Of a stretch of 64,000 nt of DNA, positions 1 through 64,000 are shown piece after piece. A program made the translations under genes and the position numbers. The notes under the pieces are model-generated. The model was not told the DNA's origin and searched no databases. It saw only the letters and a list, made by a program, of their open reading frames with translations. Origin of the DNA: Mangrovimonas spongiae (GTDB taxonomy: Bacteria > Bacteroidota > Bacteroidia > Flavobacteriales > Flavobacteriaceae); NCBI RefSeq assembly GCF_003944795.1, contig NZ_RWBG01000002.1, positions 186,001 to 250,000 of the forward strand. The letters are read 5' to 3'. Each line of letters starts with the position of its first letter. Within the stretch, counting starts at the first letter, position 1.

Positions 1-88
1 AATGCGCCTAAATATCCTAAAATATCTTCCAAATCACTTATTTTGCTTCAAAGGTAATAGTGTTAATTTATATAAAGCGTAACAATGG

Positions 89-727
89 TTACAATTTTAG
101 AACTTTAATACAGTTTCTTTGTAGCTCTATTATGTTTTGTTTTTCTAACGATTTAAGCAGTCTAGAAACAACAACTCTTGATGTGTGTAAATCGTTTGCT
201 ATTTGTTGATGTGTTACCTCTACTAAGTCGTTACGGTTTACCATAGCTTTATCTTTAAGATATTTATATATACGCTCATCCATTTTTAAAAAAGCAATGG
301 TATCTACGGCTTCTAAAAGTTCGCTTATACGTTCATTATAACTTTCTAAAATAAAGTTTTGCCAACTTTGGTATTTAGACATCCAAATAGACATATATTT
401 AACGGGAATCATAACCAAACTAGAGTCGGTTTCTGCAATAGCTGTAATTTCACTTTTCTTTTGTCCTAAACAACATGAAATAGTCATGGCACACGTATCG
501 CCTACCTCTAAGAAATACAACAACAACTCTTCGCCTTCTTCATCTTCACGCATCACTTTTATAGCTCCTGAAACAATTAAAGGCATATATTTAATGTATT
601 CGCCAACATCAAGAACTAACTCCCCTTTCTTTACTTTTTTAAATATACCAACTTGAGTAATTTCATTGACTAAGTCGCTTTCAAATATATTTTGATAATT
701 CTCTAAAAATGTTTCCATATTGTGCAT
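89..727 (-). CDS. Crp/Fnr family transcriptional regulator
   Basis: This is a 212-aa one-component regulator. A cyclic-nucleotide-binding-like beta barrel covers about residues 20-125 and a winged helix-turn-helix about 150-205. The recognition helix reads TSRVVVSRLLKSLE, with the paired Arg and Ser-Arg typical of the family. No FNR-type four-Cys cluster is present; the CC pair near residue 80 is not in the right place. It is transcribed away from the next gene. Met4 is an alternative start. The effector and target genes cannot be read from the sequence, and none of the FNR-like palindromes of the right-hand part of the window lies near it. Confidence 0.9.
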   Translation of the reverse strand: MHNMETFLENYQNIFESDLVNEITQVGIFKKVKKGELVLDVGEYIKYMPLIVSGAIKVMREDEEGEELLLYFLEVGDTCAMTISCCLGQKKSEITAIAETDSSLVMIPVKYMSIWMSKYQSWQNFILESYNERISELLEAVDTIAFLKMDERIYKYLKDKAMVNRNDLVEVTHQQIANDLHTSRVVVSRLLKSLEKQNIIELQRNCIKVLKL

Positions 728-890
728 TGTCCTACAAGTTGCAAAATACTACTTCTTAATTAATTTCCTGTACTCTATACAGAACAAAAACTAAGCACAA
801 AACACTTAAAAAGCTATATTTCAAAGAGTCAAGTTGTTTTTTTAACATTATATAAATAAAATAATTAATATTTTTTTATATCTTAATAGC

Positions 891-1262
891 ATGATAGCAC
901 AAGATAAAACTGAAAACGAAGTTTTCTTACAAGAAACCTTAGCTTATTTAGAGAAGCGTGGCTTTAGTAACATTAAAGCTGATTTAGAAGGTTATGAAGC
1001 GCCTAAATCGTACCTTAAAAAAGGTAGCGATATAACAATTACACCAGATATAGTTGCCGAAAAGGCAGGTAGGAAACATTACTTTGAAATTAGTTTGAAA
1101 TCTGAAAAACCTAAACTTTTAAAATCTAAATGGCGCTTTCTTGAAGTCTTAACTAGAATGAAAGATCATAGGTTTAAAATTGTAACTAGGCGTGGACATT
1201 ATAAATTCACCCAAGATATGCTAGATGATTTAAATTTAGATAAGAATCCTATAAAGTTATAA
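891..1262 (+). CDS. Conserved hypothetical protein, possible PD-(D/E)XK-like fold
   Basis: This 123-aa soluble, lysine-rich protein has no signal peptide or membrane segment. The middle contains PDIVAEKAGRKHYFEISLKS, which resembles the PD...(E)xK core of the PD-(D/E)XK nuclease fold, except that the ExK position reads E-I-S with Lys two residues later. Catalytic activity is therefore doubtful. It stands alone, divergent from the Crp gene and convergent with ccsBA, and ends at a strong bidirectional terminator. I do not recognise a characterised family. Confidence 0.65.
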   Translation: MIAQDKTENEVFLQETLAYLEKRGFSNIKADLEGYEAPKSYLKKGSDITITPDIVAEKAGRKHYFEISLKSEKPKLLKSKWRFLEVLTRMKDHRFKIVTRRGHYKFTQDMLDDLNLDKNPIKL

Positions 1263-1283
1263 AAAGTACACTTTACAAAACAA

Positions 1284-1320
1284 AAAAAAAAATCAATCTT
1301 AAACAAGATTGATTTTTTTT
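1284..1320. terminator. Bidirectional intrinsic terminator
   Basis: A-tract, stem TCAATCTT / AAGATTGA with an AAAC loop, then a T-tract. It lies between the convergent 891-1262 gene and ccsBA and can serve both strands. Confidence 0.9.
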
Positions 1321-1343
1321 TGGTTTAATGATATTAAGGTAAC

Positions 1344-4300
1344 CTATTTTTTATAAAACTTTGCATACTTCCTGTAAGCCAAGATGGCTAAAACAGCTAC
1401 TATTGCACATGCTATTCCAATAAATTTTAAACTTATTATTTGGTCTCCACTTGCATAAGAATGTAATCCAGCTAAATAAAAATTCACCCCAAAATATGTC
1501 ATCATGATACTAGCAAATGCTATTATTGAAGCTAGGTTAAATCCAAATCTACTGCGTAAGCCTGGAACCAAACGCATGTGAATTACAAATGCATAAACCA
1601 TAATACTAATTAAAGCCCAAGTTTCTTTAGGATCCCAACCCCAATAGCGTCCCCAACTTTCGTTAGCCCACATACCGCCTAAAAAGTTTCCTATGGTTAA
1701 CATAACAAGACCTACGGTTAATGCCATTTCATTTATAATGGTTAGTTCTTGTATGTTTAGCTTCATTTTCTTCTTGTTATCTTTTGTTGTAAAAATCATT
1801 AGTAATAATGACACAACACCTAAAATCATACCCAATGTAAATGGCCCATAACTTGCTACAATTACAGCGACATGAATCATTAACCAATAACTATCTAATA
1901 CAGGTTGTAGGTTTGCTATGGCAGGATCCATCCAATTCCAATGAGCAATCATTAAAATCATAGAAGTAACAAAGGCTGTAGAAGCTAAGGTTAAATTACT
2001 CTTTCTTCCAAAAATTAATCCAAATAACATGGTTGCCCAAGCGACATAAATCATAGACTCGTAAGCATCGCTCCATGGTGCATGGCCAGAAACATACCAC
2101 CTTGCTATTAAACCAGCAGTATGTAACACAAAAAGTAAAAGAATAATCCCTATAAATACATTGATTATTACTGGTAATACTTTACTCTTATCATTAAAAA
2201 TTTGTATGATAATAAGTATAAACATTAAAGTAGCAGCGTACATATACCAACTAAATAAGTTTTTAAAAATATCGTACTTATTGTAGAGTATTTCGGTATT
2301 TATCTTTTTATCAGATAGCATGACCTCGCTACCGTATTTATGCTGCGTCTTTTTAAAGGCTTCTAATAGTTCTTCGGCTTTTTTAAAGTCTTTTGTTTGT
2401 TTTGCCTTGTTTAGTGTAAAAAGATAAGCGCTAAATCCGCTATTAATAAAGTTTCCGTATAACGAATCGTTTACTTGCTCTTTATAACCATCTCTTCTGT
2501 ATTCTGTAGAAGATATCCATTTATTATTTTCGTTATTTGGAAGCGGGAATATTCTTAAAGCATAGCCTTCTATGGTGTTATACAGTAAATTTACTTTCTG
2601 GTCGGCTTCTTTAAGTTCTTTTTGATATCCGTTAGGTATTGGTGCCTTATAAGCTTCTTCTAAATATGGACCAAGTTTATAATCGCCTCTGTCGTTAAAA
2701 AAGTCAACTAAAGCTGCATAATCTCGCTCTTTAGGAACATCTATTAATTGTTTTAATGAATCTGATTTTTTAGGCTTTAGGTAAATGATAGGTACATTGT
2801 ACCATAACATAGGGCTTTCATGAATAGATAAAAACACCTGATTGGCATCTAAATCGTTATAAGTATCGTGTTTACTTAATTTACGAAGCATTTCAGAAGC
2901 AAATGTGTTTACAGGCATCATTCTTCCTCCTGCATCTTGTATTACCAAATGCGCAAACTTATCAGCATGTTCTTTGGGTGTTATATTAGCATGGATTATA
3001 GAATCTATTTCTGCTTTTGTTGGCTGATTATGAATATGACTAGTCTGTGTTGCCTCGGTTTGTGCAAACGATGTTGTAAAAAACAATAACGCCACTATAG
3101 TTAAAGCACTTTTTTTGTTTTTAACTTTTTTAAGCAATCGTTTTAATTCTCCAAAACGCGTATTCTTATCAAATAAAATAGCCAACAATCCTAAATATAA
3201 TAATGCATAACCAATGTAAGTAATCCAAGTCCCCCAAAAGTCATGATTTACAGAAAGTCTTGTGCCTTTTTCATCGGGATCGAAACTAGCTTGAAAAAAG
3301 CGATAACCACGATGGTCTAAAATATGATTCATAAAAATTCGATAGTCAAAATCGCCTTCTTGTTTATCTAAAACAGTGACTTCACTGGCATATGAAGAAT
3401 AGCTGTTTTCGGTTCCTGGGTAACGCTCTGCAATAAAGTCGTTTAACTTAATACTAAATGGTAATTCTCTTGTTTTTGAACCATATTTAACTGCAATATC
3501 TAAGCCTGCAATGTTTACTTGTTCAAAAGGGTTGCTATGACCTTGTCCGCCTAGTAGGTGAACTTGTTTTGTTTCACCTTCAGAGGTGATTTTTAATATC
3601 ACACCGTCTTCATCGCCTTTTAATAGTTTCGATTTTTTAACAGCTTCAAATTGTCCTTTAACCACAGGCTTAGGAAACACCATTTGCATGTCGCCGATAA
3701 TATAACGTGAACGTAATATTAGAGGCTGAATAGAGTCTTTCACCAACGTTCCTGTTGCCATAGTAGCCATAGTCATATACTCGCCTTCAAAAGGAGATTC
3801 TATGGTTAATTTTCCATCTTGATTAGTAATATTAACGGCACCTTCTATAGGCTTGTTTAATGTAAAAATAACATTGTGTATAAGTTGCTCCTTACCGCTT
3901 TGAAGGAAGTGATTATGCGGTGCTCCTCCTCCTGCTTCTACTATTTTTAAATATTCTTCCCCATCTTCCGAAGGCACTACATCGAGTTCTGCTCCTTGGA
4001 TAAATCGTTCCAGCTCAAACGTTACAGGTTGATTATTATAAACAGCTGTCTCTTTAAAATCGTTTTCTAATCTATGTGAGAAATCTACTGGCCATTCTCT
4101 AGGTAAGCGTTGTGCCACACCATTTATTTCGTAATCGCCATCTATATAAGCTGTAATATATGTTTCTCTAGACAGGAACGTGTTTTCGGTAGCGCCTTCA
4201 CGAATTCCCATCATGCCTTCGTAACCTATATATCGTGTAATTCCTGCACCAACAATTATTAAAATAAAAGATAAGTGTAGAATTAAAGTAGCCCACATTT

Positions 4301-4532
4301 CTTTTCGTAAAAGCCGATACTTTTTAATATTTCCTATAAAGTTAATAACAAACATAACCATAATGGTTTCGAACCACCAGGTATTGTAAATCATGTTTCT
4401 TGAGTATGCTGTAGGCGATGTTTCTTCTCCAGCATCCATAAAAGTTCCTATGGCCATTGCTGCAGCAAATACAATAAATAAGACAGCAGTAAGTTTTGTG
4501 GAGAAAAGTGTTTTGGTAAGTTTTTTTAGCAT
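1344..4532 (-). CDS. ccsA: Fused cytochrome c biogenesis protein CcsBA (ResB-CcsA)
   Basis: This membrane protein handles and attaches haem to c-type cytochromes (System II). The N-terminal ResB/CcsB-like part has about three membrane helices, then a large periplasmic domain and another helix. A signal-peptide-like hydrophobic segment ending SFAQ begins a second periplasmic section. The C-terminal CcsA half has about eight helices and the tryptophan-rich haem-handling motif WGRYWGWDPKETW. At about 1062 aa it matches the fused form common in Bacteroidota. The open frame extends 10 codons upstream to 4562, but a TACCTTTG -7 element at 4560-4567 puts transcription initiation inside that extension, so the Met at 4530-4532 (MLKKLTKT) is chosen. 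Confidence 0.93.
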   Translation of the reverse strand: MLKKLTKTLFSTKLTAVLFIVFAAAMAIGTFMDAGEETSPTAYSRNMIYNTWWFETIMVMFVINFIGNIKKYRLLRKEMWATLILHLSFILIIVGAGITRYIGYEGMMGIREGATENTFLSRETYITAYIDGDYEINGVAQRLPREWPVDFSHRLENDFKETAVYNNQPVTFELERFIQGAELDVVPSEDGEEYLKIVEAGGGAPHNHFLQSGKEQLIHNVIFTLNKPIEGAVNITNQDGKLTIESPFEGEYMTMATMATGTLVKDSIQPLILRSRYIIGDMQMVFPKPVVKGQFEAVKKSKLLKGDEDGVILKITSEGETKQVHLLGGQGHSNPFEQVNIAGLDIAVKYGSKTRELPFSIKLNDFIAERYPGTENSYSSYASEVTVLDKQEGDFDYRIFMNHILDHRGYRFFQASFDPDEKGTRLSVNHDFWGTWITYIGYALLYLGLLAILFDKNTRFGELKRLLKKVKNKKSALTIVALLFFTTSFAQTEATQTSHIHNQPTKAEIDSIIHANITPKEHADKFAHLVIQDAGGRMMPVNTFASEMLRKLSKHDTYNDLDANQVFLSIHESPMLWYNVPIIYLKPKKSDSLKQLIDVPKERDYAALVDFFNDRGDYKLGPYLEEAYKAPIPNGYQKELKEADQKVNLLYNTIEGYALRIFPLPNNENNKWISSTEYRRDGYKEQVNDSLYGNFINSGFSAYLFTLNKAKQTKDFKKAEELLEAFKKTQHKYGSEVMLSDKKINTEILYNKYDIFKNLFSWYMYAATLMFILIIIQIFNDKSKVLPVIINVFIGIILLLFVLHTAGLIARWYVSGHAPWSDAYESMIYVAWATMLFGLIFGRKSNLTLASTAFVTSMILMIAHWNWMDPAIANLQPVLDSYWLMIHVAVIVASYGPFTLGMILGVVSLLLMIFTTKDNKKKMKLNIQELTIINEMALTVGLVMLTIGNFLGGMWANESWGRYWGWDPKETWALISIMVYAFVIHMRLVPGLRSRFGFNLASIIAFASIMMTYFGVNFYLAGLHSYASGDQIISLKFIGIACAIVAVLAILAYRKYAKFYKK

Positions 4533-4559
4533 GATAAAGCGGCTTATTTTTTGCTCGTG

Positions 4560-4567
4560 CAAAGGTA
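4560..4567 (-). promoter_or_regulatory. -7 promoter element for ccsBA
   Basis: The minus strand reads TACCTTTG, a full match to the Bacteroidota TAnnTTTG element, about 28 bp upstream of the chosen start codon. The -33 element is weak. Confidence 0.5.
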
Positions 4568-4635
4568 AGTCTTTTTGTTTACTTTAAGCCTTTTTAAATG
4601 AACTTGAGATGTTAAAAATTATAAAATTATGACAA

Positions 4636-5022
4636 CTATTTTCTCGCGGAAAAAATATTTATATACATGAAACTAGCCATTTTCCTTGCTTTGCTTTTAG
4701 CATTTTCAGCATAGTCGCCTTTATAAAGAGTATCAACAGTATTAACCCATAAGTTTAGCCATAAACCAAAATGTTCTTGCGTAATACTATGGTTATTATT
4801 TCTATCTACTTCTATATGTGCTTGTAGCGGATTACCATAAAACTTTGTTTTTAAAAATAAGCTAGCCTCCCAGAAGTCTGTTAGTTTTTCAATATGTGCA
4901 TCCCAATCTGTAATGGCTTTTTCAAAAAAAGGTGCTAACACCTCGTGTGTTCTTATTTTATCGTAAAAACTACAAACCAATAGCTTAACATCTTCTCTAT
5001 TTTTTAAATCCTTTTTATTCAT
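4636..5022 (-). CDS. Group III truncated haemoglobin
   Basis: This 128-aa haem protein has the 2-over-2 globin pattern. The early helix contains FYDKIRTHEVLAPFF, and the EHFGLWLNLW segment near residue 81 carries the likely proximal His followed by the conserved Trp of the group III class. It probably binds O2, NO or sulfide in the cytoplasm; the ligand is not known from sequence. A TATCTTTG element at 5028-5035 lies so close to the ATG that the transcript may be leaderless. It runs the same way as ccsBA and is divergent from the DUF2520 gene. Confidence 0.88.
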   Translation of the reverse strand: MNKKDLKNREDVKLLVCSFYDKIRTHEVLAPFFEKAITDWDAHIEKLTDFWEASLFLKTKFYGNPLQAHIEVDRNNNHSITQEHFGLWLNLWVNTVDTLYKGDYAENAKSKARKMASFMYINIFSARK

Positions 5023-5027
5023 ACTTA

Positions 5028-5035
5028 CAAAGATA
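5028..5035 (-). promoter_or_regulatory. -7 promoter element for the truncated haemoglobin
   Basis: The minus strand reads TATCTTTG, a full TAnnTTTG match. Initiation about 6 nt downstream would fall on the start codon at 5020-5022. No good -33 element is seen. Confidence 0.45.
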
Positions 5036-5071
5036 CTTTTAAATCATAAGATACTTCAGTATTTTAGCGGC

Positions 5072-5830
5072 ATGATTTCAATTTGCATTATAGGAGCTGG
5101 AAATGTAGCCACACATTTATATAAGGCTTTTACACAAAGTAACCAATTACAAGTAAAGCAGTGGTATAATCGCGATTTGTCTAAAATTAGTACGTATAAA
5201 AATGAGGTTGCAATTACCAATACATTAGATGATTTAGTTGAAGCCGATGTTTATCTTATGGCTATTAGTGATGATGCCATAAAACAAGTCTCATCTAATC
5301 TACCTTTTGAAAACCGATTAGTTGTACATACTTCGGGTAGTGCTGGTATTCATGATTTAGACAAAAAATTAAGACGCGGTGTATTTTATCCTTTACAAAC
5401 GTTCTCTAAAGGCGTTGATATGGATTTTAAACAGGTGCCTATTTGTATAGAAACTATAGATAAACAAGATATTGACATCCTAAAAACCATTACAGAAGCC
5501 ATTGGAAGCAAATGGTATAGAATTAATACCGAACAACGCCAAACGCTACACCTTTCGGCTGTATTTGTAAATAATTTTACCAATCAATTATATCGTATTG
5601 CTCATGAAATAAGCGACGCTAAAAGCATTGATTTCGATATCTTAAAACCTTTAATTATGGAAACGGCCAAAAAAGTACAAACCGTTTCGCCTTACATGGC
5701 GCAAACTGGACCAGCCGTAAGACATGATAAAAAAACAATAAAACGTCATTTAAAACAATTAGAAAACTCGAAACATAAAGACATATACGAGCTGCTTACA
5801 GCTTCAATAAAAAACACACATGGAAGATAA
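5072..5830 (+). CDS. Rossmann-like / DUF2520 NAD(P)-binding protein
   Basis: This 252-aa cytoplasmic protein has an N-terminal Rossmann fold with GAGNVATHL near residue 8, resembling the pyrroline-5-carboxylate reductase group. It is followed by the all-helical DUF2520 domain, including the GPAVRHD segment near residue 214 typical of the family. The substrate is unknown. It heads a tight operon: the next gene starts 11 bp before its stop codon. A TATTTTAG sequence at 5060-5067 just before the ATG may be its -7 element, giving a near-leaderless mRNA. Confidence 0.88.
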   Translation: MISICIIGAGNVATHLYKAFTQSNQLQVKQWYNRDLSKISTYKNEVAITNTLDDLVEADVYLMAISDDAIKQVSSNLPFENRLVVHTSGSAGIHDLDKKLRRGVFYPLQTFSKGVDMDFKQVPICIETIDKQDIDILKTITEAIGSKWYRINTEQRQTLHLSAVFVNNFTNQLYRIAHEISDAKSIDFDILKPLIMETAKKVQTVSPYMAQTGPAVRHDKKTIKRHLKQLENSKHKDIYELLTASIKNTHGR

Positions 5831-6350
5831 AAGTTACAAAGAATACTTAGAACATATAACCACATTTATTTTTGATGTTGATGGCGTGCTTACCGATGGC
5901 ACAATAACCATTACAACTAACGGCGACATGTTAAGAACCATGAATATTAAAGACGGTTACGCCATAAAAACAGCGTTACAAGCAGGATTTAATGTATGTA
6001 TTATTTCTGGCGGCACCAACGAAGGGGTTCGTAAACGTTTACGTGGCTTAGGAGTTACCGATATTTATCTTGGCGCACATAATAAAATTGAACAGCTAGA
6101 TGAATATTTAGACATTTACAATATTAAAGCCGAAAATGTGTTGTACATGGGTGACGATGTTCCCGATTACCCGGTTATGAAATTAATAGGTTTACCATGC
6201 TGTCCACAAGATGCTGTTCCAGAAATAAAAGGCATTTCTAAATACGTCTCTCACAAAAATGGTGGTAAAGGTGCTGTAAGAGATGTTATTGAGCAAGTTT
6301 TAAAAGTTCAGGAAAAATGGAATAGTAACTTTGATGCTGAATACGATTAA
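5820..6350 (+). CDS. HAD-family phosphatase, KdsC-like
   Basis: This 176-aa C0-type HAD hydrolase resembles 3-deoxy-D-manno-octulosonate 8-phosphate phosphatase, which makes Kdo for lipopolysaccharide. Motif I is FIFDVDGVLTDG near residue 18 (nucleophile and acid Asp), motif II IISGG, and motif III/IV GDDVPDYPVM near residue 118. Length and lack of a cap domain fit KdsC. It overlaps the upstream DUF2520 gene by 11 bp. Related proteins act on other sugar phosphates, so the substrate is inferred. Confidence 0.87.
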   Translation: MEDKSYKEYLEHITTFIFDVDGVLTDGTITITTNGDMLRTMNIKDGYAIKTALQAGFNVCIISGGTNEGVRKRLRGLGVTDIYLGAHNKIEQLDEYLDIYNIKAENVLYMGDDVPDYPVMKLIGLPCCPQDAVPEIKGISKYVSHKNGGKGAVRDVIEQVLKVQEKWNSNFDAEYD

Positions 6351-6358
6351 TACAACTT

Positions 6359-7273
6359 ATGGCGATTTTAAACCTTATCCGTTGGAAAAATTTAGGCCTA
6401 ATAGCCTTATCTCAAATTTTAGTTAAATATGCCCTTTTAGAACCCTTTGGAGTTGCCACGGCCTTAAACGGACTACATTTTACACTTCTAGTTTTAGCAT
6501 CGGTATGTATTGCTGCAGCTGGGAACATTATTAACGATATTTACGATGTTGATACCGATTTAATAAACAACCCAAACGCTGTTTTAATTGGAAAGTCTAT
6601 TTCCGAGAAATTGGCCTACAATCTGTTTTTTGCATGTAATATTGTTGGCGTTTTATTAGGGTATTATGTTGCTACAGCCATTGGGAAAGATGTGTTTTTT
6701 GGACTCTTTGTTTTTGTATCGGCTTCGCTATATTTTTATGCCAGTTATTTAAAACAAGTCCTTTTAGCAGGTAATATTTTAATTTCTATCCTTGTGGCTT
6801 TAAGCCTAATTATTGTTGGTGTTTTCGACTTACTCCCTGTAATTACACCTCAAAACCAAGACACTCAATCTACATTTTTTAAGATTATTTTGGACTACGC
6901 CATGTTCGCTTTCTTTATTAATTTAATTCGTGAAATTGTTAAAGATATTGAAGATATTGATGGCGATTATAAATCTGGAATGAATACGCTACCTATTGCC
7001 ATTGGTAGAGACCGTGCTATAAAAATTGCTTTTATAATATCCTTACTTCCTATTCTTTCAATAGTTTATTATACCGCAACATATTTATACCATCAAATAA
7101 TTGCTGTTACTTACTTTTTGTTGTTTGTTATTGCACCATTAATTTACATTAGTATTAAATTATTTTCTGCTGAAACAAAAAAGCAACTACATGGTATTAG
7201 TAATTTGCTTAAATTAGTTATGCTTTTTGGTATCTTATCCATGCTTTTATACCCATTTATTTTAAAAGATTAA
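6359..7273 (+). CDS. UbiA-family prenyltransferase (GGGP-synthase-like annotation)
   Basis: This 304-aa integral membrane protein has about eight to nine helices. The first aspartate-rich motif is NDIYDVDTD near residue 59 and the second is KDIEDIDGD near residue 196; together they bind the Mg-diphosphate of a prenyl donor. Flavobacterial homologues are usually labelled geranylgeranylglycerol-phosphate geranylgeranyltransferase, but the acceptor is not established. It sits between the KdsC-like gene and maf, and its stop overlaps the maf start by 1 bp. Confidence 0.85.
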   Translation: MAILNLIRWKNLGLIALSQILVKYALLEPFGVATALNGLHFTLLVLASVCIAAAGNIINDIYDVDTDLINNPNAVLIGKSISEKLAYNLFFACNIVGVLLGYYVATAIGKDVFFGLFVFVSASLYFYASYLKQVLLAGNILISILVALSLIIVGVFDLLPVITPQNQDTQSTFFKIILDYAMFAFFINLIREIVKDIEDIDGDYKSGMNTLPIAIGRDRAIKIAFIISLLPILSIVYYTATYLYHQIIAVTYFLLFVIAPLIYISIKLFSAETKKQLHGISNLLKLVMLFGILSMLLYPFILKD

Positions 7274-7857
7274 TGCTAAACGACAAACTTAAAAACTATC
7301 ATATTATTTTAGCTTCAGGGTCTCCTAGAAGACAACAGTTTTTTAAAGATTTAGGCCTAGATTTTGACATTCGTTTAAAACCTGTAAAAGAAGAATACCC
7401 CAACAGGTTACACCATTTTGAAATAAGTGATTATTTAGCACAGTTAAAAGCACTACCTTTTAAAGACGAGCTTAAAGAGCAAGATATTTTAATCACTAGC
7501 GACACTATAGTTTGGCACAACAACGAGGCGTTAGGAAAACCAACATCTGAAGACGAGGCTTTTTTTATGTTAAATGCCTTGAGCAATACTACACACGAGG
7601 TTATTACATCGGTTTGTTTTACCACTAAAACACTTCAAAAAACAGTAAATTCAATTACAAAAGTTACCTTTAAAAAATTAACTAGTGAAGAAATTGAGTA
7701 TTATATAAAAACGTATAAACCATACGATAAAGCTGGTGCTTACGGTATACAGGAATGGATTGGAAAAATAGGCATTACAAAAATTGAAGGCTCGTATTTT
7801 AACGTTGTTGGCTTACCAACAGATCTCGTTTATAAAACGTTAAATAGTTTTCTTTAA
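7273..7857 (+). CDS. maf: Maf-family nucleoside triphosphate pyrophosphatase
   Basis: This 194-aa cytoplasmic enzyme hydrolyses non-canonical or modified nucleoside triphosphates (dTTP/UTP class likely). Signature sequences are ILASGSPRRQQFF at residues 12-24, the SDTIVW segment with the catalytic Asp near residue 76, and KAGAYGIQEW near residue 153. It overlaps the upstream UbiA gene by 1 bp and is followed by the MscS gene. Family assignment is firm; the precise nucleotide is inferred. Confidence 0.92.
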   Translation: MLNDKLKNYHIILASGSPRRQQFFKDLGLDFDIRLKPVKEEYPNRLHHFEISDYLAQLKALPFKDELKEQDILITSDTIVWHNNEALGKPTSEDEAFFMLNALSNTTHEVITSVCFTTKTLQKTVNSITKVTFKKLTSEEIEYYIKTYKPYDKAGAYGIQEWIGKIGITKIEGSYFNVVGLPTDLVYKTLNSFL

Positions 7858-7882
7858 ATGCTTCAAAATTTATTTTGTAAAC

Positions 7883-7890
7883 TATCTTTG
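7883..7890 (+). promoter_or_regulatory. -7 promoter element upstream of the MscS-like gene
   Basis: TATCTTTG, a full TAnnTTTG match, 27 bp before the ATG at 7918. It lies inside the longest open frame (start 7858), so that longer start would not be on this transcript. Confidence 0.5.
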
Positions 7891-7917
7891 TTAAACAACC
7901 CTAGATATTTTACAACT

Positions 7918-8460
7918 ATGTTTTTTGAAACGTATAAATCAGAACTCATTCAATCGGTAATATTAATCGCTATTTTATTAATTATCCGTTTTTTAACACG
8001 AGTCACTATAAATAAAATTGGAAAAAAAAGTGGTATAAACGATGCCCGTATTCATTTAATAAACCGCTATGTTACCGTTACGCTCCTATTAATTGCGCTG
8101 TTAATCGAAACCATTATTTTTGGCACAGAGTTTAAAGACATTGCCTTAGTTTTTTCTTCAGTTTTTGCTGTAATAGGTATTGGTTTATTTGCTGTTTGGT
8201 CTATTTTAAGTAACATTACTTCGGGTATTATTATGTTTTTTAATTTCCCTTATAAAGTAGGTGACAAAATAGAAATACACGATAAAGATTTCCCTATTAA
8301 AGCTATTATTGAAGACATTGGCGCTTTTCAACTTCATTTACGCTTGGACAATGGCGATTTAGTAACTTACCCTAACAACCTTATCCTACAAAAACCAGTA
8401 ACATTATTAAAAAAAGATGCTATTGCAAATAGTTACGACGATGGCCACGATGCTTTATAA
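7918..8460 (+). CDS. Small mechanosensitive ion channel (MscS family)
   Basis: This 180-aa inner-membrane protein has three predicted helices (about residues 8-25, 45-65 and 72-100). A small beta domain follows, with the MscS-type segment FPYKVGDKIEI near residue 112. It is shorter than MscS and lacks the C-terminal cage, like many small Bacteroidota members. The frame is open back to 7858, but the TATCTTTG element at 7883-7890 favours the Met at 7918. The likely role is release of solutes under hypo-osmotic stress. Confidence 0.85.
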   Translation: MFFETYKSELIQSVILIAILLIIRFLTRVTINKIGKKSGINDARIHLINRYVTVTLLLIALLIETIIFGTEFKDIALVFSSVFAVIGIGLFAVWSILSNITSGIIMFFNFPYKVGDKIEIHDKDFPIKAIIEDIGAFQLHLRLDNGDLVTYPNNLILQKPVTLLKKDAIANSYDDGHDAL

Positions 8461-8483
8461 AAATTATGTACTTTTAGTAAACT

Positions 8484-9551
8484 ATGGGCAAAAAACGTAC
8501 CTCCAAATATAAAAAACATGTTGGGCAAGTTCCTGGCGCAATTGTTTATACAGGTGATAAAATATCTGAAAAACTCTTTATTGAATCTTTTGATTACAAC
8601 CCAGAACAAGCTATTGAAGCCGAATTAAAAAGTGTAGAAGAAGCCTTTAAGTATAAAGCGTCAAACACCATTACTTGGATAAACCTTAACGGTCTTAATC
8701 ATATTGATGAAATAGAAAAAATAGGAATACATTACGATCTTCACCCTTTAATTTTAGAAGATATTGTAAACACATCGCAACGTCCAAAAATTGACGAATA
8801 CGATGATTACATTTTTATTTCGTTAAAAATGCTTTACTACAACACCAACGAAGATGTTGTTATAGAGCAAGTAAGTTTTGTTATGGGAGAAAACTACGTG
8901 CTAACTTTTCAAGAGTCGGAAGGCGATGTTTTCGACACAGTTAGAGAACGTATACGTAATGGAAAAGGTCGCATAAGAACATCCAACTCAGATTATCTAT
9001 TATATGCTTTAATAGATGCCATAGTCGACCATTATTACATTGTTTCGGAAACTTTAGGAAATAAAATTGAAGATATTGAAGACGTCCTTTTTGAAGGCGA
9101 AGCTGCCGATAACATGAGCCAGCAAGTTCTTAATTTGAAAAAAGAACTCCTAAAAGTACGTCGCGCTATTTTTCCATTACGAGAAATTATTAATAGAATA
9201 GAAAAAAGCGAGACAAAGTTTATTCAGAAAAAAACCATACAGTTCTATCGCGATATTTACGATCATATTATTCAATTATCAGACACTATCGATATTTATC
9301 GCGAAATGATATGGAGTTTAATGGACCTTTACATGACCAATATTAGCAACCGCATGAATGAAGTTATGAAAGTACTAACCATAATAGCTACCATTTTTAT
9401 TCCACTAACATTTATTGCGGGAATCTACGGTATGAATTTCGATAACATGCCGGAACTTCATTACAATAACGCCTATTATGTTGTTTGGGGGATTATGATT
9501 ATTATATTTCTAGGAATGATATACTATTTTAGAAGAAAAAAATGGCTTTAA
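8484..9551 (+). CDS. corA: CorA-type magnesium/cobalt transporter
   Basis: This 355-aa protein has a large cytoplasmic alpha/beta N-terminal domain, a long stalk helix and two C-terminal membrane helices. The signature YGMNFDNMPE, containing the GMN selectivity motif, is near residue 315 between the helices. Length and motif are standard for CorA. It follows the MscS gene by 23 bp and ends at a clear terminator. The ion carried (Mg, Co or Ni) is inferred from the family. Confidence 0.95.
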   Translation: MGKKRTSKYKKHVGQVPGAIVYTGDKISEKLFIESFDYNPEQAIEAELKSVEEAFKYKASNTITWINLNGLNHIDEIEKIGIHYDLHPLILEDIVNTSQRPKIDEYDDYIFISLKMLYYNTNEDVVIEQVSFVMGENYVLTFQESEGDVFDTVRERIRNGKGRIRTSNSDYLLYALIDAIVDHYYIVSETLGNKIEDIEDVLFEGEAADNMSQQVLNLKKELLKVRRAIFPLREIINRIEKSETKFIQKKTIQFYRDIYDHIIQLSDTIDIYREMIWSLMDLYMTNISNRMNEVMKVLTIIATIFIPLTFIAGIYGMNFDNMPELHYNNAYYVVWGIMIIIFLGMIYYFRRKKWL

Positions 9552-9572
9552 ACTTTACGTTAAAGAAATTTT

Positions 9573-9600
9573 AAAACCAGCTTAACCGCTGGTTTTCTTT
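9573..9600 (+). terminator. Intrinsic terminator after corA
   Basis: Stem AAAACCAGC / GCTGGTTTT with a TTAACC loop followed by a T-rich run. Confidence 0.85.
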
Positions 9601-9628
9601 TTATATTTAACGCTGAAAAACACTAACT

Positions 9629-12151
9629 ATGACAAAACTGTTACGCCTACTCACGTTAATTTTCGTTTTATCTACACTAAACATTGCGGCACAACACCCC
9701 CAAAAACCAAATGCTTCAGAAATTTATCAAGATATAAAAAAGCTTAATTTCCTTGGATCTGTCTTGTATCTAGCCGCCCATCCAGACGATGAAAATACGC
9801 GACTTATCTCCTATTTCTCAAACAATATTCATGCTAGAACCGGTTACTTATCATTAACACGAGGCGATGGCGGTCAAAACTTAATTGGCCCAGAAATACG
9901 TGAACTTTTGGGCGTTATCAGAACACAAGAATTACTTACTGCTAGAGCCATAGATGGGGGCGAACAATGTTTTACACGGGCTAACGATTTTGGTTACTCC
10001 AAGCATCCCGATGAAACTTTAGATATTTGGAATAAAAATGAGGTTTTAAGCGATGTTGTTTTAGCTATTAGACAATTTAAACCAGATGTTATCATTAATA
10101 GGTTTGACCACAGAAGTCCAGGCAGAACTCACGGCCATCATACAACCTCGGCTATGTTAAGCTTAGAAGCTTTTGATTTAGCAAATAACCCTGAAAAATA
10201 CCCAAACCATTTAAAAGTCACTTCTACATGGCAACCTAAACGAGTGTTTTTTAACACCTCTTGGTGGTTTTATGGCAGTCAAGAAAAATTTGAAAAAGCA
10301 GACAAATCTGAAATGCTTTCCATTGATATAGGAACCTATTACCCTGAATTAGGCTTGAGCAACTCCGAAATCGCCTCATTAAGCCGAAGCCAACATAAAT
10401 CTCAAGGATTTGGCAACACCGGAACGCGTGGTAAGCAAATGGAATATATCGAGTTAATTAAAGGCGATATGCCGTCTACTAATAATGTATTTGAAGGCAT
10501 CGACACCAGTTGGAATCGTGTAAAAGGAGGAAAAACTATTGGAACTATTTTAAAACAAGTTGAAGACAACTTCGACTTTACAAATCCTTCGGCCTCTGTT
10601 CCTAAATTAATTGAAGCTTATAAACACATTCAAAATTTAGAAGATGCTCATTGGAAAGCTCTAAAAACTAAGGAAATTAAGCATATTATTGCTGCTTGTT
10701 CTGGATTGTATCTTGAAGCAGTTGCGAACACTAATTTGGCAACTGCTGGAGAAACTATCGATTTAAATATAGAAACCATTAATCGTAGTCAAAACCCTAT
10801 TGAATTAGTCAGTTATAATACAGGAAATCATAACGTTTCAAAAAATATTAACTTAACAAATAACACCTCTTTTCAATTTGAAGAACAACTAAACATTCCT
10901 AAGCACCAAACGCCCACTACGCCATATTGGCTTACACAAAAAGGCAGTTTAGGCATGTATAAAGTTGATGATATTAATGTAATTGGTGATCCAGAAACAC
11001 CAAGAGTTTTTAATGTTACTTTTAACTTACGTATAGAAAACACCCCTATTTCGTTTACAAAACCTGTTGTTTATAAATACAACGACCCTGTAAAAGGCGA
11101 AGTTTACAAACCGTTTGAAATTGTACCAGTAGTTTCGGCAAAAATTGATGAAAAAGTTATCATTTTTAATACGAATGAAGAAAAAGAAATTCCAGTTGTT
11201 ATTAAAGCTGAAAAAGATAATTTAGAAGGTTTTGTACAAATAGCACATCCAAAAGATTGGCAAGTTTATCCCGAAAGACAAAACATTAGTTTATCACACA
11301 AAGGCGAAGAACAAACCGTAATTTTTACAGTGATTCCGCCAAAAAATCAAAGTGAAGGCTTTATTTCTCCAATGGTAAATATTGATGAAATATTTTATAC
11401 TAAAGAACTCATTGAGATTGATTACAATCACATTCCTTATCAAACCGTTTTATTGCCTAGCGAAAGTAAAGTTGTACGATTAGATATTAAAAAAAATGGT
11501 AAAAACATTGCTTACATAGAAGGTGCTGGCGATGTTGTTCCAGAAAGTTTACAGCAAATTGGATACAACGTTGAAACACTCGCGCCTGAAGATATTTCTC
11601 TTGAAAACCTTTCAAGTTTCGATGCGGTTGTTATTGGTATTCGTGCATATAATACCGTTGAGGAATTAAAATTTAAACAACAAGCATTATTTAATTTTGT
11701 TAAACAAGGTGGCAATATGATTGTGCAATACAACACTAGTCACCGACTTAAAACACAACAACTAGCACCATACAAATTAGAATTGTCTCGCGATCGTGTT
11801 ACCGATGAGTTTGCAAAAGTCACTTTATTAAAACCTAAACATCCGGTATTAAACTATCCAAACAACATTACTCAAAACGACTTTGAAGGCTGGACACAAG
11901 AACGCGGATTATATTTCCCTAACAAATGGGACAAACACTTTACGCCTATTTTGTCTATGCACGACAAAGGCGAATCGGCTAAAAAAGGAAGTTTATTAGT
12001 AGCGCAATACGGTAAAGGCTACTACATTTATACAGGTTTAAGTTTCTTTAGAGAGTTTCCTGCTGGTGTATCTGGTGCTTACAGATTATTTGCCAACATG
12101 TTATCGTTAGGAAAAGAAGAAAACAATACCCAACAAACCTTAAACGACTAA
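9629..12151 (+). CDS. PIG-L family deacetylase, exported
   Basis: This 840-aa protein begins with a signal peptide ending near NIAAQH. The N-terminal LmbE/PIG-L domain has the zinc motif AAHPDDENTR near residue 50 and a later HGHH segment near residue 171. These enzymes remove acetyl groups from N-acetyl sugars such as GlcNAc. The C-terminal half is beta-rich and ends in a region like a glutamine-amidotransferase-fold domain. It is followed at 4 bp by a 34-aa membrane peptide, a sodium symporter and a Gfo/Idh oxidoreductase, suggesting periplasmic deacetylation coupled to uptake of a sugar or glycoside. Confidence 0.88.
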   Translation: MTKLLRLLTLIFVLSTLNIAAQHPQKPNASEIYQDIKKLNFLGSVLYLAAHPDDENTRLISYFSNNIHARTGYLSLTRGDGGQNLIGPEIRELLGVIRTQELLTARAIDGGEQCFTRANDFGYSKHPDETLDIWNKNEVLSDVVLAIRQFKPDVIINRFDHRSPGRTHGHHTTSAMLSLEAFDLANNPEKYPNHLKVTSTWQPKRVFFNTSWWFYGSQEKFEKADKSEMLSIDIGTYYPELGLSNSEIASLSRSQHKSQGFGNTGTRGKQMEYIELIKGDMPSTNNVFEGIDTSWNRVKGGKTIGTILKQVEDNFDFTNPSASVPKLIEAYKHIQNLEDAHWKALKTKEIKHIIAACSGLYLEAVANTNLATAGETIDLNIETINRSQNPIELVSYNTGNHNVSKNINLTNNTSFQFEEQLNIPKHQTPTTPYWLTQKGSLGMYKVDDINVIGDPETPRVFNVTFNLRIENTPISFTKPVVYKYNDPVKGEVYKPFEIVPVVSAKIDEKVIIFNTNEEKEIPVVIKAEKDNLEGFVQIAHPKDWQVYPERQNISLSHKGEEQTVIFTVIPPKNQSEGFISPMVNIDEIFYTKELIEIDYNHIPYQTVLLPSESKVVRLDIKKNGKNIAYIEGAGDVVPESLQQIGYNVETLAPEDISLENLSSFDAVVIGIRAYNTVEELKFKQQALFNFVKQGGNMIVQYNTSHRLKTQQLAPYKLELSRDRVTDEFAKVTLLKPKHPVLNYPNNITQNDFEGWTQERGLYFPNKWDKHFTPILSMHDKGESAKKGSLLVAQYGKGYYIYTGLSFFREFPAGVSGAYRLFANMLSLGKEENNTQQTLND

Positions 12152-12155
12152 AAAA

Positions 12156-12260
12156 ATGAATCAGCAACCCAAGGAAAAATGGTCTAAACTTTACACTTTG
12201 GTTTTAGTTGCAAACACCATTTATATTGTACTATTCTACCTTTTAATGCAAGCTTTTTAA
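12156..12260 (+). CDS. 34-aa single-span membrane peptide
   Basis: This is a short frame filling the gap exactly between the PIG-L deacetylase (4 bp away) and the symporter (1 bp away). It has a hydrophilic start MNQQPKEKWSKLY, one hydrophobic helix (LVLVANTIYIVLFYLLM) and a two-residue tail. The packing, codon use and helix make it a credible gene, probably a small subunit or stabiliser of the symporter. Function is inferred only from position. Confidence 0.7.
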   Translation: MNQQPKEKWSKLYTLVLVANTIYIVLFYLLMQAF

Positions 12261-12261
12261 T

Positions 12262-13938
12262 ATGGAACTACTCGATTGGATTGTATTAATAGGAACTCTG
12301 TTTACAATTGTTGGTTATGGCACTTGGAAAACTCGCGGAAGCAAAAACGTACAAGATTATGTACGTGGCGGTAATAGCTCGAAATGGTGGACCATTGGTT
12401 TATCTGTTATGGCAACACAAGCAAGTGCCATAACCTTTTTATCTACACCAGGACAAGCCTTTCATGACGGTATGGGGTTTGTGCAGTTTTATTTTGGTGT
12501 ACCATTAGCCATGATTATTATTTGTATGGTATTTATTCCTATATACCATCGTTTAAAAGTTTACACAGCATACGAATTTTTAGAAAATAGATTCGATTTA
12601 AAAACACGAAGTTTAACCGCTATTTTATTCCTAATTCAAAGAGGGTTAGCTGCTGGAATCACCATTTATGCACCTGCTATTATTTTATCGGCTGTTTTGG
12701 GTTGGAATTTAACATACCTCAACATTATTATTGGCATCTTAGTTATCATTTATACCGTTTCCGGCGGAACCAAAGCGGTAAGTGTTACTCAAAAATATCA
12801 AATGGCCGTAATTTTTACAGGAATGTTTATCGCATTTTTTTTAATATTTAGCTACCTACCAGAAAATATTACATTCTCCAATGCTTTAGATATTGCTGGC
12901 GTAAGTGGCAAAATGGATATTTTAGATTTTTCTTTTGATTTTGAAAATCGCTATACGGTATGGAGTGGCTTAATTGGTGGTACTTTTTTAGCGCTCTCCT
13001 ATTTTGGCACCGACCAAAGTCAAGTACAACGTTACCTTTCTGGAAAATCAGTCAAAGAAATGCAAATGGGCTTAATTTTTAACGGCCTATTAAAAGTCCC
13101 TATGCAATTTTTTATTCTTTTGGTTGGTGTTATGGTATTTGTTTTTTATCAATTTAACACCTCGCCTATTAATTTTAATCCATCGGCACAACAAACCATT
13201 TTAAATTCTGCCTATGCTGAAGATTACAAAACTCTTGAAAATGAGCAAACAGCTATTTTTAAAGAAAAACAAACCTTAATAACGAATTATATAACGACCA
13301 ACAATAAGGCATTAACAAAAGACATTCAAGAATTAAACAAACAATCTGAAGCTAATCGTGAGGCTGCAAAAACGTTAATAGCACAAGCTGCTAAAGAAAA
13401 AATAGTAGATGTAGAAACCAACGATAAGGATTATGTGTTTATTCATTTTATATTAAATAATTTACCCCGTGGTCTTATAGGGCTTTTATTAGCGGTTATT
13501 TTAAGTGCTGCCATGTCTAGCACTGCAAGCGAACTAAATGCTTTAGCATCAACCACAGCATTAGATTTATACAAACGTAATTACGCTCAAAATAAAGATG
13601 AAAACCACTATGTAGAAGCTACTAAATGGTTTACATTAAGTTGGGGTATACTTGCCATTATTGTAGCCTGCGTGGCTTATTTAGCCGATAATTTAATTCA
13701 ATTAGTGAATATTATTGGCTCCATTTTTTATGGTAATGTTCTCGGAATTTTCTTGCTCGCATTTTTCTTTAAAAAAATACGTGGAAATGCTGTTTTCACA
13801 GCTGCAATTATAACACAAATCATCGTTATAATTGGCTGGTGGTTTAATTGGATGCCCTACCTATGGCTTAATTTATTTGGCTGTGTTTTAGTAATTGCAT
13901 TGGCTATATTAATTCAAACTTTAAATGGTAAAAAATGA
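12262..13938 (+). CDS. Sodium:solute symporter (SSS family)
   Basis: This 558-aa inner-membrane transporter has about 13-14 helices. The early SAITFLSTPG segment and VSGGTKAVSVTQKYQ near residue 168 are typical of the SSS family. A charged cytoplasmic insert of about 60 residues near 325-385 is glutamine- and lysine-rich and may form a coiled coil; the helical bundle resumes after it. It lies in an operon with the PIG-L deacetylase, the 34-aa peptide and, overlapping by 4 bp, a Gfo/Idh oxidoreductase. A sugar or sugar-derived substrate is inferred from these neighbours. Confidence 0.92.
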   Translation: MELLDWIVLIGTLFTIVGYGTWKTRGSKNVQDYVRGGNSSKWWTIGLSVMATQASAITFLSTPGQAFHDGMGFVQFYFGVPLAMIIICMVFIPIYHRLKVYTAYEFLENRFDLKTRSLTAILFLIQRGLAAGITIYAPAIILSAVLGWNLTYLNIIIGILVIIYTVSGGTKAVSVTQKYQMAVIFTGMFIAFFLIFSYLPENITFSNALDIAGVSGKMDILDFSFDFENRYTVWSGLIGGTFLALSYFGTDQSQVQRYLSGKSVKEMQMGLIFNGLLKVPMQFFILLVGVMVFVFYQFNTSPINFNPSAQQTILNSAYAEDYKTLENEQTAIFKEKQTLITNYITTNNKALTKDIQELNKQSEANREAAKTLIAQAAKEKIVDVETNDKDYVFIHFILNNLPRGLIGLLLAVILSAAMSSTASELNALASTTALDLYKRNYAQNKDENHYVEATKWFTLSWGILAIIVACVAYLADNLIQLVNIIGSIFYGNVLGIFLLAFFFKKIRGNAVFTAAIITQIIVIIGWWFNWMPYLWLNLFGCVLVIALAILIQTLNGKK

Positions 13939-14915
13939 CCACTAACAAAACAATAAACTGGGGGATTATTGGGCTTGGTAAAATTGCCCACAAATTTGCT
14001 GAAGACCTAGCTACAATAAACGATGCCAACCTTTATGCAGTAGCATCGAGAAGTCAAGGTAAGGTTAACGATTTTGCTACATTATACCAAGCAGAAAAAG
14101 CATACAACTCCTACGAAGCTTTGGCTAACGATACTACTATCGATGCCGTTTACATAGCAACACCACATGTGTTTCACAAAGAGAACACTATCATGTGCTT
14201 AAAAAAAGGGATAGCTGTATTGTGCGAAAAGCCTTTTGCCATGAATCTTGAAGAGGTTTCTGAAATGATTGCCATTGCAAAAACCAATAACACCTTGCTA
14301 ATGGAAGCCCTTTGGACAGCTTTTTTACCTCACTACCAACATGTTCAAAGTCTATTACGAAAACAACATTTTGGAAAGCTTTTAAAAATGGAAGCCGATT
14401 TTGGGTTTCAACCAGAATACGATGAAAATTCACGAGTTATAAAAAAAGCCCTTGGCGGAGGTAGTTTATTAGATATTGGTATCTACCCTATTTTTGCAGC
14501 CTTATCTACCTTAGGAAAACCACAAACTATCGAAGCTTCGGCTACATTTTTTGACAATGGTGCAGATGCTTCTTGTAACATTATGTTTAAATACCAAAAT
14601 AATGTTATAGCTAATTTAAAAAGTACCCTTCTCGAAGAAACCGAAACGCTAGCAACTTTTTATTGCGAACAAGGCATTATTAAAATAAATAGCCGTTTTC
14701 ATGAACCCTCTACAGTAACTCTACTCCCTAAAAATGGAAAAGAAGAAACTCTAGATTTTGGTTACAATACTATTGGATATAGTTTTGAAACACGTCATTT
14801 TAATCAACTTATTCGCGAAGGAAAAACGCAAAGTAATATTATGTCTTTTAAATTTAGCAAAACATTAATTTCGACTTTAGATTCCGTTAGACAAACAATC
14901 AATTTAAATTATTAG
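13935..14915 (+). CDS. Gfo/Idh/MocA-family oxidoreductase
   Basis: This 326-aa NAD(P)-dependent dehydrogenase has an N-terminal Rossmann fold (WGIIGLGKIAHKF near residue 9), the family motif CEKPFAMN near residue 97 with the conserved Lys, and a C-terminal alpha/beta domain with GGGSLLDIGIYP near residue 174. It probably oxidises or reduces a sugar ring position. It overlaps the symporter by 4 bp and closes the operon. The exact substrate is unknown. Confidence 0.92.
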   Translation: MTTNKTINWGIIGLGKIAHKFAEDLATINDANLYAVASRSQGKVNDFATLYQAEKAYNSYEALANDTTIDAVYIATPHVFHKENTIMCLKKGIAVLCEKPFAMNLEEVSEMIAIAKTNNTLLMEALWTAFLPHYQHVQSLLRKQHFGKLLKMEADFGFQPEYDENSRVIKKALGGGSLLDIGIYPIFAALSTLGKPQTIEASATFFDNGADASCNIMFKYQNNVIANLKSTLLEETETLATFYCEQGIIKINSRFHEPSTVTLLPKNGKEETLDFGYNTIGYSFETRHFNQLIREGKTQSNIMSFKFSKTLISTLDSVRQTINLNY

Positions 14916-14921
14916 AAAATA

Positions 14922-14951
14922 AAAAAGCGCACCTATTTGATGCGCGTTTTT
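14922..14951. terminator. Bidirectional intrinsic terminator
   Basis: A-tract, stem GCGCA / TGCGC, T-tract. It lies between the convergent Gfo/Idh and DUF2911 genes. Confidence 0.8.
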
Positions 14952-14975
14952 ATTATTTAGCCTATTGCTTTTCTA

Positions 14976-15821
14976 CTACATGGCTCCCCATGCCTTTAAA
15001 GAATCGGTATTCATTTTTACATAATCGGCATTTCCTGCTTCTTGAGCACCTTCTAAAGATTTCTTTGCAGCCTTTATTGCACCTTTCTTATCGTCTGCTT
15101 CAGCATAAATTAAGGCCTGTTTTCTGTATTGCCAAAATTGTGGTTTATCTACCATAGATATAGCCTTGTCTATCCATTTTTTCGCTTGTTTTATATCTTT
15201 ACCTTCTTCTAAGTAATAAACAGCTGCAGCATAATAATCGTTTGCACCAGGACCATCCATAACACGATTAATAGCCGATGTTACTTTAGCTTCTGTTGGT
15301 ACAGAAAACGGTACGGCTGCGTAGGTTTTTTCCCAAATAAATTCTAATGCCGCCCCATTATTGGTTATCTGATTAATATCTATAGTGTAAGTTTCTACAT
15401 TAAATGGAACGTCGTGTGTTTCTACAGTCGTTTTTGCCGCTACTTTACTATCGTCCCAATCTTTTGGTGCTCCCCAATTATTAGTATCGTTATAAAAATA
15501 CACTTCCCAAGAACCTTTCATGGGTTTAACAAAAATAGCATAAGATCCAGCTTTAAGTGTTTGGTCGCCTATAGTTACATTGTCGCTAAAGGTTACCATA
15601 GTATTTTTATTTGCACCTGCTCGCCATAACTTTCCGTATGGCACTAAGTCGCCAAAAATGGTTCGTCCTCTAACTCCTGGACGCGAATATTCTAATGTCA
15701 CATCTGTTAAACCAACCTTTTGCTCCAACTTACTAGCTGGACTTGGCTGTGGTGTTTCAATTTGTGCTTTGGCATTAATTGTAAATGCAACTAAAGCAAC
15801 AAGTAGTAATAATTTTTTCAT
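14976..15821 (-). CDS. DUF2911 domain protein, exported
   Basis: This 281-aa protein has a signal peptide (MKKLLLLVALVAFTINAKAQ). The DUF2911 domain covers about residues 30-170, with the conserved segment YSRPGVRGRTIFG near residue 50. The C-terminal third (about 185-280) is helical and alanine/lysine-rich, like TPR repeats. The function of the family is not known. It is transcribed alone, divergent from the glutathione peroxidase gene. Confidence 0.85.
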   Translation of the reverse strand: MKKLLLLVALVAFTINAKAQIETPQPSPASKLEQKVGLTDVTLEYSRPGVRGRTIFGDLVPYGKLWRAGANKNTMVTFSDNVTIGDQTLKAGSYAIFVKPMKGSWEVYFYNDTNNWGAPKDWDDSKVAAKTTVETHDVPFNVETYTIDINQITNNGAALEFIWEKTYAAVPFSVPTEAKVTSAINRVMDGPGANDYYAAAVYYLEEGKDIKQAKKWIDKAISMVDKPQFWQYRKQALIYAEADDKKGAIKAAKKSLEGAQEAGNADYVKMNTDSLKAWGAM

Positions 15822-15977
15822 TGTAGTTAGTATTAATATGTTTTTTAAATTTATTAGGTTAAAATTACAAATTAAGTGACCTTTTAATTGTTAATGAATC
15901 CTTAAATAAAAGCAAAAGATTATATTTTTGTCTAACTTTTATTTATTTTTGTTGAACATTATATTTTTAACTTTTAT

Positions 15978-16520
15978 ATGAGAACAATCATTCCAATACT
16001 AACTTTTATGGTACTTTTTAATTGTAAAACCAAAGCTCAAGAACCTAAAACATCTATTTACGATATTGAGATTAATAGTCTTTCTGGGGATCCGGTGGAT
16101 TTATCTGATTTTAAAGGCAAACACATATTGTTTGTTAATACGGCTTCTAAATGTGGTTTTACACCGCAGTACGAAGATTTACAAAAACTTCACGAAACCT
16201 ATCAAGATAAACTTGTTGTTATTGGATTACCTTGCAATCAATTTGGAAGTCAGGAACCGGGTTCGGCAACTCAAATCCAAAATTTCTGTCAATCTAATTA
16301 TGGTGTTGACTTTTTAATGACTGAAAAAATAGATGTAAAAGGTGAAAATCAACATGAACTTTATAAATGGCTAACAAATAAAGATCTTAATGGCACAAAA
16401 AACTCATCGGTTAAATGGAATTTTCAAAAATATCTTATTGATGAAAACGGTCATTTTGTTGATGTATATTACTCAATGACAAAGCCCTTAAGCAAGAAGA
16501 TTACCAAACATTTAGAATAA
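15978..16520 (+). CDS. Glutathione peroxidase-like thiol peroxidase, probable lipoprotein
   Basis: This 180-aa thioredoxin-fold peroxidase has the catalytic segment ASKCGFTPQY near residue 58 (Cys in place of selenocysteine), LPCNQFG near residue 96 and WNFQKYL near residue 144, giving the Cys-Gln-Trp-Asn tetrad. The N-terminus MRTIIPILTFMVLFNC is a short hydrophobic segment ending in Cys, compatible with a lipobox. It reduces peroxides at the cell envelope, probably with thioredoxin as electron donor. It leads an operon, and its stop overlaps the next start. Confidence 0.9.
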   Translation: MRTIIPILTFMVLFNCKTKAQEPKTSIYDIEINSLSGDPVDLSDFKGKHILFVNTASKCGFTPQYEDLQKLHETYQDKLVVIGLPCNQFGSQEPGSATQIQNFCQSNYGVDFLMTEKIDVKGENQHELYKWLTNKDLNGTKNSSVKWNFQKYLIDENGHFVDVYYSMTKPLSKKITKHLE

Positions 16521-16984
16521 TGAAAACGGCCAAATTAATCATACTATTTTTAGTTATCAATTTTGGCTGTTTGGCCTTGGGTAGTTGGTTAATGGATAAT
16601 GGCCCGCAATCGCAATGGTACCTTAATTTAAACAAAGCGCCTTGGACACCCCCAGGATGGGTTTTTGGGGTAGCTTGGAGTACTATTATGATATGTTTCT
16701 CCGTGTATTTGGCGTATTTATTTAAAGATTTTCAATCACAGTTTGTAAAAATACTGTTTAGTATACAAATTATTTTAAATGTTAGTTGGAACTATGTTTT
16801 TTTTAATCAACATTTAGTTTTTTTAGGGCTCGTTATTATAAGTTTACTTACGCTAGTAATAGGATATTTTTACATAAAATACCAACTAGATTATATGAAA
16901 CGCATGCGGTATTTACTACTCCCCTATTTAATTTGGTTATTACTAGCTACATCTTTAAACACATATATTTTTATAAATAATTAA
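16520..16984 (+). CDS. TspO/MBR family membrane protein
   Basis: This 154-aa five-helix membrane protein has the TspO segments WYLNLNKAPWTPPGW near residue 34 and SWNYVFFNQH near residue 92. Family members bind tetrapyrroles and are tied to oxidative and light stress. It overlaps the GPx gene by 1 bp and is directly followed by the SRPBCC gene. A photolyase later in the same run fits a photo-oxidative stress operon. Confidence 0.92.
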   Translation: MKTAKLIILFLVINFGCLALGSWLMDNGPQSQWYLNLNKAPWTPPGWVFGVAWSTIMICFSVYLAYLFKDFQSQFVKILFSIQIILNVSWNYVFFNQHLVFLGLVIISLLTLVIGYFYIKYQLDYMKRMRYLLLPYLIWLLLATSLNTYIFINN

Positions 16985-17449
16985 ATGAAGGTATATACGT
17001 TACATACCACTCAGAAATTACCTATTTCTGTTGAAGAAGCTTGGACTTTTCTATCCAATCCAGCAAACCTAAAAACCATTACACCAGATTATATGAGTTT
17101 TGATATTTTGTCTGGAGCCGACAGAGCAATGTTTCCTGGACAAATCATTCAATATATAGTAACACCGGTTTTTGGTATTAAAACAAAATGGGTTACCGAA
17201 ATCACTCATGTTAAAGACAACACCTATTTTGTAGACGAACAACGTTTTGGGCCTTATGCCTTATGGCATCATAAACATTTTATAAAACCTATTAATGGTG
17301 GTATTGAAATGGAAGATATTGTTCACTATAAACTTCCTTTTGGGGTTCTAGGACAACTTTTTCATCCTGTATTGGTAAAACCAAAACTAAACGAAATATT
17401 CAATTATAGGCAAAAAAAGCTCATTGACTTATTTGGTGAATTTAAATGA
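16985..17449 (+). CDS. SRPBCC (START-like) family protein
   Basis: This 154-aa single-domain protein begins with the helix-grip pattern PISVEEAWTFLSNPANLKTITP. It resembles the ligand-binding proteins often labelled cell division inhibitor or found fused to NAD-dependent epimerases. The ligand is unknown. It starts immediately after tspO and overlaps the pseudouridine synthase gene by 4 bp, so it is cotranscribed with both. Confidence 0.85.
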   Translation: MKVYTLHTTQKLPISVEEAWTFLSNPANLKTITPDYMSFDILSGADRAMFPGQIIQYIVTPVFGIKTKWVTEITHVKDNTYFVDEQRFGPYALWHHKHFIKPINGGIEMEDIVHYKLPFGVLGQLFHPVLVKPKLNEIFNYRQKKLIDLFGEFK

Positions 17450-18027
17450 TGGAACAACATTTTAAAATACATAAGCCTTACGGGTATTTAAGTCAGTTTG
17501 TTAATAATCAAAATAAACGTCGTAACAAAAAGCTCTTGGGCGAACTTGGTGAGTTTCCCGAAAACACTATGGCCATTGGTAGACTTGACGAAACTTCTGA
17601 AGGTTTATTACTATTAACAACTTGTGGTAAAACAAGTCATTACATAAACAGCTCCAAAGTTGAAAAAGAATATCTGGCACAAGTTGATGGTGTAATTACA
17701 GAAAACGCTTTAAATCAACTTAAAACTGGTGTTACCATTAGTATTAACGGAAAACCATATCAAACAAAACCTTGCCAAGTAACTACCAATATTAATCCAA
17801 ATCATTTCCCTATAGAAAAGCGCCATGTTCGCGACTCTCGTCATGGCCCTACTTCTTGGGTAAGCATTACACTTACCGAAGGAAAATTTAGACAAGTACG
17901 TAAAATGACAGCCAAAGTAGGCTTTCCAACCTTGCGTTTGGTTCGCGTTCGTATAGGAAATATTCATTTAGATTTAAACCCAGGAAAACACAAACCTTTA
18001 CAAGAAAACGAATTACCTAATGAGTAA
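17446..18027 (+). CDS. 23S rRNA pseudouridine synthase, RluE/RluB-like
   Basis: This 193-aa RsuA-family pseudouridine synthase lacks an S4 domain, as RluE does. The catalytic motif is GRLDETSEGLLLLT near residue 45, with Asp as nucleophile. Later conserved segments include VTLTEGKFRQVRKM-like sequence near residue 145. It probably modifies one uridine in 23S rRNA. It overlaps both neighbours (4 bp upstream, 8 bp with the photolyase). Confidence 0.9.
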   Translation: MMEQHFKIHKPYGYLSQFVNNQNKRRNKKLLGELGEFPENTMAIGRLDETSEGLLLLTTCGKTSHYINSSKVEKEYLAQVDGVITENALNQLKTGVTISINGKPYQTKPCQVTTNINPNHFPIEKRHVRDSRHGPTSWVSITLTEGKFRQVRKMTAKVGFPTLRLVRVRIGNIHLDLNPGKHKPLQENELPNE

Positions 18028-19324
18028 AACCATAAACATATTTTGGTTTCGTCGTGATTTACGATGGGAAGACAATGTTGGCCTATTTCATGCTTTAAAC
18101 AACGGTTTACCTGTCCTACCAATATTTATTTTCGATACCGAAATCTTGGACAAACTACCTAAAGACGATGCGCGCGTAACGTTCATATTCAATACTTTAC
18201 AGCAAATGCGTAGTTATATTGAAGGTAAACATAATAGTGGTTTGGCGCTTTTCAAAGGAAAGCCTATTGATGTTTTTAAAAAACTGACGGCAAATTATAC
18301 CATTAACACCGTATTTACCAACCACGATTACGAACCTTATGCTAAAAAACGTGACAAGAATATTGAAACGTTCTTAAAAGATAAGAATATCGCTTTCAAA
18401 ACTTACAAAGACCAAGTAATTTTTGAAAAAAATGAGGTAGTAAAAAACGATGGTAATCCTTATGTGGTGTATACACCTTATATGAAAACCTGGAAAGCCA
18501 ATTTTAAAACCATTCAATTAAAAACCTATAATACAAAGCCGCTTCTAAAACATGTAATCAAAGAAAACCATTTACCAAACATCAGTTTAAACGACCTAGG
18601 TTTTACAATCTCTAATCAAACTATAAAACCATATACTGTGTCGCCAGAGCTTATTCAAAACTACGAAGCTACCCGCAATTTTCCATCAAAAGATGCTACA
18701 TCTCACTTAGGACCACATTTACGTTTTGGAACAGTAAGTATTCGAGAAATAGTGAAAAAAGCCATTGCCGAAAACAATGAAATCTTTTGGCAAGAACTTA
18801 TCTGGCGTGAGTTTTTTATGCAGATTTTGTGGCACTTTCCACATACGAAAACCAAAAGCTTTAAACCAAAATACGATCGTATTGAGTGGCGCAATAACGA
18901 AACCGAGTTTAAAGCTTGGTGCGATGGCAAAACAGGATACCCTTTGGTAGATGCTGGAATGCGAGAGCTTAACAAAACAGGCTATATGCACAATCGCGTT
19001 AGAATGTTAGTAGGTAGTTTTCTATGCAAACATTTACTAATTGATTGGCGTTGGGGCGAAGCTTATTTTGCCGAAAAACTTCACGATTATGAAATGGCTA
19101 GTAATATTGGTAACTGGCAATGGGTAGCTGGGTCTGGTGTTGATGCTGCTCCTTATTTTAGAATTTTCAATCCCACGACGCAAATTAAAAAATTTGATAA
19201 AGACCATAAATACATCAAAAAGTGGGTGCCCGAATATCAGGAACTAACCTACCCTAAACCCATTGTAGATCATAAAGAAGCACGTGAACGTTGCTTAGCA
19301 ACTTATAAAAATGCTTTAAACTAA
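18020..19324 (+). CDS. Deoxyribodipyrimidine photolyase (class I-like)
   Basis: This 434-aa FAD flavoprotein repairs UV-induced pyrimidine dimers with blue light. The N-terminal antenna domain starts IFWFRRDLRWEDN. The C-terminal FAD domain has RFGTVSIRE near residue 235, WQELIWREFF near 255, GYPLVDAGMREL near 310 and the FAD-pocket segment DYEMASNIGNWQWVAGSGVD near 355. Whether it is a CPD photolyase or a related (6-4)/cryptochrome member is not settled by eye. It is last in the GPx-tspO operon. Confidence 0.92.
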   Translation: MSKTINIFWFRRDLRWEDNVGLFHALNNGLPVLPIFIFDTEILDKLPKDDARVTFIFNTLQQMRSYIEGKHNSGLALFKGKPIDVFKKLTANYTINTVFTNHDYEPYAKKRDKNIETFLKDKNIAFKTYKDQVIFEKNEVVKNDGNPYVVYTPYMKTWKANFKTIQLKTYNTKPLLKHVIKENHLPNISLNDLGFTISNQTIKPYTVSPELIQNYEATRNFPSKDATSHLGPHLRFGTVSIREIVKKAIAENNEIFWQELIWREFFMQILWHFPHTKTKSFKPKYDRIEWRNNETEFKAWCDGKTGYPLVDAGMRELNKTGYMHNRVRMLVGSFLCKHLLIDWRWGEAYFAEKLHDYEMASNIGNWQWVAGSGVDAAPYFRIFNPTTQIKKFDKDHKYIKKWVPEYQELTYPKPIVDHKEARERCLATYKNALN

Positions 19325-19353
19325 AAAAACGCCTGAAAATACAGACGTTTTTA
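19323..19353. terminator. Bidirectional intrinsic terminator
   Basis: A-tract, imperfect stem ACGCCTG / CAGACGT, T-tract. It lies between the convergent photolyase and murA genes. Confidence 0.8.
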
Positions 19354-19377
19354 ATTATTTATGATAATATAAATTGT

Positions 19378-20688
19378 TTAATCTAAGCGTTCAATTTTGG
19401 CACCTATGGCTTGTAAACGTTCAACTATATGCTCGTATCCACGATCAATTTGTTCTATATTATGTATGGTAGATGTTCCTTTAGCTGATAAAGCCGCAAT
19501 TAACAATGAAATACCCGCACGAATATCTGGCGAGGTCATTGTAGTGGCTTTTAGTTGCGATTTAAAATCGTGACCAATTACAGTGGCACGATGCGGATCG
19601 CATAAAATAATTTTTGCACCCATATCGATTAATTTATCGACAAAGAACAAACGGCTTTCAAACATTTTTTGGTGCACTAAAACACTTCCTCTCGCTTGTG
19701 TAGCTGTAACCAAAATAATACTCAATAAATCTGGTGTAAATCCTGGCCATGGTGCATCGGAAACCGTTAAAATAGAACCATCTATATAGCTTTGTATTTC
19801 GTAACCATCGGTATGTGCTGGAATGTGAATATCATCACCGTGCTTTTCAACTGAAATACCTAGTTTTCTAAAGACATTAGGAATTTGTCCTAAATCATCC
19901 CAACTTACATTTTTAATAGTCAGCTCACTTTTAGTCATGGCTGCCAAGCCAATCCAACTTCCTATTTCAATCATATCTGGCAACATGGTATGTTCGGTTC
20001 CGCCTAATGCATCAACGCCTTCAATGGTTAGTAAATTAGAGCCTATTCCTGAAATTTTGGCGCCCATTCTGTTGAGCATCTTACACAATTGCTGCAGATA
20101 AGGTTCGCAAGCAGCATTGTAAATGGTTGTTGTGCCTTCGGCCAAAACTGCTGCCATAACTATATTTGCTGTTCCCGTTACCGAAGCTTCATCAAGCAGC
20201 ATATAGGTTCCAGTAAGTTTGTCGGCTTCTACACCGTAAAAATACTCTTCTCTGTTGTATCGAAATTTAGCACCTAGGTTTATAAAACCTTCAAAGTGAG
20301 TATCTAATCTACGACGACCAATCTTGTCGCCTCCAGGTTTAGGGATATAACCTTTTCCAAATCGTGCTAATAACGGTCCTACAATCATAATCGATCCGCG
20401 AAGACCGCGACCGTCTTGTTTAAATTCTGCCGATTCTAAATATTTTAAGTTAATAGCGTCTGCTTGAAAAGAATAAGACGATGTTGAGAGTTTTTCAACT
20501 TTTACGCCAAGCTTCCCTAAAAGAGTAATTAATTTATTAACATCAACAATGTCTGGAATATTCTTGATAGTTACTTTTTCTGGAGTAAGAAGCACCGCAC
20601 AAAGAATTTGTAATGCTTCGTTTTTGGCGCCTTGGGGTTGGATACTTCCTTTTAATTGATGGCCGCCTTCAATTTTAAAAATTCCCAT
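19378..20688 (-). CDS. murA: UDP-N-acetylglucosamine 1-carboxyvinyltransferase, Asp-type
   Basis: This 436-aa enzyme does the first committed step of peptidoglycan synthesis, transferring enolpyruvate from PEP to UDP-GlcNAc in the cytoplasm. Family motifs include GGHQLKGSIQPQGAKNEAL at the start and the catalytic loop PKPGGDKIGRRRLDTH. In that loop residue 121 is Asp where E. coli has Cys115, the fosfomycin target, so the enzyme should be naturally insensitive to the drug. It lies 9 bp after the DUF4290 gene, same strand. Confidence 0.95.
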   Translation of the reverse strand: MGIFKIEGGHQLKGSIQPQGAKNEALQILCAVLLTPEKVTIKNIPDIVDVNKLITLLGKLGVKVEKLSTSSYSFQADAINLKYLESAEFKQDGRGLRGSIMIVGPLLARFGKGYIPKPGGDKIGRRRLDTHFEGFINLGAKFRYNREEYFYGVEADKLTGTYMLLDEASVTGTANIVMAAVLAEGTTTIYNAACEPYLQQLCKMLNRMGAKISGIGSNLLTIEGVDALGGTEHTMLPDMIEIGSWIGLAAMTKSELTIKNVSWDDLGQIPNVFRKLGISVEKHGDDIHIPAHTDGYEIQSYIDGSILTVSDAPWPGFTPDLLSIILVTATQARGSVLVHQKMFESRLFFVDKLIDMGAKIILCDPHRATVIGHDFKSQLKATTMTSPDIRAGISLLIAALSAKGTSTIHNIEQIDRGYEHIVERLQAIGAKIERLD

Positions 20689-20697
20689 TTTGGTAGT

Positions 20698-21330
20698 TTA
20701 GTAGCGTTTACGGTTTCTATTCTTTTTTCCTTTCTTGTTACTATGATGACGTTGTTTTTTGCCACGCATTAAACTTGAGGCATCTGTTAAATCTTCATCA
20801 GACGTTTTTAAGTTTATTTTCCCGTCAGATAATTCATACAAATGCTGAAAAATCACAGCATCGTCTACAGTATCTTTATTCCAATTTAAGAAACATTTCT
20901 TCATGTGGTTTGCAATGGTGTAAGCCAAGGCTTCTTTTTTATCGCCTTCTTCCCAAGTACATGCTACATCTATCATGGTTTTTATATTGTTCCCATAAAA
21001 CCTGTATTTAGGGTGATTTTGTGGGTAACGTAATGGCTCTGGACGTTCTTGAAGTTTATCTTTAGAAGGTTTTTCGAATGGAGAGTCAACATCTAATTCA
21101 AAATTAGACATGATAAATAACTGATCCCAAAGTTTATGTTGGAAATCTGTTACATCTCTTAAATGGGGTTGTAAATTCCCCATAACATCGATAATTGATT
21201 TTGCTACTTTATTTCTTTCGTCTCTATTTTCAACGGTTTTGGCATGGTTTACCATTTTTTGAATATGCCTTCCGTATTCTGGAATAATCAAATGTTCTCT
21301 TTCTGAGTTATATTCTAAATTGTCTATCAA
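20698..21330 (-). CDS. DUF4290 family protein
   Basis: This 210-aa cytoplasmic protein is specific to Bacteroidota. It begins with a conserved helical stretch (LIIPEYGRHIQKMVNHA) and ends in a lysine/arginine-rich tail (KKGKKNRNRKRY) suggestive of nucleic-acid or ribosome contact. The function is unknown. It is the first gene of a two-gene unit with murA, an arrangement that may couple it to cell-wall growth. Confidence 0.85.
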   Translation of the reverse strand: MIDNLEYNSEREHLIIPEYGRHIQKMVNHAKTVENRDERNKVAKSIIDVMGNLQPHLRDVTDFQHKLWDQLFIMSNFELDVDSPFEKPSKDKLQERPEPLRYPQNHPKYRFYGNNIKTMIDVACTWEEGDKKEALAYTIANHMKKCFLNWNKDTVDDAVIFQHLYELSDGKINLKTSDEDLTDASSLMRGKKQRHHSNKKGKKNRNRKRY

Positions 21331-21393
21331 AATGTGTTACGGATTAAAATTGTCTTGAAGTCATTTTCCTTAAGCGCAAAATACAAAAAATAA

Positions 21394-21687
21394 TTATAGG
21401 CTAATAACACCTTCTACTTTTTCTCCAACTTCTATATATTTTTCTACAACATGCTCTGGATTACGCATTAATAAGTTAATAGACACACTGGTATATTTAC
21501 CGTTTTTAGATTCGGCTGTTTTAATAACGGCGCCCATATTGTTAAATATAGCTTCTATTTCGGCTATTTTATGCGTATCGGATTTTACTATAAATTTATA
21601 TAGATATTCTGCTGGCCATGAATTGTTTTCGTAAAGTTGCGACTTTAGTTTTTCGTAAAATTCTTCTGTTTTTTTATTTAATTCCAT
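21394..21687 (-). CDS. DUF493 (YbeD-like) family protein
   Basis: This 97-aa alpha/beta protein matches the DUF493 family (YbeD): a small ferredoxin-like domain with the sequence YLYKFIVKSDTHKIAEIEAIF near residue 28 and KYTSVSINLLMRNPEHV near 65. Possible allosteric or regulatory role; none is proven. It has its own TATCTTTG element at 21707-21714 and is divergent from the kinase-like gene. Confidence 0.85.
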   Translation of the reverse strand: MELNKKTEEFYEKLKSQLYENNSWPAEYLYKFIVKSDTHKIAEIEAIFNNMGAVIKTAESKNGKYTSVSINLLMRNPEHVVEKYIEVGEKVEGVISL

Positions 21688-21706
21688 AGTCTTCGTAAGT
21701 ATTTAG

Positions 21707-21714
21707 CAAAGATA
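21707..21714 (-). promoter_or_regulatory. -7 promoter element for the DUF493 gene
   Basis: The minus strand reads TATCTTTG (full TAnnTTTG match), 19 bp upstream of the start codon. Confidence 0.45.
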
Positions 21715-21779
21715 CACTTTAGTTTCTATTTTTTATTTCCCTTTTAAATTACGATTTTTACAGCTAAAACCTTGCCAAT

Positions 21780-22322
21780 TTGAAAACAAAAAAAATAGTT
21801 ATAACTGGTGGCCCAGGCACAGGGAAAACATCGCTTATTAACGAACTTAAAACTCGTGACTACATTTGCTACGATGAAGTTTCTAGAGACGTTATTTTAG
21901 AAGCCCGTAAAGAAGGAATTGAACAGCTGTTTCTTACAAAACCGCTTTTGTTTAGTGAACGCCTTTTAGAAGGTAGAAAACAACAATATATTGAAGCGAA
22001 TAGCTCTAAGTCGGATATCATCTTCTTAGATCGTGGTATTCCTGATGTGTTAGCTTATATGGACTACGCTAATGAAACCTACCCTAATCACTTTGTTAAC
22101 GCTAGTCAAGATCATACTTATGACGCTGTGTTTGTTCTAGCTCCTTGGGAAGCCATATTTGAAAGCGATAATGAACGTTACGAGAATTTTAAACAAGCCG
22201 AAGAAATTCATGACTTTCTATTAACCACCTACAAGAAATTTGATTACAACTTAACCGATGTCCCTTTTGATACCATTGAAAACCGTGTTGATTTTTTACT
22301 TAATCACTTGAGTTTACTGTAA
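21780..22322 (+). CDS. P-loop ATPase/kinase-like protein (AAA_28/NadR-like), TTG start
   Basis: This 180-aa protein has a Walker A motif GGPGTGKTSL at residues 9-18 and FLDRGIPDVLAYMDY near residue 80 with the DR pair seen in nucleoside/nucleotide kinases and the NadR kinase domain. The substrate is unknown. The only plausible start in frame is TTG at 21780; no ATG precedes the P-loop. Its stop codon overlaps the recQ start by 1 bp. Confidence 0.82.
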   Translation: MKTKKIVITGGPGTGKTSLINELKTRDYICYDEVSRDVILEARKEGIEQLFLTKPLLFSERLLEGRKQQYIEANSSKSDIIFLDRGIPDVLAYMDYANETYPNHFVNASQDHTYDAVFVLAPWEAIFESDNERYENFKQAEEIHDFLLTTYKKFDYNLTDVPFDTIENRVDFLLNHLSLL

Positions 22323-24226
22323 TGCAACAACCGCTAGACATATTGGAGCGTTTTTGGGGATACACCTCGTTTAAACCTTTACAAGATGTTGTTATAAACG
22401 ATGTTATAAATGGATATGACACTTTGGCACTTATGCCAACTGGCGGCGGAAAATCGATGTGTTTTCAAATACCTGCATTAATAAAGGATGGTATTTGCAT
22501 TGTTGTATCGCCTTTGGTGGCTTTAATGAAAGATCAAGTACAACAGTTAAACCAAAAAGGTATAAAAGCACTTTGCCTAACGAGTGGGATTTCTTATAAC
22601 GATTTAGATACCTTTTTAGATAACTGTATTTATGGAAATTACAAGTTTTTGTATTTATCGCCCGAACGACTTCAACAAGAACTAGTACAAGATCGGATTA
22701 GGCAAATGAATGTTAACCTAATTGCCATTGATGAAGCACATTGTATCTCGCAATGGGGAAACGATTTTCGTCCAGCATACAAAAATATTAGTCTATTAAG
22801 AGAGTTAAAGCCTCATGTTAATTGTATTGCTTTAACGGCTTCGGCTACAGAAAAAGTCGTAGATGATATTGTTGCAAATTTAGATTTTGTAACCCCTAAA
22901 ATACATAAACAATCTTTTGAGCGAGCTAACTTAGCTTACATGGTTTTTCATGAAGAAGATAAACTTTATAGGCTAGAAACTATTTTAAAAAAGAACCCAG
23001 CCTCTTCTATTGTTTATGTTAGAAATAGAAAAGCAACTCTAGATACAGCACTCAAACTAGAACAATTAGGGTTGTCTGCTACCTATTATCATGGTGGATT
23101 GTCTAACAAAGAGAAGGAAAAACATCAACATCAATGGATTAACAATCAAAAGATGGTGATGGTTGCTACCAATGCGTTTGGTATGGGTATAGATAAACCC
23201 GATGTAAAAACTGTTATTCATCTACACTTACCCGAAAGTATTGAAAGTTATTTTCAAGAAGCTGGACGTGCTGGTAGGAATGGCAATAAAGCGTTTGCTG
23301 TAATTTTAAAAAATGATAGCGACAAGCAACTGGTAGAAAATCAGTTTTTAAGCATTTTACCATCAATAAAAAAAGTCAAGTACATTTATAAAAAACTATG
23401 CAACTACTTTCAAATTTCTTATGGTGAAGGAAGCTACGAAACGTTTGATTTTAAGTTTAACCATTTCTGCAAAACATACGAGCTTAACAGCCTTTTAGCA
23501 TACAATGTTTTACGTGTTTTAGACAGAACAAGTGTTATTGTACTTTCTAAGCAATTTAATAAAAAAACAACGGTTAAGTTTGTGGTAACCGATACAGCTT
23601 TATTTGCTTATTTAAGCAAACAATCCTTAAAAGTTAACCTTATTGTAAAAACTATTTTACGAACTTATGGCGGGATTTTTGAACACGATATAAAGATAAA
23701 TTCTGTTTTAGTTTCAAGTAAAGCGAACATTCCTGAAGACGATGTCATAACTGTTTTAAAGCAATTAGAAGCCGATAGTATCATCTCGCTTCACCTTACA
23801 ACTACCGATGCGCAGATTACTTTTATTGAACCGCGTGAAGATGATAAAACCATTAATAGAATATCGCATATTATAAAGCAGCAAAACGAACTAAAGCATC
23901 AACAGGTTTCTTCTATATTACGCTACATTGAAAACACCACAACTTGTCGCAGTGTACAATTACTGTCCTATTTTGGCGAAACCAATGCTAAAGCTTGTGG
24001 AATTTGTTCGGTTTGCATTCAACAAAAAACAAAAGCAACACCTCATATAAACAATGTAAAAGCCTTAATTTTGCATCATTTAAAAGCAACCCCTAAAAGT
24101 TCTAGAGAATTAACAGAACTTACTAAAATATCAGAAAACAATATACACCAAGCTATAAAACAACTTTTAGAAGAAGATGTTATTAGTGTAACGGTAAAAA
24201 ACACATACAAAATCAACAAAGAATGA
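22322..24226 (+). CDS. RecQ-type DNA helicase, short form
   Basis: This 634-aa superfamily 2 helicase has motif I TGGGKSMCFQIP near residue 40, motif II IDEAHCISQWG near 137, motif VI EAGRAGRNG near 315, and a C-terminal CGICSVC zinc-ligand segment near 560. It has no HRDC domain and is shorter than E. coli RecQ, so it may be a second RecQ paralogue. It unwinds DNA in recombination and fork repair. It overlaps fmt by 4 bp. Confidence 0.92.
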   Translation: MQQPLDILERFWGYTSFKPLQDVVINDVINGYDTLALMPTGGGKSMCFQIPALIKDGICIVVSPLVALMKDQVQQLNQKGIKALCLTSGISYNDLDTFLDNCIYGNYKFLYLSPERLQQELVQDRIRQMNVNLIAIDEAHCISQWGNDFRPAYKNISLLRELKPHVNCIALTASATEKVVDDIVANLDFVTPKIHKQSFERANLAYMVFHEEDKLYRLETILKKNPASSIVYVRNRKATLDTALKLEQLGLSATYYHGGLSNKEKEKHQHQWINNQKMVMVATNAFGMGIDKPDVKTVIHLHLPESIESYFQEAGRAGRNGNKAFAVILKNDSDKQLVENQFLSILPSIKKVKYIYKKLCNYFQISYGEGSYETFDFKFNHFCKTYELNSLLAYNVLRVLDRTSVIVLSKQFNKKTTVKFVVTDTALFAYLSKQSLKVNLIVKTILRTYGGIFEHDIKINSVLVSSKANIPEDDVITVLKQLEADSIISLHLTTTDAQITFIEPREDDKTINRISHIIKQQNELKHQQVSSILRYIENTTTCRSVQLLSYFGETNAKACGICSVCIQQKTKATPHINNVKALILHHLKATPKSSRELTELTKISENNIHQAIKQLLEEDVISVTVKNTYKINKE

Positions 24227-25173
24227 CAGATAAATTACGCATTGTTTTTATGGGAACTCCAGATTTTGCTGTAGCTACATTGCAATCTCTTTTAGACCAT
24301 AATTATAATATAGTTGGCGTTATTACAGCTCCCGACAAACCTGCTGGACGCGGCAGAAAACTCCATGAAAGCGCTGTAAAAGTATTTGCCAAGAAACACG
24401 ATTTACATATTTTACAACCTACCAACTTAAAAGACCCAGATTTTATTAAGGACTTAAAAAATCTTCAAGCTAATTTACAAATAGTTGTAGCCTTTAGAAT
24501 GCTTCCTGAAGTTGTATGGCAAATGCCAGAATTAGGAACGTTTAACCTTCATGCGTCTTTATTACCTAATTACCGCGGTGCAGCACCAATTAACTGGGCT
24601 ATTATTAACGGGGAAACAAAAACCGGTGTTTCCACTTTCTTTATTGATGAAAAAATTGATACTGGTGAAATGATTCTTCAAAAGGAAGTTCCTATTGATT
24701 TTAACGAAAATGCAGGTAGTCTTCACGACAAACTAATGCGTACAGGCAAAGAACTAGTTATAGATACGGTACAGCTTATAGAACAAGGGAATGTTAAAAC
24801 AACCCCACAACCACAAATACCTAATATAAAAACAGCCTATAAATTAAATCGAGACAATTGTAAAATAGACTGGCAAAAACCTATACAAGACATTTATAAT
24901 AAAATACGGGGGTTAAGCCCATACCCAGCTGCGTGGACTATCTTAAAAAATGGTGATGAAGAATTAGACATAAAAATTTACTCGGCTAGTATTAGTGAAG
25001 ATTCCCACACATTTGATGTAGGAACTGTTATAACCACAAAAAAAGACATAAAAATTGCTGTAAAAGATGGATTTATAATAATTGACGATATTAAGTTACC
25101 TGGAAAACGAAACATGAAAAGTAAAGATCTTTTAAATGGATACCATTTTCAGGAAAATGCTAAAGTGCTGTAA
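24223..25173 (+). CDS. fmt: Methionyl-tRNA formyltransferase
   Basis: This 316-aa enzyme formylates initiator Met-tRNA using 10-formyl-tetrahydrofolate. The N-terminus has IVFMGTPDFAV. The catalytic segment NLHASLLPNYRGAAPINWA near residue 108 contains the Asn/His pair, and GETKTGVSTFFIDEKIDTG follows. Length is standard. It overlaps recQ by 4 bp and is followed by a 195-bp gap before the HU gene. Confidence 0.95.
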   Translation: MTDKLRIVFMGTPDFAVATLQSLLDHNYNIVGVITAPDKPAGRGRKLHESAVKVFAKKHDLHILQPTNLKDPDFIKDLKNLQANLQIVVAFRMLPEVVWQMPELGTFNLHASLLPNYRGAAPINWAIINGETKTGVSTFFIDEKIDTGEMILQKEVPIDFNENAGSLHDKLMRTGKELVIDTVQLIEQGNVKTTPQPQIPNIKTAYKLNRDNCKIDWQKPIQDIYNKIRGLSPYPAAWTILKNGDEELDIKIYSASISEDSHTFDVGTVITTKKDIKIAVKDGFIIIDDIKLPGKRNMKSKDLLNGYHFQENAKVL

Positions 25174-25277
25174 CCCCTTATTATCATTGACAAAAAGAAA
25201 AAAATCGATGAAATGCATAATGGTTATTAACAAATCGCCTAAGTTATTAACAAAATGGTGTATTTGCCCTGTCATTA

Positions 25278-25308
25278 CTTGCATGGTTGCATAATCCGTA
25301 TAAATTTG
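25278..25308 (+). promoter_or_regulatory. Promoter of the HU gene
   Basis: CTTG at 25278-25281, 19-bp spacer, TAAATTTG at 25301-25308: a good match to the Bacteroidota -33 TTTG / -7 TAnnTTTG consensus, 60 bp before the HU start. Confidence 0.7.
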
Positions 25309-25368
25309 TAGAGGATTTAACAAAAATTATGTTTAACCAACAATTTATTAATAATTAAATTTAAAATT

Positions 25369-25641
25369 ATGAACAAATCAGATTTAATCGATGCAATGGC
25401 AGAACACGCTGGAATTACTAAAGCTGCTGCTAAAAAAGCTTTAGAGTGTATGCTAATCGAAATTGAAGGAGCATTACAAAAAGGAAACCGCGTTTCTTTA
25501 GTAGGTTTTGGTTCTTGGTCAGTTTCTAGAAGAGCGGCTAGAGAGGGAAGAAACCCACAAACTGGAAAAACTATAAAAATCAAAGCTAAAAACGTAGTAA
25601 AGTTTAAAGCAGGTTCAGATTTATCTAGCGCTGTAAACTAA
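25369..25641 (+). CDS. HU family DNA-binding protein
   Basis: This 90-aa nucleoid protein has MNKSDLIDAMAEHAGITKAAA at the N-terminus, the family signature GFGSWSVSRRAAREGRNPQT near residue 47, and the DNA-intercalating arm with GRNPQTG. It dimerises and bends DNA. It has its own promoter and a strong terminator, consistent with high independent expression. Confidence 0.95.
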   Translation: MNKSDLIDAMAEHAGITKAAAKKALECMLIEIEGALQKGNRVSLVGFGSWSVSRRAAREGRNPQTGKTIKIKAKNVVKFKAGSDLSSAVN

Positions 25642-25669
25642 GTTTAAGCTTCTTTTTTAAATCATATTT

Positions 25670-25697
25670 AAAGCCTTCTGAAAACAGAAGGCTTTTT
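25670..25697 (+). terminator. Intrinsic terminator after the HU gene
   Basis: Stem AAAGCCTTCTG / CAGAAGGCTTT with an AAAA loop followed by T residues. Confidence 0.92.
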
Positions 25698-25766
25698 AAT
25701 TATCGTTTTCAAACATTTGTTTTTTAACATTTTTTTATTAGCTTTAGATAACTAACTCCTAACAGT

Positions 25767-26327
25767 ATGATTACACTTCAGCCAAAAAAGGGTAATTTAT
25801 TAATCGCCGAACCATCGATTATTGGTGATATGTCTTTTAACAGATCGATTGTTCTTTTGGCAGATCATACTAATGAAGGCTCGATAGGTTTTATTTTAAA
25901 TAAACCATTAGATTTTACACTTAACGATATTATTCCATCTATAAATGCTAAGTTTAAAGTATACAATGGTGGTCCTGTAGAACAGGATAACCTTTACTTT
26001 ATTCATAAAGCACCCGATTTAATCCCTAATAGTATAGAAATATCTTTAGGTATTTATTGGGGAGGCGATTTTAACCAAGTTGCCGAGCTTATTTCTAATG
26101 GCGAACTTACAGAAAGCGATATAAAATTCTTTCTAGGCTATTCGGGGTGGACAACCAACCAACTTGAGCAAGAACTAAAACTAAGCTCTTGGGTTGTTAC
26201 CGAAAATATTTATAAAAAGGCTATTATAGAAAAGGACTACCAGTCTTTCTGGAAAGAAAAAATGCTTGAATTAGGTGGCGAATACAGTATTTGGTCTAAC
26301 GCGCCAGAAAACCCTAGTTTTAACTAG
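25767..26327 (+). CDS. YqgE/AlgH family protein
   Basis: This 186-aa protein has the family segments LLIAEPSIIGDMSFNRSIVLL near the N-terminus, GSIGFILNKPLDFTL near residue 36 and FLGYSGWTTNQLEQEL near residue 120. AlgH proteins have been linked to gene regulation, but no molecular activity is certain. It is convergent with the aminotransferase gene, and the two 3' ends overlap by 8 bp. Confidence 0.9.
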   Translation: MITLQPKKGNLLIAEPSIIGDMSFNRSIVLLADHTNEGSIGFILNKPLDFTLNDIIPSINAKFKVYNGGPVEQDNLYFIHKAPDLIPNSIEISLGIYWGGDFNQVAELISNGELTESDIKFFLGYSGWTTNQLEQELKLSSWVVTENIYKKAIIEKDYQSFWKEKMLELGGEYSIWSNAPENPSFN

Positions 26328-27165
26328 ATAGTCTTACTTTTACATTAAGTTTTTGCAATAACAACTTAGCAACATCTGTTGTATAAGTTTTCTTTCTATA
26401 TTTTGATATAGGCTGAATCCCTGTTATTACGTTTGTTATAAACATTTCGTCTACACGTTGTAACTCAAAAGGCGACACCGATTCTTCTACCAATGTATAA
26501 TCAGGTAGTATGTTTATAATATCTATAAGCTGTTTTCTTAAGATCCCTTTTAAACAACCATCGGAAATTGGTGGCGTTTTTATTTCCTTTCCTTTTACTA
26601 AAAACAAGTTACCGTTTAAAGCTTCTACAACACTTTTCTTTGTATTTAACAACAAACAATTTGCTAAATCATTCTCACTAGCATACACACTACCAACTAC
26701 ATTAATCGCTTTGTTATTGGTTTTTAGGGTAGATAATAAATCTGGAGACACATAGTAATCTTTAAATAAATCGACCTCGTAAGCCGATTCATCTAACAAA
26801 TAAAAATCGCTTTCTAGAGAAGTTGCTGAAATTACATAACTAACAGCTTCATTTTTGGGCAAATACAAGCCACCCGTTTCTCTAAATACGACTATTTTAA
26901 CTCTAGCTGTACGTTTACTTAGCTGGTTAGCTTCTACTGTTTTTAAAACCTCTTCTTTAATAAATTCCATGGTAAAACTCATAGGAATTTCCATACGTAA
27001 AATGCGCATTGAAGCCATTAACCTAAAATAATGATCTTCTAAAAAGAGGACTTTACCATGCACTACTTTTATGGTTTCAAAAAGGGCATCGCCATAGTTA
27101 AACCCTCTATTATTATAAGAAAGCGTTTGCTCGTTATTACTTAATGTACCGTTAAGATTTATCAT
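26320..27165 (-). CDS. Class IV PLP-dependent aminotransferase
   Basis: This fold-type IV aminotransferase resembles 4-amino-4-deoxychorismate lyase or branched-chain aminotransferase. Conserved parts include RGFNYGDALFETIKV near residue 20, the LKTNNKAINV segment with the likely PLP-binding Lys near 140-145, and DEMFITNVITGIQPI near the C-terminus. The frame is open 14 codons further, to 27207, but that extension covers the terminator hairpin of the upstream gene, so the Met at 27163-27165 (MINLNGTLSNNE) is chosen. Substrate not decided. Confidence 0.88.
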   Translation of the reverse strand: MINLNGTLSNNEQTLSYNNRGFNYGDALFETIKVVHGKVLFLEDHYFRLMASMRILRMEIPMSFTMEFIKEEVLKTVEANQLSKRTARVKIVVFRETGGLYLPKNEAVSYVISATSLESDFYLLDESAYEVDLFKDYYVSPDLLSTLKTNNKAINVVGSVYASENDLANCLLLNTKKSVVEALNGNLFLVKGKEIKTPPISDGCLKGILRKQLIDIINILPDYTLVEESVSPFELQRVDEMFITNVITGIQPISKYRKKTYTTDVAKLLLQKLNVKVRLSS

Positions 27166-27177
27166 TGCTATATCATT

Positions 27178-27203
27178 AAAAAATCCCGAAAAACTCGGGA
27201 TTT
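27178..27203 (-). terminator. Intrinsic terminator after the START-like gene
   Basis: The minus strand reads ATCCCGAGTTTTTCGGGAT followed by a U-tract. It lies just upstream of the aminotransferase start. Confidence 0.8.
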
Positions 27204-27233
27204 GCAAATATATGATATCTTAAGTGAAAAATA

Positions 27234-27620
27234 TTATGCTGAGCCTAAGACTTGCTTTAAATCGGAAATTTGGTTTTCCCAAAGCATCTTTGCTTCATCT
27301 AATTCATCTTCCTCTGTATAATCGGTAATAATTAACGACACATCTTTGGTAATTTCATCTACTTGAATTTTAATTTCAAAATAGTAGGATGAATCTTCAT
27401 CATCAACCCATCTAAATTTAACGCGCTCGCCACTTTTCTTGCTTAATAATTTGGCTTGCTCCTCTGCGCCGTCCCAAATAAATTTAAAAAGTTCGCCTCT
27501 AGAATTTACATTTTCAGCAAACCACTCTGACAATCCAGAAGGTGTTGATATATATTGGTAAAGCAATTGCGGTGACGCATGAATGGGGAATTCCATTTCG
27601 TACTTAATCTTATCGTCCAT
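27234..27620 (-). CDS. START-like domain protein
   Basis: This 128-aa single-domain protein fits the Bacteroidota START-like family: MEFPIHASPQLLYQYISTPSGL near the start, LSEWFAENVNSRG and then an acidic C-terminal helix (EEDELDEAKMLWENQISDLK). Ligand unknown. It is transcribed alone, divergent from the tRNA gene, and ends at a terminator. Confidence 0.85.
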   Translation of the reverse strand: MDDKIKYEMEFPIHASPQLLYQYISTPSGLSEWFAENVNSRGELFKFIWDGAEEQAKLLSKKSGERVKFRWVDDEDSSYYFEIKIQVDEITKDVSLIITDYTEEDELDEAKMLWENQISDLKQVLGSA

Positions 27621-27706
27621 AGTCCTTAAATAAAAATTATTTGCTCAATATATAGATTAATTAATAAGTTTTAAAACTATTTTTAAAATATTTTAAACAG
27701 ATTATG

Positions 27707-27737
27707 TTTGCTTGATATAAATTTGTTTTTATATTTG
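27707..27737 (+). promoter_or_regulatory. Promoter of tRNA-Met
   Basis: TTTG at 27707-27710, 19-bp spacer and TATATTTG at 27730-27737, an exact -33/-7 match, ending 14 bp before the tRNA. In the integrated state it is also the nearest promoter upstream of the integrase. Confidence 0.85.
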
Positions 27738-27751
27738 CAGCCTTGAAAAAC

Positions 27752-27825
27752 GGCGAGGTAGCTCAGTTGGTTAGAGCGTCGGATTCATAACCCGGAGGTC
27801 CCGAGTTCAAATCTCGGTCTCGCTA
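27752..27825 (+). tRNA. tRNA-Met (anticodon CAU), island integration target
   Basis: This 74-nt gene folds as a cloverleaf: acceptor GGCGAGG with TCTCGCT, D arm TAGCTCAGTTGGTTAGAGC, anticodon loop TTCATAA, T arm CCGAG-TTCAAAT-CTCGG, discriminator A. CCA is not encoded. One A-C mismatch sits at the end of the anticodon stem. CAU could also be tRNA-Ile2 after lysidine modification, but the pattern matches Bacteroidota tRNA-Met. Its 3' half, from the anticodon loop onward, is the left copy of the island's direct repeat. Confidence 0.95.
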
Positions 27826-27890
27826 CAAAATGTAAACAATTCAAAATAAGCGGTTTAGGTTCACTAAACCGTTTTTTTTATGTCTTTATT
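27783..27890 (+). repeat. attL direct repeat (tRNA 3' half + terminator + integrase start)
   Basis: This 108-bp copy matches 41763-41871 except for one substitution at 27845 and one T missing from the T-run. It holds the tRNA from the anticodon loop, the tRNA terminator and the first 11 bases of the integrase gene. Confidence 0.95.
27851..27879 (+). terminator. Terminator of tRNA-Met inside attL
   Basis: Stem CGGTTTAG / CTAAACCG, loop GTTCA, then eight T. The integrase ATG follows the T-run directly. The same hairpin is present in attR at 41831-41859. Confidence 0.88.
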
Positions 27891-29253
27891 GAACGATTTT
27901 ATTACATTTGAACACGGAAATGAACACGATTTGGAACACGATTCGGAACACGATTTGAGAAAAAAGCCCCAATTTTCTAGCCCAAAAATTTACAATGCTA
28001 AAGGTGATTTAAGCAAACGCTGGTACGTCTATTTTTCTTTTAGAAATCCCAAAACGGGAAAATTAGAGCGTATGAAAAATATTTATGGCATTGCTAACAC
28101 TTACAAAAAGAAAGAAGAACGTTTAGCAGTTTTAAGTGTGTATAGAAAAAGGCTCCTTCTTCTACTTAAAAAAGGCTATAACCCTTTTGAGGATAACAAG
28201 CATTTATTAAAACAAAGCAAACCATCTAAAATCCAAAAACAGCAAAACGAGGTTGCAACCATACCCCATCCTATACAAGTGCAACAAACGCCTATTATTC
28301 AAAGACAGGATACCAATATAAATGTGCCTAACAATAACGCACAAGAAGTTACAGGCACATCGCTAGAGAAAGCCTTTGATTTAAGTTTACATTTAAAAAA
28401 GAATGTTGTTGGCGATCGAACGCTTAGAGATTATAGAGCTCATGCTGATAAATTTATTAGTTGGCTTAAAGAGGAACATCCTAACATAACCACCATAAAC
28501 TTGGTCGATAAAGCTATTATAATGAGGTATCTTAATGAGGTACTGTCAAGATCAAGTGCTAGGAATTGCAATAACTACAGAACCAATCTTAGTTCTTTAA
28601 TGCAAACTATGGAAGATAACGATATCATTCCTGCTAATCATGTTAAGAAAATAAAGGCTCTAAAAACGAAACCAGAACGTAACAAAACGTATTCTCATAA
28701 AACACAAACTGAAATTTTTAAGTACTTAGAAAAAGAAGACCCTGTCCTACTCCTGTATATTAAATTTATTTCCTATAACTTTTTAAGACCTATTGAGGTT
28801 TGTAGACTTAAAGTTAAAGACATCAACGTTAAAGAAGGCTTACTTCAGTTTAAGTCAAAAAACAATCCGCTTGAAGTTAAACGTATCCCTAACATACTAC
28901 TAAAAGATCTGCCTGATTTATCACAATTTAATGGCGACATGCATTTATTTACGCAAGACAAAATAGGTGGATATTGGGATATTGATGAAACAAACAAAAG
29001 AAACCACTTCTCTGCGCGCTATAGAAAAGTTGTTAAACACCATTTTAATCTTGATAAAAATTATGGTTTATATAGCTTTAGGCACACATTTATAACAAAG
29101 CTCTATCAATCCTTAATAAAGGGTAGCACACCGCATGAGGTTAAAAGTAAAATCATGTTAATTACAGGGCATTCTACCATGGATGCTTTAGAGAAATATT
29201 TACGTAGTATTGATGCGGCTATCCCTGATGACTATTCGCATTTATTAAAATAG
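27880..29253 (+). CDS. Tyrosine recombinase (island integrase)
   Basis: This 457-aa phage-type integrase has an arm-binding-like N-terminal part (about residues 30-90), a linker rich in Gln/Pro, a core-binding SAM-like domain (about 160-260) and a catalytic domain. Catalytic parts are FLRPIEVCRLK near residue 303, YSFRHTF near 400 and GHSTMDALEKYL with the nucleophilic Tyr near 437. The N-terminus has four EHxx units (residues 11-26) encoded by 12-bp GAACACG repeats that recur at the far end of the island. The ATG directly follows the tRNA terminator, leaving no room for its own promoter. Confidence 0.93.
   Translation: MSLLNDFITFEHGNEHDLEHDSEHDLRKKPQFSSPKIYNAKGDLSKRWYVYFSFRNPKTGKLERMKNIYGIANTYKKKEERLAVLSVYRKRLLLLLKKGYNPFEDNKHLLKQSKPSKIQKQQNEVATIPHPIQVQQTPIIQRQDTNINVPNNNAQEVTGTSLEKAFDLSLHLKKNVVGDRTLRDYRAHADKFISWLKEEHPNITTINLVDKAIIMRYLNEVLSRSSARNCNNYRTNLSSLMQTMEDNDIIPANHVKKIKALKTKPERNKTYSHKTQTEIFKYLEKEDPVLLLYIKFISYNFLRPIEVCRLKVKDINVKEGLLQFKSKNNPLEVKRIPNILLKDLPDLSQFNGDMHLFTQDKIGGYWDIDETNKRNHFSARYRKVVKHHFNLDKNYGLYSFRHTFITKLYQSLIKGSTPHEVKSKIMLITGHSTMDALEKYLRSIDAAIPDDYSHLLK
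27910..27957 (+). repeat. GAACACG arm-site-like array, left end (4 units)
   Basis: GAACACG starts at 27910, 27922, 27934 and 27946, exact 12-bp pitch, consensus GAACACGATTTG. It lies within the integrase coding sequence. Confidence 0.85.
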
Positions 29254-29256
29254 CAT

Positions 29257-29907
29257 ATGAAAGAAACCTTTAACACGTTACGTAACAATTTAACCAGATC
29301 GTATATCTTTTACGTCCCTAGCAAAGTATATGATGATGTTCAACGTACACAATTAAAGGATATGATTCCCTATCACTTAACTAACACTATTGTTTACATG
29401 GATGATGATAGGAAGACTATAGAAGATATAAGTGAATTTAATAAAGTTGAAATAATTTCTAAGAATAGTCTCTTTGATGAGAATATATTCACCCTTATTG
29501 ATGCCCAAAGTAAACTAAGTGCCCCCCAGTTTAAGCACTTAATTAACAAGTATTGGGAGCATGTAGAAACGCATACCTACCTAACTAATTTAATGTACAC
29601 ACATCTTTCGGAATACATTAAAGATGCCTCTAAAAATGTGAGCGATATGTTTCTTTTGCAAAAAGATTACTTTTCAACGCACCACACAGAGATAAAAAGA
29701 ACGTTTGGAGCGTTGTTGACGTCTAGGTTTACTAACGCTCTTATTTCTTATAACAAGAAACCCGTCCAAACTAAAAAGCAAAAGCCTAAAAAACCGCAAA
29801 TTATAAGCGACGAAGACGCTGATGTCTTTTTATTGGAAACCGTCTTTAACATCCCTTCTAAAATGACTTCAAAAATTGTCAATACAGTAAACAAAACTAA
29901 AAAATAA
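29257..29907 (+). CDS. Hypothetical protein linked to the integrase
   Basis: I do not recognise this 216-aa protein. It starts 3 bp after the integrase stop and is surely cotranscribed. It is soluble, has no signal peptide, and is mostly helical in the second half, with a basic stretch (KKPVQTKKQKPKKPQ near residue 168) and a lysine-rich C-terminus, which would suit DNA binding. A role with the integrase (excision or accessory factor) is possible but inferred only from position. Confidence 0.7.
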   Translation: MKETFNTLRNNLTRSYIFYVPSKVYDDVQRTQLKDMIPYHLTNTIVYMDDDRKTIEDISEFNKVEIISKNSLFDENIFTLIDAQSKLSAPQFKHLINKYWEHVETHTYLTNLMYTHLSEYIKDASKNVSDMFLLQKDYFSTHHTEIKRTFGALLTSRFTNALISYNKKPVQTKKQKPKKPQIISDEDADVFLLETVFNIPSKMTSKIVNTVNKTKK

Positions 29908-29916
29908 TTAAATTAT

Positions 29917-29952
29917 ACGTCAACCGTACGTAAGTTTGACGTTAATTTTTTT
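29917..29952 (+). terminator. Intrinsic terminator after the integrase unit
   Basis: Stem ACGTCAA / TTGACGT with a 12-nt loop followed by TAATTTTTTT. Confidence 0.7.
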
Positions 29953-30018
29953 AAACGTTATATTTTCTCAAAATGCTTATTTAACTCTCTATTTCTTTTT
30001 TGTCTCACACCACAAAAT

Positions 30019-30170
30019 CTCATAGAGGGTAACACCAATTTTCACCGAGGGACGCATCTTTCTCATCGAGGGTAGTCAACATTCTCACCGAGGGTAAACT
30101 AAAATCTCACCGAGGGTAGCGACTTCATTTGTAGTCAAATTATATGAAAATTGACTACAGATGATGTCAA
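30019..30170. repeat. Composite repeat A: five 13-bp units plus palindrome
   Basis: Units related to CTCACCGAGGGTA start at 30019, 30041, 30062, 30084 and 30106 (21-22-bp pitch). A long imperfect palindrome, from GACTTCATTTGTAGTC to GACTACAGATGATGTC, follows at 30121-30170. It fills most of the 292-bp gap between the integrase unit and hipT. Confidence 0.85.
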
Positions 30171-30199
30171 TTTCACCTTGTACCAACAGTTATAACATA

Positions 30200-31183
30200 T
30201 TAACGCATTAGTTTTTTTAATCTGGTTTGGTATGCTTGGGTATAGTTTCTTTTTGCTTTTTCATCTAAAAAAGAGGCTTCAATTAATGCTTGTACCTTAT
30301 CCTGTTTAGACGTTAAATTAGTAAACACGTTTTCTATTTGTTGTTTCGCTATGTTAGCTTCGCTTCCTAAAATATAAAACTGCTCTTTAATTTTACCTTT
30401 TGTTAAATTAGGTGGCAACAAACCCTCGTCTAATGCAAAATCTTTATCAGCTATATGTAATCTACTATTTAGTAAATCGTAAGCAGGGCTTAATTTAAAA
30501 TCTCCCAGAGGGGTTTCTATTAAAGAAAAGTTTTTAAAATGTGCATCGCCATTAGAAAATAAATAGTTAAACAAAATAAGCTTAAACAATTTAATAGACT
30601 CTATAGTATAGGCAGGCACATACGTTTTTAATAGTGTAAAAAGCTCTAAATAATTACCTGTGTACTTATAATCTTCGCCATGTGTTTGCGGGGTTCTACC
30701 TGCCAATGACGCAAAGTCTTCTTGTGCCCATTTGCTGCCATCATTTTTAACATCAAACCGTTTTGTTATATAAGCGGGTGCGCCATTTTTAAAAAATATC
30801 AGTGCATTTTCTGCGGTATCAATTCCAAACACTTGACGTGCTATTTGCATGGTTACATGCTCGTTTGCTGGCATTAAATAGGTATTTTTACCAACATTTG
30901 GAATAGGCTTTAAGATGTATTGCCCTTGCTCGCCTTCTTGTATCAACCGTAATTTATTTTTATCTAATAAAACTGAAAATTTTTCTTGCACGCCAGATAT
31001 AGACATACGGCTTCTATTGTCTGAAAATAATTCATCTGTAGTAGCATTATTTGTTGGCGAATCGTACGATAAAACAACACTTACTTTTTTACCATTAAAC
31101 ACACGTCTTAAAGCTGTATTACTATAAGTTGTGTAACCTTCTGCAAGTGTACTTGGGCAATATTTTATATCTGTAAAAGTCAT
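30200..31183 (-). CDS. HipT-like serine/threonine kinase toxin
   Basis: This 327-aa protein is the kinase body of HipA without its N-terminal subdomain. The Gly-rich loop region contains SISGVQEKFS at residues 61-70; the SIS serines correspond to the regulatory autophosphorylation motif known in HipT. The catalytic segment is NGDAHFKN at 211-218 with Asp213, and the metal-binding Asp is in YDLLNS near 236. HipA-family kinases phosphorylate aminoacyl-tRNA synthetases and stop growth. All catalytic motifs are intact. It overlaps the HipS-like gene by 1 bp. Confidence 0.9.
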   Translation of the reverse strand: MTFTDIKYCPSTLAEGYTTYSNTALRRVFNGKKVSVVLSYDSPTNNATTDELFSDNRSRMSISGVQEKFSVLLDKNKLRLIQEGEQGQYILKPIPNVGKNTYLMPANEHVTMQIARQVFGIDTAENALIFFKNGAPAYITKRFDVKNDGSKWAQEDFASLAGRTPQTHGEDYKYTGNYLELFTLLKTYVPAYTIESIKLFKLILFNYLFSNGDAHFKNFSLIETPLGDFKLSPAYDLLNSRLHIADKDFALDEGLLPPNLTKGKIKEQFYILGSEANIAKQQIENVFTNLTSKQDKVQALIEASFLDEKAKRNYTQAYQTRLKKLMR

Positions 31184-31509
31184 TATTTATTTACTGCTTT
31201 AATGGTTATCGCCCCGATCGTATCATGCATGGCTGTTACCATTAAGATACTAAAGTAGTCTTTAGCATCTATACGGTTTTCAAAACAAACAACTTGTTTA
31301 TTAGAGCCTTCTGGCAACATGTTATAAAAAAAAGGAAACAGATGTTTAGATGTATATTCTTGATGTGTTTTGGGTAGAGTTAAACTAATAGCTGGCTTAT
31401 CTGAGTTATTAAACCATTGATCATAATATTTAAACACAAAGCTACCATTATCTAACTGTGTTAATACCCCAGCAGCTTCCTTTTTATATAAAACTTGGAC
31501 TTGTCGCAT
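31183..31509 (-). CDS. HipS-like protein (separate HipA N-terminal subdomain)
   Basis: This 108-aa protein matches the N-terminal subdomain of HipA: VLYKKEAAGVLTQLDNGSFVFKY at the start and LPKTHQEYTSKHLFPFFYNMLPEG in the middle. In the described HipBST system this subdomain is a separate protein and acts as the antitoxin to HipT. It overlaps hipB and hipT by 1 bp each, so the three are translationally coupled. The antitoxin role here is inferred by analogy. Confidence 0.87.
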   Translation of the reverse strand: MRQVQVLYKKEAAGVLTQLDNGSFVFKYYDQWFNNSDKPAISLTLPKTHQEYTSKHLFPFFYNMLPEGSNKQVVCFENRIDAKDYFSILMVTAMHDTIGAITIKAVNK

Positions 31510-31724
31510 TAGTCAGCTGTTAAGTTTTTAGCAGTAAAAATAAGTTCCATACCTAACGTATCACCTATTTTGGTTAACGTTTCCAATGTTGGATTGCCTT
31601 TACCACTTTCAAACTGTTTTAGTGTACGCAAACCTACACCTGAAAGATCTGCAAGCATTTCCTGTGTGATTTTAAGCGTATCTCTACGGGATTTTACACT
31701 TTCTATTAATGTTTCATGGTGCAT
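31509..31724 (-). CDS. HipB-like XRE-family regulator
   Basis: This 71-aa Cro/C1-type helix-turn-helix protein contains QEMLADLSGVGLRTLKQFESGK near residue 22. It is first in the three-gene operon and should bind the two GTGC...GCAC operators upstream and repress its own promoter. It overlaps the HipS-like gene by 1 bp. Confidence 0.9.
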   Translation of the reverse strand: MHHETLIESVKSRRDTLKITQEMLADLSGVGLRTLKQFESGKGNPTLETLTKIGDTLGMELIFTAKNLTAD

Positions 31725-31779
31725 TTTATTGCTCTTTTAATGTAAATATATAAAATATTCACAAATAATCATAAAAAAA

Positions 31780-31795
31780 GTGCACTAAACCACAC
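31780..31795. promoter_or_regulatory. Putative HipB operator 1
   Basis: GTGCACTAAACCACAC, an imperfect inverted repeat 56 bp upstream of hipB. Confidence 0.6.
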
Positions 31796-31840
31796 TATTG
31801 ATTAATTTTTACTAAAACAACTAATAGAACATCTTGAAAT

Positions 31841-31856
31841 GTGCATTAAAACGCAC
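31841..31856. promoter_or_regulatory. Putative HipB operator 2
   Basis: GTGCATTAAAACGCAC, inverted repeat GTGC / GCAC, sharing the pattern GTGCAyTAAAmC with operator 1; starts are 61 bp apart. Confidence 0.65.
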
Positions 31857-31902
31857 TTTTCAGATAGTAAAGCGAATTATTTTTTTAAGCTGTAAAAGAA
31901 AT

Positions 31903-32012
31903 CTCATCGAGGGTAGCCAACATTCTCATCGAGGGTAATTACAGTTTTCACCGAGGGTAGCGACTTCATTTGTAGTCAAATTGTATGAAAATTGACTACA
32001 TATGAAGTCAAA
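31903..32012. repeat. Composite repeat B: three 13-bp units plus palindrome
   Basis: Units start at 31903, 31925 and 31947 (22-bp pitch). The palindrome at 31962-32009 is the best preserved copy, with outer arms GACTTCAT / ATGAAGTC and inner arms TGTAGTCAA / TTGACTACA. It lies between the HipBST-like and toxin-antitoxin-chaperone modules. Confidence 0.85.
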
Positions 32013-32092
32013 TTTAACTACAATAAAAAAGGATATCTAAATATTAATAATAGTTAAATGGGATAACAAAGCAGTGCATTAAAAATTAATTT

Positions 32093-32530
32093 CTAATCTA
32101 ATCCTAATTTAAAAGCCACACCTGATTTTACAATTTCAGTAACATTGATTGTAGGCATTAAGAAGTCATTAAAAGGCGTATTTTCTGTTCTACTATGCAA
32201 AACACCTCTTGCCGTACCAATGGTTAACATAATTAAATGACGAATAAAACCAACAGGAATAGTCAATTTGGTTTTGTCTTTATTTTTAAAACTTTCCCAA
32301 GCATCATCTACAATTTTGAAATGACACGCTATTTCCAATACTAAAAATGCTTTTTTATCTTGATAAAATGCTGGTGATACAAAAACCGCTACCATTTTGT
32401 CTTTTTCATTAATGCCATATTTAGCGTTTACGCTAAATTGTACATCTTCCCCTTCTTTAAAAGCAGATTCAATTATTGCAAATTGCTCTGTTGTTATTTT
32501 CTTTAATGAAAATCCTATTTTATCAGACAT
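32093..32530 (-). CDS. SecB-like chaperone of a toxin-antitoxin-chaperone system
   Basis: This 145-aa protein looks like the SecB-like proteins of Bacteroidota: IGFSLKKITTEQFAIIESAF at the start, FLVLEIACHFKI near residue 82, and IGTARGVLHSRTENTPFND plus LMPTINVTEIV near the C-terminus. In TAC systems such a chaperone holds the antitoxin until a stress or phage protein titrates it. It starts within the stop codon of the antitoxin gene (1-bp overlap). The alternative, a general export SecB, is less likely given the operon. Confidence 0.8.
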   Translation of the reverse strand: MSDKIGFSLKKITTEQFAIIESAFKEGEDVQFSVNAKYGINEKDKMVAVFVSPAFYQDKKAFLVLEIACHFKIVDDAWESFKNKDKTKLTIPVGFIRHLIMLTIGTARGVLHSRTENTPFNDFLMPTINVTEIVKSGVAFKLGLD

Positions 32531-33048
32531 TATGCCACTACCTTTAAATGATTATCTCCACGACGCACATAAGTTGATGTTTCTACCATTTCACTATAAT
32601 CAAAAGACAACTCGTTATCCTCTTGAATTAATTTTCCAAAATGATATTTGAAACGCATTAACTCTTTGGCCTTAATAGTAACCGTAAACTTATCTTCGCT
32701 TGAAAGCATTTCCTCTTTCTTGACTTCCTCTTGAGGTACTTCAATTAGCTTTACACCTAATATTTTACCTACTTTGGTAATGGTATCAATTCCTAAACGT
32801 TCTTGACCTTTTAATAGTTTACTTATGTATTGTGGTGAGCAGTCTAAAGCCTCTGCCAATTCCTTTTGGCTTTTAGGGTATGTATCTGTAGCCTTATTTG
32901 CTTTTAAGGCAGATAATACTTTAACTGCAATTTTGAAAGAAATATCAAGCCACTCTTCATTTTCCTTTCTCCATTTGGCTTTTTCTAACCAAGCAGTATC
33001 CTTTTTTGAGTTCTTTAGTAATTTATTTTTGATGTTGTTTATGCTCAT
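32530..33048 (-). CDS. HTH antitoxin with C-terminal chaperone-addiction-like tail
   Basis: This 172-aa protein has an XRE-type helix-turn-helix at about residues 58-102 (QKELAEALDCSPQYISKLLK). The tail, residues 120-172, is unusual and rich in aromatics (FKYHFGKL, LSFDYSEM). HigA-type antitoxins of TAC systems carry such a tail, the site recognised by the SecB-like chaperone. It follows the putative toxin gene by 29 bp and overlaps the chaperone gene by 1 bp. Confidence 0.8.
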   Translation of the reverse strand: MSINNIKNKLLKNSKKDTAWLEKAKWRKENEEWLDISFKIAVKVLSALKANKATDTYPKSQKELAEALDCSPQYISKLLKGQERLGIDTITKVGKILGVKLIEVPQEEVKKEEMLSSEDKFTVTIKAKELMRFKYHFGKLIQEDNELSFDYSEMVETSTYVRRGDNHLKVVA

Positions 33049-33077
33049 AACGTTGTGGTGTGTGCTGTTTTGTGTGT

Positions 33078-33626
33078 TTAATACGACTCTACAAAATCTA
33101 ATTGGTCATTCTCTTCGTCGAGTAAAAATTGTTTTGTTATTTCAAGTTTATCCAATTCAAGAATTAAATGGTCTGTTTCGTTCATAGTTGGTGTTAATTT
33201 AATTGCACCTCCTGAAACTACAAATAAGTTGACATCAACTCTAATGGCATAGATGCGAAGCCAACTGGGTTTAATGATTCCTTTGGCTTTGTCTTTTTCA
33301 TAATCTTCAATAACTCCTGTTGAGAGTGGTTCAAATAGTGTAGATAATGTTTCAAGTCTTTCGGTTTTTCCAAGTTCAGCAATTTCTAATAGTTCTTGCT
33401 CAAATAATTTAGCGTCTTCACGTGTTTTAATAATAGCTTCATCAATTGTGATGCCATTCCAAAACACATTGTCTAAATCTTCTTGGTGTTGCTCGAAAAA
33501 CTCCCGTAAGTAGACTGGATCGTTCCATAATTCAAAACATTTTGCAAATTCGTGTGTAGCTTCTGTATCATATTGTACCGAATACAAGCTCTCTTCCACT
33601 ACTGCAAATGTATCAATTATTTTCAT
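33078..33626 (-). CDS. Putative toxin of the TAC system
   Basis: This 182-aa protein is first in the three-gene operon, where the toxin of HigBA-SecB type systems sits. Residues about 125-170 (SWLRIYAIRVDVNLFVVSGG, then IKLTPTM and LDKLE) have the look of a RelE/HigB-like beta sheet with a following helix, but the first 120 residues are helical and acidic and are not explained by that family. Activity is not established. Its start lies 7 bp after a palindrome that may be the operator, and 56 bp beyond the hsdR stop. Confidence 0.6.
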   Translation of the reverse strand: MKIIDTFAVVEESLYSVQYDTEATHEFAKCFELWNDPVYLREFFEQHQEDLDNVFWNGITIDEAIIKTREDAKLFEQELLEIAELGKTERLETLSTLFEPLSTGVIEDYEKDKAKGIIKPSWLRIYAIRVDVNLFVVSGGAIKLTPTMNETDHLILELDKLEITKQFLLDEENDQLDFVESY

Positions 33627-33632
33627 TAAATC

Positions 33633-33644
33633 AACCTGTAGGTT
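33633..33644. promoter_or_regulatory. Putative TA operator palindrome
   Basis: AACCTGTAGGTT, arms AACCT / AGGTT, 7 bp upstream of the toxin start: a likely autoregulatory site. Confidence 0.4.
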
Positions 33645-33681
33645 TATTTTTTTAATTTATTTAACTATTTATTCTTCAGTC

Positions 33682-36600
33682 TTATTTGCCATTTGAAAAC
33701 ATTTCAGCCAAAGCTTCTCCTTGGGCTAATACTTTATCGGCTTCCATTTTGGCTATATCTGGTGGGTAACCGTAGCGCATTAGTATTTTCTTTACGGTTA
33801 ACCTTAATTTTGCTCTTACATCGTCTCTTTTGCTCCAATCGACTGTAGCATTTTTTCTAATAACATCTACAATTGTATGAATCAATTCCTTCATACGATC
33901 ATCTTCTAAAAAGTTGGTTGACTCATTTTGTTTTAACACACTATAAAACGCATATTCTTCTGGTGTTAATCCTAAATCCTCTGATTTACTATCTTCTAAT
34001 CGCATTTCCTTTGCGATTTCTGATAGTTCTGCTAGTACTTGAGCGGAATCTATTTGATTGTTATGATAGCGTTTTACAACTGACTCTAACATTTCAGAAA
34101 ACTTCTTTCCTTGGGCTAGGTTTTTTGTTTTACGGATTCTTACCTCATCACTCAACAGTTTTTTAAGCAATTCAAATGCAATATTTTTTTGTTGCATATT
34201 TTTTACTTCCAACAAAAACTCATCCGATAAGATACCTACTGATGGTGCTTTTACACCTGCTGCTTCAAAAACATCTATAACTCCATCACTAGACAGTGCA
34301 TCATCTACAATTTGCTTAATGGCTGTTTCTACTTCGTAATCTGATTTTACGCCACTTCCTGTAAACTTGTTCAATCTTGCTTTAACAGCTTGAAAAAATG
34401 CGACACCATCCTTTAGTTTTTCCGCATCTGGACTTGGAATTGACATTGCGAATAACTTCGATAACAACGTCACTTCTTTGAGAAAACGGTCTTTTAGTTT
34501 TTGGTCTGCTAAAATGTAGTTTTGAGCACCCAATAATACTTGTAATTTTTGTGCTGTATCAACTTTAAAATATTGCTTAAAATCAAAACCGTTGAACATT
34601 TGCTCTACGATTTCAAATTTCTCTTTCATACCTGCAATCGCTTCTTTAATATCTACAACTGGTGAACCTTCTCCGCCACTTTGTAAATAAGTTGCCATTG
34701 CTTTTCTTAAATCTTGACCTATACCAAAATAATCAACTACTAATCCTCCTGGTTTGTCTTTGTACACACGATTGACTCTTGCAATAGCTTGCATTAAATT
34801 TGCCCCTTGCATTTTCTTATCAACATACAACGTGTGCATACTTGGCGCATCAAAACCAGTTAACCACATATCGCGAACAATAACCAATTTAAGTTCGTCG
34901 TTTGGGTCTTTCATACGAGTAGCTAAATCCTTTCTTTGGTTTTTAGTGGTATGATGTGGCTGCAATATTGGTTTATCAACAGTAGCACTTGTCATTATGA
35001 CTTTAATCATTCCTTTATCTATATCGTCATTATGCCACTCTGGTTTTAAAGCTATTATTTCATTGTAAAGTCGTACACAAATATTTCGTGTCATCCCAAC
35101 AATCATAGCTTTTCCTTCAAATACGTTTTGACGGGCTTCAAAATGTATAACAATATCTTTCGCCACATCTTTCAATCGGTCTGGATGCCCAACCACCGCA
35201 TCAATCGTAGCAGTTTTCTTTTTGGCTTTTTCTATTTGCTCTTCGGTTGCACCTTCAATATCGTTTATTTCATCGTCTAACTGTTTAGATGTTTCCTCAT
35301 CTAGTTTAATTTTAATTAAACGGGATTCGTAGCTAATAGGAACAGTTGCACCATCATCTACCGCTTGTTTAATATCATATACATCTATATAATCACCAAA
35401 CACCGCAGGTGTAGATTTATCTTCTTTCTCAATAGGTGTTCCTGTAAAACCAATGTAAGAGGCGTTTGGTAGGGCATCACGTAAGTATTTGGCGTTTCCG
35501 TATCTTATTTCTGAACCATCATCTGTTTCTACTACACGACCAGAAAAACCATATTGACTTCTATGTGCTTCATCTGCCACTACCACGATATTCGTTCTAT
35601 CTGATAGAGTTTCGTAAACATTACCTTCGGTAGGTGCAAATTTTTGAATGGTGGTAAATATCACACCACCACCAGAAACCTTTAATAATTGTTTGATGTG
35701 TTCTCGACTTTCTGCTTGTATTGGTGTTTGCCTTAATAAGCCCACGCAATTACCAAATGTGCCAAATAATTGGTCGTCTAAATCGTTACGGTCTGTTAAT
35801 ATGACAATGGTGGGATTTTCCATTTGCGGATGGGTAATAATTTGTCCGCTATAAAACACCATTGAAAGCGATTTACCTGAACCTTGTGTATGCCAAACGA
35901 CACCTACTTTGCGGTCTCCTTCTTCACTATGAGTTGCTCGTAACGTTTGCGTTACTGCTTTTTGAACAGCGTAATATTGATGATAAGCCGCTACTTTTTT
36001 AATTTTTATTTGGGATACAATACCTGTTTCTTCATTTTTCTTTTCCTCTTTTTCAAACACCGTACAGTAGCGTATTAGCTCCACTAATGTTTTTTTGTTC
36101 AGCATATATTCGGTAAGAATTTGCAATTGCGTTCTTACCTCGTTTGGCTCTTCTTTTGGTGCTTTCCAAGCAAGGAAACGTGAAAACGGTGCAGATACAC
36201 TAGATGTTGCTGCATCTATACCATCGCTAATCACGCAAGTGGCATTGTAATAAAAAATGCTTGGTACTGCTTTCTTATAATTTTGTAATTGGTCGTAGGC
36301 TCTACGTAAGGTTGCTTTCTCGCTTGTGGCACTTTTCAATTCTATAAATACCAATGGTAATCCATTGATGTAAATTACCACATCAAAGCGTTTTTCGTTG
36401 TTGTTTTCTTTAACGACTAATTGATTGACTACCCAAAAGTTATTGTTCTCTGGCTTTTCTACGTCTAACAACTTTACGTTAATCCCTTTGGTTCTACCTT
36501 CTTTGGTGTATTCTACGGTAACACCGTTTGTTAGCAAGGTATGGAAACGCTCGTTGTTTTCCATAATGTCTTCTGTACCCAAATTAATTACCTTTTGGTA

Positions 36601-36804
36601 GGCTTCTACACGAGCTGATTCTGGTAAAGTAGGATTTAGTTTTTTAAGTGACTCCTTAAACTGATTTTCTAATAGCACCGAACTAAAACTCTCGCGTTGT
36701 GGATTTTCACCAATAGGTGAAATATCAGTACCGTTATAATACGCATAGCCTTGATTGACTAATTGGTCTATTAAAGAATGTTCTATGTTGTTTTCGTTAA
36801 GCAT
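33682..36804 (-). CDS. hsdR: Type I restriction enzyme, R subunit
   Basis: This 1040-aa motor and nuclease subunit is intact. The N-terminal PD-(D/E)XK domain includes RFDVVIYINGLPLVFIELKS near residue 135. The helicase core has Walker A HTQGSGKSLSMVF near 305 and ADEAHRSQYG near 405, and GFTGTPIEKE, TGFDAPSMHTLYVDK and QAIARVNRVY follow. A helical C-terminal domain docks to the methylase. It cleaves DNA lacking the cognate methylation. It overlaps the upstream PDDEXK gene by 8 bp and is last in the hsdM-hsdS run. Confidence 0.95.
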   Translation of the reverse strand: MLNENNIEHSLIDQLVNQGYAYYNGTDISPIGENPQRESFSSVLLENQFKESLKKLNPTLPESARVEAYQKVINLGTEDIMENNERFHTLLTNGVTVEYTKEGRTKGINVKLLDVEKPENNNFWVVNQLVVKENNNEKRFDVVIYINGLPLVFIELKSATSEKATLRRAYDQLQNYKKAVPSIFYYNATCVISDGIDAATSSVSAPFSRFLAWKAPKEEPNEVRTQLQILTEYMLNKKTLVELIRYCTVFEKEEKKNEETGIVSQIKIKKVAAYHQYYAVQKAVTQTLRATHSEEGDRKVGVVWHTQGSGKSLSMVFYSGQIITHPQMENPTIVILTDRNDLDDQLFGTFGNCVGLLRQTPIQAESREHIKQLLKVSGGGVIFTTIQKFAPTEGNVYETLSDRTNIVVVADEAHRSQYGFSGRVVETDDGSEIRYGNAKYLRDALPNASYIGFTGTPIEKEDKSTPAVFGDYIDVYDIKQAVDDGATVPISYESRLIKIKLDEETSKQLDDEINDIEGATEEQIEKAKKKTATIDAVVGHPDRLKDVAKDIVIHFEARQNVFEGKAMIVGMTRNICVRLYNEIIALKPEWHNDDIDKGMIKVIMTSATVDKPILQPHHTTKNQRKDLATRMKDPNDELKLVIVRDMWLTGFDAPSMHTLYVDKKMQGANLMQAIARVNRVYKDKPGGLVVDYFGIGQDLRKAMATYLQSGGEGSPVVDIKEAIAGMKEKFEIVEQMFNGFDFKQYFKVDTAQKLQVLLGAQNYILADQKLKDRFLKEVTLLSKLFAMSIPSPDAEKLKDGVAFFQAVKARLNKFTGSGVKSDYEVETAIKQIVDDALSSDGVIDVFEAAGVKAPSVGILSDEFLLEVKNMQQKNIAFELLKKLLSDEVRIRKTKNLAQGKKFSEMLESVVKRYHNNQIDSAQVLAELSEIAKEMRLEDSKSEDLGLTPEEYAFYSVLKQNESTNFLEDDRMKELIHTIVDVIRKNATVDWSKRDDVRAKLRLTVKKILMRYGYPPDIAKMEADKVLAQGEALAEMFSNGK

Positions 36805-37843
36805 CGGTGTAATTAATTGCGAATTGATTAGCCACTTCTTTGTAATCTGTAATTAACGCTAAAAATTTATCGTACTTGATGTTCATATCAACATCGGTTA
36901 CTTGAGCCAAGCACAATGTTTGTTTTGATTTTCTAAAATGCGGCTTTCTATGAATAATTCCTTCTTTATTAAGAACAGACGAAAAGGCGTTATATATCTT
37001 ATTTCTATTCCTATTGTTTGTTTGTGGATGCGCCTCTAAATTTCCTAATCTAAAATTTATATTTAGACTATTTGTCGCATAAATGACATCAAGATATAAA
37101 TCTAATTTTAGGTTTGCTCCAGTATCGGCATCTTTAATGTTTAACGGTGCTCCCTTACACCACATAGCCAATAATGGCTGTCTATTATTACCTACCGAAC
37201 CCCAACCTGCGCTAAAATTGTTGCTATATTCACTAAAGAAACCTGTACACTCCCACCATTTCCAATTAGACACGGGTATTGTTTTATAATTTACATACGC
37301 ATACTTTGCATTATCAAACTCTTTTTCTTTGGACAAAATATACTCGTAATAATTGTTTAAAATGGCATTATCAATATGCAGCCCTGTTTTTAAAACACTA
37401 ATCAGTTCTTTTACTGAATAAGGATAAAAACCTTTTGATTGCACATCTTTATAACAATGTTGAAACCCTGTTTTTAAGTAAATAGGTACAACTACATCAA
37501 AGTCTTTGTTTTCTATTTTATTTTTGTATGTAGTTAATTGATTAGAATGGTTGTTTGTATATACTTTATCTTCTATAATAATCCCATATTTTTTCCCATT
37601 CATTGTAAAATCAACAAATACATCTATTTTATGAAACTGGGTTTTAACTTCTAGATTCGAAATGTTGGTTAGTTGGATCTTTTGTTTTGCTAACAATGAC
37701 TTAAGAAAGCTAAAACCTAACTGGTGCAAGTCGTTATCTATATTTTTATAAATAGGATTTGCCCAACTTAATAACCAAGCTAAAAAGGCATCTTGACTTA
37801 ACTCGCTGGTAGCGAAATTGAATATGTTAGGATGTTTATTCAT
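36797..37843 (-). CDS. PD-(D/E)XK nuclease family protein (PDDEXK_4-like)
   Basis: This 348-aa protein has a nuclease-like core near residues 65-105: EVKTQFHKIDVFVDF, then YGIIIEDKVYT and NQLTTYKNKI, giving the D...(E)xK pattern. The N-terminal line NIFNFATSELSQDAFLAWLLSW is typical of the family. It is embedded in the type I R-M operon between a membrane-protein gene and hsdR. It may be an added defence effector; direct function unknown. Confidence 0.8.
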   Translation of the reverse strand: MNKHPNIFNFATSELSQDAFLAWLLSWANPIYKNIDNDLHQLGFSFLKSLLAKQKIQLTNISNLEVKTQFHKIDVFVDFTMNGKKYGIIIEDKVYTNNHSNQLTTYKNKIENKDFDVVVPIYLKTGFQHCYKDVQSKGFYPYSVKELISVLKTGLHIDNAILNNYYEYILSKEKEFDNAKYAYVNYKTIPVSNWKWWECTGFFSEYSNNFSAGWGSVGNNRQPLLAMWCKGAPLNIKDADTGANLKLDLYLDVIYATNSLNINFRLGNLEAHPQTNNRNRNKIYNAFSSVLNKEGIIHRKPHFRKSKQTLCLAQVTDVDMNIKYDKFLALITDYKEVANQFAINYTDA

Positions 37844-37884
37844 AAATAATTACCTCTTAAAATCGTGGTTTACTATTTAGACTT

Positions 37885-38511
37885 CTAAATACTACTTTTA
37901 TCTTTTCCCTGTTCTGCTAGATATTTATTGAGTTTATCTTTATAGCTTTCTGGGTCTGTGTTGTAAATCACTTCACTTGGCAAGTAATCTGCATCGTATA
38001 ACGTTATATTTTCCGTGCCCTCGTCTAAATAATCATTAAATTCTTGGTGGTCGTTGTAGCGAATTTCTTCTTTATCGTCTTCAGCTTCTCTAATTTTTCT
38101 TTTTTCCTCCGCTATTTTAACCTTCTCTTCGTAATCTAATTTTCTTTTAATAGTTTCCTTATTCAGTTTGAATGTTTCGTTACGCTCATAAAATCTTTCG
38201 GATAATCTACTAAACCACCAAACAAAAATATATGCAGAAAATGCGGGTATTAATATTAATTTTGAAATAGACCAAACACTAACCCAAAACCCATTCATTG
38301 GATAAAAACTCATTAAGTAATGTAATTTCCAAATTTTCATATCTGATTGTTCTACAGAGAATAATACATATAAAAATTTCCAATTTGTGATAATCCAAGA
38401 GAGAATAAAGTAAAAGTACATTGGGCTAAAAAACCGTTGTCTTACAACTTCTTTAGCATCCTCTAGTAAATCTTTTGCTGTGTCCGTTATGTTGTCTATT
38501 GGGTCTGCCAT
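37885..38511 (-). CDS. Hypothetical membrane protein in the R-M operon
   Basis: I do not recognise this 208-aa protein. It has two hydrophobic segments, near residues 28-48 (MYFYFILSWIITNWKFLYVL) and 78-100, followed by a charged helical cytoplasmic tail with a long Lys/Glu stretch (residues 115-150) likely to form a coiled coil. It begins 3 bp after hsdS. A membrane protein inside a type I R-M operon is uncommon and might be an effector with the PDDEXK protein. Confidence 0.65.
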   Translation of the reverse strand: MADPIDNITDTAKDLLEDAKEVVRQRFFSPMYFYFILSWIITNWKFLYVLFSVEQSDMKIWKLHYLMSFYPMNGFWVSVWSISKLILIPAFSAYIFVWWFSRLSERFYERNETFKLNKETIKRKLDYEEKVKIAEEKRKIREAEDDKEEIRYNDHQEFNDYLDEGTENITLYDADYLPSEVIYNTDPESYKDKLNKYLAEQGKDKSSI

Positions 38512-38514
38512 AGT

Positions 38515-39789
38515 TTAACTTTTAAACTCATTTACCCTAATTTGCCCACTCATTAATTTGGGTAATAAGGTATCTCTGGTTTTTTTTAGTGATTGAATGG
38601 CGATATAATTATGTTTTCTTTTCTCAAATAATGGTTTAACTAAATCATCAAATTTTTTATTCGTTTCCTTATCAGGTATTTTGAATAAACTTTCTTTTAT
38701 TGCTTGAGTTGATAAATTAACTTGCACACCACTATTAGCACGACCTCTTAAATTAGCAATGAAATGTTTGTCGTTTGTTAAAAGATAGAGGAAAGGATAA
38801 TCAATATTGATATCATTATTTGCTCTAATTAAACCTACACGTTGATTAACGATATACTCATTATCATAAATCATTAATGCTGTATGACCTAATAATGAAA
38901 TTGCATCTTTCATATCTGTCATACTCATTAATAGATCACCATTTTTTAGAATATATTTTTCTAATTTATCAGAACCTTTTTTCGGAAAATAATTTTTGGT
39001 CTTATCGTGATTGAATCCACCTCCTTTTTTTATATCACCCATTTTGAAGACTTTAAAACAATTTGGTTCTTCTTCTTTTAGTAAATCTTTACTTTTAAAA
39101 GCATAACCATTGATAAATTCAATTACCTCGTCAAGTTCTCCAACACGCCACCCATCAGGCAATTCATCGCCTACTTGGTATTTACCAAACCATTCTTTAA
39201 AAATAGTTTGTGCGGTTTGCTCTAGGGTTTTGTTTTGGGCTTGTAGGTTTTCTATTTTATCATCAAAAGCTGTGAGGATGTTGGCTATGGCTTTTTGTTC
39301 TGGTAGTGGTGGTTTTACTATTTCAACTCTTTTCAAAGCTGTCATAGTATAGGCTTGCTGTGTTGAGCCAATACGTGCGTGTGACAAGTTCTCTTTTCCT
39401 TGAGGTGATATTAGCCAGTAAAATAAAAACTTTGAGCTTATCTCATTGAAATTTTTAAACCAAGTTAAATTTCCATCCTTAAAATAAAATTTAAAATCTT
39501 TTTCTACTATATAAGGGTTTCCTAGAGTACCTACAGATGTAAGTAAAATATCTTTATAGACTGGAACACCATACTTTTCTTTTATTTCTTCATATTTTTC
39601 TTTTGTAATGAATAACTCTGTTGAAACTTCATTACCGTTAAACTTTTCAGTAACCTCTTTTCCTCTAAAAAATGGTATACCAAAAGTTTTATACTCTTTA
39701 GCGAATATTCTCTTTGCCGATGTTATTTCGCATACCTCTCCCAAATTAGTTTCTTCCCAGCCATTTGGTTTGTCATTTGCACTACTCAT
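38515..39789 (-). CDS. hsdS: Type I restriction-modification specificity subunit
   Basis: This 424-aa DNA-recognition subunit has two target recognition domains (about residues 8-160 and 210-375). The central conserved region is LPEQKAIANILTAFDDKIENL followed by a coiled coil, and the C-terminal repeat is KKTRDTLLPKLMSGQIRV. The two half-sites recognised are not predictable. It is single; no silent hsdS copy or inverted repeat is seen nearby. It overlaps hsdM by 4 bp. Confidence 0.93.
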   Translation of the reverse strand: MSSANDKPNGWEETNLGEVCEITSAKRIFAKEYKTFGIPFFRGKEVTEKFNGNEVSTELFITKEKYEEIKEKYGVPVYKDILLTSVGTLGNPYIVEKDFKFYFKDGNLTWFKNFNEISSKFLFYWLISPQGKENLSHARIGSTQQAYTMTALKRVEIVKPPLPEQKAIANILTAFDDKIENLQAQNKTLEQTAQTIFKEWFGKYQVGDELPDGWRVGELDEVIEFINGYAFKSKDLLKEEEPNCFKVFKMGDIKKGGGFNHDKTKNYFPKKGSDKLEKYILKNGDLLMSMTDMKDAISLLGHTALMIYDNEYIVNQRVGLIRANNDINIDYPFLYLLTNDKHFIANLRGRANSGVQVNLSTQAIKESLFKIPDKETNKKFDDLVKPLFEKRKHNYIAIQSLKKTRDTLLPKLMSGQIRVNEFKS

Positions 39790-41327
39790 AAACTCATCCC
39801 AATTTTAGCCAATTGTTTAGCAATTTCATCATTCAGCTCTTGCTCTTTGTCCATTTGTTCTTTTAAAGTAGCGGTTAGGTCTGCCATTTTTTCTTCAAAA
39901 GGGATACCATCGTCTTCTTCGTCTGGTATGCCTACATAACGTCCTGGTGTGAGTACGTAGCTGTGTTTTTGTATGGCTTCTAGGGTTGCAGATTTGCAGA
40001 AGCCTTTTTCGTCTTGGTAAGGATGAGACCCTTCGACTGCGCTCGGGGTGACATCATTATTTTGTTTTCGCCAATTGAGGTAGGTATCGCGTATTTTGGC
40101 AATGTCCTCTTCCGTAAAATCTCTATGTACACGAGATTTCATATAGCCCATTTCGGAAGCATCTATAAATAGTACTTCTTTACTTGTATTACTTTTTTCT
40201 CTACGTAAAAACCAAATACACGCAGGTATCCCTGTGTTGTAAAACAATTGTTTTGGTAAGGCAACAATACATTCTACCAAATCGTTATCAACTAAATTTT
40301 TACGGATGTCGCCTTCACCAGAGGTATTAGAACTTAAAGAACCGTTAGATAATACCGTTGCCATAACCCCACGTGGTGACAAGTGGTACAGCATATGTTG
40401 CATCCAACCGTAATTGGCGTTTCCGTTGGGTGGTGTGCCGTATTTCCAACGTGCATCGTCTGCTAGAATATCTACGCCCCAATCCTTTTGGTTAAACGGT
40501 GGATTGGCAAGAATAAAGTCGGCTTTTAAATCTGGGTGTGCATCTTTTAAAAAGGTTCCTTCGTTATTCCACACCACAAACTTGCTATTGATGTTACGAA
40601 TGGCAAGGTTCATTTTAGAAAGTTTCCACGTGGTGTGGTTGCTTTCTTGTCCGTACACGGTAATATCCTTAATATTTCCTTGGTGTTCGGTGACGAATTT
40701 TTCACTCATTACAAACATACCCCCAGAGCCACTGGCAGGATCATACACACGCCCTTTATAGGGTTCTATCATTTCTACCATTAATTTTACTATGGCTTTT
40801 GGTGTGTAGAATTGTCCGCCTTTTTTACCTTCGGCATTGGCAAATTCGCCCAAGAAATATTCATACACACGACCAAAAAGGTCTTTAGAGTTTTCGTTTT
40901 CGGCTTGTAGTTCGGTGTTAGAGATTAAGTCAATCAATTCCCCTAAAGACGTTTTATCTAAATTGGCTTTACCATATACTTGTGGTAGTACGTTTTTAAG
41001 CTCTTTGTTTTCCTTTTCTATGGCTTCCATCGCTTCATCTATAGTTTGCCCAATAGAAGGCAATTTGGCTTGTGCGTGTATGTGCGACCAACGTGCAAGT
41101 TTAGGCACAAAGAAGGTGTTTTCGGCGATGTACTCGTCTCTATCTTCTGGGTCGCTCCACTCGTCTTCCTCTAGTTTGTGATAGAGTTCTGTAAACGATT
41201 CTGAAATATATTTTAGGAAAATTAAACCGAGTACTACGTGCTTGTATTCGGCTGCATCAATGTTTTTACGAAGTTTATCGGCTGCTTTAAAGAGTTTCTT
41301 CTCGAAACTGGTGTCTGTTTTTGGCAT
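39786..41327 (-). CDS. hsdM: Type I restriction-modification DNA methyltransferase (M subunit)
   Basis: This 513-aa N6-adenine methylase has the HsdM N-terminal helical domain, SAM-binding motif I VYDPASGSGGMFV near residue 195 and catalytic motif IV ILANPPFN near 280. Near residue 426 it contains an odd insert, DVTPSAVEGSH, between NWRKQNN and PYQDEKGF, encoded by a REP-like repeat inserted in frame. The insert is outside the catalytic motifs, so activity may survive. It leads the operon. Confidence 0.92.
   Translation of the reverse strand: MPKTDTSFEKKLFKAADKLRKNIDAAEYKHVVLGLIFLKYISESFTELYHKLEEDEWSDPEDRDEYIAENTFFVPKLARWSHIHAQAKLPSIGQTIDEAMEAIEKENKELKNVLPQVYGKANLDKTSLGELIDLISNTELQAENENSKDLFGRVYEYFLGEFANAEGKKGGQFYTPKAIVKLMVEMIEPYKGRVYDPASGSGGMFVMSEKFVTEHQGNIKDITVYGQESNHTTWKLSKMNLAIRNINSKFVVWNNEGTFLKDAHPDLKADFILANPPFNQKDWGVDILADDARWKYGTPPNGNANYGWMQHMLYHLSPRGVMATVLSNGSLSSNTSGEGDIRKNLVDNDLVECIVALPKQLFYNTGIPACIWFLRREKSNTSKEVLFIDASEMGYMKSRVHRDFTEEDIAKIRDTYLNWRKQNNDVTPSAVEGSHPYQDEKGFCKSATLEAIQKHSYVLTPGRYVGIPDEEDDGIPFEEKMADLTATLKEQMDKEQELNDEIAKQLAKIGMSL
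40025..40053 (-). repeat. REP-like insertion inside hsdM
   Basis: The minus strand reads TGTCACCCCGAGCGCAGTCG followed by AAGGGTCTC, the form of a dispersed repeat common in many bacterial genomes, normally intergenic. Here it is in frame and adds about 11-12 codons. Confidence 0.65.
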
Positions 41328-41510
41328 TTATGATTGGTGTGTTAGTGGTATTTAAAACCTTAAAAATATAAATCTTTTGTAGGAATCAGGAATATTTACA
41401 AAACAAATCTATTAACTTAAATAATAAAAACTGTACGGTAATCCGTAACACCTAATCTTGTACCAGAAAAAGTAAGCGTTAATTTAACCCAACAAAATAA
41501 CACCCAAAAT

Positions 41511-41577
41511 CTCACCGAGGGTAGCGACTTCTTTTGTAGTCAAATTGTATGTAATTTGACTACAAATCGTGTCAATT
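41511..41577. repeat. Composite repeat C: one 13-bp unit plus palindrome
   Basis: CTCACCGAGGGTA at 41511-41523, then a palindrome with perfect 12-bp inner arms TGTAGTCAAATT (41535-41546) and AATTTGACTACA (41553-41564). It lies upstream of hsdM, in the 435-bp stretch between hsdM and attR that otherwise holds only the arm sites. Confidence 0.85.
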
Positions 41578-41683
41578 TTTAAGCAAATCACTAAAATTTG
41601 TCCTCTAAAATTCTAATGATAATTCATCTTCTTTTTACAAAAAAATAGTACTTTTATAACAATTAATTTTTTAACAAGAATCT

Positions 41684-41754
41684 GAACACGTTTTAGAACA
41701 CGATTTTGCACATTTTTAGCCTCTCAGCCCAGTAAATAACTGATTATGAACACG
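41684..41754 (+). repeat. GAACACG arm-site-like repeats, right end
   Basis: GAACACG at 41684 and 41696 (12-bp pitch), a degenerate GCACATT at 41708, and GAACACG at 41748, 15 bp before the repeat core. Noncoding, same orientation as the left array. Confidence 0.8.
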
Positions 41755-41762
41755 TTACGCAA

Positions 41763-41871
41763 ATTCATAACCCGGAGGTCCCGAGTTCAAATCTCGGTCT
41801 CGCTACAAAATGTAAACAATTCAATATAAGCGGTTTAGGTTCACTAAACCGTTTTTTTTTATGTCTTTATT
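41763..41871 (+). repeat. attR direct repeat (partial tRNA-Met copy)
   Basis: This 109-bp copy of attL contains the 3' half of tRNA-Met from the anticodon loop, the terminator and ATGTCTTTATT. It then diverges into a seven-codon frame ending at TAG, so there is no second integrase. Confidence 0.95.
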
Positions 41872-42019
41872 AATTACAAACTAGGTATGTAAGTAGGCAT
41901 ATAATTACTTCTAAATCCCAAGTATAAATTTCATATATAAAAGCGTTAACCTTTTTATTGTTTTTAAAATATAATAGATTTGTTAAGTGCAATAATATAT
42001 TTACTAATGAGCATATGGA

Positions 42020-42187
42020 ATGAAAGGTAAGGTAAACACATATTTAATTTCAGGAGTATTTCTGATCTATTTTGGCCTGAAAGATGATGATTTTGTGATT
42101 TGGTATAACGGAGTAGCCTTAATTTTAGGAATTACTGCGCTAATTTTTGCATTAATCGAATATAGAAAAACCAAGAAACAAGAATAA
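42020..42187 (+). CDS. 55-aa small membrane protein
   Basis: This short frame encodes two hydrophobic segments (about residues 8-20 and 32-47) separated by a GLKDDDF turn, with a charged end (EYRKTKKQE). A TAGATTTG -7-like element at 41975-41982 lies 37 bp upstream. A frameshifted paralogue exists at 45490-45664. I know no function. Conservation of the reading frame relative to the decayed copy supports it being a real gene. Confidence 0.6.
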   Translation: MKGKVNTYLISGVFLIYFGLKDDDFVIWYNGVALILGITALIFALIEYRKTKKQE

Positions 42188-42231
42188 AAAACTGTCTATA
42201 ACAATAGCTATCAGTAATCACTCGCTCTCCC

Positions 42232-42297
42232 TTACTTCTGAAGGTGATAAATTACATACGGAGAAACTGTAATCCATATTAAAAACAGAAGCCAAAC
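42232..42297 (-). pseudogene. C-terminal remnant of the 127-aa membrane-protein gene
   Basis: The minus strand encodes WLLFLIWITVSPYVIYHLQK and a stop codon, nearly the same as the end of the gene at 45695-46078. The rest of the gene is missing. Confidence 0.75.
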
Positions 42298-42334
42298 TCA
42301 GGCGAAAAAAATAAAGGATTTGTTTATACTCCCG

Positions 42335-42362
42335 AAAAAAAGAGAGGCCATTTGGCCTCTCC
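42335..42362 (-). terminator. Intrinsic terminator of the metallopeptidase gene
   Basis: Minus-strand stem GAGAGGCCA / TGGCCTCTC with a short loop followed by seven T. Confidence 0.92.
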
Positions 42363-42393
42363 TATATTATCGAATGGTTTTTTTCATTATTGA

Positions 42394-45294
42394 TTATTTC
42401 AAAATCACCTTCTTTGCAATCATTTCACCATTAGATTTTAGAATCACAAAGTAAATGCCACGTGGTAGCAATGTACCATTTCCTGAAGTGCCATTCCATT
42501 TAAACTGACTTCTACCAGAGTCTATAACTCCTCTATGAACACCATACACACGCTGTCCTAAGAGATTATAGATTTCAACATTAGCAAAACTGTTTGGAGG
42601 CAGACTAATTCTGATAGTAGTTTTATCATTCACAGGATTCGGCGACACAACTAGTTGCATCATAGAGGTGTTATCTATAAGTTTGGCCATAACATCATCA
42701 CAATTGGCAGCATCACATGAACCAAGATAGTCTCCATGTTCAAGATGAGACTCCACAGATGACTCCCCTACGCAAATAGTCTGATGGTCATCAAGGCTAC
42801 CTACTGGTCTATGACAAAGCACTACTTTTTTCTCATTTACACCACATATCCACTCATCAATAAGGTTATCAAATCCTGGATAATAAGCGCAGTCTGGTAA
42901 ACCATCGCCATTATTGTCAATTGTATCATCACCTCCTGGGCATTCATCACATTGGTCAGCCACGGTATCACAATCTTCATCTGGACCTTCTAAGGTGACT
43001 TTTGCGATACAAGAGCTTACATTACCACACGCATCAGTAACCGTTAACGTTACTTGGTGATCTCCCAACATATAGCAAGTAAAGACAGACTGATCGATTG
43101 CCAGTGTAACATTGCTACAAATATCATTGGAGCCATTATCTATTTGACTGGCGGTTATGGATACCGATTCTTTATCGCCCAATTGCACTGTAATATCTTG
43201 GCAAATGGCAGTAGGTGGTGTTGTATCAATAATGCTAATTATTTGCTCGCAAGACGAAACATTACCACAGGCATCTGTAGCTGTCCACGTTCTAGTGATT
43301 GTTCCCGTAGCACCACAACCATTTAAGTCTGTAACATCGCTATAAGTCAATACCGGGTTTGTATCGCAATTATCAACGGCTGTTGCAGTACCTGTCGCAG
43401 AAGGACTATAATCACTTCCACATTCAACATCTAAATCATCCGGACATGTGATTACTGGGGCACTAGCATCTACTAGCGTAATGATTTGAGTACAACTAGA
43501 CGTGTTTCCGGAGCCATCTGTTGCTCTCCAAGTACGAGTTATAGTGCCAGTACCACCACAGCCGGTCAAATTCTCTACATCGCTAAACGTGATGTTTGGA
43601 GTAGCATCACAATTGTCCGTGGCCGTTGCAAATCCAGTATTAGCTGGAGTGCTATCTTCATCACACTTTATGCTTCTACTAGAAGGACATGTAATAATAG
43701 GGTTTACATTATCCTCAACAGTAACCGTAGCAGTACAGCTACTTATATTACCATCACTATCCGTAACATTTAGGGTAATACTATTGGTACCTAAATCACT
43801 ACAATTAAAGTTGGTTTTGCTGAGTGAAAGCGATGGCACACCACCACAGGCATCATAAGAACCGTTATCCACAGCAGAGGCTGTTGTAGAGGCATTACCA
43901 TTCGTATCAAGTTGTATGGTGATGTCCTGACAAATAGCTATCGGTGGTATCTCGCTGCCATTAGTCAAGCAAGAAGCGTTCGCTACATAGTCACGCATTA
44001 CATTTCCAGGTTGGGTTCCCATTCCATTGGAAATTGGAAAGGCGCCGTGACCATAACTATCATAGTAACTCATAATGGTTGGGAATACATCCAGTAAGTA
44101 CGGCTCACTAAGGCAAGAATTTCCTTCAGGTTCATCAACTGGATCTCCAGCATTATCAACATTACCATAATCATCAATCTGTGTGTCATCTCCATTCCAA
44201 ACACAAGCATGCGTGTGTCGCGAATTAAGATTGTGGCCTATTTCGTGTGTAAGCACCTTTACATACCTAGAGTAGGATGTCCAAGGCATTATTGGTGCAT
44301 CAATTCCGATTCTTGTTAAAGAATAGGAGTTGCTTGTGCAAAGTCCATCGAAATAGGCAACACCACCTCCCCAGTTACCTTCTGTTCCAGAAATTAAGGC
44401 TGCCAAATCGCCAGGCCATCCATCACCGTCGCCGTTATAATAGTCTCTAAAATCATCTCTTTGATCACGGGCCTCTTCTTCGGTTTCATCAAAGGTATCC
44501 TCTTCATCCCATACAAATACGCCAGAAAGCACCATATAGATATCCTCTGCGTTATAAGCATTGATGGTCTGAGCAAAGGCAGAAGTCATCTTGTTAGTAG
44601 TCTCTTCTGCATCGTTACCGTTAAGGGTATAATAAGAATAATCTGCTACAAGATAGACTTGCACGACTTGGCAATCATGTGATCTGTTTGCATTATATAA
44701 CTGAGATTCTGTGTACTCTGGCATTTCTTTACCATCTGCACCAGTATAACACTTAAATTTAAAGAGATCATCTTTTATGTGTTGCTGCAGATTTGCAGTT
44801 TTGTAAAAAATATAACGACTATCGTTGTTTTCCAATTTAACTAGTTCATAATCATAATCACTGTCGCTGAACAACCCAACAACTTCATCTTTATACACAC
44901 TCAAGGATACAAATGATTTGGACTGACCAACAATAGAGCCTTTGTAGTGTATCCCGAGATCAACATTTTGCATATTTTTTCCAGTGCTTGTTTCAACCTT
45001 AAAGCCTTTTGCAAACACCTGGATCTTTTCAAGTTTCAAGTCCATATGCTGTTCATTACTCAGTGGAATTTTTAATTGGAATTGATTAGGTTCCGCCTCA
45101 CGTAACTCAGAAAGTTTTTTAAGATCAATAGTGAGGAGTTTCCCTTCTGTAACTTGTGCGTATTCTTTTTCCGCTGCCATAACCGTAGATTCAAGGAATA
45201 AATTAAACTCCGGTTGCTGTCGAGGCTGTTTTCCTTGGCCAAAAGATGTGATTGTGACCAGCATAATAGCCAGCCGTAAAATAATTGTTTTCAT
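42394..45294 (-). CDS. Secreted reprolysin-like metallopeptidase with T9SS sorting domain
   Basis: This 966-aa protein has a signal peptide (MKTIILRLAIMLVTITSFGQ) and a propeptide-like region to about residue 190. The zinc peptidase domain has HEIGHNLNSRH near residue 348. Then come four to five HYR/Ig-like beta repeats (about 460-790) with recurring PPIAICQDI, DNCD and DACGNVSSC patterns, a short EF-hand-like DNNGDGLPD, and a type A T9SS C-terminal domain (VSPNPVNDKTTIRI to the end). It is exported and probably anchored by the Por/T9SS system to digest protein. A TAGCTTTG element lies at 45388-45395. Base composition looks richer in G+C than its neighbours. Confidence 0.93.
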   Translation of the reverse strand: MKTIILRLAIMLVTITSFGQGKQPRQQPEFNLFLESTVMAAEKEYAQVTEGKLLTIDLKKLSELREAEPNQFQLKIPLSNEQHMDLKLEKIQVFAKGFKVETSTGKNMQNVDLGIHYKGSIVGQSKSFVSLSVYKDEVVGLFSDSDYDYELVKLENNDSRYIFYKTANLQQHIKDDLFKFKCYTGADGKEMPEYTESQLYNANRSHDCQVVQVYLVADYSYYTLNGNDAEETTNKMTSAFAQTINAYNAEDIYMVLSGVFVWDEEDTFDETEEEARDQRDDFRDYYNGDGDGWPGDLAALISGTEGNWGGGVAYFDGLCTSNSYSLTRIGIDAPIMPWTSYSRYVKVLTHEIGHNLNSRHTHACVWNGDDTQIDDYGNVDNAGDPVDEPEGNSCLSEPYLLDVFPTIMSYYDSYGHGAFPISNGMGTQPGNVMRDYVANASCLTNGSEIPPIAICQDITIQLDTNGNASTTASAVDNGSYDACGGVPSLSLSKTNFNCSDLGTNSITLNVTDSDGNISSCTATVTVEDNVNPIITCPSSRSIKCDEDSTPANTGFATATDNCDATPNITFSDVENLTGCGGTGTITRTWRATDGSGNTSSCTQIITLVDASAPVITCPDDLDVECGSDYSPSATGTATAVDNCDTNPVLTYSDVTDLNGCGATGTITRTWTATDACGNVSSCEQIISIIDTTPPTAICQDITVQLGDKESVSITASQIDNGSNDICSNVTLAIDQSVFTCYMLGDHQVTLTVTDACGNVSSCIAKVTLEGPDEDCDTVADQCDECPGGDDTIDNNGDGLPDCAYYPGFDNLIDEWICGVNEKKVVLCHRPVGSLDDHQTICVGESSVESHLEHGDYLGSCDAANCDDVMAKLIDNTSMMQLVVSPNPVNDKTTIRISLPPNSFANVEIYNLLGQRVYGVHRGVIDSGRSQFKWNGTSGNGTLLPRGIYFVILKSNGEMIAKKVILK

Positions 45295-45483
45295 AATAAA
45301 AAGTGTTTTAATTGATTAAACATTTAAACTTTTAAAAAACTCATAACTATCTGATTGAGAGAACTAGTATGAAGTTTTTGTCACTTCCAAAGCTACATGA
45401 CCTCAAAAAAAAAGACTTCTACATATGTTCCAAACAATACAACAAATGTCACATTTATCTGATTTTTAGAAATTTAAAACAAA

Positions 45484-45755
45484 AAGTTAATGAAAAAGCA
45501 AAGTAAGCATATACCTAATTTCAGGAGTATTTCTGACCTATTTCGGCCTGAAAGATGATGGTTTTGTCATTTTGTATAATGAAGTAGCGTTAATTTCAGT
45601 AATTACAGCTACAGGAGCTGATTTTACTTACATAGAATATAAAACAATAAAAAACTGTCTATAACAATGGCTATAAGTAATCACTCGCTCTCCCCTACTT
45701 CTGAAGGTGATAAATTACATACGGAGATATAGTAATCCATATTAAAAACAGAGGC
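45484..45755 (+). repeat. ~280-bp duplicated segment, right copy
   Basis: Diverged copy of 42016-42297. It overlaps the 3' end of the intact 127-aa membrane-protein gene. Confidence 0.85.
45490..45664 (+). pseudogene. Frameshifted copy of the 55-aa membrane protein
   Basis: From the ATG the frame soon hits a stop. Shifting by one base restores LISGVFLTYFGLKDDGFVI and on to a TAA at 45662-45664. It lost one base near the start and has no -7-like element upstream. Confidence 0.7.
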
Positions 45756-46078
45756 CAAACACGGCCTTTTAAAATGTTATAGTCTAACAGTAACTTGTTC
45801 CAAGGGTGACCTACAACATAATGGCCAAACAAAAACTCGAAAATCACGGTCAATACCAACCAAAGCAAGCCAATTAATAGTGTTTGATTTGTAGATTCAG
45901 GCTTGAAAATTTTGAATAATACCCAAACATATATTCCGAAGAAAATAATCATGCTTAATGTTGATAACTGATGTGCTTGAAGCTCGTTAAGTTTATTAGC
46001 AATAACTTTTTCTCGGAACAAACCATTTATTATGGCTATAAGAACCATTGGAAACCATGCAAAAAAATACTTCCACAT
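45695..46078 (-). CDS. Four-helix hypothetical membrane protein
   Basis: This 127-aa protein has about four hydrophobic helices (near residues 3-18, 42-60, 68-85 and 108-124) and a conserved-looking FEFLFGHYVVGHPWNKLLLDYN loop. Function unknown. Its C-terminal 20 codons are duplicated at 42232-42297 on the other side of the metallopeptidase gene, showing a local duplication. Confidence 0.7.
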   Translation of the reverse strand: MWKYFFAWFPMVLIAIINGLFREKVIANKLNELQAHQLSTLSMIIFFGIYVWVLFKIFKPESTNQTLLIGLLWLVLTVIFEFLFGHYVVGHPWNKLLLDYNILKGRVWPLFLIWITISPYVIYHLQK

Positions 46079-46341
46079 GTCTAATCTAAGTTTAGGATGA
46101 CTTATCTATTAAAATTAAACAAAAAATCAATATGAAATTAACCTTTACACTAATAGTGTATAATAATGTATTGCCAACAACATTTAACGCTAAGAGTTTT
46201 CCTAACATAAATCAAAAAGCTAGCCGTACACGTATGCTGTTATTATTAAAGCAACACATACACAAATCATTAGTGTTAGCCATAATATTGCAACACTAAA
46301 CAAAAGCTATCGTCTTTCAGATGCTAATGAACAAGCATATT

Positions 46342-47547
46342 ATGAAAAACACAAAATTTAGTTTACTTGCAATTATAGTCGTTGTATTATCTTCTTGTCT
46401 TTCAAACAAAAAAGACAATAAAAACCATACAACAGCTAGAGAAATCAATTTTCAGCAAAGAGTTGAAAATAATATCTATAAGATAAATAAAAATGGGGAA
46501 GATGACTCTACAGCCACCACCATTGAGTCCAGAATGAAAGCTCTAAATGTGGCTGGGGTTAGCATTTCTGTCTTTAACAACAATAAAATCCTTTGGTCAA
46601 AAGGTTATGGTAAAAAAAATAAGGAAACTGGAGAAGATGTTAACAAGCATACGCTTTTTCAAGCAGCATCAATTTCTAAACCAATCGCAAGTGTTGCTGC
46701 ATTTAAATTAATAGAGGAAAATAAACTTTCTCTAAACGAAAATGTTAACTCGAAATTAATTAGATGGCAAATTCCAGATAATGAATTCACCAAAACAGAA
46801 AAAGTGACACTACGTAGGATCATGAGTCATACTTCTGGTTTGGGCACATCAGGTTTTCAAGGCTATAACAAAAAGGATTCAATTCCAACATTATTAGAAA
46901 TATTACAAGGTAGCGAAATAACAAATTCAGAGCCTGTACGTGTGGTTCAAAAACCAGGAGAGTCTGAATTATATTCTGGTGGAGGAATGCAAGTATTACA
47001 AATGTTAATAGAAGATGTTACCAAAAAGGAATTCCCGAAATTTCTAAACACTATAATACTTAAACCAACTAAAATGAATAACAGCTCTTTTGTTTACCCA
47101 TTGTCTAAAAAATTGGAACGTTTGACAGCCAATGGTTACAATAAAAATAGTAACGTTATAGATGGTGGTTATCATATTTATCCTGAAAAAGCAGCAGCAG
47201 GGCTTTGGACCACCCCAACAGATTTAGCTCTTTTTATGATAGCATTAGGAAAATCATATCGTGGTGAAGATAATAATTTATTAAGTCAAGAATCTGCAAA
47301 AACAATGATGACAAGAGTGCCAAATGCTGGTGGAATAGGAATAGGCTTAGACGGAAAAGGAGAAGCTTTTCGTTTTAGACATACAGGAGGAAATGCAGGG
47401 TTTGTTTGCTATGCAGTATCTTTTGCTGACACGGGTCGAGGAGCTGTAGTTATGACCAACTCAGACAACGGGTTTCCTTTAATTCACGAAATAATAAGAG
47501 CCATTTCAAGAGCATATAATTGGCCTGCCATGTGGATGCATGAATAA
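46342..47547 (+). CDS. Serine hydrolase / class C beta-lactamase-like lipoprotein
   Basis: This protein has a lipoprotein signal (KFSLLAIIVVVLSSC, Cys as lipid anchor). The catalytic motifs of the beta-lactamase/DD-peptidase fold are present: SISK near residue 107 (nucleophile and Lys), the YSGGG Tyr motif near 215 and HTGGNAG near 350. The frame opens seven codons earlier at 46321, but the Met at 46342 gives a proper signal peptide. The substrate is probably an ester or peptide; resistance to beta-lactams cannot be claimed. It ends at a bidirectional terminator. Confidence 0.9.
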   Translation: MKNTKFSLLAIIVVVLSSCLSNKKDNKNHTTAREINFQQRVENNIYKINKNGEDDSTATTIESRMKALNVAGVSISVFNNNKILWSKGYGKKNKETGEDVNKHTLFQAASISKPIASVAAFKLIEENKLSLNENVNSKLIRWQIPDNEFTKTEKVTLRRIMSHTSGLGTSGFQGYNKKDSIPTLLEILQGSEITNSEPVRVVQKPGESELYSGGGMQVLQMLIEDVTKKEFPKFLNTIILKPTKMNNSSFVYPLSKKLERLTANGYNKNSNVIDGGYHIYPEKAAAGLWTTPTDLALFMIALGKSYRGEDNNLLSQESAKTMMTRVPNAGGIGIGLDGKGEAFRFRHTGGNAGFVCYAVSFADTGRGAVVMTNSDNGFPLIHEIIRAISRAYNWPAMWMHE

Positions 47548-47618
47548 ATAAGAATTTGAAAATAATAAATACTTACATAAAGTGTCTTTTTGGAGTCTCA
47601 CAAGCCAAAAACTTATAA

Positions 47619-47648
47619 AGGATAGTGACTTCATTTATAGTCAAATGG
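47619..47648. repeat. Degenerate fragment of the composite repeat (D)
   Basis: AGGATAGTGACTTCATTTAT then AGTCAAAT matches the start of the palindrome of copies A-C. The other arm is lost. It is outside the island, which suggests a genome-wide family. Confidence 0.6.
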
Positions 47649-47663
47649 TTAAGTCGTATTATA

Positions 47664-47694
47664 ATAAAAAAACGCTGTACAAAACAGCGTTTTT
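47664..47694. terminator. Bidirectional intrinsic terminator
   Basis: AAAAACGCTG / CAGCGTTTTT stem between the convergent serine hydrolase and 147-aa genes. Confidence 0.9.
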
Positions 47695-47718
47695 CAATCT
47701 TCTTAACTAAACCTAATA

Positions 47719-48162
47719 CTAACTTAGTAACCTCTTCTGGTTTTGTTCTTTAATAACACGTTTTACAAGCTCGAATAAACGAGACTTTAGTTCTTTATTT
47801 TTTCTCAAAAAGTCGTGTACTTTTATAATAAGTTGTCTGTGTTCGTCTTTGTACCTCTCTTCCTCTTTAAGTTGATCTACTTTATCTACTATTATTTCAA
47901 GTTTATTACTATGCGTGTGTACTAACGTAATTAGGTTAGTCGTTTCGTCGCACATTGTGTCTAGTTTTGTTACTAGGTCTTTGCTTTCGTTAAAGTATTT
48001 AGAAGCGGTAAGTTGCAGGGTATAGTCTTTAATTAAGTTTTTAAAAAACTGTTGTTCTTCTTGTACAAATTTCAACTCTGAAAGCCACTCATTTGTATTT
48101 TTATGAATTTCTTCTGGACTTAACCACTCTACATACTTAACGTGTGTATGTGTTGCATTCAT
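47719..48162 (-). CDS. Coiled-coil hypothetical protein downstream of hsp20
   Basis: This 147-aa protein is almost wholly helical, with heptad-like spacing (LDTMCDETTNLITLVHTHSNKLEIIVDKVDQL cut across residues 68-100). It has no signal or membrane segment. It follows hsp20 by 66 bp on the same strand and is similar in size and style to the 138-aa protein at 48798, which suggests a pair of related stress-cluster proteins. Function unknown. Confidence 0.7.
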   Translation of the reverse strand: MNATHTHVKYVEWLSPEEIHKNTNEWLSELKFVQEEQQFFKNLIKDYTLQLTASKYFNESKDLVTKLDTMCDETTNLITLVHTHSNKLEIIVDKVDQLKEEERYKDEHRQLIIKVHDFLRKNKELKSRLFELVKRVIKEQNQKRLLS

Positions 48163-48228
48163 GTTTTCTTATTTTTTAATGGTGAAGCAAAAAGTAGTTT
48201 TGCTATACTACTTTTTGCTTTGCCTTTC

Positions 48229-48681
48229 TTAAAGTACTTCAATAACTTTTTTAGGAGGCGTTTTGGCTTCCTCTTTCTTTTGAAGGTTTAATTTTAAAAT
48301 ACCATCTTTATAAATGGCTTTAATGTCTTGGTCTGTATTAACAGAGTTAGGTAAACTTAAAGATCTTTTAAACGAGTTGTAACTAAACTCTTTCCTAGTA
48401 TACGCTTCGTCTTGCTCTTCTTTCTCGTGCTGTTTTTCACCACATACATTAAGTACGCCTTCGTCGATAGTGACTTCAAAATCTTTTTTTGTAAAACCTG
48501 GAGCTGCAAACTCTATTTCAAAGTCGCTATCATGCTCTTTTACATTCATGGCAGGCATTAAACTATCTTCTTCAAAGAAATCGTTATTAAAAAAATCATC
48601 GCTACTTAAAAAGCTTTTTAAACCATCGTTAGTCCATGAAGGTAACAATGGACGTCTGTTGTTAAATTTAATAAGTGACAT
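48229..48681 (-). CDS. Hsp20 family small heat-shock protein
   Basis: This 150-aa holdase chaperone has an alpha-crystallin domain from about residue 45 (DSDFEIEFAAPGFTKKDFEVTI) to the end, and the family motif near SLPNSVNTDQDIKAIYKDGILKL. It binds unfolding proteins and keeps them soluble. The FNR-like palindrome at 48747-48760 and a TAATTTAA element at 48717-48724 form its promoter, so it appears to belong to the cluster's common regulon. Confidence 0.94.
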   Translation of the reverse strand: MSLIKFNNRRPLLPSWTNDGLKSFLSSDDFFNNDFFEEDSLMPAMNVKEHDSDFEIEFAAPGFTKKDFEVTIDEGVLNVCGEKQHEKEEQDEAYTRKEFSYNSFKRSLSLPNSVNTDQDIKAIYKDGILKLNLQKKEEAKTPPKKVIEVL

Positions 48682-48716
48682 AATTATAATATTTTGGTTA
48701 AACTTATTTTACAACA

Positions 48717-48760
48717 TTAAATTAAGTAATATGTATGTTTTTTAAAATGACCTTTATCAT
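48717..48760 (-). promoter_or_regulatory. FNR-like site S1 and -7 element, hsp20
   Basis: ATGACCTTTATCAT (48747-48760). TAATTTAA on the minus strand (48717-48724) is centred 33 bp downstream and matches six of eight positions counting n positions. Confidence 0.65.
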
Positions 48761-48797
48761 TTACAGTGCTGAAAAACAAATATTTAACACAAATTAA

Positions 48798-49214
48798 TCA
48801 GACTTTTATGACACTTTTTAAATAATCAAACATAGCGCTTTTAAGAATGCTTAATTCGGTAAAAAAATCATGCGTTTTTCGTTCTAAATTGTCTTGATGT
48901 TGTAGAAAGTAATTATCACACATCACATCTTCACATTCGTTTTTTTTCGCTATTTGATTTACATGTACATTTATATCTTCTATAAGCTGTAATACTTGTC
49001 TTTCTAGTTCTTGTAGTTTTGTTTTAAACTGTTGAAGTGTTTCAAATAAATTAATAATTGAGTTTTTATACATGGGAGCGCTTAAAATAAACTCATAAAA
49101 CACAATTTCTTCTTTGGTATTCTCTAGTCGTATTTTATGTTTATTTATATTGTACTGTAATTCCTCTAAGGTTTTATCAGTATTGTAACTTCTGTAAGTA
49201 ATATTAGTTGTCAT
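48798..49214 (-). CDS. Coiled-coil hypothetical protein in the stress operon
   Basis: This is a 138-aa helical protein from the Met at 49212-49214 (MTTNITYRSYN). The frame opens 11 codons earlier but would then overlap the end of the beta-CASP gene. Heptad-rich stretches cover residues 10-110. It is downstream of the nuclease gene, same strand, 10 bp gap, so probably in the same transcript. I do not recognise a family. Confidence 0.7.
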   Translation of the reverse strand: MTTNITYRSYNTDKTLEELQYNINKHKIRLENTKEEIVFYEFILSAPMYKNSIINLFETLQQFKTKLQELERQVLQLIEDINVHVNQIAKKNECEDVMCDNYFLQHQDNLERKTHDFFTELSILKSAMFDYLKSVIKV

Positions 49215-49224
49215 AATTATGGTA

Positions 49225-50598
49225 TTAAATGATAACTTTGTCAACATCGGTTAATTTAGGAATAGTAACATGCCATTGATAGACAGTTTCTATTTTTACT
49301 CTAAAAGCATCTAATGCTGTTGGTTCGCCGTGTATGAGGTAAACATTTTCTGGAATATTTTTTATGTGACTCATCCAGTTAAGTAAATCGTCTTGGTCGG
49401 CGTGTGCTGATAAGCTTTCTATACTTTTTATCGTGGCTTTTACAGGATAATATTTTCCAAATAAGCGTATTTCGTGAGCGCCTTCTAAAAGTTGCCTGCC
49501 GCGAGTGCCTTCTGCTTGGTACCCCACAAGCAAGACGGTTGTTGTAGGAACATCTATTAATTGTTGTAAATACGTAAGTACGCGTCCTCCTGTAACCATT
49601 CCGCTTCCAGCAATGACTATTTTTGCTCTAGGGTCATCGATGGTGTCCCAGGTTTCTTTATAGGTTTGTACAATATTAATGTGATCACACATCATATTAT
49701 AGGCTTCTGGTGATAGTTTATGCCATTTTGGAAAGCGCTTAAATACATCTAACACATTATTTCCCATAGGGCTGTCTACAAAAATAGGTATGTTTGGAAT
49801 CTTATTTTTTTTATATAACTGCCATAAAATATACATAAGCGTTTGTAAGCGTTCTACAGCAAAACTTGGAATAACGAGCGTGCCTTTTTTGTAAAGCGTA
49901 TCTGTAATTATAGTTGATAGCATATCTTCTACATCTTCTTCTGGATGTAGTTTATTACCATAAGTACTCTCTATAAATAAAAAATCTGCCCATTGGGGTG
50001 TTTTAGGATCATTTAATAAATAATCGTCACGTCTACCTATATCGCCTGAGAATACAAAACGCTTTCCATTAATATCCAATTCGATAAATGTGGCGCCAAT
50101 AATATGCCCGTTATACTGAAAACGGTATAAAATATGTTCTGAAAGACTTATCCATTTACTGTCTATTTCTACTTGAAATAAAGCAATAGTTTTTTCAACA
50201 TCTTCTACTGTATAAAAGGGTAATGCAGGCTGGTGTTTTGAGTAATGTTCTTTGTTTGCTTTTTTGGCTTCTTCTTCTTGAATTTTCGCACTATCTTTTA
50301 GTATAATTTCGGCTATAGCTAAGGTTGGTGCTGTTCCTATAATTTTTCCTTGAAATCCTTGTTTAACCAGTCGTGGCAAATACCCAACATGATCTAAATG
50401 ACCATGTGTAAGCAAGACAACATCTATAGATGCGACATGAATAGGCAGGTTTTCCCAATTAAGTTCTCTAAGTGCTTTTAGGCCTTGAAACATACCGCAA
50501 TCTATCATAATGTTTTGCTCCGATGTTTCTATAAAAAACTTAGAGCCTGTAACAACGCCAGAGGCGCCTAAAAAGTTAATTCTTGCAAAGTTTTCCAT
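49225..50598 (-). CDS. Metallo-beta-lactamase/beta-CASP RNA-processing nuclease
   Basis: This 457-aa protein has the MBL zinc motif THGHLDHVGYLP near residue 64, a second Asp/His region FSGDIGRRDDYLL near 170, a beta-CASP domain (about 210-330) with GSGMVTGGR near 330, and a final RMMBL-like motif SAHADQDDLL near 390. Such proteins are usually single-strand RNA endo/exonucleases of the CPSF73 group. It lies between the ATP-cone nuclease and the helical protein in a long minus-strand run, linking RNA turnover to stress. Confidence 0.9.
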   Translation of the reverse strand: MENFARINFLGASGVVTGSKFFIETSEQNIMIDCGMFQGLKALRELNWENLPIHVASIDVVLLTHGHLDHVGYLPRLVKQGFQGKIIGTAPTLAIAEIILKDSAKIQEEEAKKANKEHYSKHQPALPFYTVEDVEKTIALFQVEIDSKWISLSEHILYRFQYNGHIIGATFIELDINGKRFVFSGDIGRRDDYLLNDPKTPQWADFLFIESTYGNKLHPEEDVEDMLSTIITDTLYKKGTLVIPSFAVERLQTLMYILWQLYKKNKIPNIPIFVDSPMGNNVLDVFKRFPKWHKLSPEAYNMMCDHINIVQTYKETWDTIDDPRAKIVIAGSGMVTGGRVLTYLQQLIDVPTTTVLLVGYQAEGTRGRQLLEGAHEIRLFGKYYPVKATIKSIESLSAHADQDDLLNWMSHIKNIPENVYLIHGEPTALDAFRVKIETVYQWHVTIPKLTDVDKVII

Positions 50599-50609
50599 AA
50601 CTAATTATT

Positions 50610-51452
50610 TTAAACATCACATAGTTGCATTATTTCATTTAAGATTTTGTCTTTCCTTACCTCCGAAACACCCAAATGATCTAAATAAAACTTATCGTTT
50701 ATTAACTCTCTACAAAGCACTACATCGCGACTTAATAAAAATTGCTTCTCTCTATTAGTAAGCAATGTTGATACCGTTATAGGGTAAAGCCCTAAACGAT
50801 CTATCCTATCTTTTAAGCTATCGTTTTTGGGGTAACTCCAACTCATTAATTGCAATCCACAACACTTGCCATACTGTAACGCATCTTCTGTAAATCGTGT
50901 GTTAGTTACCACCCAACCTTTTGTTAGCTGCGTTGTTTTTTTGGTATTCTTTTGCCAGTTTAATTTTACATCTTGATAACGAGAATTTATATATAAAGGA
51001 ACTTTAACATTACAGTTTAAGCCGCGATCGCTATGAAATTTACACTCTATAATGGTTGTTTTATTGTTTTTGTAAGCAACAACATCTATTTCATGCTTTA
51101 CACATTGGCCTTGTATTATTTTACCAACTTGAGTTTTATAGCCAGAATACTTTAAAATAGCACTAACAAACCGTTCAAAAGGAAATCCGGTTGGCCCTAA
51201 CTCGTAAATAGCTTTCTTTAATTTGTACTTGGAAGCAAAGTGACTTTTCTCTTTTTTTAAAAGCGCAAAGGCTGTATTATAAATTTCTTTTGTTGAAATC
51301 CCTTGGTATAACTCCTCGCCTACTTTATTTAAAATATGATTTATAGTATGCGCATCGGCTCCTGTTGGCTTAAGTGAAGCTCGTAATTTATCTAATGAAA
51401 ATCTAACTTTTTCACCCGATGATTTTATAATATCAAAATTTTCTAATCCCAT
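50610..51452 (-). CDS. ATP-cone plus Mrr-like PD-(D/E)XK endonuclease
   Basis: This 280-aa two-domain protein has an N-terminal ATP-cone (residues 5-90: IKSSGEKVRFSLDKLRASL), normally a nucleotide sensor of ribonucleotide reductases and NrdR. The C-terminal restriction-like domain has HEIDVVAYKNNKTTIIECKF near residue 128, the D...ExK core. This suggests a nuclease gated by ATP/dATP level. It sits in the universal-stress operon, 11 bp before the beta-CASP gene. The function is not known. Confidence 0.82.
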   Translation of the reverse strand: MGLENFDIIKSSGEKVRFSLDKLRASLKPTGADAHTINHILNKVGEELYQGISTKEIYNTAFALLKKEKSHFASKYKLKKAIYELGPTGFPFERFVSAILKYSGYKTQVGKIIQGQCVKHEIDVVAYKNNKTTIIECKFHSDRGLNCNVKVPLYINSRYQDVKLNWQKNTKKTTQLTKGWVVTNTRFTEDALQYGKCCGLQLMSWSYPKNDSLKDRIDRLGLYPITVSTLLTNREKQFLLSRDVVLCRELINDKFYLDHLGVSEVRKDKILNEIMQLCDV

Positions 51453-51506
51453 ATTGCATTAAAAAAAGAGGTTAAAACAAATAGGGGCAACGACACCTAA
51501 TTTAAC

Positions 51507-51914
51507 TTAATTAGACATAAAGTAATCTCTAACCAAAGCTTTTAACTGATTATCTGTCATGCTATCGGTCTTTTTCACCTCTTTTATTTTGGCTGTAAGA
51601 GGTTTATAGTTTTGTTGAACTTCTTTAATAAATTTATCTTTTGTTTCGGCTGGCCCAAAAACAACCAAAGCATCAGCACTATTTACATGATTAACAATAG
51701 TTTTAAAATACTGCTTTAGTTGGTGTTTCTCGCGTTCTAAATACTTACTGTCTTGCACTACATCTTGCGGACCTCCTTTAAAACGTGACCCTGACCCGCC
51801 ATGAACATGAAAGTTCTCGATATTTGAAGGTACCGATTGTAAGGTTTCTTTGTCTCCCTTAACCGTTACAATAAGGGCTTTTTCTTTATCTAACCAAATG
51901 CCTACATTTTTCAT
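51507..51914 (-). CDS. eRF1/Pelota domain-3-like protein
   Basis: This 135-aa protein begins MKNVGIWLDKEKALIV, like small proteins annotated as translational machinery or eRF1-domain-3-like. The segment ADALVVFGPAETKDKFIKEV near residue 82 gives the typical VxGPxxxK pattern. A role in ribosome handling under stress is possible; not proven. It is followed by the ATP-cone nuclease and preceded by a universal stress gene, same strand. Confidence 0.75.
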   Translation of the reverse strand: MKNVGIWLDKEKALIVTVKGDKETLQSVPSNIENFHVHGGSGSRFKGGPQDVVQDSKYLEREKHQLKQYFKTIVNHVNSADALVVFGPAETKDKFIKEVQQNYKPLTAKIKEVKKTDSMTDNQLKALVRDYFMSN

Positions 51915-51964
51915 AATGTCGTGTTTTTAATAATTATACAATAAACTTTCATGCTCTTATTTTG

Positions 51965-52807
51965 CTATACTTTTGATGGAATAACCAAAAAAGGAATGTT
52001 TAAGTGAAAGCCTATTTGATTAATTTTTGATTTAAAAAATATGTTTTCAAAAAAAGAATGTTTGTTGTTTAACATGACTAGTAAATTTATACGTGATTTT
52101 AATTGAAAATCTGAAATAGCGCTAGCCACACTTTTGTTTTTAACCTCATGAAAAAGATGGGCTACAGATGTAAAAAACGCTTCCAACTTCTTTCGATTTT
52201 GTTCCTGATACTCGGTTAAATCTTCCCCATAGCTTACGTGCAAAATATTAACTCTAGCACCATACATAGTTGCGATATCGATTATAGATTTTATATGGCT
52301 TTCTTTAAAAGCAACATCGTAATCTGATGGAAATAATATTTCATGAGGCTCTTCATAAGAAAAATCGCTTGGTATAGCCAATACGGGGCATTTTGCATTG
52401 TTTAAAACATGTACGGTATTAGAGCCAAACAAAACGCCTTTAACACCAGATGCGCCTTTTGTTCCCATAGCAACCATATCTATAGCGTTGCCCTTGTATA
52501 GCGATTCGATTTCTAGAGTTAATGTATTAAAAGCTGAAGATGTTAAAAATGTATGTTTAGGATTGTTAAACTTACCTTTTATTCTTTCAACCAAAGCTTT
52601 TAGCTGCATTTCTGAAGTGTTTTTCATGGCATCGGCTAAACCAAATTGCGCAGCACCAACACTCTCGTAATCATATTGCAAAATAACTGGTGTATACGTA
52701 TGCAATAAATGAAATGTGCATGTATCGTTCTTGAAAAGCTGTAGTGTATATACTATGGCATTCCATGAGTTCTCCGAAAAATCTGTTGGTAAGAGTATTG
52801 TTTTCAT
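51965..52807 (-). CDS. Universal stress protein, tandem UspA domains
   Basis: This 280-aa protein has two Usp domains (about 1-145 and 146-280). The first keeps the ATP-binding pattern GTKGASGVKGVLFGSNT near residue 111 with CPVLAIP after it; the second is degenerate and lacks the glycine loop. Probably an ATP-binding cytoplasmic stress factor. It is 15 bp downstream of another universal stress gene and in its transcript. Confidence 0.92.
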   Translation of the reverse strand: MKTILLPTDFSENSWNAIVYTLQLFKNDTCTFHLLHTYTPVILQYDYESVGAAQFGLADAMKNTSEMQLKALVERIKGKFNNPKHTFLTSSAFNTLTLEIESLYKGNAIDMVAMGTKGASGVKGVLFGSNTVHVLNNAKCPVLAIPSDFSYEEPHEILFPSDYDVAFKESHIKSIIDIATMYGARVNILHVSYGEDLTEYQEQNRKKLEAFFTSVAHLFHEVKNKSVASAISDFQLKSRINLLVMLNNKHSFFENIFFKSKINQIGFHLNIPFLVIPSKV

Positions 52808-52822
52808 GGCTTTATTTTTTAA

Positions 52823-53671
52823 TCAATAACGTCGAATGTTTTGTAATGCTAAAAAAGGAATTTTTATTTGTAGACTTATTTCATCTATAGTAGATTTAAA
52901 GAGTATCTTTTCTAGAAACGAATGCCTTGTATTAACCATAACTAACATATCTATAGCTTCGTTTTCTACATAGTCGTATATAGCTTTTATGATATTTTTG
53001 CTTTCAATCGTTTTAAAGTTAATAGGGCTTCGACATAATTCTTCTTTTATAAAATTTTGATTGTCTTCTTGCCTAATGGAAAGTTTACGTGTTTTTGATA
53101 TGTATAACATATCTATTATAGAGCGATATGGAGATGCTAATTCGCATAATAATTTTAATTCTCTTCTTTTGTATGGAATTAAATAATTGGTGGGAAATAA
53201 AATATGTTTGGGTTGCGTGTAGGTATAATTTTCGGGTATAGCTAGTACAGGACACTGTACATATTTTAACACCTGTAAAGTATGACTTCCAAAGGTTAAA
53301 CGCCTATCATTAGTCTCTCCTCGTGTTCCCATTACAATAACATCTATATTTTCTTTATCTACAATAGCATCCACCTCATCTACAAGCATACCATTAACCG
53401 AAATGATATGATAAGAATGCCTAGGATTTGGCGATACATCATGAAGCTGCTTTAAGGTATCTTCCAATTTGGCTTGAGACTCGTTACTTACCATGTTTGT
53501 TATTTCGTCTAACACGTTTCTATTTACTAGAGAACTACTGTTATAAATGTCGTCTTGATATGCATGCATAATAAACACTTTACTTATATCGTATTTAAAC
53601 AACTCTACAGCATATTTTATAGCATTCATGGCGTTGCTGGAAAAATCTGTTGGAATCAATATTTTTCTCAT
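52823..53671 (-). CDS. Universal stress protein, tandem UspA domains
   Basis: This 282-aa protein starts MRKILIPTDFSSNAMNAIKYA, the standard Usp strand-loop-helix. The first domain has the motif GTRGETNDRRLTFGSHT near residue 114; the second domain is degenerate. It leads a minus-strand run of up to six genes (usp, usp, eRF1-like, ATP-cone nuclease, beta-CASP nuclease, helical protein). The FNR-like site S2 and a TATTTTTA element lie upstream. Confidence 0.92.
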   Translation of the reverse strand: MRKILIPTDFSSNAMNAIKYAVELFKYDISKVFIMHAYQDDIYNSSSLVNRNVLDEITNMVSNESQAKLEDTLKQLHDVSPNPRHSYHIISVNGMLVDEVDAIVDKENIDVIVMGTRGETNDRRLTFGSHTLQVLKYVQCPVLAIPENYTYTQPKHILFPTNYLIPYKRRELKLLCELASPYRSIIDMLYISKTRKLSIRQEDNQNFIKEELCRSPINFKTIESKNIIKAIYDYVENEAIDMLVMVNTRHSFLEKILFKSTIDEISLQIKIPFLALQNIRRY

Positions 53672-53704
53672 TAGAATTACCTTTTAATAGTTTGATTAAC
53701 AGTT

Positions 53705-53748
53705 TAAAAATACAACCTAAAAAGAAGGAAAACCATGACATATATCAG
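53705..53748 (-). promoter_or_regulatory. FNR-like site S2 and -7 element, usp operon
   Basis: ATGACATATATCAG (53735-53748) and TATTTTTA on the minus strand (53705-53712), 33 bp between centres. Confidence 0.7.
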
Positions 53749-53805
53749 ATTATAACGTTTAGTTAGTTCTACACAAATACGTGTTACATCTTCTTGTTTT
53801 TAAAA

Positions 53806-53837
53806 CAAAAAAAAACGGGAAGCTTTAACTTCCCGTT
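53806..53837 (-). terminator. Intrinsic terminator (second of two)
   Basis: Stem ACGGGAAG / CTTCCCGT with a 6-nt loop; the U-tract is on the minus strand. Its sequence resembles the terminator at 53939-53973. Confidence 0.8.
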
Positions 53838-53938
53838 CCAGAAGATTTTAAATTGTTAAAGAACCGTAGTGCTATAACATTTAAACATCTTCATGACCTC
53901 CCTAATTACCGCAATTGGCAACTAAGGCTTGTTTTTTT

Positions 53939-53973
53939 TAAAAGAAACAGGAAGTTTTAACTTCCTGTTTCTC
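53939..53973 (-). terminator. Intrinsic terminator of the predicted small RNA
   Basis: Perfect 12-bp stem AGAAACAGGAAG / CTTCCTGTTTCT, 6-nt loop, minus-strand U-tract. Confidence 0.88.
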
Positions 53974-54151
53974 AACAAAAGTTTAATGTTGTTATCTAAA
54001 TCGCTTTTTAAAACAGCTTTATAACTAAAACTATTAATAAAAAAATAGCAAAGTAAATAACAAGTTTAAACTCTAAATACGACCTATAAATTTTACAAGT
54101 TATAAATCTATATTTGTTTAAGTTTATCTGTAATTCAAGGAACGTTTTAAC
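53943..54151 (-). ncRNA. Predicted ~205-nt small RNA under the FNR-like regulator
   Basis: The 552-bp stretch 53672-54223 has no protein gene. It holds promoter S3 at 54157-54200 pointing leftward, and the strong terminator 53939-53973 ends the transcript. Between them the minus strand has no ATG at all. Initiation is predicted near 54151 from the -7 element. The upstream gene (usp, 54224) could also be terminated by this hairpin, but that does not explain an activator site placed after that gene. Start site and existence of the RNA are inferred. Confidence 0.55.
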
Positions 54152-54156
54152 AGTTA

Positions 54157-54200
54157 CTAAAGTACGATAATTAATTTACTTACAACATGATATATATCAG
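54157..54200 (-). promoter_or_regulatory. FNR-like site S3 and -7 element, orphan promoter
   Basis: ATGATATATATCAG (54187-54200) and TACTTTAG on the minus strand (54157-54164), 33 bp between centres. No coding sequence follows. Confidence 0.65.
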
Positions 54201-54223
54201 TTAAGGTATTTTTTGCTCTATAA

Positions 54224-55069
54224 TTATTCGTGTATTACATAAAAAGGTAATTTGGTATGATAGCTTATTTTTGTTGTATTATTATGAAATAATATTTGTT
54301 GAAAGTAATTTAGGTTTTTAGCGACCATAACCATCATATCTATCTGTTTTGTTTCAATAAAAGATTGTATCTCGTCTTCTATATTATTACTAGTGTTTAA
54401 AAAGTGGTAACTTCGATTAACAGTGTCGAAATAATCTTCTAAAAGATCTTTACATGCTTTTTGACCAATATTTAATTGTGCTTCGTTTTGCCCAATATGA
54501 AGCAGTCTTAAATTGGCATTTTTAGTTTTTAAAATCTCAGCTATAGGTTGCAATATTCTTATATCACTAGATAAAGCAAAATCTGTGGGAAATGCTAATT
54601 CCTTTATGTTTAAATAAGTAGCTTTTTCTGGCACCACCAAGGTAGTACATTGTACTTTAGTTATAATACTGCCTGTATGACTCCCCACAATATAGTCTCG
54701 TAAATTAGAGACGCCTTGTGTACCCATAAGTATGAGGTCTATATTTTTTTCAGAAACATGTTGTCGTACAGAGGCTACAAAAAAGCCATAATCGGCAAGG
54801 GTATAAAATTTATGTTTGGTATTCTGTGGCCTTTCTTTTGCTATTCGTTTTAAAACGTTTCTTAACTGCTTTTTTACTGGTTTAATATAGAAACTTTCTA
54901 TTGTCTCGTTATGAGGCTTAGTATTTGTTTCACCTTGGTTTGAAGTGTTTACGGTAGTAACATGAAGTAAGTAAAAATTACATTCGTTATTTACAAAAAA
55001 GTCTAACCCAAACGTCAAGGCATTCCATGAGTTCTCTGAAAAATCTGTTAGAAATAGAATATTTTTCAT
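54224..55069 (-). CDS. Universal stress protein, tandem UspA domains
   Basis: This 281-aa protein starts MKNILFLTDFSENSWNAL. The first Usp domain carries GTQGVSNLRDYIVGSHTGS near residue 115; the second is degenerate. The frame opens seven codons upstream at 55090, but the -7 element TAGATTTG at 55092-55099 predicts initiation near 55086, inside that extension, so the Met at 55067-55069 is chosen. It is regulated by site S4. Confidence 0.9.
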   Translation of the reverse strand: MKNILFLTDFSENSWNALTFGLDFFVNNECNFYLLHVTTVNTSNQGETNTKPHNETIESFYIKPVKKQLRNVLKRIAKERPQNTKHKFYTLADYGFFVASVRQHVSEKNIDLILMGTQGVSNLRDYIVGSHTGSIITKVQCTTLVVPEKATYLNIKELAFPTDFALSSDIRILQPIAEILKTKNANLRLLHIGQNEAQLNIGQKACKDLLEDYFDTVNRSYHFLNTSNNIEDEIQSFIETKQIDMMVMVAKNLNYFQQILFHNNTTKISYHTKLPFYVIHE

Positions 55070-55091
55070 GTAAAAATTCTCTTTACACAAA

Positions 55092-55135
55092 CAAATCTAC
55101 ATCTAACTAAAGTTTCAGAACATGATATTAGTCAT
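55092..55135 (-). promoter_or_regulatory. FNR-like site S4 and -7 element, usp
   Basis: ATGATATTAGTCAT (55122-55135) and TAGATTTG on the minus strand (55092-55099, perfect TAnnTTTG), 33 bp between centres. Confidence 0.78.
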
Positions 55136-55158
55136 ACCCTCTTTATCAATAAGAAAAA

Positions 55159-56202
55159 TTAGTACATATATTGCAGTTTTTGAAGATCTAGAATTTTAAT
55201 ATTTCTACCTTCTATTTCTATAATGCCTTCTTTTTTAAATTTTGACATAGTTCTAATTAATGTTTCGGTTGCAATACCTGCTACACTTGCTAAATCGCTT
55301 CGCGAAATACTTATAGGATCTTCTGGTTTAGCATTTAGTTTTTCAGCAAATTTTAAAATGGTGGTTGCTGTTTTTTTATGTACAGAACTGTAGGCCATTT
55401 GTAACAATTGTTCTTTTACACCTTTTAAATCGTCTGTTAATAATTGGATAAGCGCTAAGGTAACTTCATGGTTTTGTGTTAAAACATTTTTAAGGTCGTT
55501 TATAGAAATGCCTACCATTTCTAGATCTTTAACTGCTGTTGCTGTTTCTTGATAAGGTATGTTTTGGGTAAAAGATGTATAACCAAATAAATCGTCTTCT
55601 TTATATAAGGCCGTCGTTAGCTCTTTACCTTGTATATCTATTTTATGGCATTTTACAACGTCTTTTGTTATAAGGTATATAAAGTTAGAGTGATTTCCTT
55701 CTCTGTAAACAACATCGTCTTTTTTATACTTAAAAATGGTTCCGTTATCGTCTAAGAAGTTTTTTAAATCGTTTAAATCCCTTATGTCATCTGTATTAGC
55801 TTGTTTATGTATTTCATGCTCTTCTTTTAGGATAGCAGATTTAGCTATACGACTTTTAATGGTATTAATAAGCTCGTTCTCTTCAAAAGGTTTTGTTAGG
55901 TAGTCGTCGGCTCCTATATTCATGCCTTTTCTTACATCTTGCCGTTCTGTTTTTGCCGACAGAAAGATAAATGGTATATATTTCGTTGTGTTATGTTTTG
56001 TTAGTTCTTGTAATACATCATAACCATCCATTTCTGGCATAAGAATATCACAAACAATAACATCTGGCAGATGTGTTATGGCTTTTTCTAAACCTATTTT
56101 CCCATTGGGCGCTACAATTACGTTATAGTTTGAAAGCTCTAATAATTCTGATGTATTTTCTCTTAAAATTGCATCGTCTTCTATTAACAATACCGTTTTC
56201 AT
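55159..56202 (-). CDS. Response regulator fused to a Crp/Fnr-type effector and HTH
   Basis: This 347-aa protein has three parts: a REC domain (residues 1-120, phospho-acceptor Asp52 in DVIVCDILMPEMDG, Lys in FLSAKTER), a cyclic-nucleotide-binding-like domain (about 150-265) and a Crp-type winged HTH (about 280-340). The recognition helix IATETLIRTMSKF keeps the Glu and Arg of FNR, which read TGA/TCA half-sites. It overlaps the histidine kinase gene by 4 bp. It is the best candidate to bind sites S1-S6. A REC-FixK-like fusion joins what FixJ and FixK do separately. Confidence 0.9.
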   Translation of the reverse strand: MKTVLLIEDDAILRENTSELLELSNYNVIVAPNGKIGLEKAITHLPDVIVCDILMPEMDGYDVLQELTKHNTTKYIPFIFLSAKTERQDVRKGMNIGADDYLTKPFEENELINTIKSRIAKSAILKEEHEIHKQANTDDIRDLNDLKNFLDDNGTIFKYKKDDVVYREGNHSNFIYLITKDVVKCHKIDIQGKELTTALYKEDDLFGYTSFTQNIPYQETATAVKDLEMVGISINDLKNVLTQNHEVTLALIQLLTDDLKGVKEQLLQMAYSSVHKKTATTILKFAEKLNAKPEDPISISRSDLASVAGIATETLIRTMSKFKKEGIIEIEGRNIKILDLQKLQYMY

Positions 56203-57422
56203 AACTGTATATTATTTGGCAATTCAATGGTAAAAACAGTTCCTTTGTGCTCTACACTATCAAAGTATATTTTACCTTTTAAATTTTTCATATGATCTTT
56301 AACAATATTAAGTCCAATGCCTGTTCCTTGTGTTAACAAAGCGTTTTCAGCTCTAAAATAACGGTTAAATATATTCTTCTGATCTTTTTCTGGAATGCCA
56401 ATGCCATTGTCTTTTACTTTAAATACTGTTTTTTGCTTATCTTGTGTGATAGCAATATCTATTTCTGTATGTTCTGAAGAATACTTTATGGCATTATGTA
56501 CCAAATTAGACAAGGCCAGTTCTAGTATTTTTTCATCTTGATGTAAAGAAAAAGTATCTATAGCTTCTGGGTAATTAATTTTTTGCCCTTCTTTTAATAA
56601 CATATTGGCATTATAAACCACCTCGTTTACAACTTTACTTAATTTAAAAGTGGTTGGCGTGTATTTAAGTTTACCTTTTTCTAACTTTTCTAACGTTAAA
56701 AAGTCGTTTAAGATATTATTGAGATAATGTACTTTATCTGATATGGTTTTGATATGCTTATTGCGCTTTTCTTGTTGATCGGTTAGTTGGTATTTACTTA
56801 ATAACATGGTAGAGGTTAAGATACCTGTTAAAGGGGTTTTGAACTCATGCGACACCAAAGATAAAAATTTGGTTTTCAAGTCATTAAGCTCCTTTTCTTT
56901 TTTAAGCGCTAACTTAGCTTTAGCCTCAGCTTTAATACGTTTTTCATTCTCTGCCTGCAGTTCAAGAATCATATTATTTAACTCCTGCGTTCTTTTTAAA
57001 ACCTTGTCCTCTAAGTTTTCATTTAAGGTTTTAATTTTTTGTTCTTGCTCTTTACGCATCGAAATATCGATAACCAAAGCCATAACATATTTTTTTCCAT
57101 AAATGGTAAAAGGATTTAACCCCGCTTCCATAGGAAATATATCACCGTTTTTACAAGCGCCATAAATATCTCTTCCCTGCCCCATTTGACGGCGTTCTTG
57201 CTGTTTCATAAAACCATCAAAATGAGATTTGTGGTCTTTATGATATTGATTAGGAATTAAAATATTAAGGGGTTGTTTTAGCAGCTCTTCTTTACTGTAG
57301 CCAAACATTTTTTCTGTGGCATCGTTAACTTCAACTATATGTTGACGGTCATCAACGATGATAACACCTTCTGAAATAGATTCCAAAAGGATTTTAAAGA
57401 TGTCTTGATCTTTTTGAAGCAT
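56199..57422 (-). CDS. PAS-domain sensor histidine kinase, FixL-like
   Basis: This 407-aa kinase has one PAS domain (10-125), a long coiled coil (125-185), HisKA with SHEFKTPLTG (His192) and HATPase_c with N-box NLVHNAIKYS, KDNGIGIP and GTGIGLNIV. There is no membrane helix, so it is a cytoplasmic sensor. The PAS stretch from Pro57 to Arg84 aligns gap-free with FixL, placing His64 at the proximal haem His (FixL His200) and Arg84 at the O2-contact Arg (Arg220). Non-haem PAS domains can share this His, so haem binding is a hypothesis. It is cotranscribed with the REC-Crp regulator. Confidence 0.9.
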   Translation of the reverse strand: MLQKDQDIFKILLESISEGVIIVDDRQHIVEVNDATEKMFGYSKEELLKQPLNILIPNQYHKDHKSHFDGFMKQQERRQMGQGRDIYGACKNGDIFPMEAGLNPFTIYGKKYVMALVIDISMRKEQEQKIKTLNENLEDKVLKRTQELNNMILELQAENEKRIKAEAKAKLALKKEKELNDLKTKFLSLVSHEFKTPLTGILTSTMLLSKYQLTDQQEKRNKHIKTISDKVHYLNNILNDFLTLEKLEKGKLKYTPTTFKLSKVVNEVVYNANMLLKEGQKINYPEAIDTFSLHQDEKILELALSNLVHNAIKYSSEHTEIDIAITQDKQKTVFKVKDNGIGIPEKDQKNIFNRYFRAENALLTQGTGIGLNIVKDHMKNLKGKIYFDSVEHKGTVFTIELPNNIQL

Positions 57423-57516
57423 GTTGGGTTAATAAATATGCGTTTTTAAATTTACTTAAAATCCTTAAGAAAAGCAACCGCATAAAAACAAAGCACTAAA
57501 CATTTATGCTTTGTAA

Positions 57517-57560
57517 ATGATTTTTATCATACTCTACATCTCTTTTAAGTAGTAAATTCG
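57517..57560 (+). promoter_or_regulatory. FNR-like site S5 and -7 element
   Basis: ATGATTTTTATCAT (57517-57530) and TAAATTCG (57553-57560), 33 bp between centres. It drives the rightward gene at 57577 and lies 95 bp upstream of the divergent kinase gene. Confidence 0.72.
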
Positions 57561-57576
57561 TATAAACGCCTAAAAC

Positions 57577-57993
57577 ATGAAATCAGAAAAAACAATGAGT
57601 CTACGGTTTTACCAAAATTTAGGAAAACTATTTTATGCCGTTGCTGCAGTAGATAAAACTGTTCGTGAACAGGAAATTAATGAACTTAAAAAGCTTGTAA
57701 AAAAAGAATGGCTTTCTGTTGATGATTTAGAAGATGAATTTGGCACCGATGCCGCTTACCAAATTGCCATAGTTTTTGATTGGCTGATTAATAATGAACA
57801 TCCAAATAGTGCAACATATTACAACGATTTTATTTCCTATAAACAAGAACAAGAACACCTTTTTACTAAAAAAGTAAAACAATTAATCTTTAAAACAGCA
57901 CAGGCAATAGCCGAGAGTTTTTCGGGTAAAAACAAATCGGAATTAATGCTACTAGCAAAACTGAGTATGGATTTAAATATTAAAAAATCATGA
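57577..57993 (+). CDS. Hypothetical TerB-like helical protein
   Basis: This 138-aa helical protein begins with a stretch like TerB-type domains (FYQNLGKLFYAVAAVDKTVREQEINEL) that continues through DDLEDEFGTDAAYQIAIVFDWL. Function unknown. Its promoter S5 gives a leader of about 11 nt to the ATG at 57577; Met7 is an alternative. It overlaps the DUF302 gene by 4 bp. Confidence 0.7.
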   Translation: MKSEKTMSLRFYQNLGKLFYAVAAVDKTVREQEINELKKLVKKEWLSVDDLEDEFGTDAAYQIAIVFDWLINNEHPNSATYYNDFISYKQEQEHLFTKKVKQLIFKTAQAIAESFSGKNKSELMLLAKLSMDLNIKKS

Positions 57994-58385
57994 GTTATTA
58001 TTTTAACACTATTGTAAAGGGCGATTTTAATGCTGTAATCGATAAAACAACAGCTTTACTACAAGAACAAGGGTTTGGTGTTCTTACAGAAATTGATATC
58101 CAACAAACATTAAAGAAAAAGTTAGACGTCAATTTTAACAAATACAAAATTCTTGGTGCTTGTAACCCAACTTTTGCTTACAAAGCTCTCCAAGCAGAAA
58201 GCAAAATTGGCACCCTACTACCCTGCAATGTTATTATTCAGGAACTTGACAACAATTCTATTGAAGTTGCTGCTGTTAACCCTATAGTATCTATGCAATC
58301 TGTTAAAAACAAAGCTCTTGAACTTATTGCCGAAAGTGTTTCTAATAAACTACAAGCTGTTATAAAAGGATTGGAAAGTGACTAG
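57990..58385 (+). CDS. DUF302 family protein
   Basis: This 131-aa protein fits DUF302: an alpha/beta fold with EQGFGVLTEIDIQQTLKKKL near residue 28, ILGACNPTFAYKAL near 56 and the LLPCNVIIQEL segment near 78. DUF302 members often sit in redox or stress clusters; activity unknown. It overlaps the TerB-like gene by 4 bp and shares its S5 promoter. Confidence 0.88.
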   Translation: MSYYFNTIVKGDFNAVIDKTTALLQEQGFGVLTEIDIQQTLKKKLDVNFNKYKILGACNPTFAYKALQAESKIGTLLPCNVIIQELDNNSIEVAAVNPIVSMQSVKNKALELIAESVSNKLQAVIKGLESD

Positions 58386-58445
58386 TTTGCGCCTTAAAAG
58401 AAATCGGGCAAAACTAATTTTATATAATAATCTATAAAATAAATA

Positions 58446-59075
58446 ATGATGAAAAATACTGTCATCCTACTTTTAACTACAATACTAAGTACTGCCCCAA
58501 TATATTCACAATCTATCGAAAATATAGATTACATCTCACCTGTTCATGAAAACATGATTGCCATTAAAAAAAATAACCAATGGGCTTTTATAAATACAAA
58601 AGGCGATTTAGTTATTAATTTTAGAACAGATTTGGTTAAAACTAATACAGAGCATGGTAATTATCCTATGTTTAATAGTGAAAGGTGTTTAATTAAAAGT
58701 GCTAAAAATGGCATTACTTATTTTGGCTATATAGACAAATTGGGAAATACCATTATCGAGCCTCAGTTTTTAAATGCGACAACTTTTAAAGACGGGAAAG
58801 CCATTGTTTTAAAACTACAAAAAGAAATCGTAGGACGAAATGATATTTTAGAAAAAAATGTGGTTTATCATAAATATTTTGAAGTTGTAATTACTCCTAA
58901 CGGCAAAGACATACATTATATAAACCCAGACGGTACAAATGTATCTTTAGACAAAGAGTTTTTAAGAAAACCACCCGAAATTAATTCAAAACGCATTTCT
59001 AACACCTTATATGCTATTAAAGGAGAAAACAACAAATGGATTATAACACAAATTGAAAATCAAACAAAAAATTAG
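58446..59075 (+). CDS. Exported WG-repeat-like protein
   Basis: This 209-aa protein has a signal peptide (MMKNTVILLLTTILSTAPIYSQS). It contains two WG-type repeats (NQWAFINTKGDLVINFRT near residue 43 and YFGYIDKLGNTIIEPQF near 93), found in periplasmic or surface proteins of Bacteroidota. Function unknown. Leader and promoter are not clear; there is no FNR-like site. Confidence 0.72.
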   Translation: MMKNTVILLLTTILSTAPIYSQSIENIDYISPVHENMIAIKKNNQWAFINTKGDLVINFRTDLVKTNTEHGNYPMFNSERCLIKSAKNGITYFGYIDKLGNTIIEPQFLNATTFKDGKAIVLKLQKEIVGRNDILEKNVVYHKYFEVVITPNGKDIHYINPDGTNVSLDKEFLRKPPEINSKRISNTLYAIKGENNKWIITQIENQTKN

Positions 59076-59208
59076 TATTTTTAACTATGTAAGACATTAC
59101 TAGTAAATGTGTTAACAACAAGTAAATAATTTTAATCCTTTTCAAAATTCGAGTTTACAATTATTTTTTAATGCATCTCACGCATTTACAACTATAAAAT
59201 TTAGTGTC

Positions 59209-59421
59209 ATGAAAACATTACAAAACATACAAAATCAAATTGTAAAACTTACTACAAACATAGAAACCAACTATCCAGAACTTTATAGTGTTTTAGATGA
59301 AACACCAGTATCCATTAACTACACCACACAACCAAGAATTAGTATTAAAGCTCTAGAAGATTACCTAGAGAGTTTAAAACAAATATTAAAACAGTATATA
59401 AAAACACATCATAAAAAATAA
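59209..59421 (+). CDS. Small hypothetical protein before cbpA
   Basis: This 70-aa soluble protein has two helical stretches around a [14 protein letters not shown] linker. Its last base is shared with the start codon of the DnaJ-like gene, so translation is coupled. I recognise no family. Possible role with the co-chaperones, by position only. Confidence 0.65.
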
Positions 59422-60317
59422 TGGCTTTTATAGACTATTATAAAGTTTTAGGAATCTCTAAAAACGCTACCGAAAAAGACATTAAAAATGCCTATCGGAA
59501 ATTAGCTCGTAAATATCATCCAGATTTAAACCCTAACGACAAAGATGCCGAAAAACGTTTTAAAGAAATTAACGAAGCCAATGAAGTTTTAGGCAATCCT
59601 GAAAATCGTAAAAAGTACGATGACTATGGCGAACACTGGAAACATGCAGACGATATAGAGAACGCTAAACAGCAACAACAGTACACACAACAAAACGCTT
59701 ATTCGGATTTTGACAGTCGTACGCAAGGCGATTTTTCAGATTTTTTTGAATCTATGTTTGGTGGGCGTGCTTCTGGAACAAGTGGTAGACAAGTAAAATT
59801 TAGAGGACAAGATTACAATGCCGAATTGCAACTTCAACTAAAAGATGTATTTACTACACATAAACGCACCTTAACCGTTAATAACAAAAATATTCGTATT
59901 ACTATTCCAGCTGGTATTGAAAATGGACAAGTTATAAAAATTAAAGGTCACGGCGGCAAAGGTATAAACGGCGGTCCTAATGGCGATTTATATATCCGTT
60001 TTACGATTATAAATAATACGCGTTTTAAGCGCGACGGCGACAATTTACACGCAACAGTAGATTTAGACTTATACAAAGCTATTTTAGGAGGCGATATAAC
60101 CATAAACACTTTTGATGGGAAAGCAAAACTTAAAATAAAACCCGAAACCCAAAATGGCACAACGGTAAAACTAAAAGGAAAAGGATTCCCAAAATATAAA
60201 AAAGAAGGTGTTTTTGGTAATTTATATGTGACTTACAATATTGTAACACCAAAAAATCTTACCGATAAAGAAAAAGCCTTATTTAAAGAACTTGAAAAAA
60301 TAAGACATCATGGATAA
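59421..60317 (+). CDS. cbpA: CbpA-like DnaJ co-chaperone
   Basis: This 298-aa class II J-protein has a J domain at residues 4-69 with the HPD triad ([14 protein letters not shown]), a Gly/Gln-rich linker, and two C-terminal peptide-binding beta domains (from about 120), with no zinc-finger. It would stimulate DnaK ATPase and deliver unfolded clients. It overlaps the CbpM-like gene by 8 bp, the same pairing as cbpA-cbpM in E. coli. Confidence 0.9.
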
Positions 60318-60603
60318 AGCAAACTTAATTTCTGTTAAGAGGTTCTGTACACTTCACCAAGTTCCCGTTACATTTATACATGAATTACATGATTATGAAC
60401 TCATTGAAGTTATAAGTACTAATAACAACACCTATTTAAAAACTACGCAATTATACCATGTAGAAAAAATGATTAGGCTACATTACGATTTAGAAATAAA
60501 CTTTCAAGGTATTGATGCTATTCACAACCTTTTAAAACAAATTGAAGTGTTACAAGATGAAGTACAAACTCTTAAAAACAAACTACATCGCTTTGAGGAT
60601 TAG
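60310..60603 (+). CDS. cbpM: CbpM-like chaperone modulator
   Basis: This 97-aa MerR-like helical protein matches CbpM (YccD): [21 protein letters not shown] near residue 9 and [19 protein letters not shown] near 50, with a C-terminal coiled coil. CbpM binds the J domain of CbpA and blocks it from working with DnaK. It overlaps cbpA by 8 bp. Confidence 0.85.
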
Positions 60604-60612
60604 TTATGCTAA

Positions 60613-61602
60613 TTAATTGTCTTTTTTTGCATCCCGTTTCGCCTCTCTTTCTAATTTTCTAAAATACCCACGCGTTAAAAAGTTGTGCTTTAAAGCTTCC
60701 ATGTTTTGGTTAAATTTATCGGTACCTTCATTAATATTTTTTAGTGTAGACTGTAAACTATTAACCAAACTAGTATCTTTTACAATGTAATTATAGGCAC
60801 CTTCACTGGTATTAAATTCGTTAACCACAGCATTTATATTTCCTAGAATAGTATCGATTTCTACACTTGAAGATTCTAAATTATAGACAATAGATTTCAA
60901 TTTTTCTCCAGAAATAGAATCGTTTATAAGCATTCCTAAAACCGTATTCTCATCAGTTTTTAATGATGTAATAATAGCGTTAAGCTCATTTATAGATTTG
61001 GTAGCACCATAGCTAGCTGTTTTTAAATTCGTAATGGATTGTTTTAACTCTTGAGCCATAATGGTATCGTTTAACAAAACTCCTAAAGTGCCTTTACCTT
61101 GCGTGATGGCATCGGTAATTTTTAATAAATCGGCTGTAAGTATCGCAGCATTTTCCGAACCAACACTTAAGGTATTTAAAATATCATCGGCTCCTATTTT
61201 ACTGTAAGATTCTATGATATCTCCATTATTAATGGTTGTTTCATTTCCTTTTCCTGGTACTATATTAACAATCATATTTCCCACTAACCCATCGGAACCT
61301 ATAGTTGCTATAGCATCTTTTTTTATGTGCTTTATTATCTTTTCATCTATAGTCATTTCTACTTTTATGGTAGAATCGTTTATCATAACAATATCTTTTA
61401 CAGTACCTATATCTATGCCAGAATACCGTACATTGTTACCTTTTTGTAAGCCATTTACATTTTGAAAATAAGCACTAACAGCAAATGTTTTTTTAAACAT
61501 ATCTTGCTTTTGGCCAACTAAATACACTGCGGCAATAAATAGTATAGTACCAATAATAACAAACCCGCCTAACCGTAATTTTTGTGAACTTGTATTTTTC
61601 AT
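60613..61602 (-). CDS. MlaD/MCE-domain substrate-binding protein
   Basis: This 329-aa protein has an N-terminal membrane anchor (LGGFVIIGTILFIAAVYLV), one MCE domain (about 40-120: VNGLQKGNNVRYSGIDIGTV) and a long helical C-terminus. It should present phospholipids or other lipids to the MlaE/MlaF transporter in the periplasm. It is third in the S6-driven operon. Confidence 0.9.
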   Translation of the reverse strand: MKNTSSQKLRLGGFVIIGTILFIAAVYLVGQKQDMFKKTFAVSAYFQNVNGLQKGNNVRYSGIDIGTVKDIVMINDSTIKVEMTIDEKIIKHIKKDAIATIGSDGLVGNMIVNIVPGKGNETTINNGDIIESYSKIGADDILNTLSVGSENAAILTADLLKITDAITQGKGTLGVLLNDTIMAQELKQSITNLKTASYGATKSINELNAIITSLKTDENTVLGMLINDSISGEKLKSIVYNLESSSVEIDTILGNINAVVNEFNTSEGAYNYIVKDTSLVNSLQSTLKNINEGTDKFNQNMEALKHNFLTRGYFRKLEREAKRDAKKDN

Positions 61603-61641
61603 GGCATTAGTTTTTACTGTATCTTATTTTTATTTAGATAA

Positions 61642-62403
61642 CTATTGTTTAAAAAAGGCTTTTATTTTAGGGTCGTTAGCGGTTGAGAGCTCTTTAAAGG
61701 TTCCTTTGGCATAATCTACCCCATCTATTAATAAAATCATTCTATCCGAAATTACTCTTGCACAATCTACATCGTGCGTTATAATAAGCGACGATGTACC
61801 ATAGGTTTTTTGAATATCCTGCATTAAGATAATAATTTCTTTGGCTGTAATAGGATCTAATCCACTTGTTGGCTCATCGTATAAAATAATTTTAGGTTGT
61901 AAAATAAGTGTTCTTGCTAGTGCTACACGACGTTTCATACCTCCAGACAACTCGGCTGGCATTAAATCTATAGTGTGTTCTAGCCCAACATTTTTTAAAG
62001 CTTCGATAACGAGCTCTTCGGTATTATTATGATTTTTAAACTTTCTTTTGTGTCGTCGTAAAGGAAACTCTAAATTTTCTCTTACCGTCATAGAGTCGTA
62101 AAGAGCACTGCCTTGAAATAAAAATCCTATATCGGCTCGTAATATATCTAGCGATTTTTGATCTAGTTTTGTAATATCATTGTCCATAACAGTAATGGTG
62201 CCTTTATCGACTTCCATTAAACCCACTAAACATTTTATCATAACCGATTTTCCAGATCCCGATTTTCCCATAATCACCAAGTTTTCACCTTGATAAAGTT
62301 GCATATTAAACCCATTAAGCACATGGTTATCGCCAAAGCTTTTGTGTAAGTTTTTTATTTCAAGAACCATATTCTTGGGAGTTATGTTTGCGTTGTCATT
62401 CAT
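61642..62403 (-). CDS. MlaF-like ABC transporter ATPase
   Basis: This 253-aa ATP-binding subunit has Walker A GKSGSGKS near residue 41, the signature LSGGMKRR near 148 and Walker B ILYDEPTSG near 174. It powers MlaE for lipid movement between membranes. It overlaps mlaE by 4 bp. Confidence 0.93.
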   Translation of the reverse strand: MNDNANITPKNMVLEIKNLHKSFGDNHVLNGFNMQLYQGENLVIMGKSGSGKSVMIKCLVGLMEVDKGTITVMDNDITKLDQKSLDILRADIGFLFQGSALYDSMTVRENLEFPLRRHKRKFKNHNNTEELVIEALKNVGLEHTIDLMPAELSGGMKRRVALARTLILQPKIILYDEPTSGLDPITAKEIIILMQDIQKTYGTSSLIITHDVDCARVISDRMILLIDGVDYAKGTFKELSTANDPKIKAFFKQ

Positions 62404-63182
62404 AAATCGTAAAAAATATCGGTTACAAAAACAGCAATAAAATCAATAATAAATAGTAATAATGACGTAAAAACAACAGCTGAATTTGCTGCTTTTCCTA
62501 CACCAGCAGTCCCTTTGGTAGAAAAATAGCCTTTAAAACACCCAACAAGACCTATGGCTAATCCAAAAAAGAACGATTTTATCGTGGCAGGAATAATGTC
62601 GCCAAACTCTAGAGCATTAAACACTTGATTAAAATATAGCGTAAAAGAAACGTTTCCTTTTACATTTTCGACTAAAAACGAGCCAAATAACGCTATAGCA
62701 TCTCCAAAAATAACTAATAATGGCAACATAAATGTTACAGCCAAAACACGTGTAACAACCAAGTATTTAAAAGGGTTTGTACCCGAAACCTCCATGGCAT
62801 CAATTTGTTCGGTAACCCGCATAGAACCTAACTCGGCACCAATACCAGAACTTATTTTTCCTGCACAAACCAAAGCTGTAATAATAGGCCCTATTTCTCT
62901 TACTATAGAAATACCAACCATTGACGGCATCCAAGAAACGGCTCCAAAATCCATTAATGTGGGGCGCGTTTGCAATGTTAATACTAATCCTATTATAAAT
63001 CCCGTTACGCCTACTAATAACAAAGACCGATTTCCAATATTATAACATTGGTATAAAAACTCTTTAAACTCGAATGGACGTTTAAATGCTTCCTTAAAAA
63101 ACCGTGTAGCAAAGTAAGACAACTCGCCTATTTCTATCAAAAAGGCGTTTAATTTTGCTCTTGAAGTGTTGAATCCTGACAT
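62400..63182 (-). CDS. MlaE-like ABC transporter permease
   Basis: This 260-aa membrane protein has about five to six helices and the MlaE signature GAELGSMRVTEQIDAMEVSG near residue 135. It forms the membrane channel for the lipid importer/exporter MlaEFD. The frame opens eight codons earlier at 63206, but the TAACTTTG element at 63204-63211 predicts initiation near 63198, so the Met at 63180-63182 is chosen. The S6 site places this envelope transport operon under the stress regulator. Confidence 0.92.
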   Translation of the reverse strand: MSGFNTSRAKLNAFLIEIGELSYFATRFFKEAFKRPFEFKEFLYQCYNIGNRSLLLVGVTGFIIGLVLTLQTRPTLMDFGAVSWMPSMVGISIVREIGPIITALVCAGKISSGIGAELGSMRVTEQIDAMEVSGTNPFKYLVVTRVLAVTFMLPLLVIFGDAIALFGSFLVENVKGNVSFTLYFNQVFNALEFGDIIPATIKSFFFGLAIGLVGCFKGYFSTKGTAGVGKAANSAVVFTSLLLFIIDFIAVFVTDIFYDL

Positions 63183-63203
63183 ATGCTTTATAACATCCAA
63201 TAT

Positions 63204-63247
63204 CAAAGTTATTGCAATAATCTAGTGGGTAAAATGATATATATCAT
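63204..63247 (-). promoter_or_regulatory. FNR-like site S6 and -7 element, mlaEFD operon
   Basis: The perfect palindrome ATGATATATATCAT (63234-63247) and TAACTTTG on the minus strand (63204-63211, perfect TAnnTTTG), 33 bp between centres. It also lies upstream of the divergent flavoprotein gene at 63338, but no -7 element has the right spacing on that side. Confidence 0.8.
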
Positions 63248-63337
63248 AAAGCTATTCCAATAATTACCATTTTAAATGGCTTTATTAGAAGTAATTATTA
63301 TCTTTAGTAATTCATCTTTTGTTCTAATTAAAACATA

Positions 63338-63793
63338 ATGATTACAACATTACATAACAAAGAGCGACATATTATTCTTGAGAGAAACTGTATTGGCCAT
63401 TTAGCCTACATCCATGAAAACAGGCCGTTTATTGCGCCTATAACTTATTTCTATAATAAAGAAGATAATATTATTATAGGGTACTCTAATGTAGGCCATA
63501 AAATAATGGCTATGAGGAGGCATAGCAAAGTAGCTATGGAGGTTTCAGAGATAAATGCAATTAATCACTGGAAATCTATTGTAGTCCATGGTGTTTATAA
63601 TGAAATTGACCGTAGTGAAGCCAAAGCCTATCTTCATGATTTTTCATTAGGTGTTAAAAATTTAATTTCTGTAAAAGAACACAGAACATTAGACTTTATA
63701 AGTCAGTTTTCAAGCAAAGCCACACAAGAAAGCTTACCCGTTGTTTTTTTTATTAAAGTTGAAAATATTACAGGTAAAATGAGAACCGAATAG
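63338..63793 (+). CDS. Pyridoxamine 5'-phosphate oxidase-like flavin-binding protein
   Basis: This 151-aa protein of the PNPOx-like split-barrel family contains RNCIGHLAYIHENRPFIAPI near residue 16, typical of the group that binds FMN, F420 or haem. Related proteins are common in hypoxia or redox regulons. Activity is unknown. A TATCTTTA element at 63299-63306 may be its promoter. It is the last gene; 63794-64000 shows no feature. Confidence 0.85.
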   Translation: MITTLHNKERHIILERNCIGHLAYIHENRPFIAPITYFYNKEDNIIIGYSNVGHKIMAMRRHSKVAMEVSEINAINHWKSIVVHGVYNEIDRSEAKAYLHDFSLGVKNLISVKEHRTLDFISQFSSKATQESLPVVFFIKVENITGKMRTE

Positions 63794-64000
63794 TAAACTA
63801 CTCTAAACAATCTCCTTTTCCTCGTTAATACATTTTAAGTTTTCACTACAAACTCCACTATATTCCCAATTAAATTTAAGTGTTATTCGTTAACGTAAAA
63901 TAGCACCAAACCTATCTAACAACTGTAATTCCCTAGTGAAATCCTTTAAATTCAAGTTAATTATATCAACTTAATATTAAACAATTATCATCAATCTTAT

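Follow-up and report, generated by a model that had tools for sequence, protein, structure and literature searches.

A candidate oxygen-linked noncoding RNA with tandem structured units between two universal stress protein genes of Mangrovimonas spongiae

Genes and promoters of the locus

The window, by which we mean the whole stretch of 64,000 nucleotides of the Mangrovimonas spongiae contig that was analysed, carries on its minus strand two genes for universal stress proteins (Usp), together with the genes for a response regulator and a histidine kinase. Between the two Usp genes lies an activator site, S3, which faces no ATG-initiated gene and was taken, in a preliminary description of this DNA, to drive a small regulatory RNA. 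The features on which our analysis bears are the following, in positions of the window:

54188-54199, minus strand: S3, TGATATATATCA, a palindrome of CRP/FNR activator type with its centre at -41.5 relative to the predicted RNA start
54157-54164, minus strand: -7 promoter box, TACTTTAG, 23 nt after S3, with the predicted RNA start at 54152
54137-54145, minus strand: 5'-leader motif, ACGTTCCTT, a candidate pairing seed
53940-54109, minus strand: structured unit 1, matched by our model R1 at 94.8 bits with the filters off
54075-54115, minus strand: helix P1 of unit 1, from fold prediction
53977-54073 (approximate limits), minus strand: long helix P2 of unit 1, with an internal loop region
53944-53971, minus strand: helix P3 of unit 1, a 12-bp perfect stem, the longest T run after it being 4
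53806-53930, minus strand: structured unit 2, diverged (fold z-score -6.6; R1 match at 53925-53808, 32.9 bits)
53803-53839, minus strand: P3 of unit 2 with its T tail (longest run 9), a probable intrinsic terminator
53736-53747, minus strand: activator site before the Usp gene 52823-53671, of the same type as S3
52823-53671, minus strand: Usp gene downstream of the RNA (Pfam PF00582)
54224-55069, minus strand: Usp gene upstream of the RNA (Pfam PF00582)
55123-55134, minus strand: activator site before the Usp gene 54224-55069, of the same type as S3
55159-56202, minus strand: response regulator with receiver, cNMP-binding and Crp-type helix-turn-helix domains, the likely activator (Pfam; co-occurrence)
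56199-57422, minus strand: histidine kinase with a FixL/DosP-like PAS domain, a candidate heme oxygen sensor

In several relatives (e.g. loci L057 and L161) a hydrophobic ORF of about 130 aa, with an end like ...LFLLNIVYGI..., lies after the first Usp gene and ahead of the RNA array; in the window, no counterpart of it was seen in the interval from the Usp gene to S3.

S3 had been said to show the same spacing and strand logic as the gene-linked sites, and this is the case, as a 23-nt spacer and a -7 box follow all three sites, the spacer at S3 being of the same length as those at 53736-53747 and 55123-55134. The window contains five copies of the full motif (TGAY-N4-RTCA, 23 nt, TANNTT(T/A)R), whereas 100 dinucleotide-Markov random windows gave 0.04 on average and 1 at most. 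We surveyed this grammar in 80 named loci, each around a relative of the downstream Usp. TGA-N6-TCA followed after 23 nt by TAnnTT occurred 337 times, versus 6 for the reversed control; with a stricter motif the 23-nt spacer was counted 281 times and every other spacer from 14 to 32 nt at most 17 times. In 76 of these loci, out of 79 that could be assessed (one of the 80 begins too near the gene), a full site of this kind lies 59-72 nt upstream of the Usp start; in the window the distance is 76 nt. Upstream of the RNA arrays, the promoter is present in all of the 31 that were taken forward, with a -7 box that reads TAnnTTAG in 24 of them. Site, 23-nt spacer and TAnnTT together make a sharp tool with which to map the regulon.

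Flavobacterial sigma-A promoters are described as having a TAnnTTTG box at -12 to -5 (PMC9723704). This register, laid on the box at 54164-54157, puts the RNA start at 54152, a position that follows from that of the -7 box, and centres S3 at -41.5. That is the class II FNR position, and we infer a promoter of class II CRP/FNR type.

The -7 boxes before the downstream Usp are mostly TAnnTTTA or TAnnTTTG, unlike those of the RNA arrays. As for the window's remaining copies of the motif, another perfect TGATATATATCA with a 23-nt spacer and the box TAACTTTG lies at 63204-63246 (minus), directly before the ORF 62400-63206, which is ABC permease-like (MlaE-like by eye), and a fifth full motif, with site TGATAAAGGTCA and box TAATTTAA, is at 48717-48759 (minus).

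Structured units, transcript end and coding potential

The fold z-score is -6.1 for the segment 54165-53937 and -6.6 for 53930-53806. Unit 1, which reaches 94.8 bits with R1, is itself a row of the model's own alignment (A5), while unit 2, at 32.9 bits with the filters off, is not. A default-filter scan of the whole window with R1 gave no match, which we attribute to filter loss, because the 94.8-bit match appears once the filters are off.

The hairpin at 53941-53972 was initially presented as a 12-bp perfect-stem terminator. The stem is there, but its tail, TTTTAAAA, has a longest T run of only 4, and the hairpin is absent from the list given by the terminator scan. A better reading makes it the final hairpin of a structured unit of about 170 nt, of which other Flavobacteriaceae have between one and five copies in a row behind the same promoter (five units were matched in the largest array, L098, and a single one was detected in several carriers, e.g. 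L084, L086 and L163). The second, sequence-related terminator that had been noted fared better, since the hairpin at 53812-53839, with a GC stem and a T run of 9, is listed by the scan and is likely the transcript's terminator. As both hairpins end R1-matched units, the transcript probably runs to about 53806, and the T runs of 4 and 9 likewise place its expected end there, for a length of about 346 nt; a partial end at the first hairpin is possible. The idea of a noncoding RNA thus stands, but instead of a single simple sRNA we find a tandem array. Across the arrays, a T run of at least 6 follows 8 of 57 unit hairpins, whereas of 18 other hairpins in these stretches 13 have one, and since the unit hairpins mostly have no terminator tails, read-through arrays are to be expected. 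A U-tailed hairpin (run of at least 6) is found at or after the last unit in 16 of the 31 arrays, and in the remaining ones a clear terminator was not found, in both cases within the stretch searched.

In G001, a genome of the same genus, the intergenic stretch is kept at 83% identity, and all other blastn matches to the whole intergenic stretch were short (29-58 nt). Several regions upstream of Usp genes in other genera contain an extra site with no gene behind it, then repeated units that end in AAACAGGAAG/CTTCCTGTTT-like hairpins. Alignment A5 kept 28 of 35 hairpin units, in 28 rows from 17 loci, one per genome; the seven units dropped beforehand were the second units of the window, G001 and L070 (misaligned), one duplicate (L028) and three differing ones. 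Secondary structure is conserved in these relatives, as the preliminary description had envisaged: 14 of 29 consensus pairs are changed on both sides, with 54 doubly changed cells, where shuffling gave 12.1 on average and the slid controls 6-15; tandem copies from one genome are not independent in this alignment. The sequence of P3 is nearly invariant and P2 covaries. For P1, 5 of 12 pairs show double changes in 16 middle-type units, which were chosen for a visible P1 and come from other genomes than the window's.

The units also tend to keep their order. In a tree of 50 units, from which other matched ones such as the window's second unit were left out and in which some branches are long and were flagged by the program, 15 of 22 first units, including that of the window, fall into one group (96/94); a second group (99/99, 15 rows) holds 11 of 14 last units, and a third (98/91, 17 rows) 10 of 14 middle units. 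The three position labels need 7, 7 and 8 changes on this tree, versus shuffled means of 16.6, 12.3 and 12.4. The position of a unit in its array would therefore seem to be kept strongly, but not perfectly.

Minus-strand positions 54151-53937 contain no ATG, as had been stated, and six TTG, none of which lies in the one long open frame, a frame that is open for 47 codons from 54151 and has no ATG, GTG or TTG. The conserved protein with a non-ATG start that had been named as the contrary outcome was not found in this region; the longest open frame lacks a start codon, and there is no reading frame that is kept across units. Thirteen of the 31 arrays contain, at any place, an ATG frame of at least 25 codons (one of those in L068 and one in L074 is the beginning of the Usp gene). 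Among the 59 units that could be anchored (three could not), such frames pass through P3 in seven (L057, L072, L098 twice, L059, L159 and L163), and in the next frame through P3 in three. Translated in the frame through P3, middle-type units from other genomes yield short peptides that resemble one another (about DDIKYFGETGSFGFLF). The same frame is stop-free for 4 to 74 codons across units (4 in the window) and its stops fall at varying places, as expected if P3 is kept as a helix, and we read the likeness of the peptides as a probable by-product of that helix.

Distribution of the array among Flavobacteriaceae

R1 matches 27 of 149 genomes of the family at E <= 0.01. The promoter is present at a match in 20 of these, and was not found at the match in the other seven (G061, G062, G076, G109, G112, G144 and G155). 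An order-wide sample, run with stricter filters by which weak matches can be lost, gave matches at 1e-5 in 4 of 296 genomes, all in the same family. Of the 31 arrays taken forward, 14 gave no row to R1. Matches outside the training rows include those in G146 (89.6 bits), G163 (76.1 bits), G136 (58.4 bits) and a second locus of G086 (61.3 bits), and all four have the promoter, although the promoter is absent from R1. Some arrays lie at other sites: the one in G136 has a PEP-synthase-like ORF of 800 aa on one side and a DUF302-like ORF on the other, those in G033 and G010 directly follow the regulator gene and precede Hsp20-like ORFs (all names by eye), and one in G086 is beside a second receiver-CRP regulator. 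Promoter grammar, compensatory changes, recurrence in other genera and loci and the absence of a reading frame kept across units all lend good support to the original proposal of a noncoding RNA that shares the regulator of its neighbours.

In the second array of G086 (locus L158), the adjoining genes are a paralogous receiver-CRP regulator and a kinase, and the array is flanked by two copies of another hairpin (TCTGGGACATT...).

Matches of R1 on the opposite strand, which overlap the palindromic P3, were rejected as units and are not counted. Eight weaker matches without the promoter were rejected as lone hairpins: L166 (E = 4.7e-4), L142 (3.0e-6, with just 315 nt of contig before the match), and L146, L147, L148, L149, L151 and L154 (5.4e-4 to 0.01). 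Left out of the 31 arrays were also L144, L150, L152, L153 and L167, where the promoter is 65-273 nt upstream of the match, L134 and L139, which likewise have an upstream promoter, and L066 (32.6 bits). At the gathering score, Rfam matched neither the RNA of the window nor eight array loci, the sole match in the window being one tRNA far from the RNA; matches below the gathering score, obtained with an E-value threshold, were rejected as chance or terminator-like (the best was L20_leader, at 29 bits versus the 58.7 needed).

Regulator, mode of action and alternative explanations

The receiver-CRP regulator at 55159-56202 is the most likely activator at S3. At 1e-60 it is present in 16 of 17 carriers of the RNA (1e-5) versus 50 of the 132 others among the 149 genomes (Fisher p = 7.7e-6, with no correction for relatedness and with G062 among the carriers, although its match resembles a lone hairpin). 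G163 has the RNA and no regulator match at 1e-60, and in G002 and G003, of the same genus as the window, neither RNA nor regulator was found. Compared with solved structures at 1e-8, the PAS domain of the kinase matched DosP and FixL chains (13 sequences, one of them named yddU), with E = 3.6e-13 for FixL 1d06. The heme His of FixL, presumably the proximal heme ligand, aligns with His64 of the kinase, and the oxygen-contact Arg, which we take to be the residue that senses oxygen, aligns with Arg84. Of the 80 loci, 37 have a PAS match, and among these the heme His is kept in 33 (Leu in 4) and the oxygen-contact Arg in 22. The kinase at 56199-57422 may be a heme oxygen sensor and, given the FixL-like PAS domain of this partner, low oxygen is the likely signal. 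That the RNA and its neighbours share a regulator, as first suggested, still seems probable, but the regulator looks like part of an oxygen-type two-component system, not of a generic stress type. FixJ, like the protein at 55159-56202, has a receiver domain; the output of FixJ is LuxR-type, whereas here it is cNMP-binding plus HTH_Crp_2.

The leaders offer a clue to how the RNA might act. Of 31 leaders, 23 carry GTTC(C/T/A)(T/A) between +9 and +17 relative to the predicted start and eight lack it, whereas shuffled leaders gave a mean of 1.06 and a maximum of 6, leaders of related genomes not being independent. This GUUCNU-like motif is a candidate sRNA seed. Its complement occurs at most 25 nt upstream of an ATG 263 times in six genomes, versus 171 times for one scrambled word, but the word, AAA GAA CGT, is also made of common codons and turns up as ordinary in-frame coding sequence.

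We consider it likely that positions 54152 to about 53806 (minus) are a gene for a trans-acting noncoding RNA, driven at low oxygen by the receiver-CRP regulator together with the Usp genes. As oxygen falls, the FixL-like kinase (56199-57422) would drive the response regulator (55159-56202), which, bound at -41.5, would touch RNA polymerase at the TAnnTTAG -7 box and so activate the RNA and the neighbouring Usp genes together. The transcript would consist of a short leader with the GUUC motif and two tandem units, each of P1, P2 and P3, and would end at the U-tailed second hairpin. Most likely it acts in trans, its leader pairing with mRNAs, while the tandem structured units could stabilise it or present repeated binding surfaces. 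Leader pairing is our first choice for the mode of action, and titration by the repeated units comes second. A probable low-oxygen response would then include a layer of control by RNA.

Several properties of the arrays would also suit a multivalent sponge or scaffold, in which the active part would be the tandem units and not the leader, each module of about 170 nt binding a protein or another RNA that the array titrates at low oxygen: as many as five units were matched in a single array (L098), most arrays have one promoter, P3 is nearly invariant in sequence beside a covarying P2, and just 8 of 57 unit hairpins have a T run of at least 6. We nonetheless hold this to be rather unlikely, in view of the single unit detected in several carriers (e.g. 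L084, L086 and L163) and of the leader motif conserved in 23 of 31. As a tentative suggestion, one might speculate on a new RNA class of Flavobacteriaceae, an ordered and mostly single-promoter module array that would serve as the multivalent RNA arm of an oxygen-sensing two-component system, either by titrating protein or RNA or by being processed into a set of distinct sRNAs. The array stands directly before a Usp gene in the window and in many relatives, and in only 16 of 31 arrays does a U-tailed hairpin close it, as might befit a cis-acting 5' leader or attenuator in which read-through of the hairpins controls Usp expression. This is improbable, since a full site of its own precedes the Usp gene (by 59-72 nt in 76 of the 79 loci and by 76 nt in the window), and arrays at other places stand before DUF302- or Hsp20-like ORFs (by eye) or a long way from the nearest Usp gene.

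Tandem copies and strong palindromes, and some lone hairpins that match R1 weakly, are what one would see if a repetitive extragenic palindrome or mobile hairpin element sat by chance between the Usp genes. Exact AAACAGG...CCTGTTT hairpins are however few (0-7 per genome in 149 genomes), and the most R1 matches in any one genome is nine, both strands counted; the promoter is at 31 of the 31 arrays taken forward, the unit types largely keep their order across genera, and the helices covary, which makes such an element very improbable. Least credible of all is a small protein gene. It could draw on the window's 47-codon open frame, on the similar peptides through P3 in middle-type units, and on ATG frames of at least 25 codons through P3 in 7 of 59 units and anywhere in 13 of 31 arrays, but the open frame has no ATG, GTG or TTG, the P3 frame in the window is 4 codons long and stops at differing places elsewhere, and paired positions change together.

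The best reading of the trans-acting RNA that we favour is a putative new family of regulatory RNAs, hypoxia-type and tandem, with FnrS as an analogue. To our knowledge, few regulatory RNAs have been characterised in Bacteroidota. FNR, the regulator of FnrS, is an iron-sulphur protein, whereas the regulator here is a receiver-CRP protein. The LhrC-type multicopy sRNAs of Listeria and the sibling sRNAs of Neisseria also comprise several related RNA units, in stress or metabolic regulation; unlike in these, most units here are under one promoter and are of ordered first, middle and last types. In the account of PMC3032703, the E. coli fnrS promoter has an FNR site at -41.5 (class II), and a 3' Rho-independent terminator is described for the FNR-linked FnrS of the gonococcus. 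Like FnrS of Escherichia coli and Neisseria gonorrhoeae as presented there, the array RNA is a noncoding RNA with its own class II FNR-type promoter, here a predicted one; unlike FnrS, it has tandem structured units in most arrays and belongs to another phylum. As there is no Rfam match at the gathering score, no homology to FnrS is detected. Flavo-1 and 6S-flavo (Rfam RF01705 and RF01685), given in PMC2864571 as structured noncoding RNAs of Bacteroidetes, are from the same phylum as the array RNA, and neither was matched at the gathering score in the window and the eight array loci. Rfp18 of Flavobacterium psychrophilum (PMC9723704) is likewise a structured and conserved sRNA from Flavobacteriaceae, and it is reported to have a role in regulation. 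It differs in its link to metalloproteases, and the main text of that paper contains neither 'Crp' nor 'universal stress'. Among the matches listed in a search of the open literature, no oxygen-linked (FNR) or tandem flavobacterial RNA like this one is described.

Array carriers in cultivation include Algibacter luteus, Flaviramulus basaltis, Jejuia pallidilutea and Hyunsoonleella jejuensis. With a clear promoter, a likely sensor, such carriers and a compact target for deletion, RNA control of the flavobacterial low-oxygen response would be directly testable.

Upstream of the Usp gene in four loci (L023, L054, L066 and L071, the last three from Xanthomarina and Bizionia), two orphan sites stand in a row, each followed by its own hairpin. 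The stem sequences differ, and R1 matches only L066, weakly (32.6 bits). These hairpins are possibly diverged members of the same RNA.
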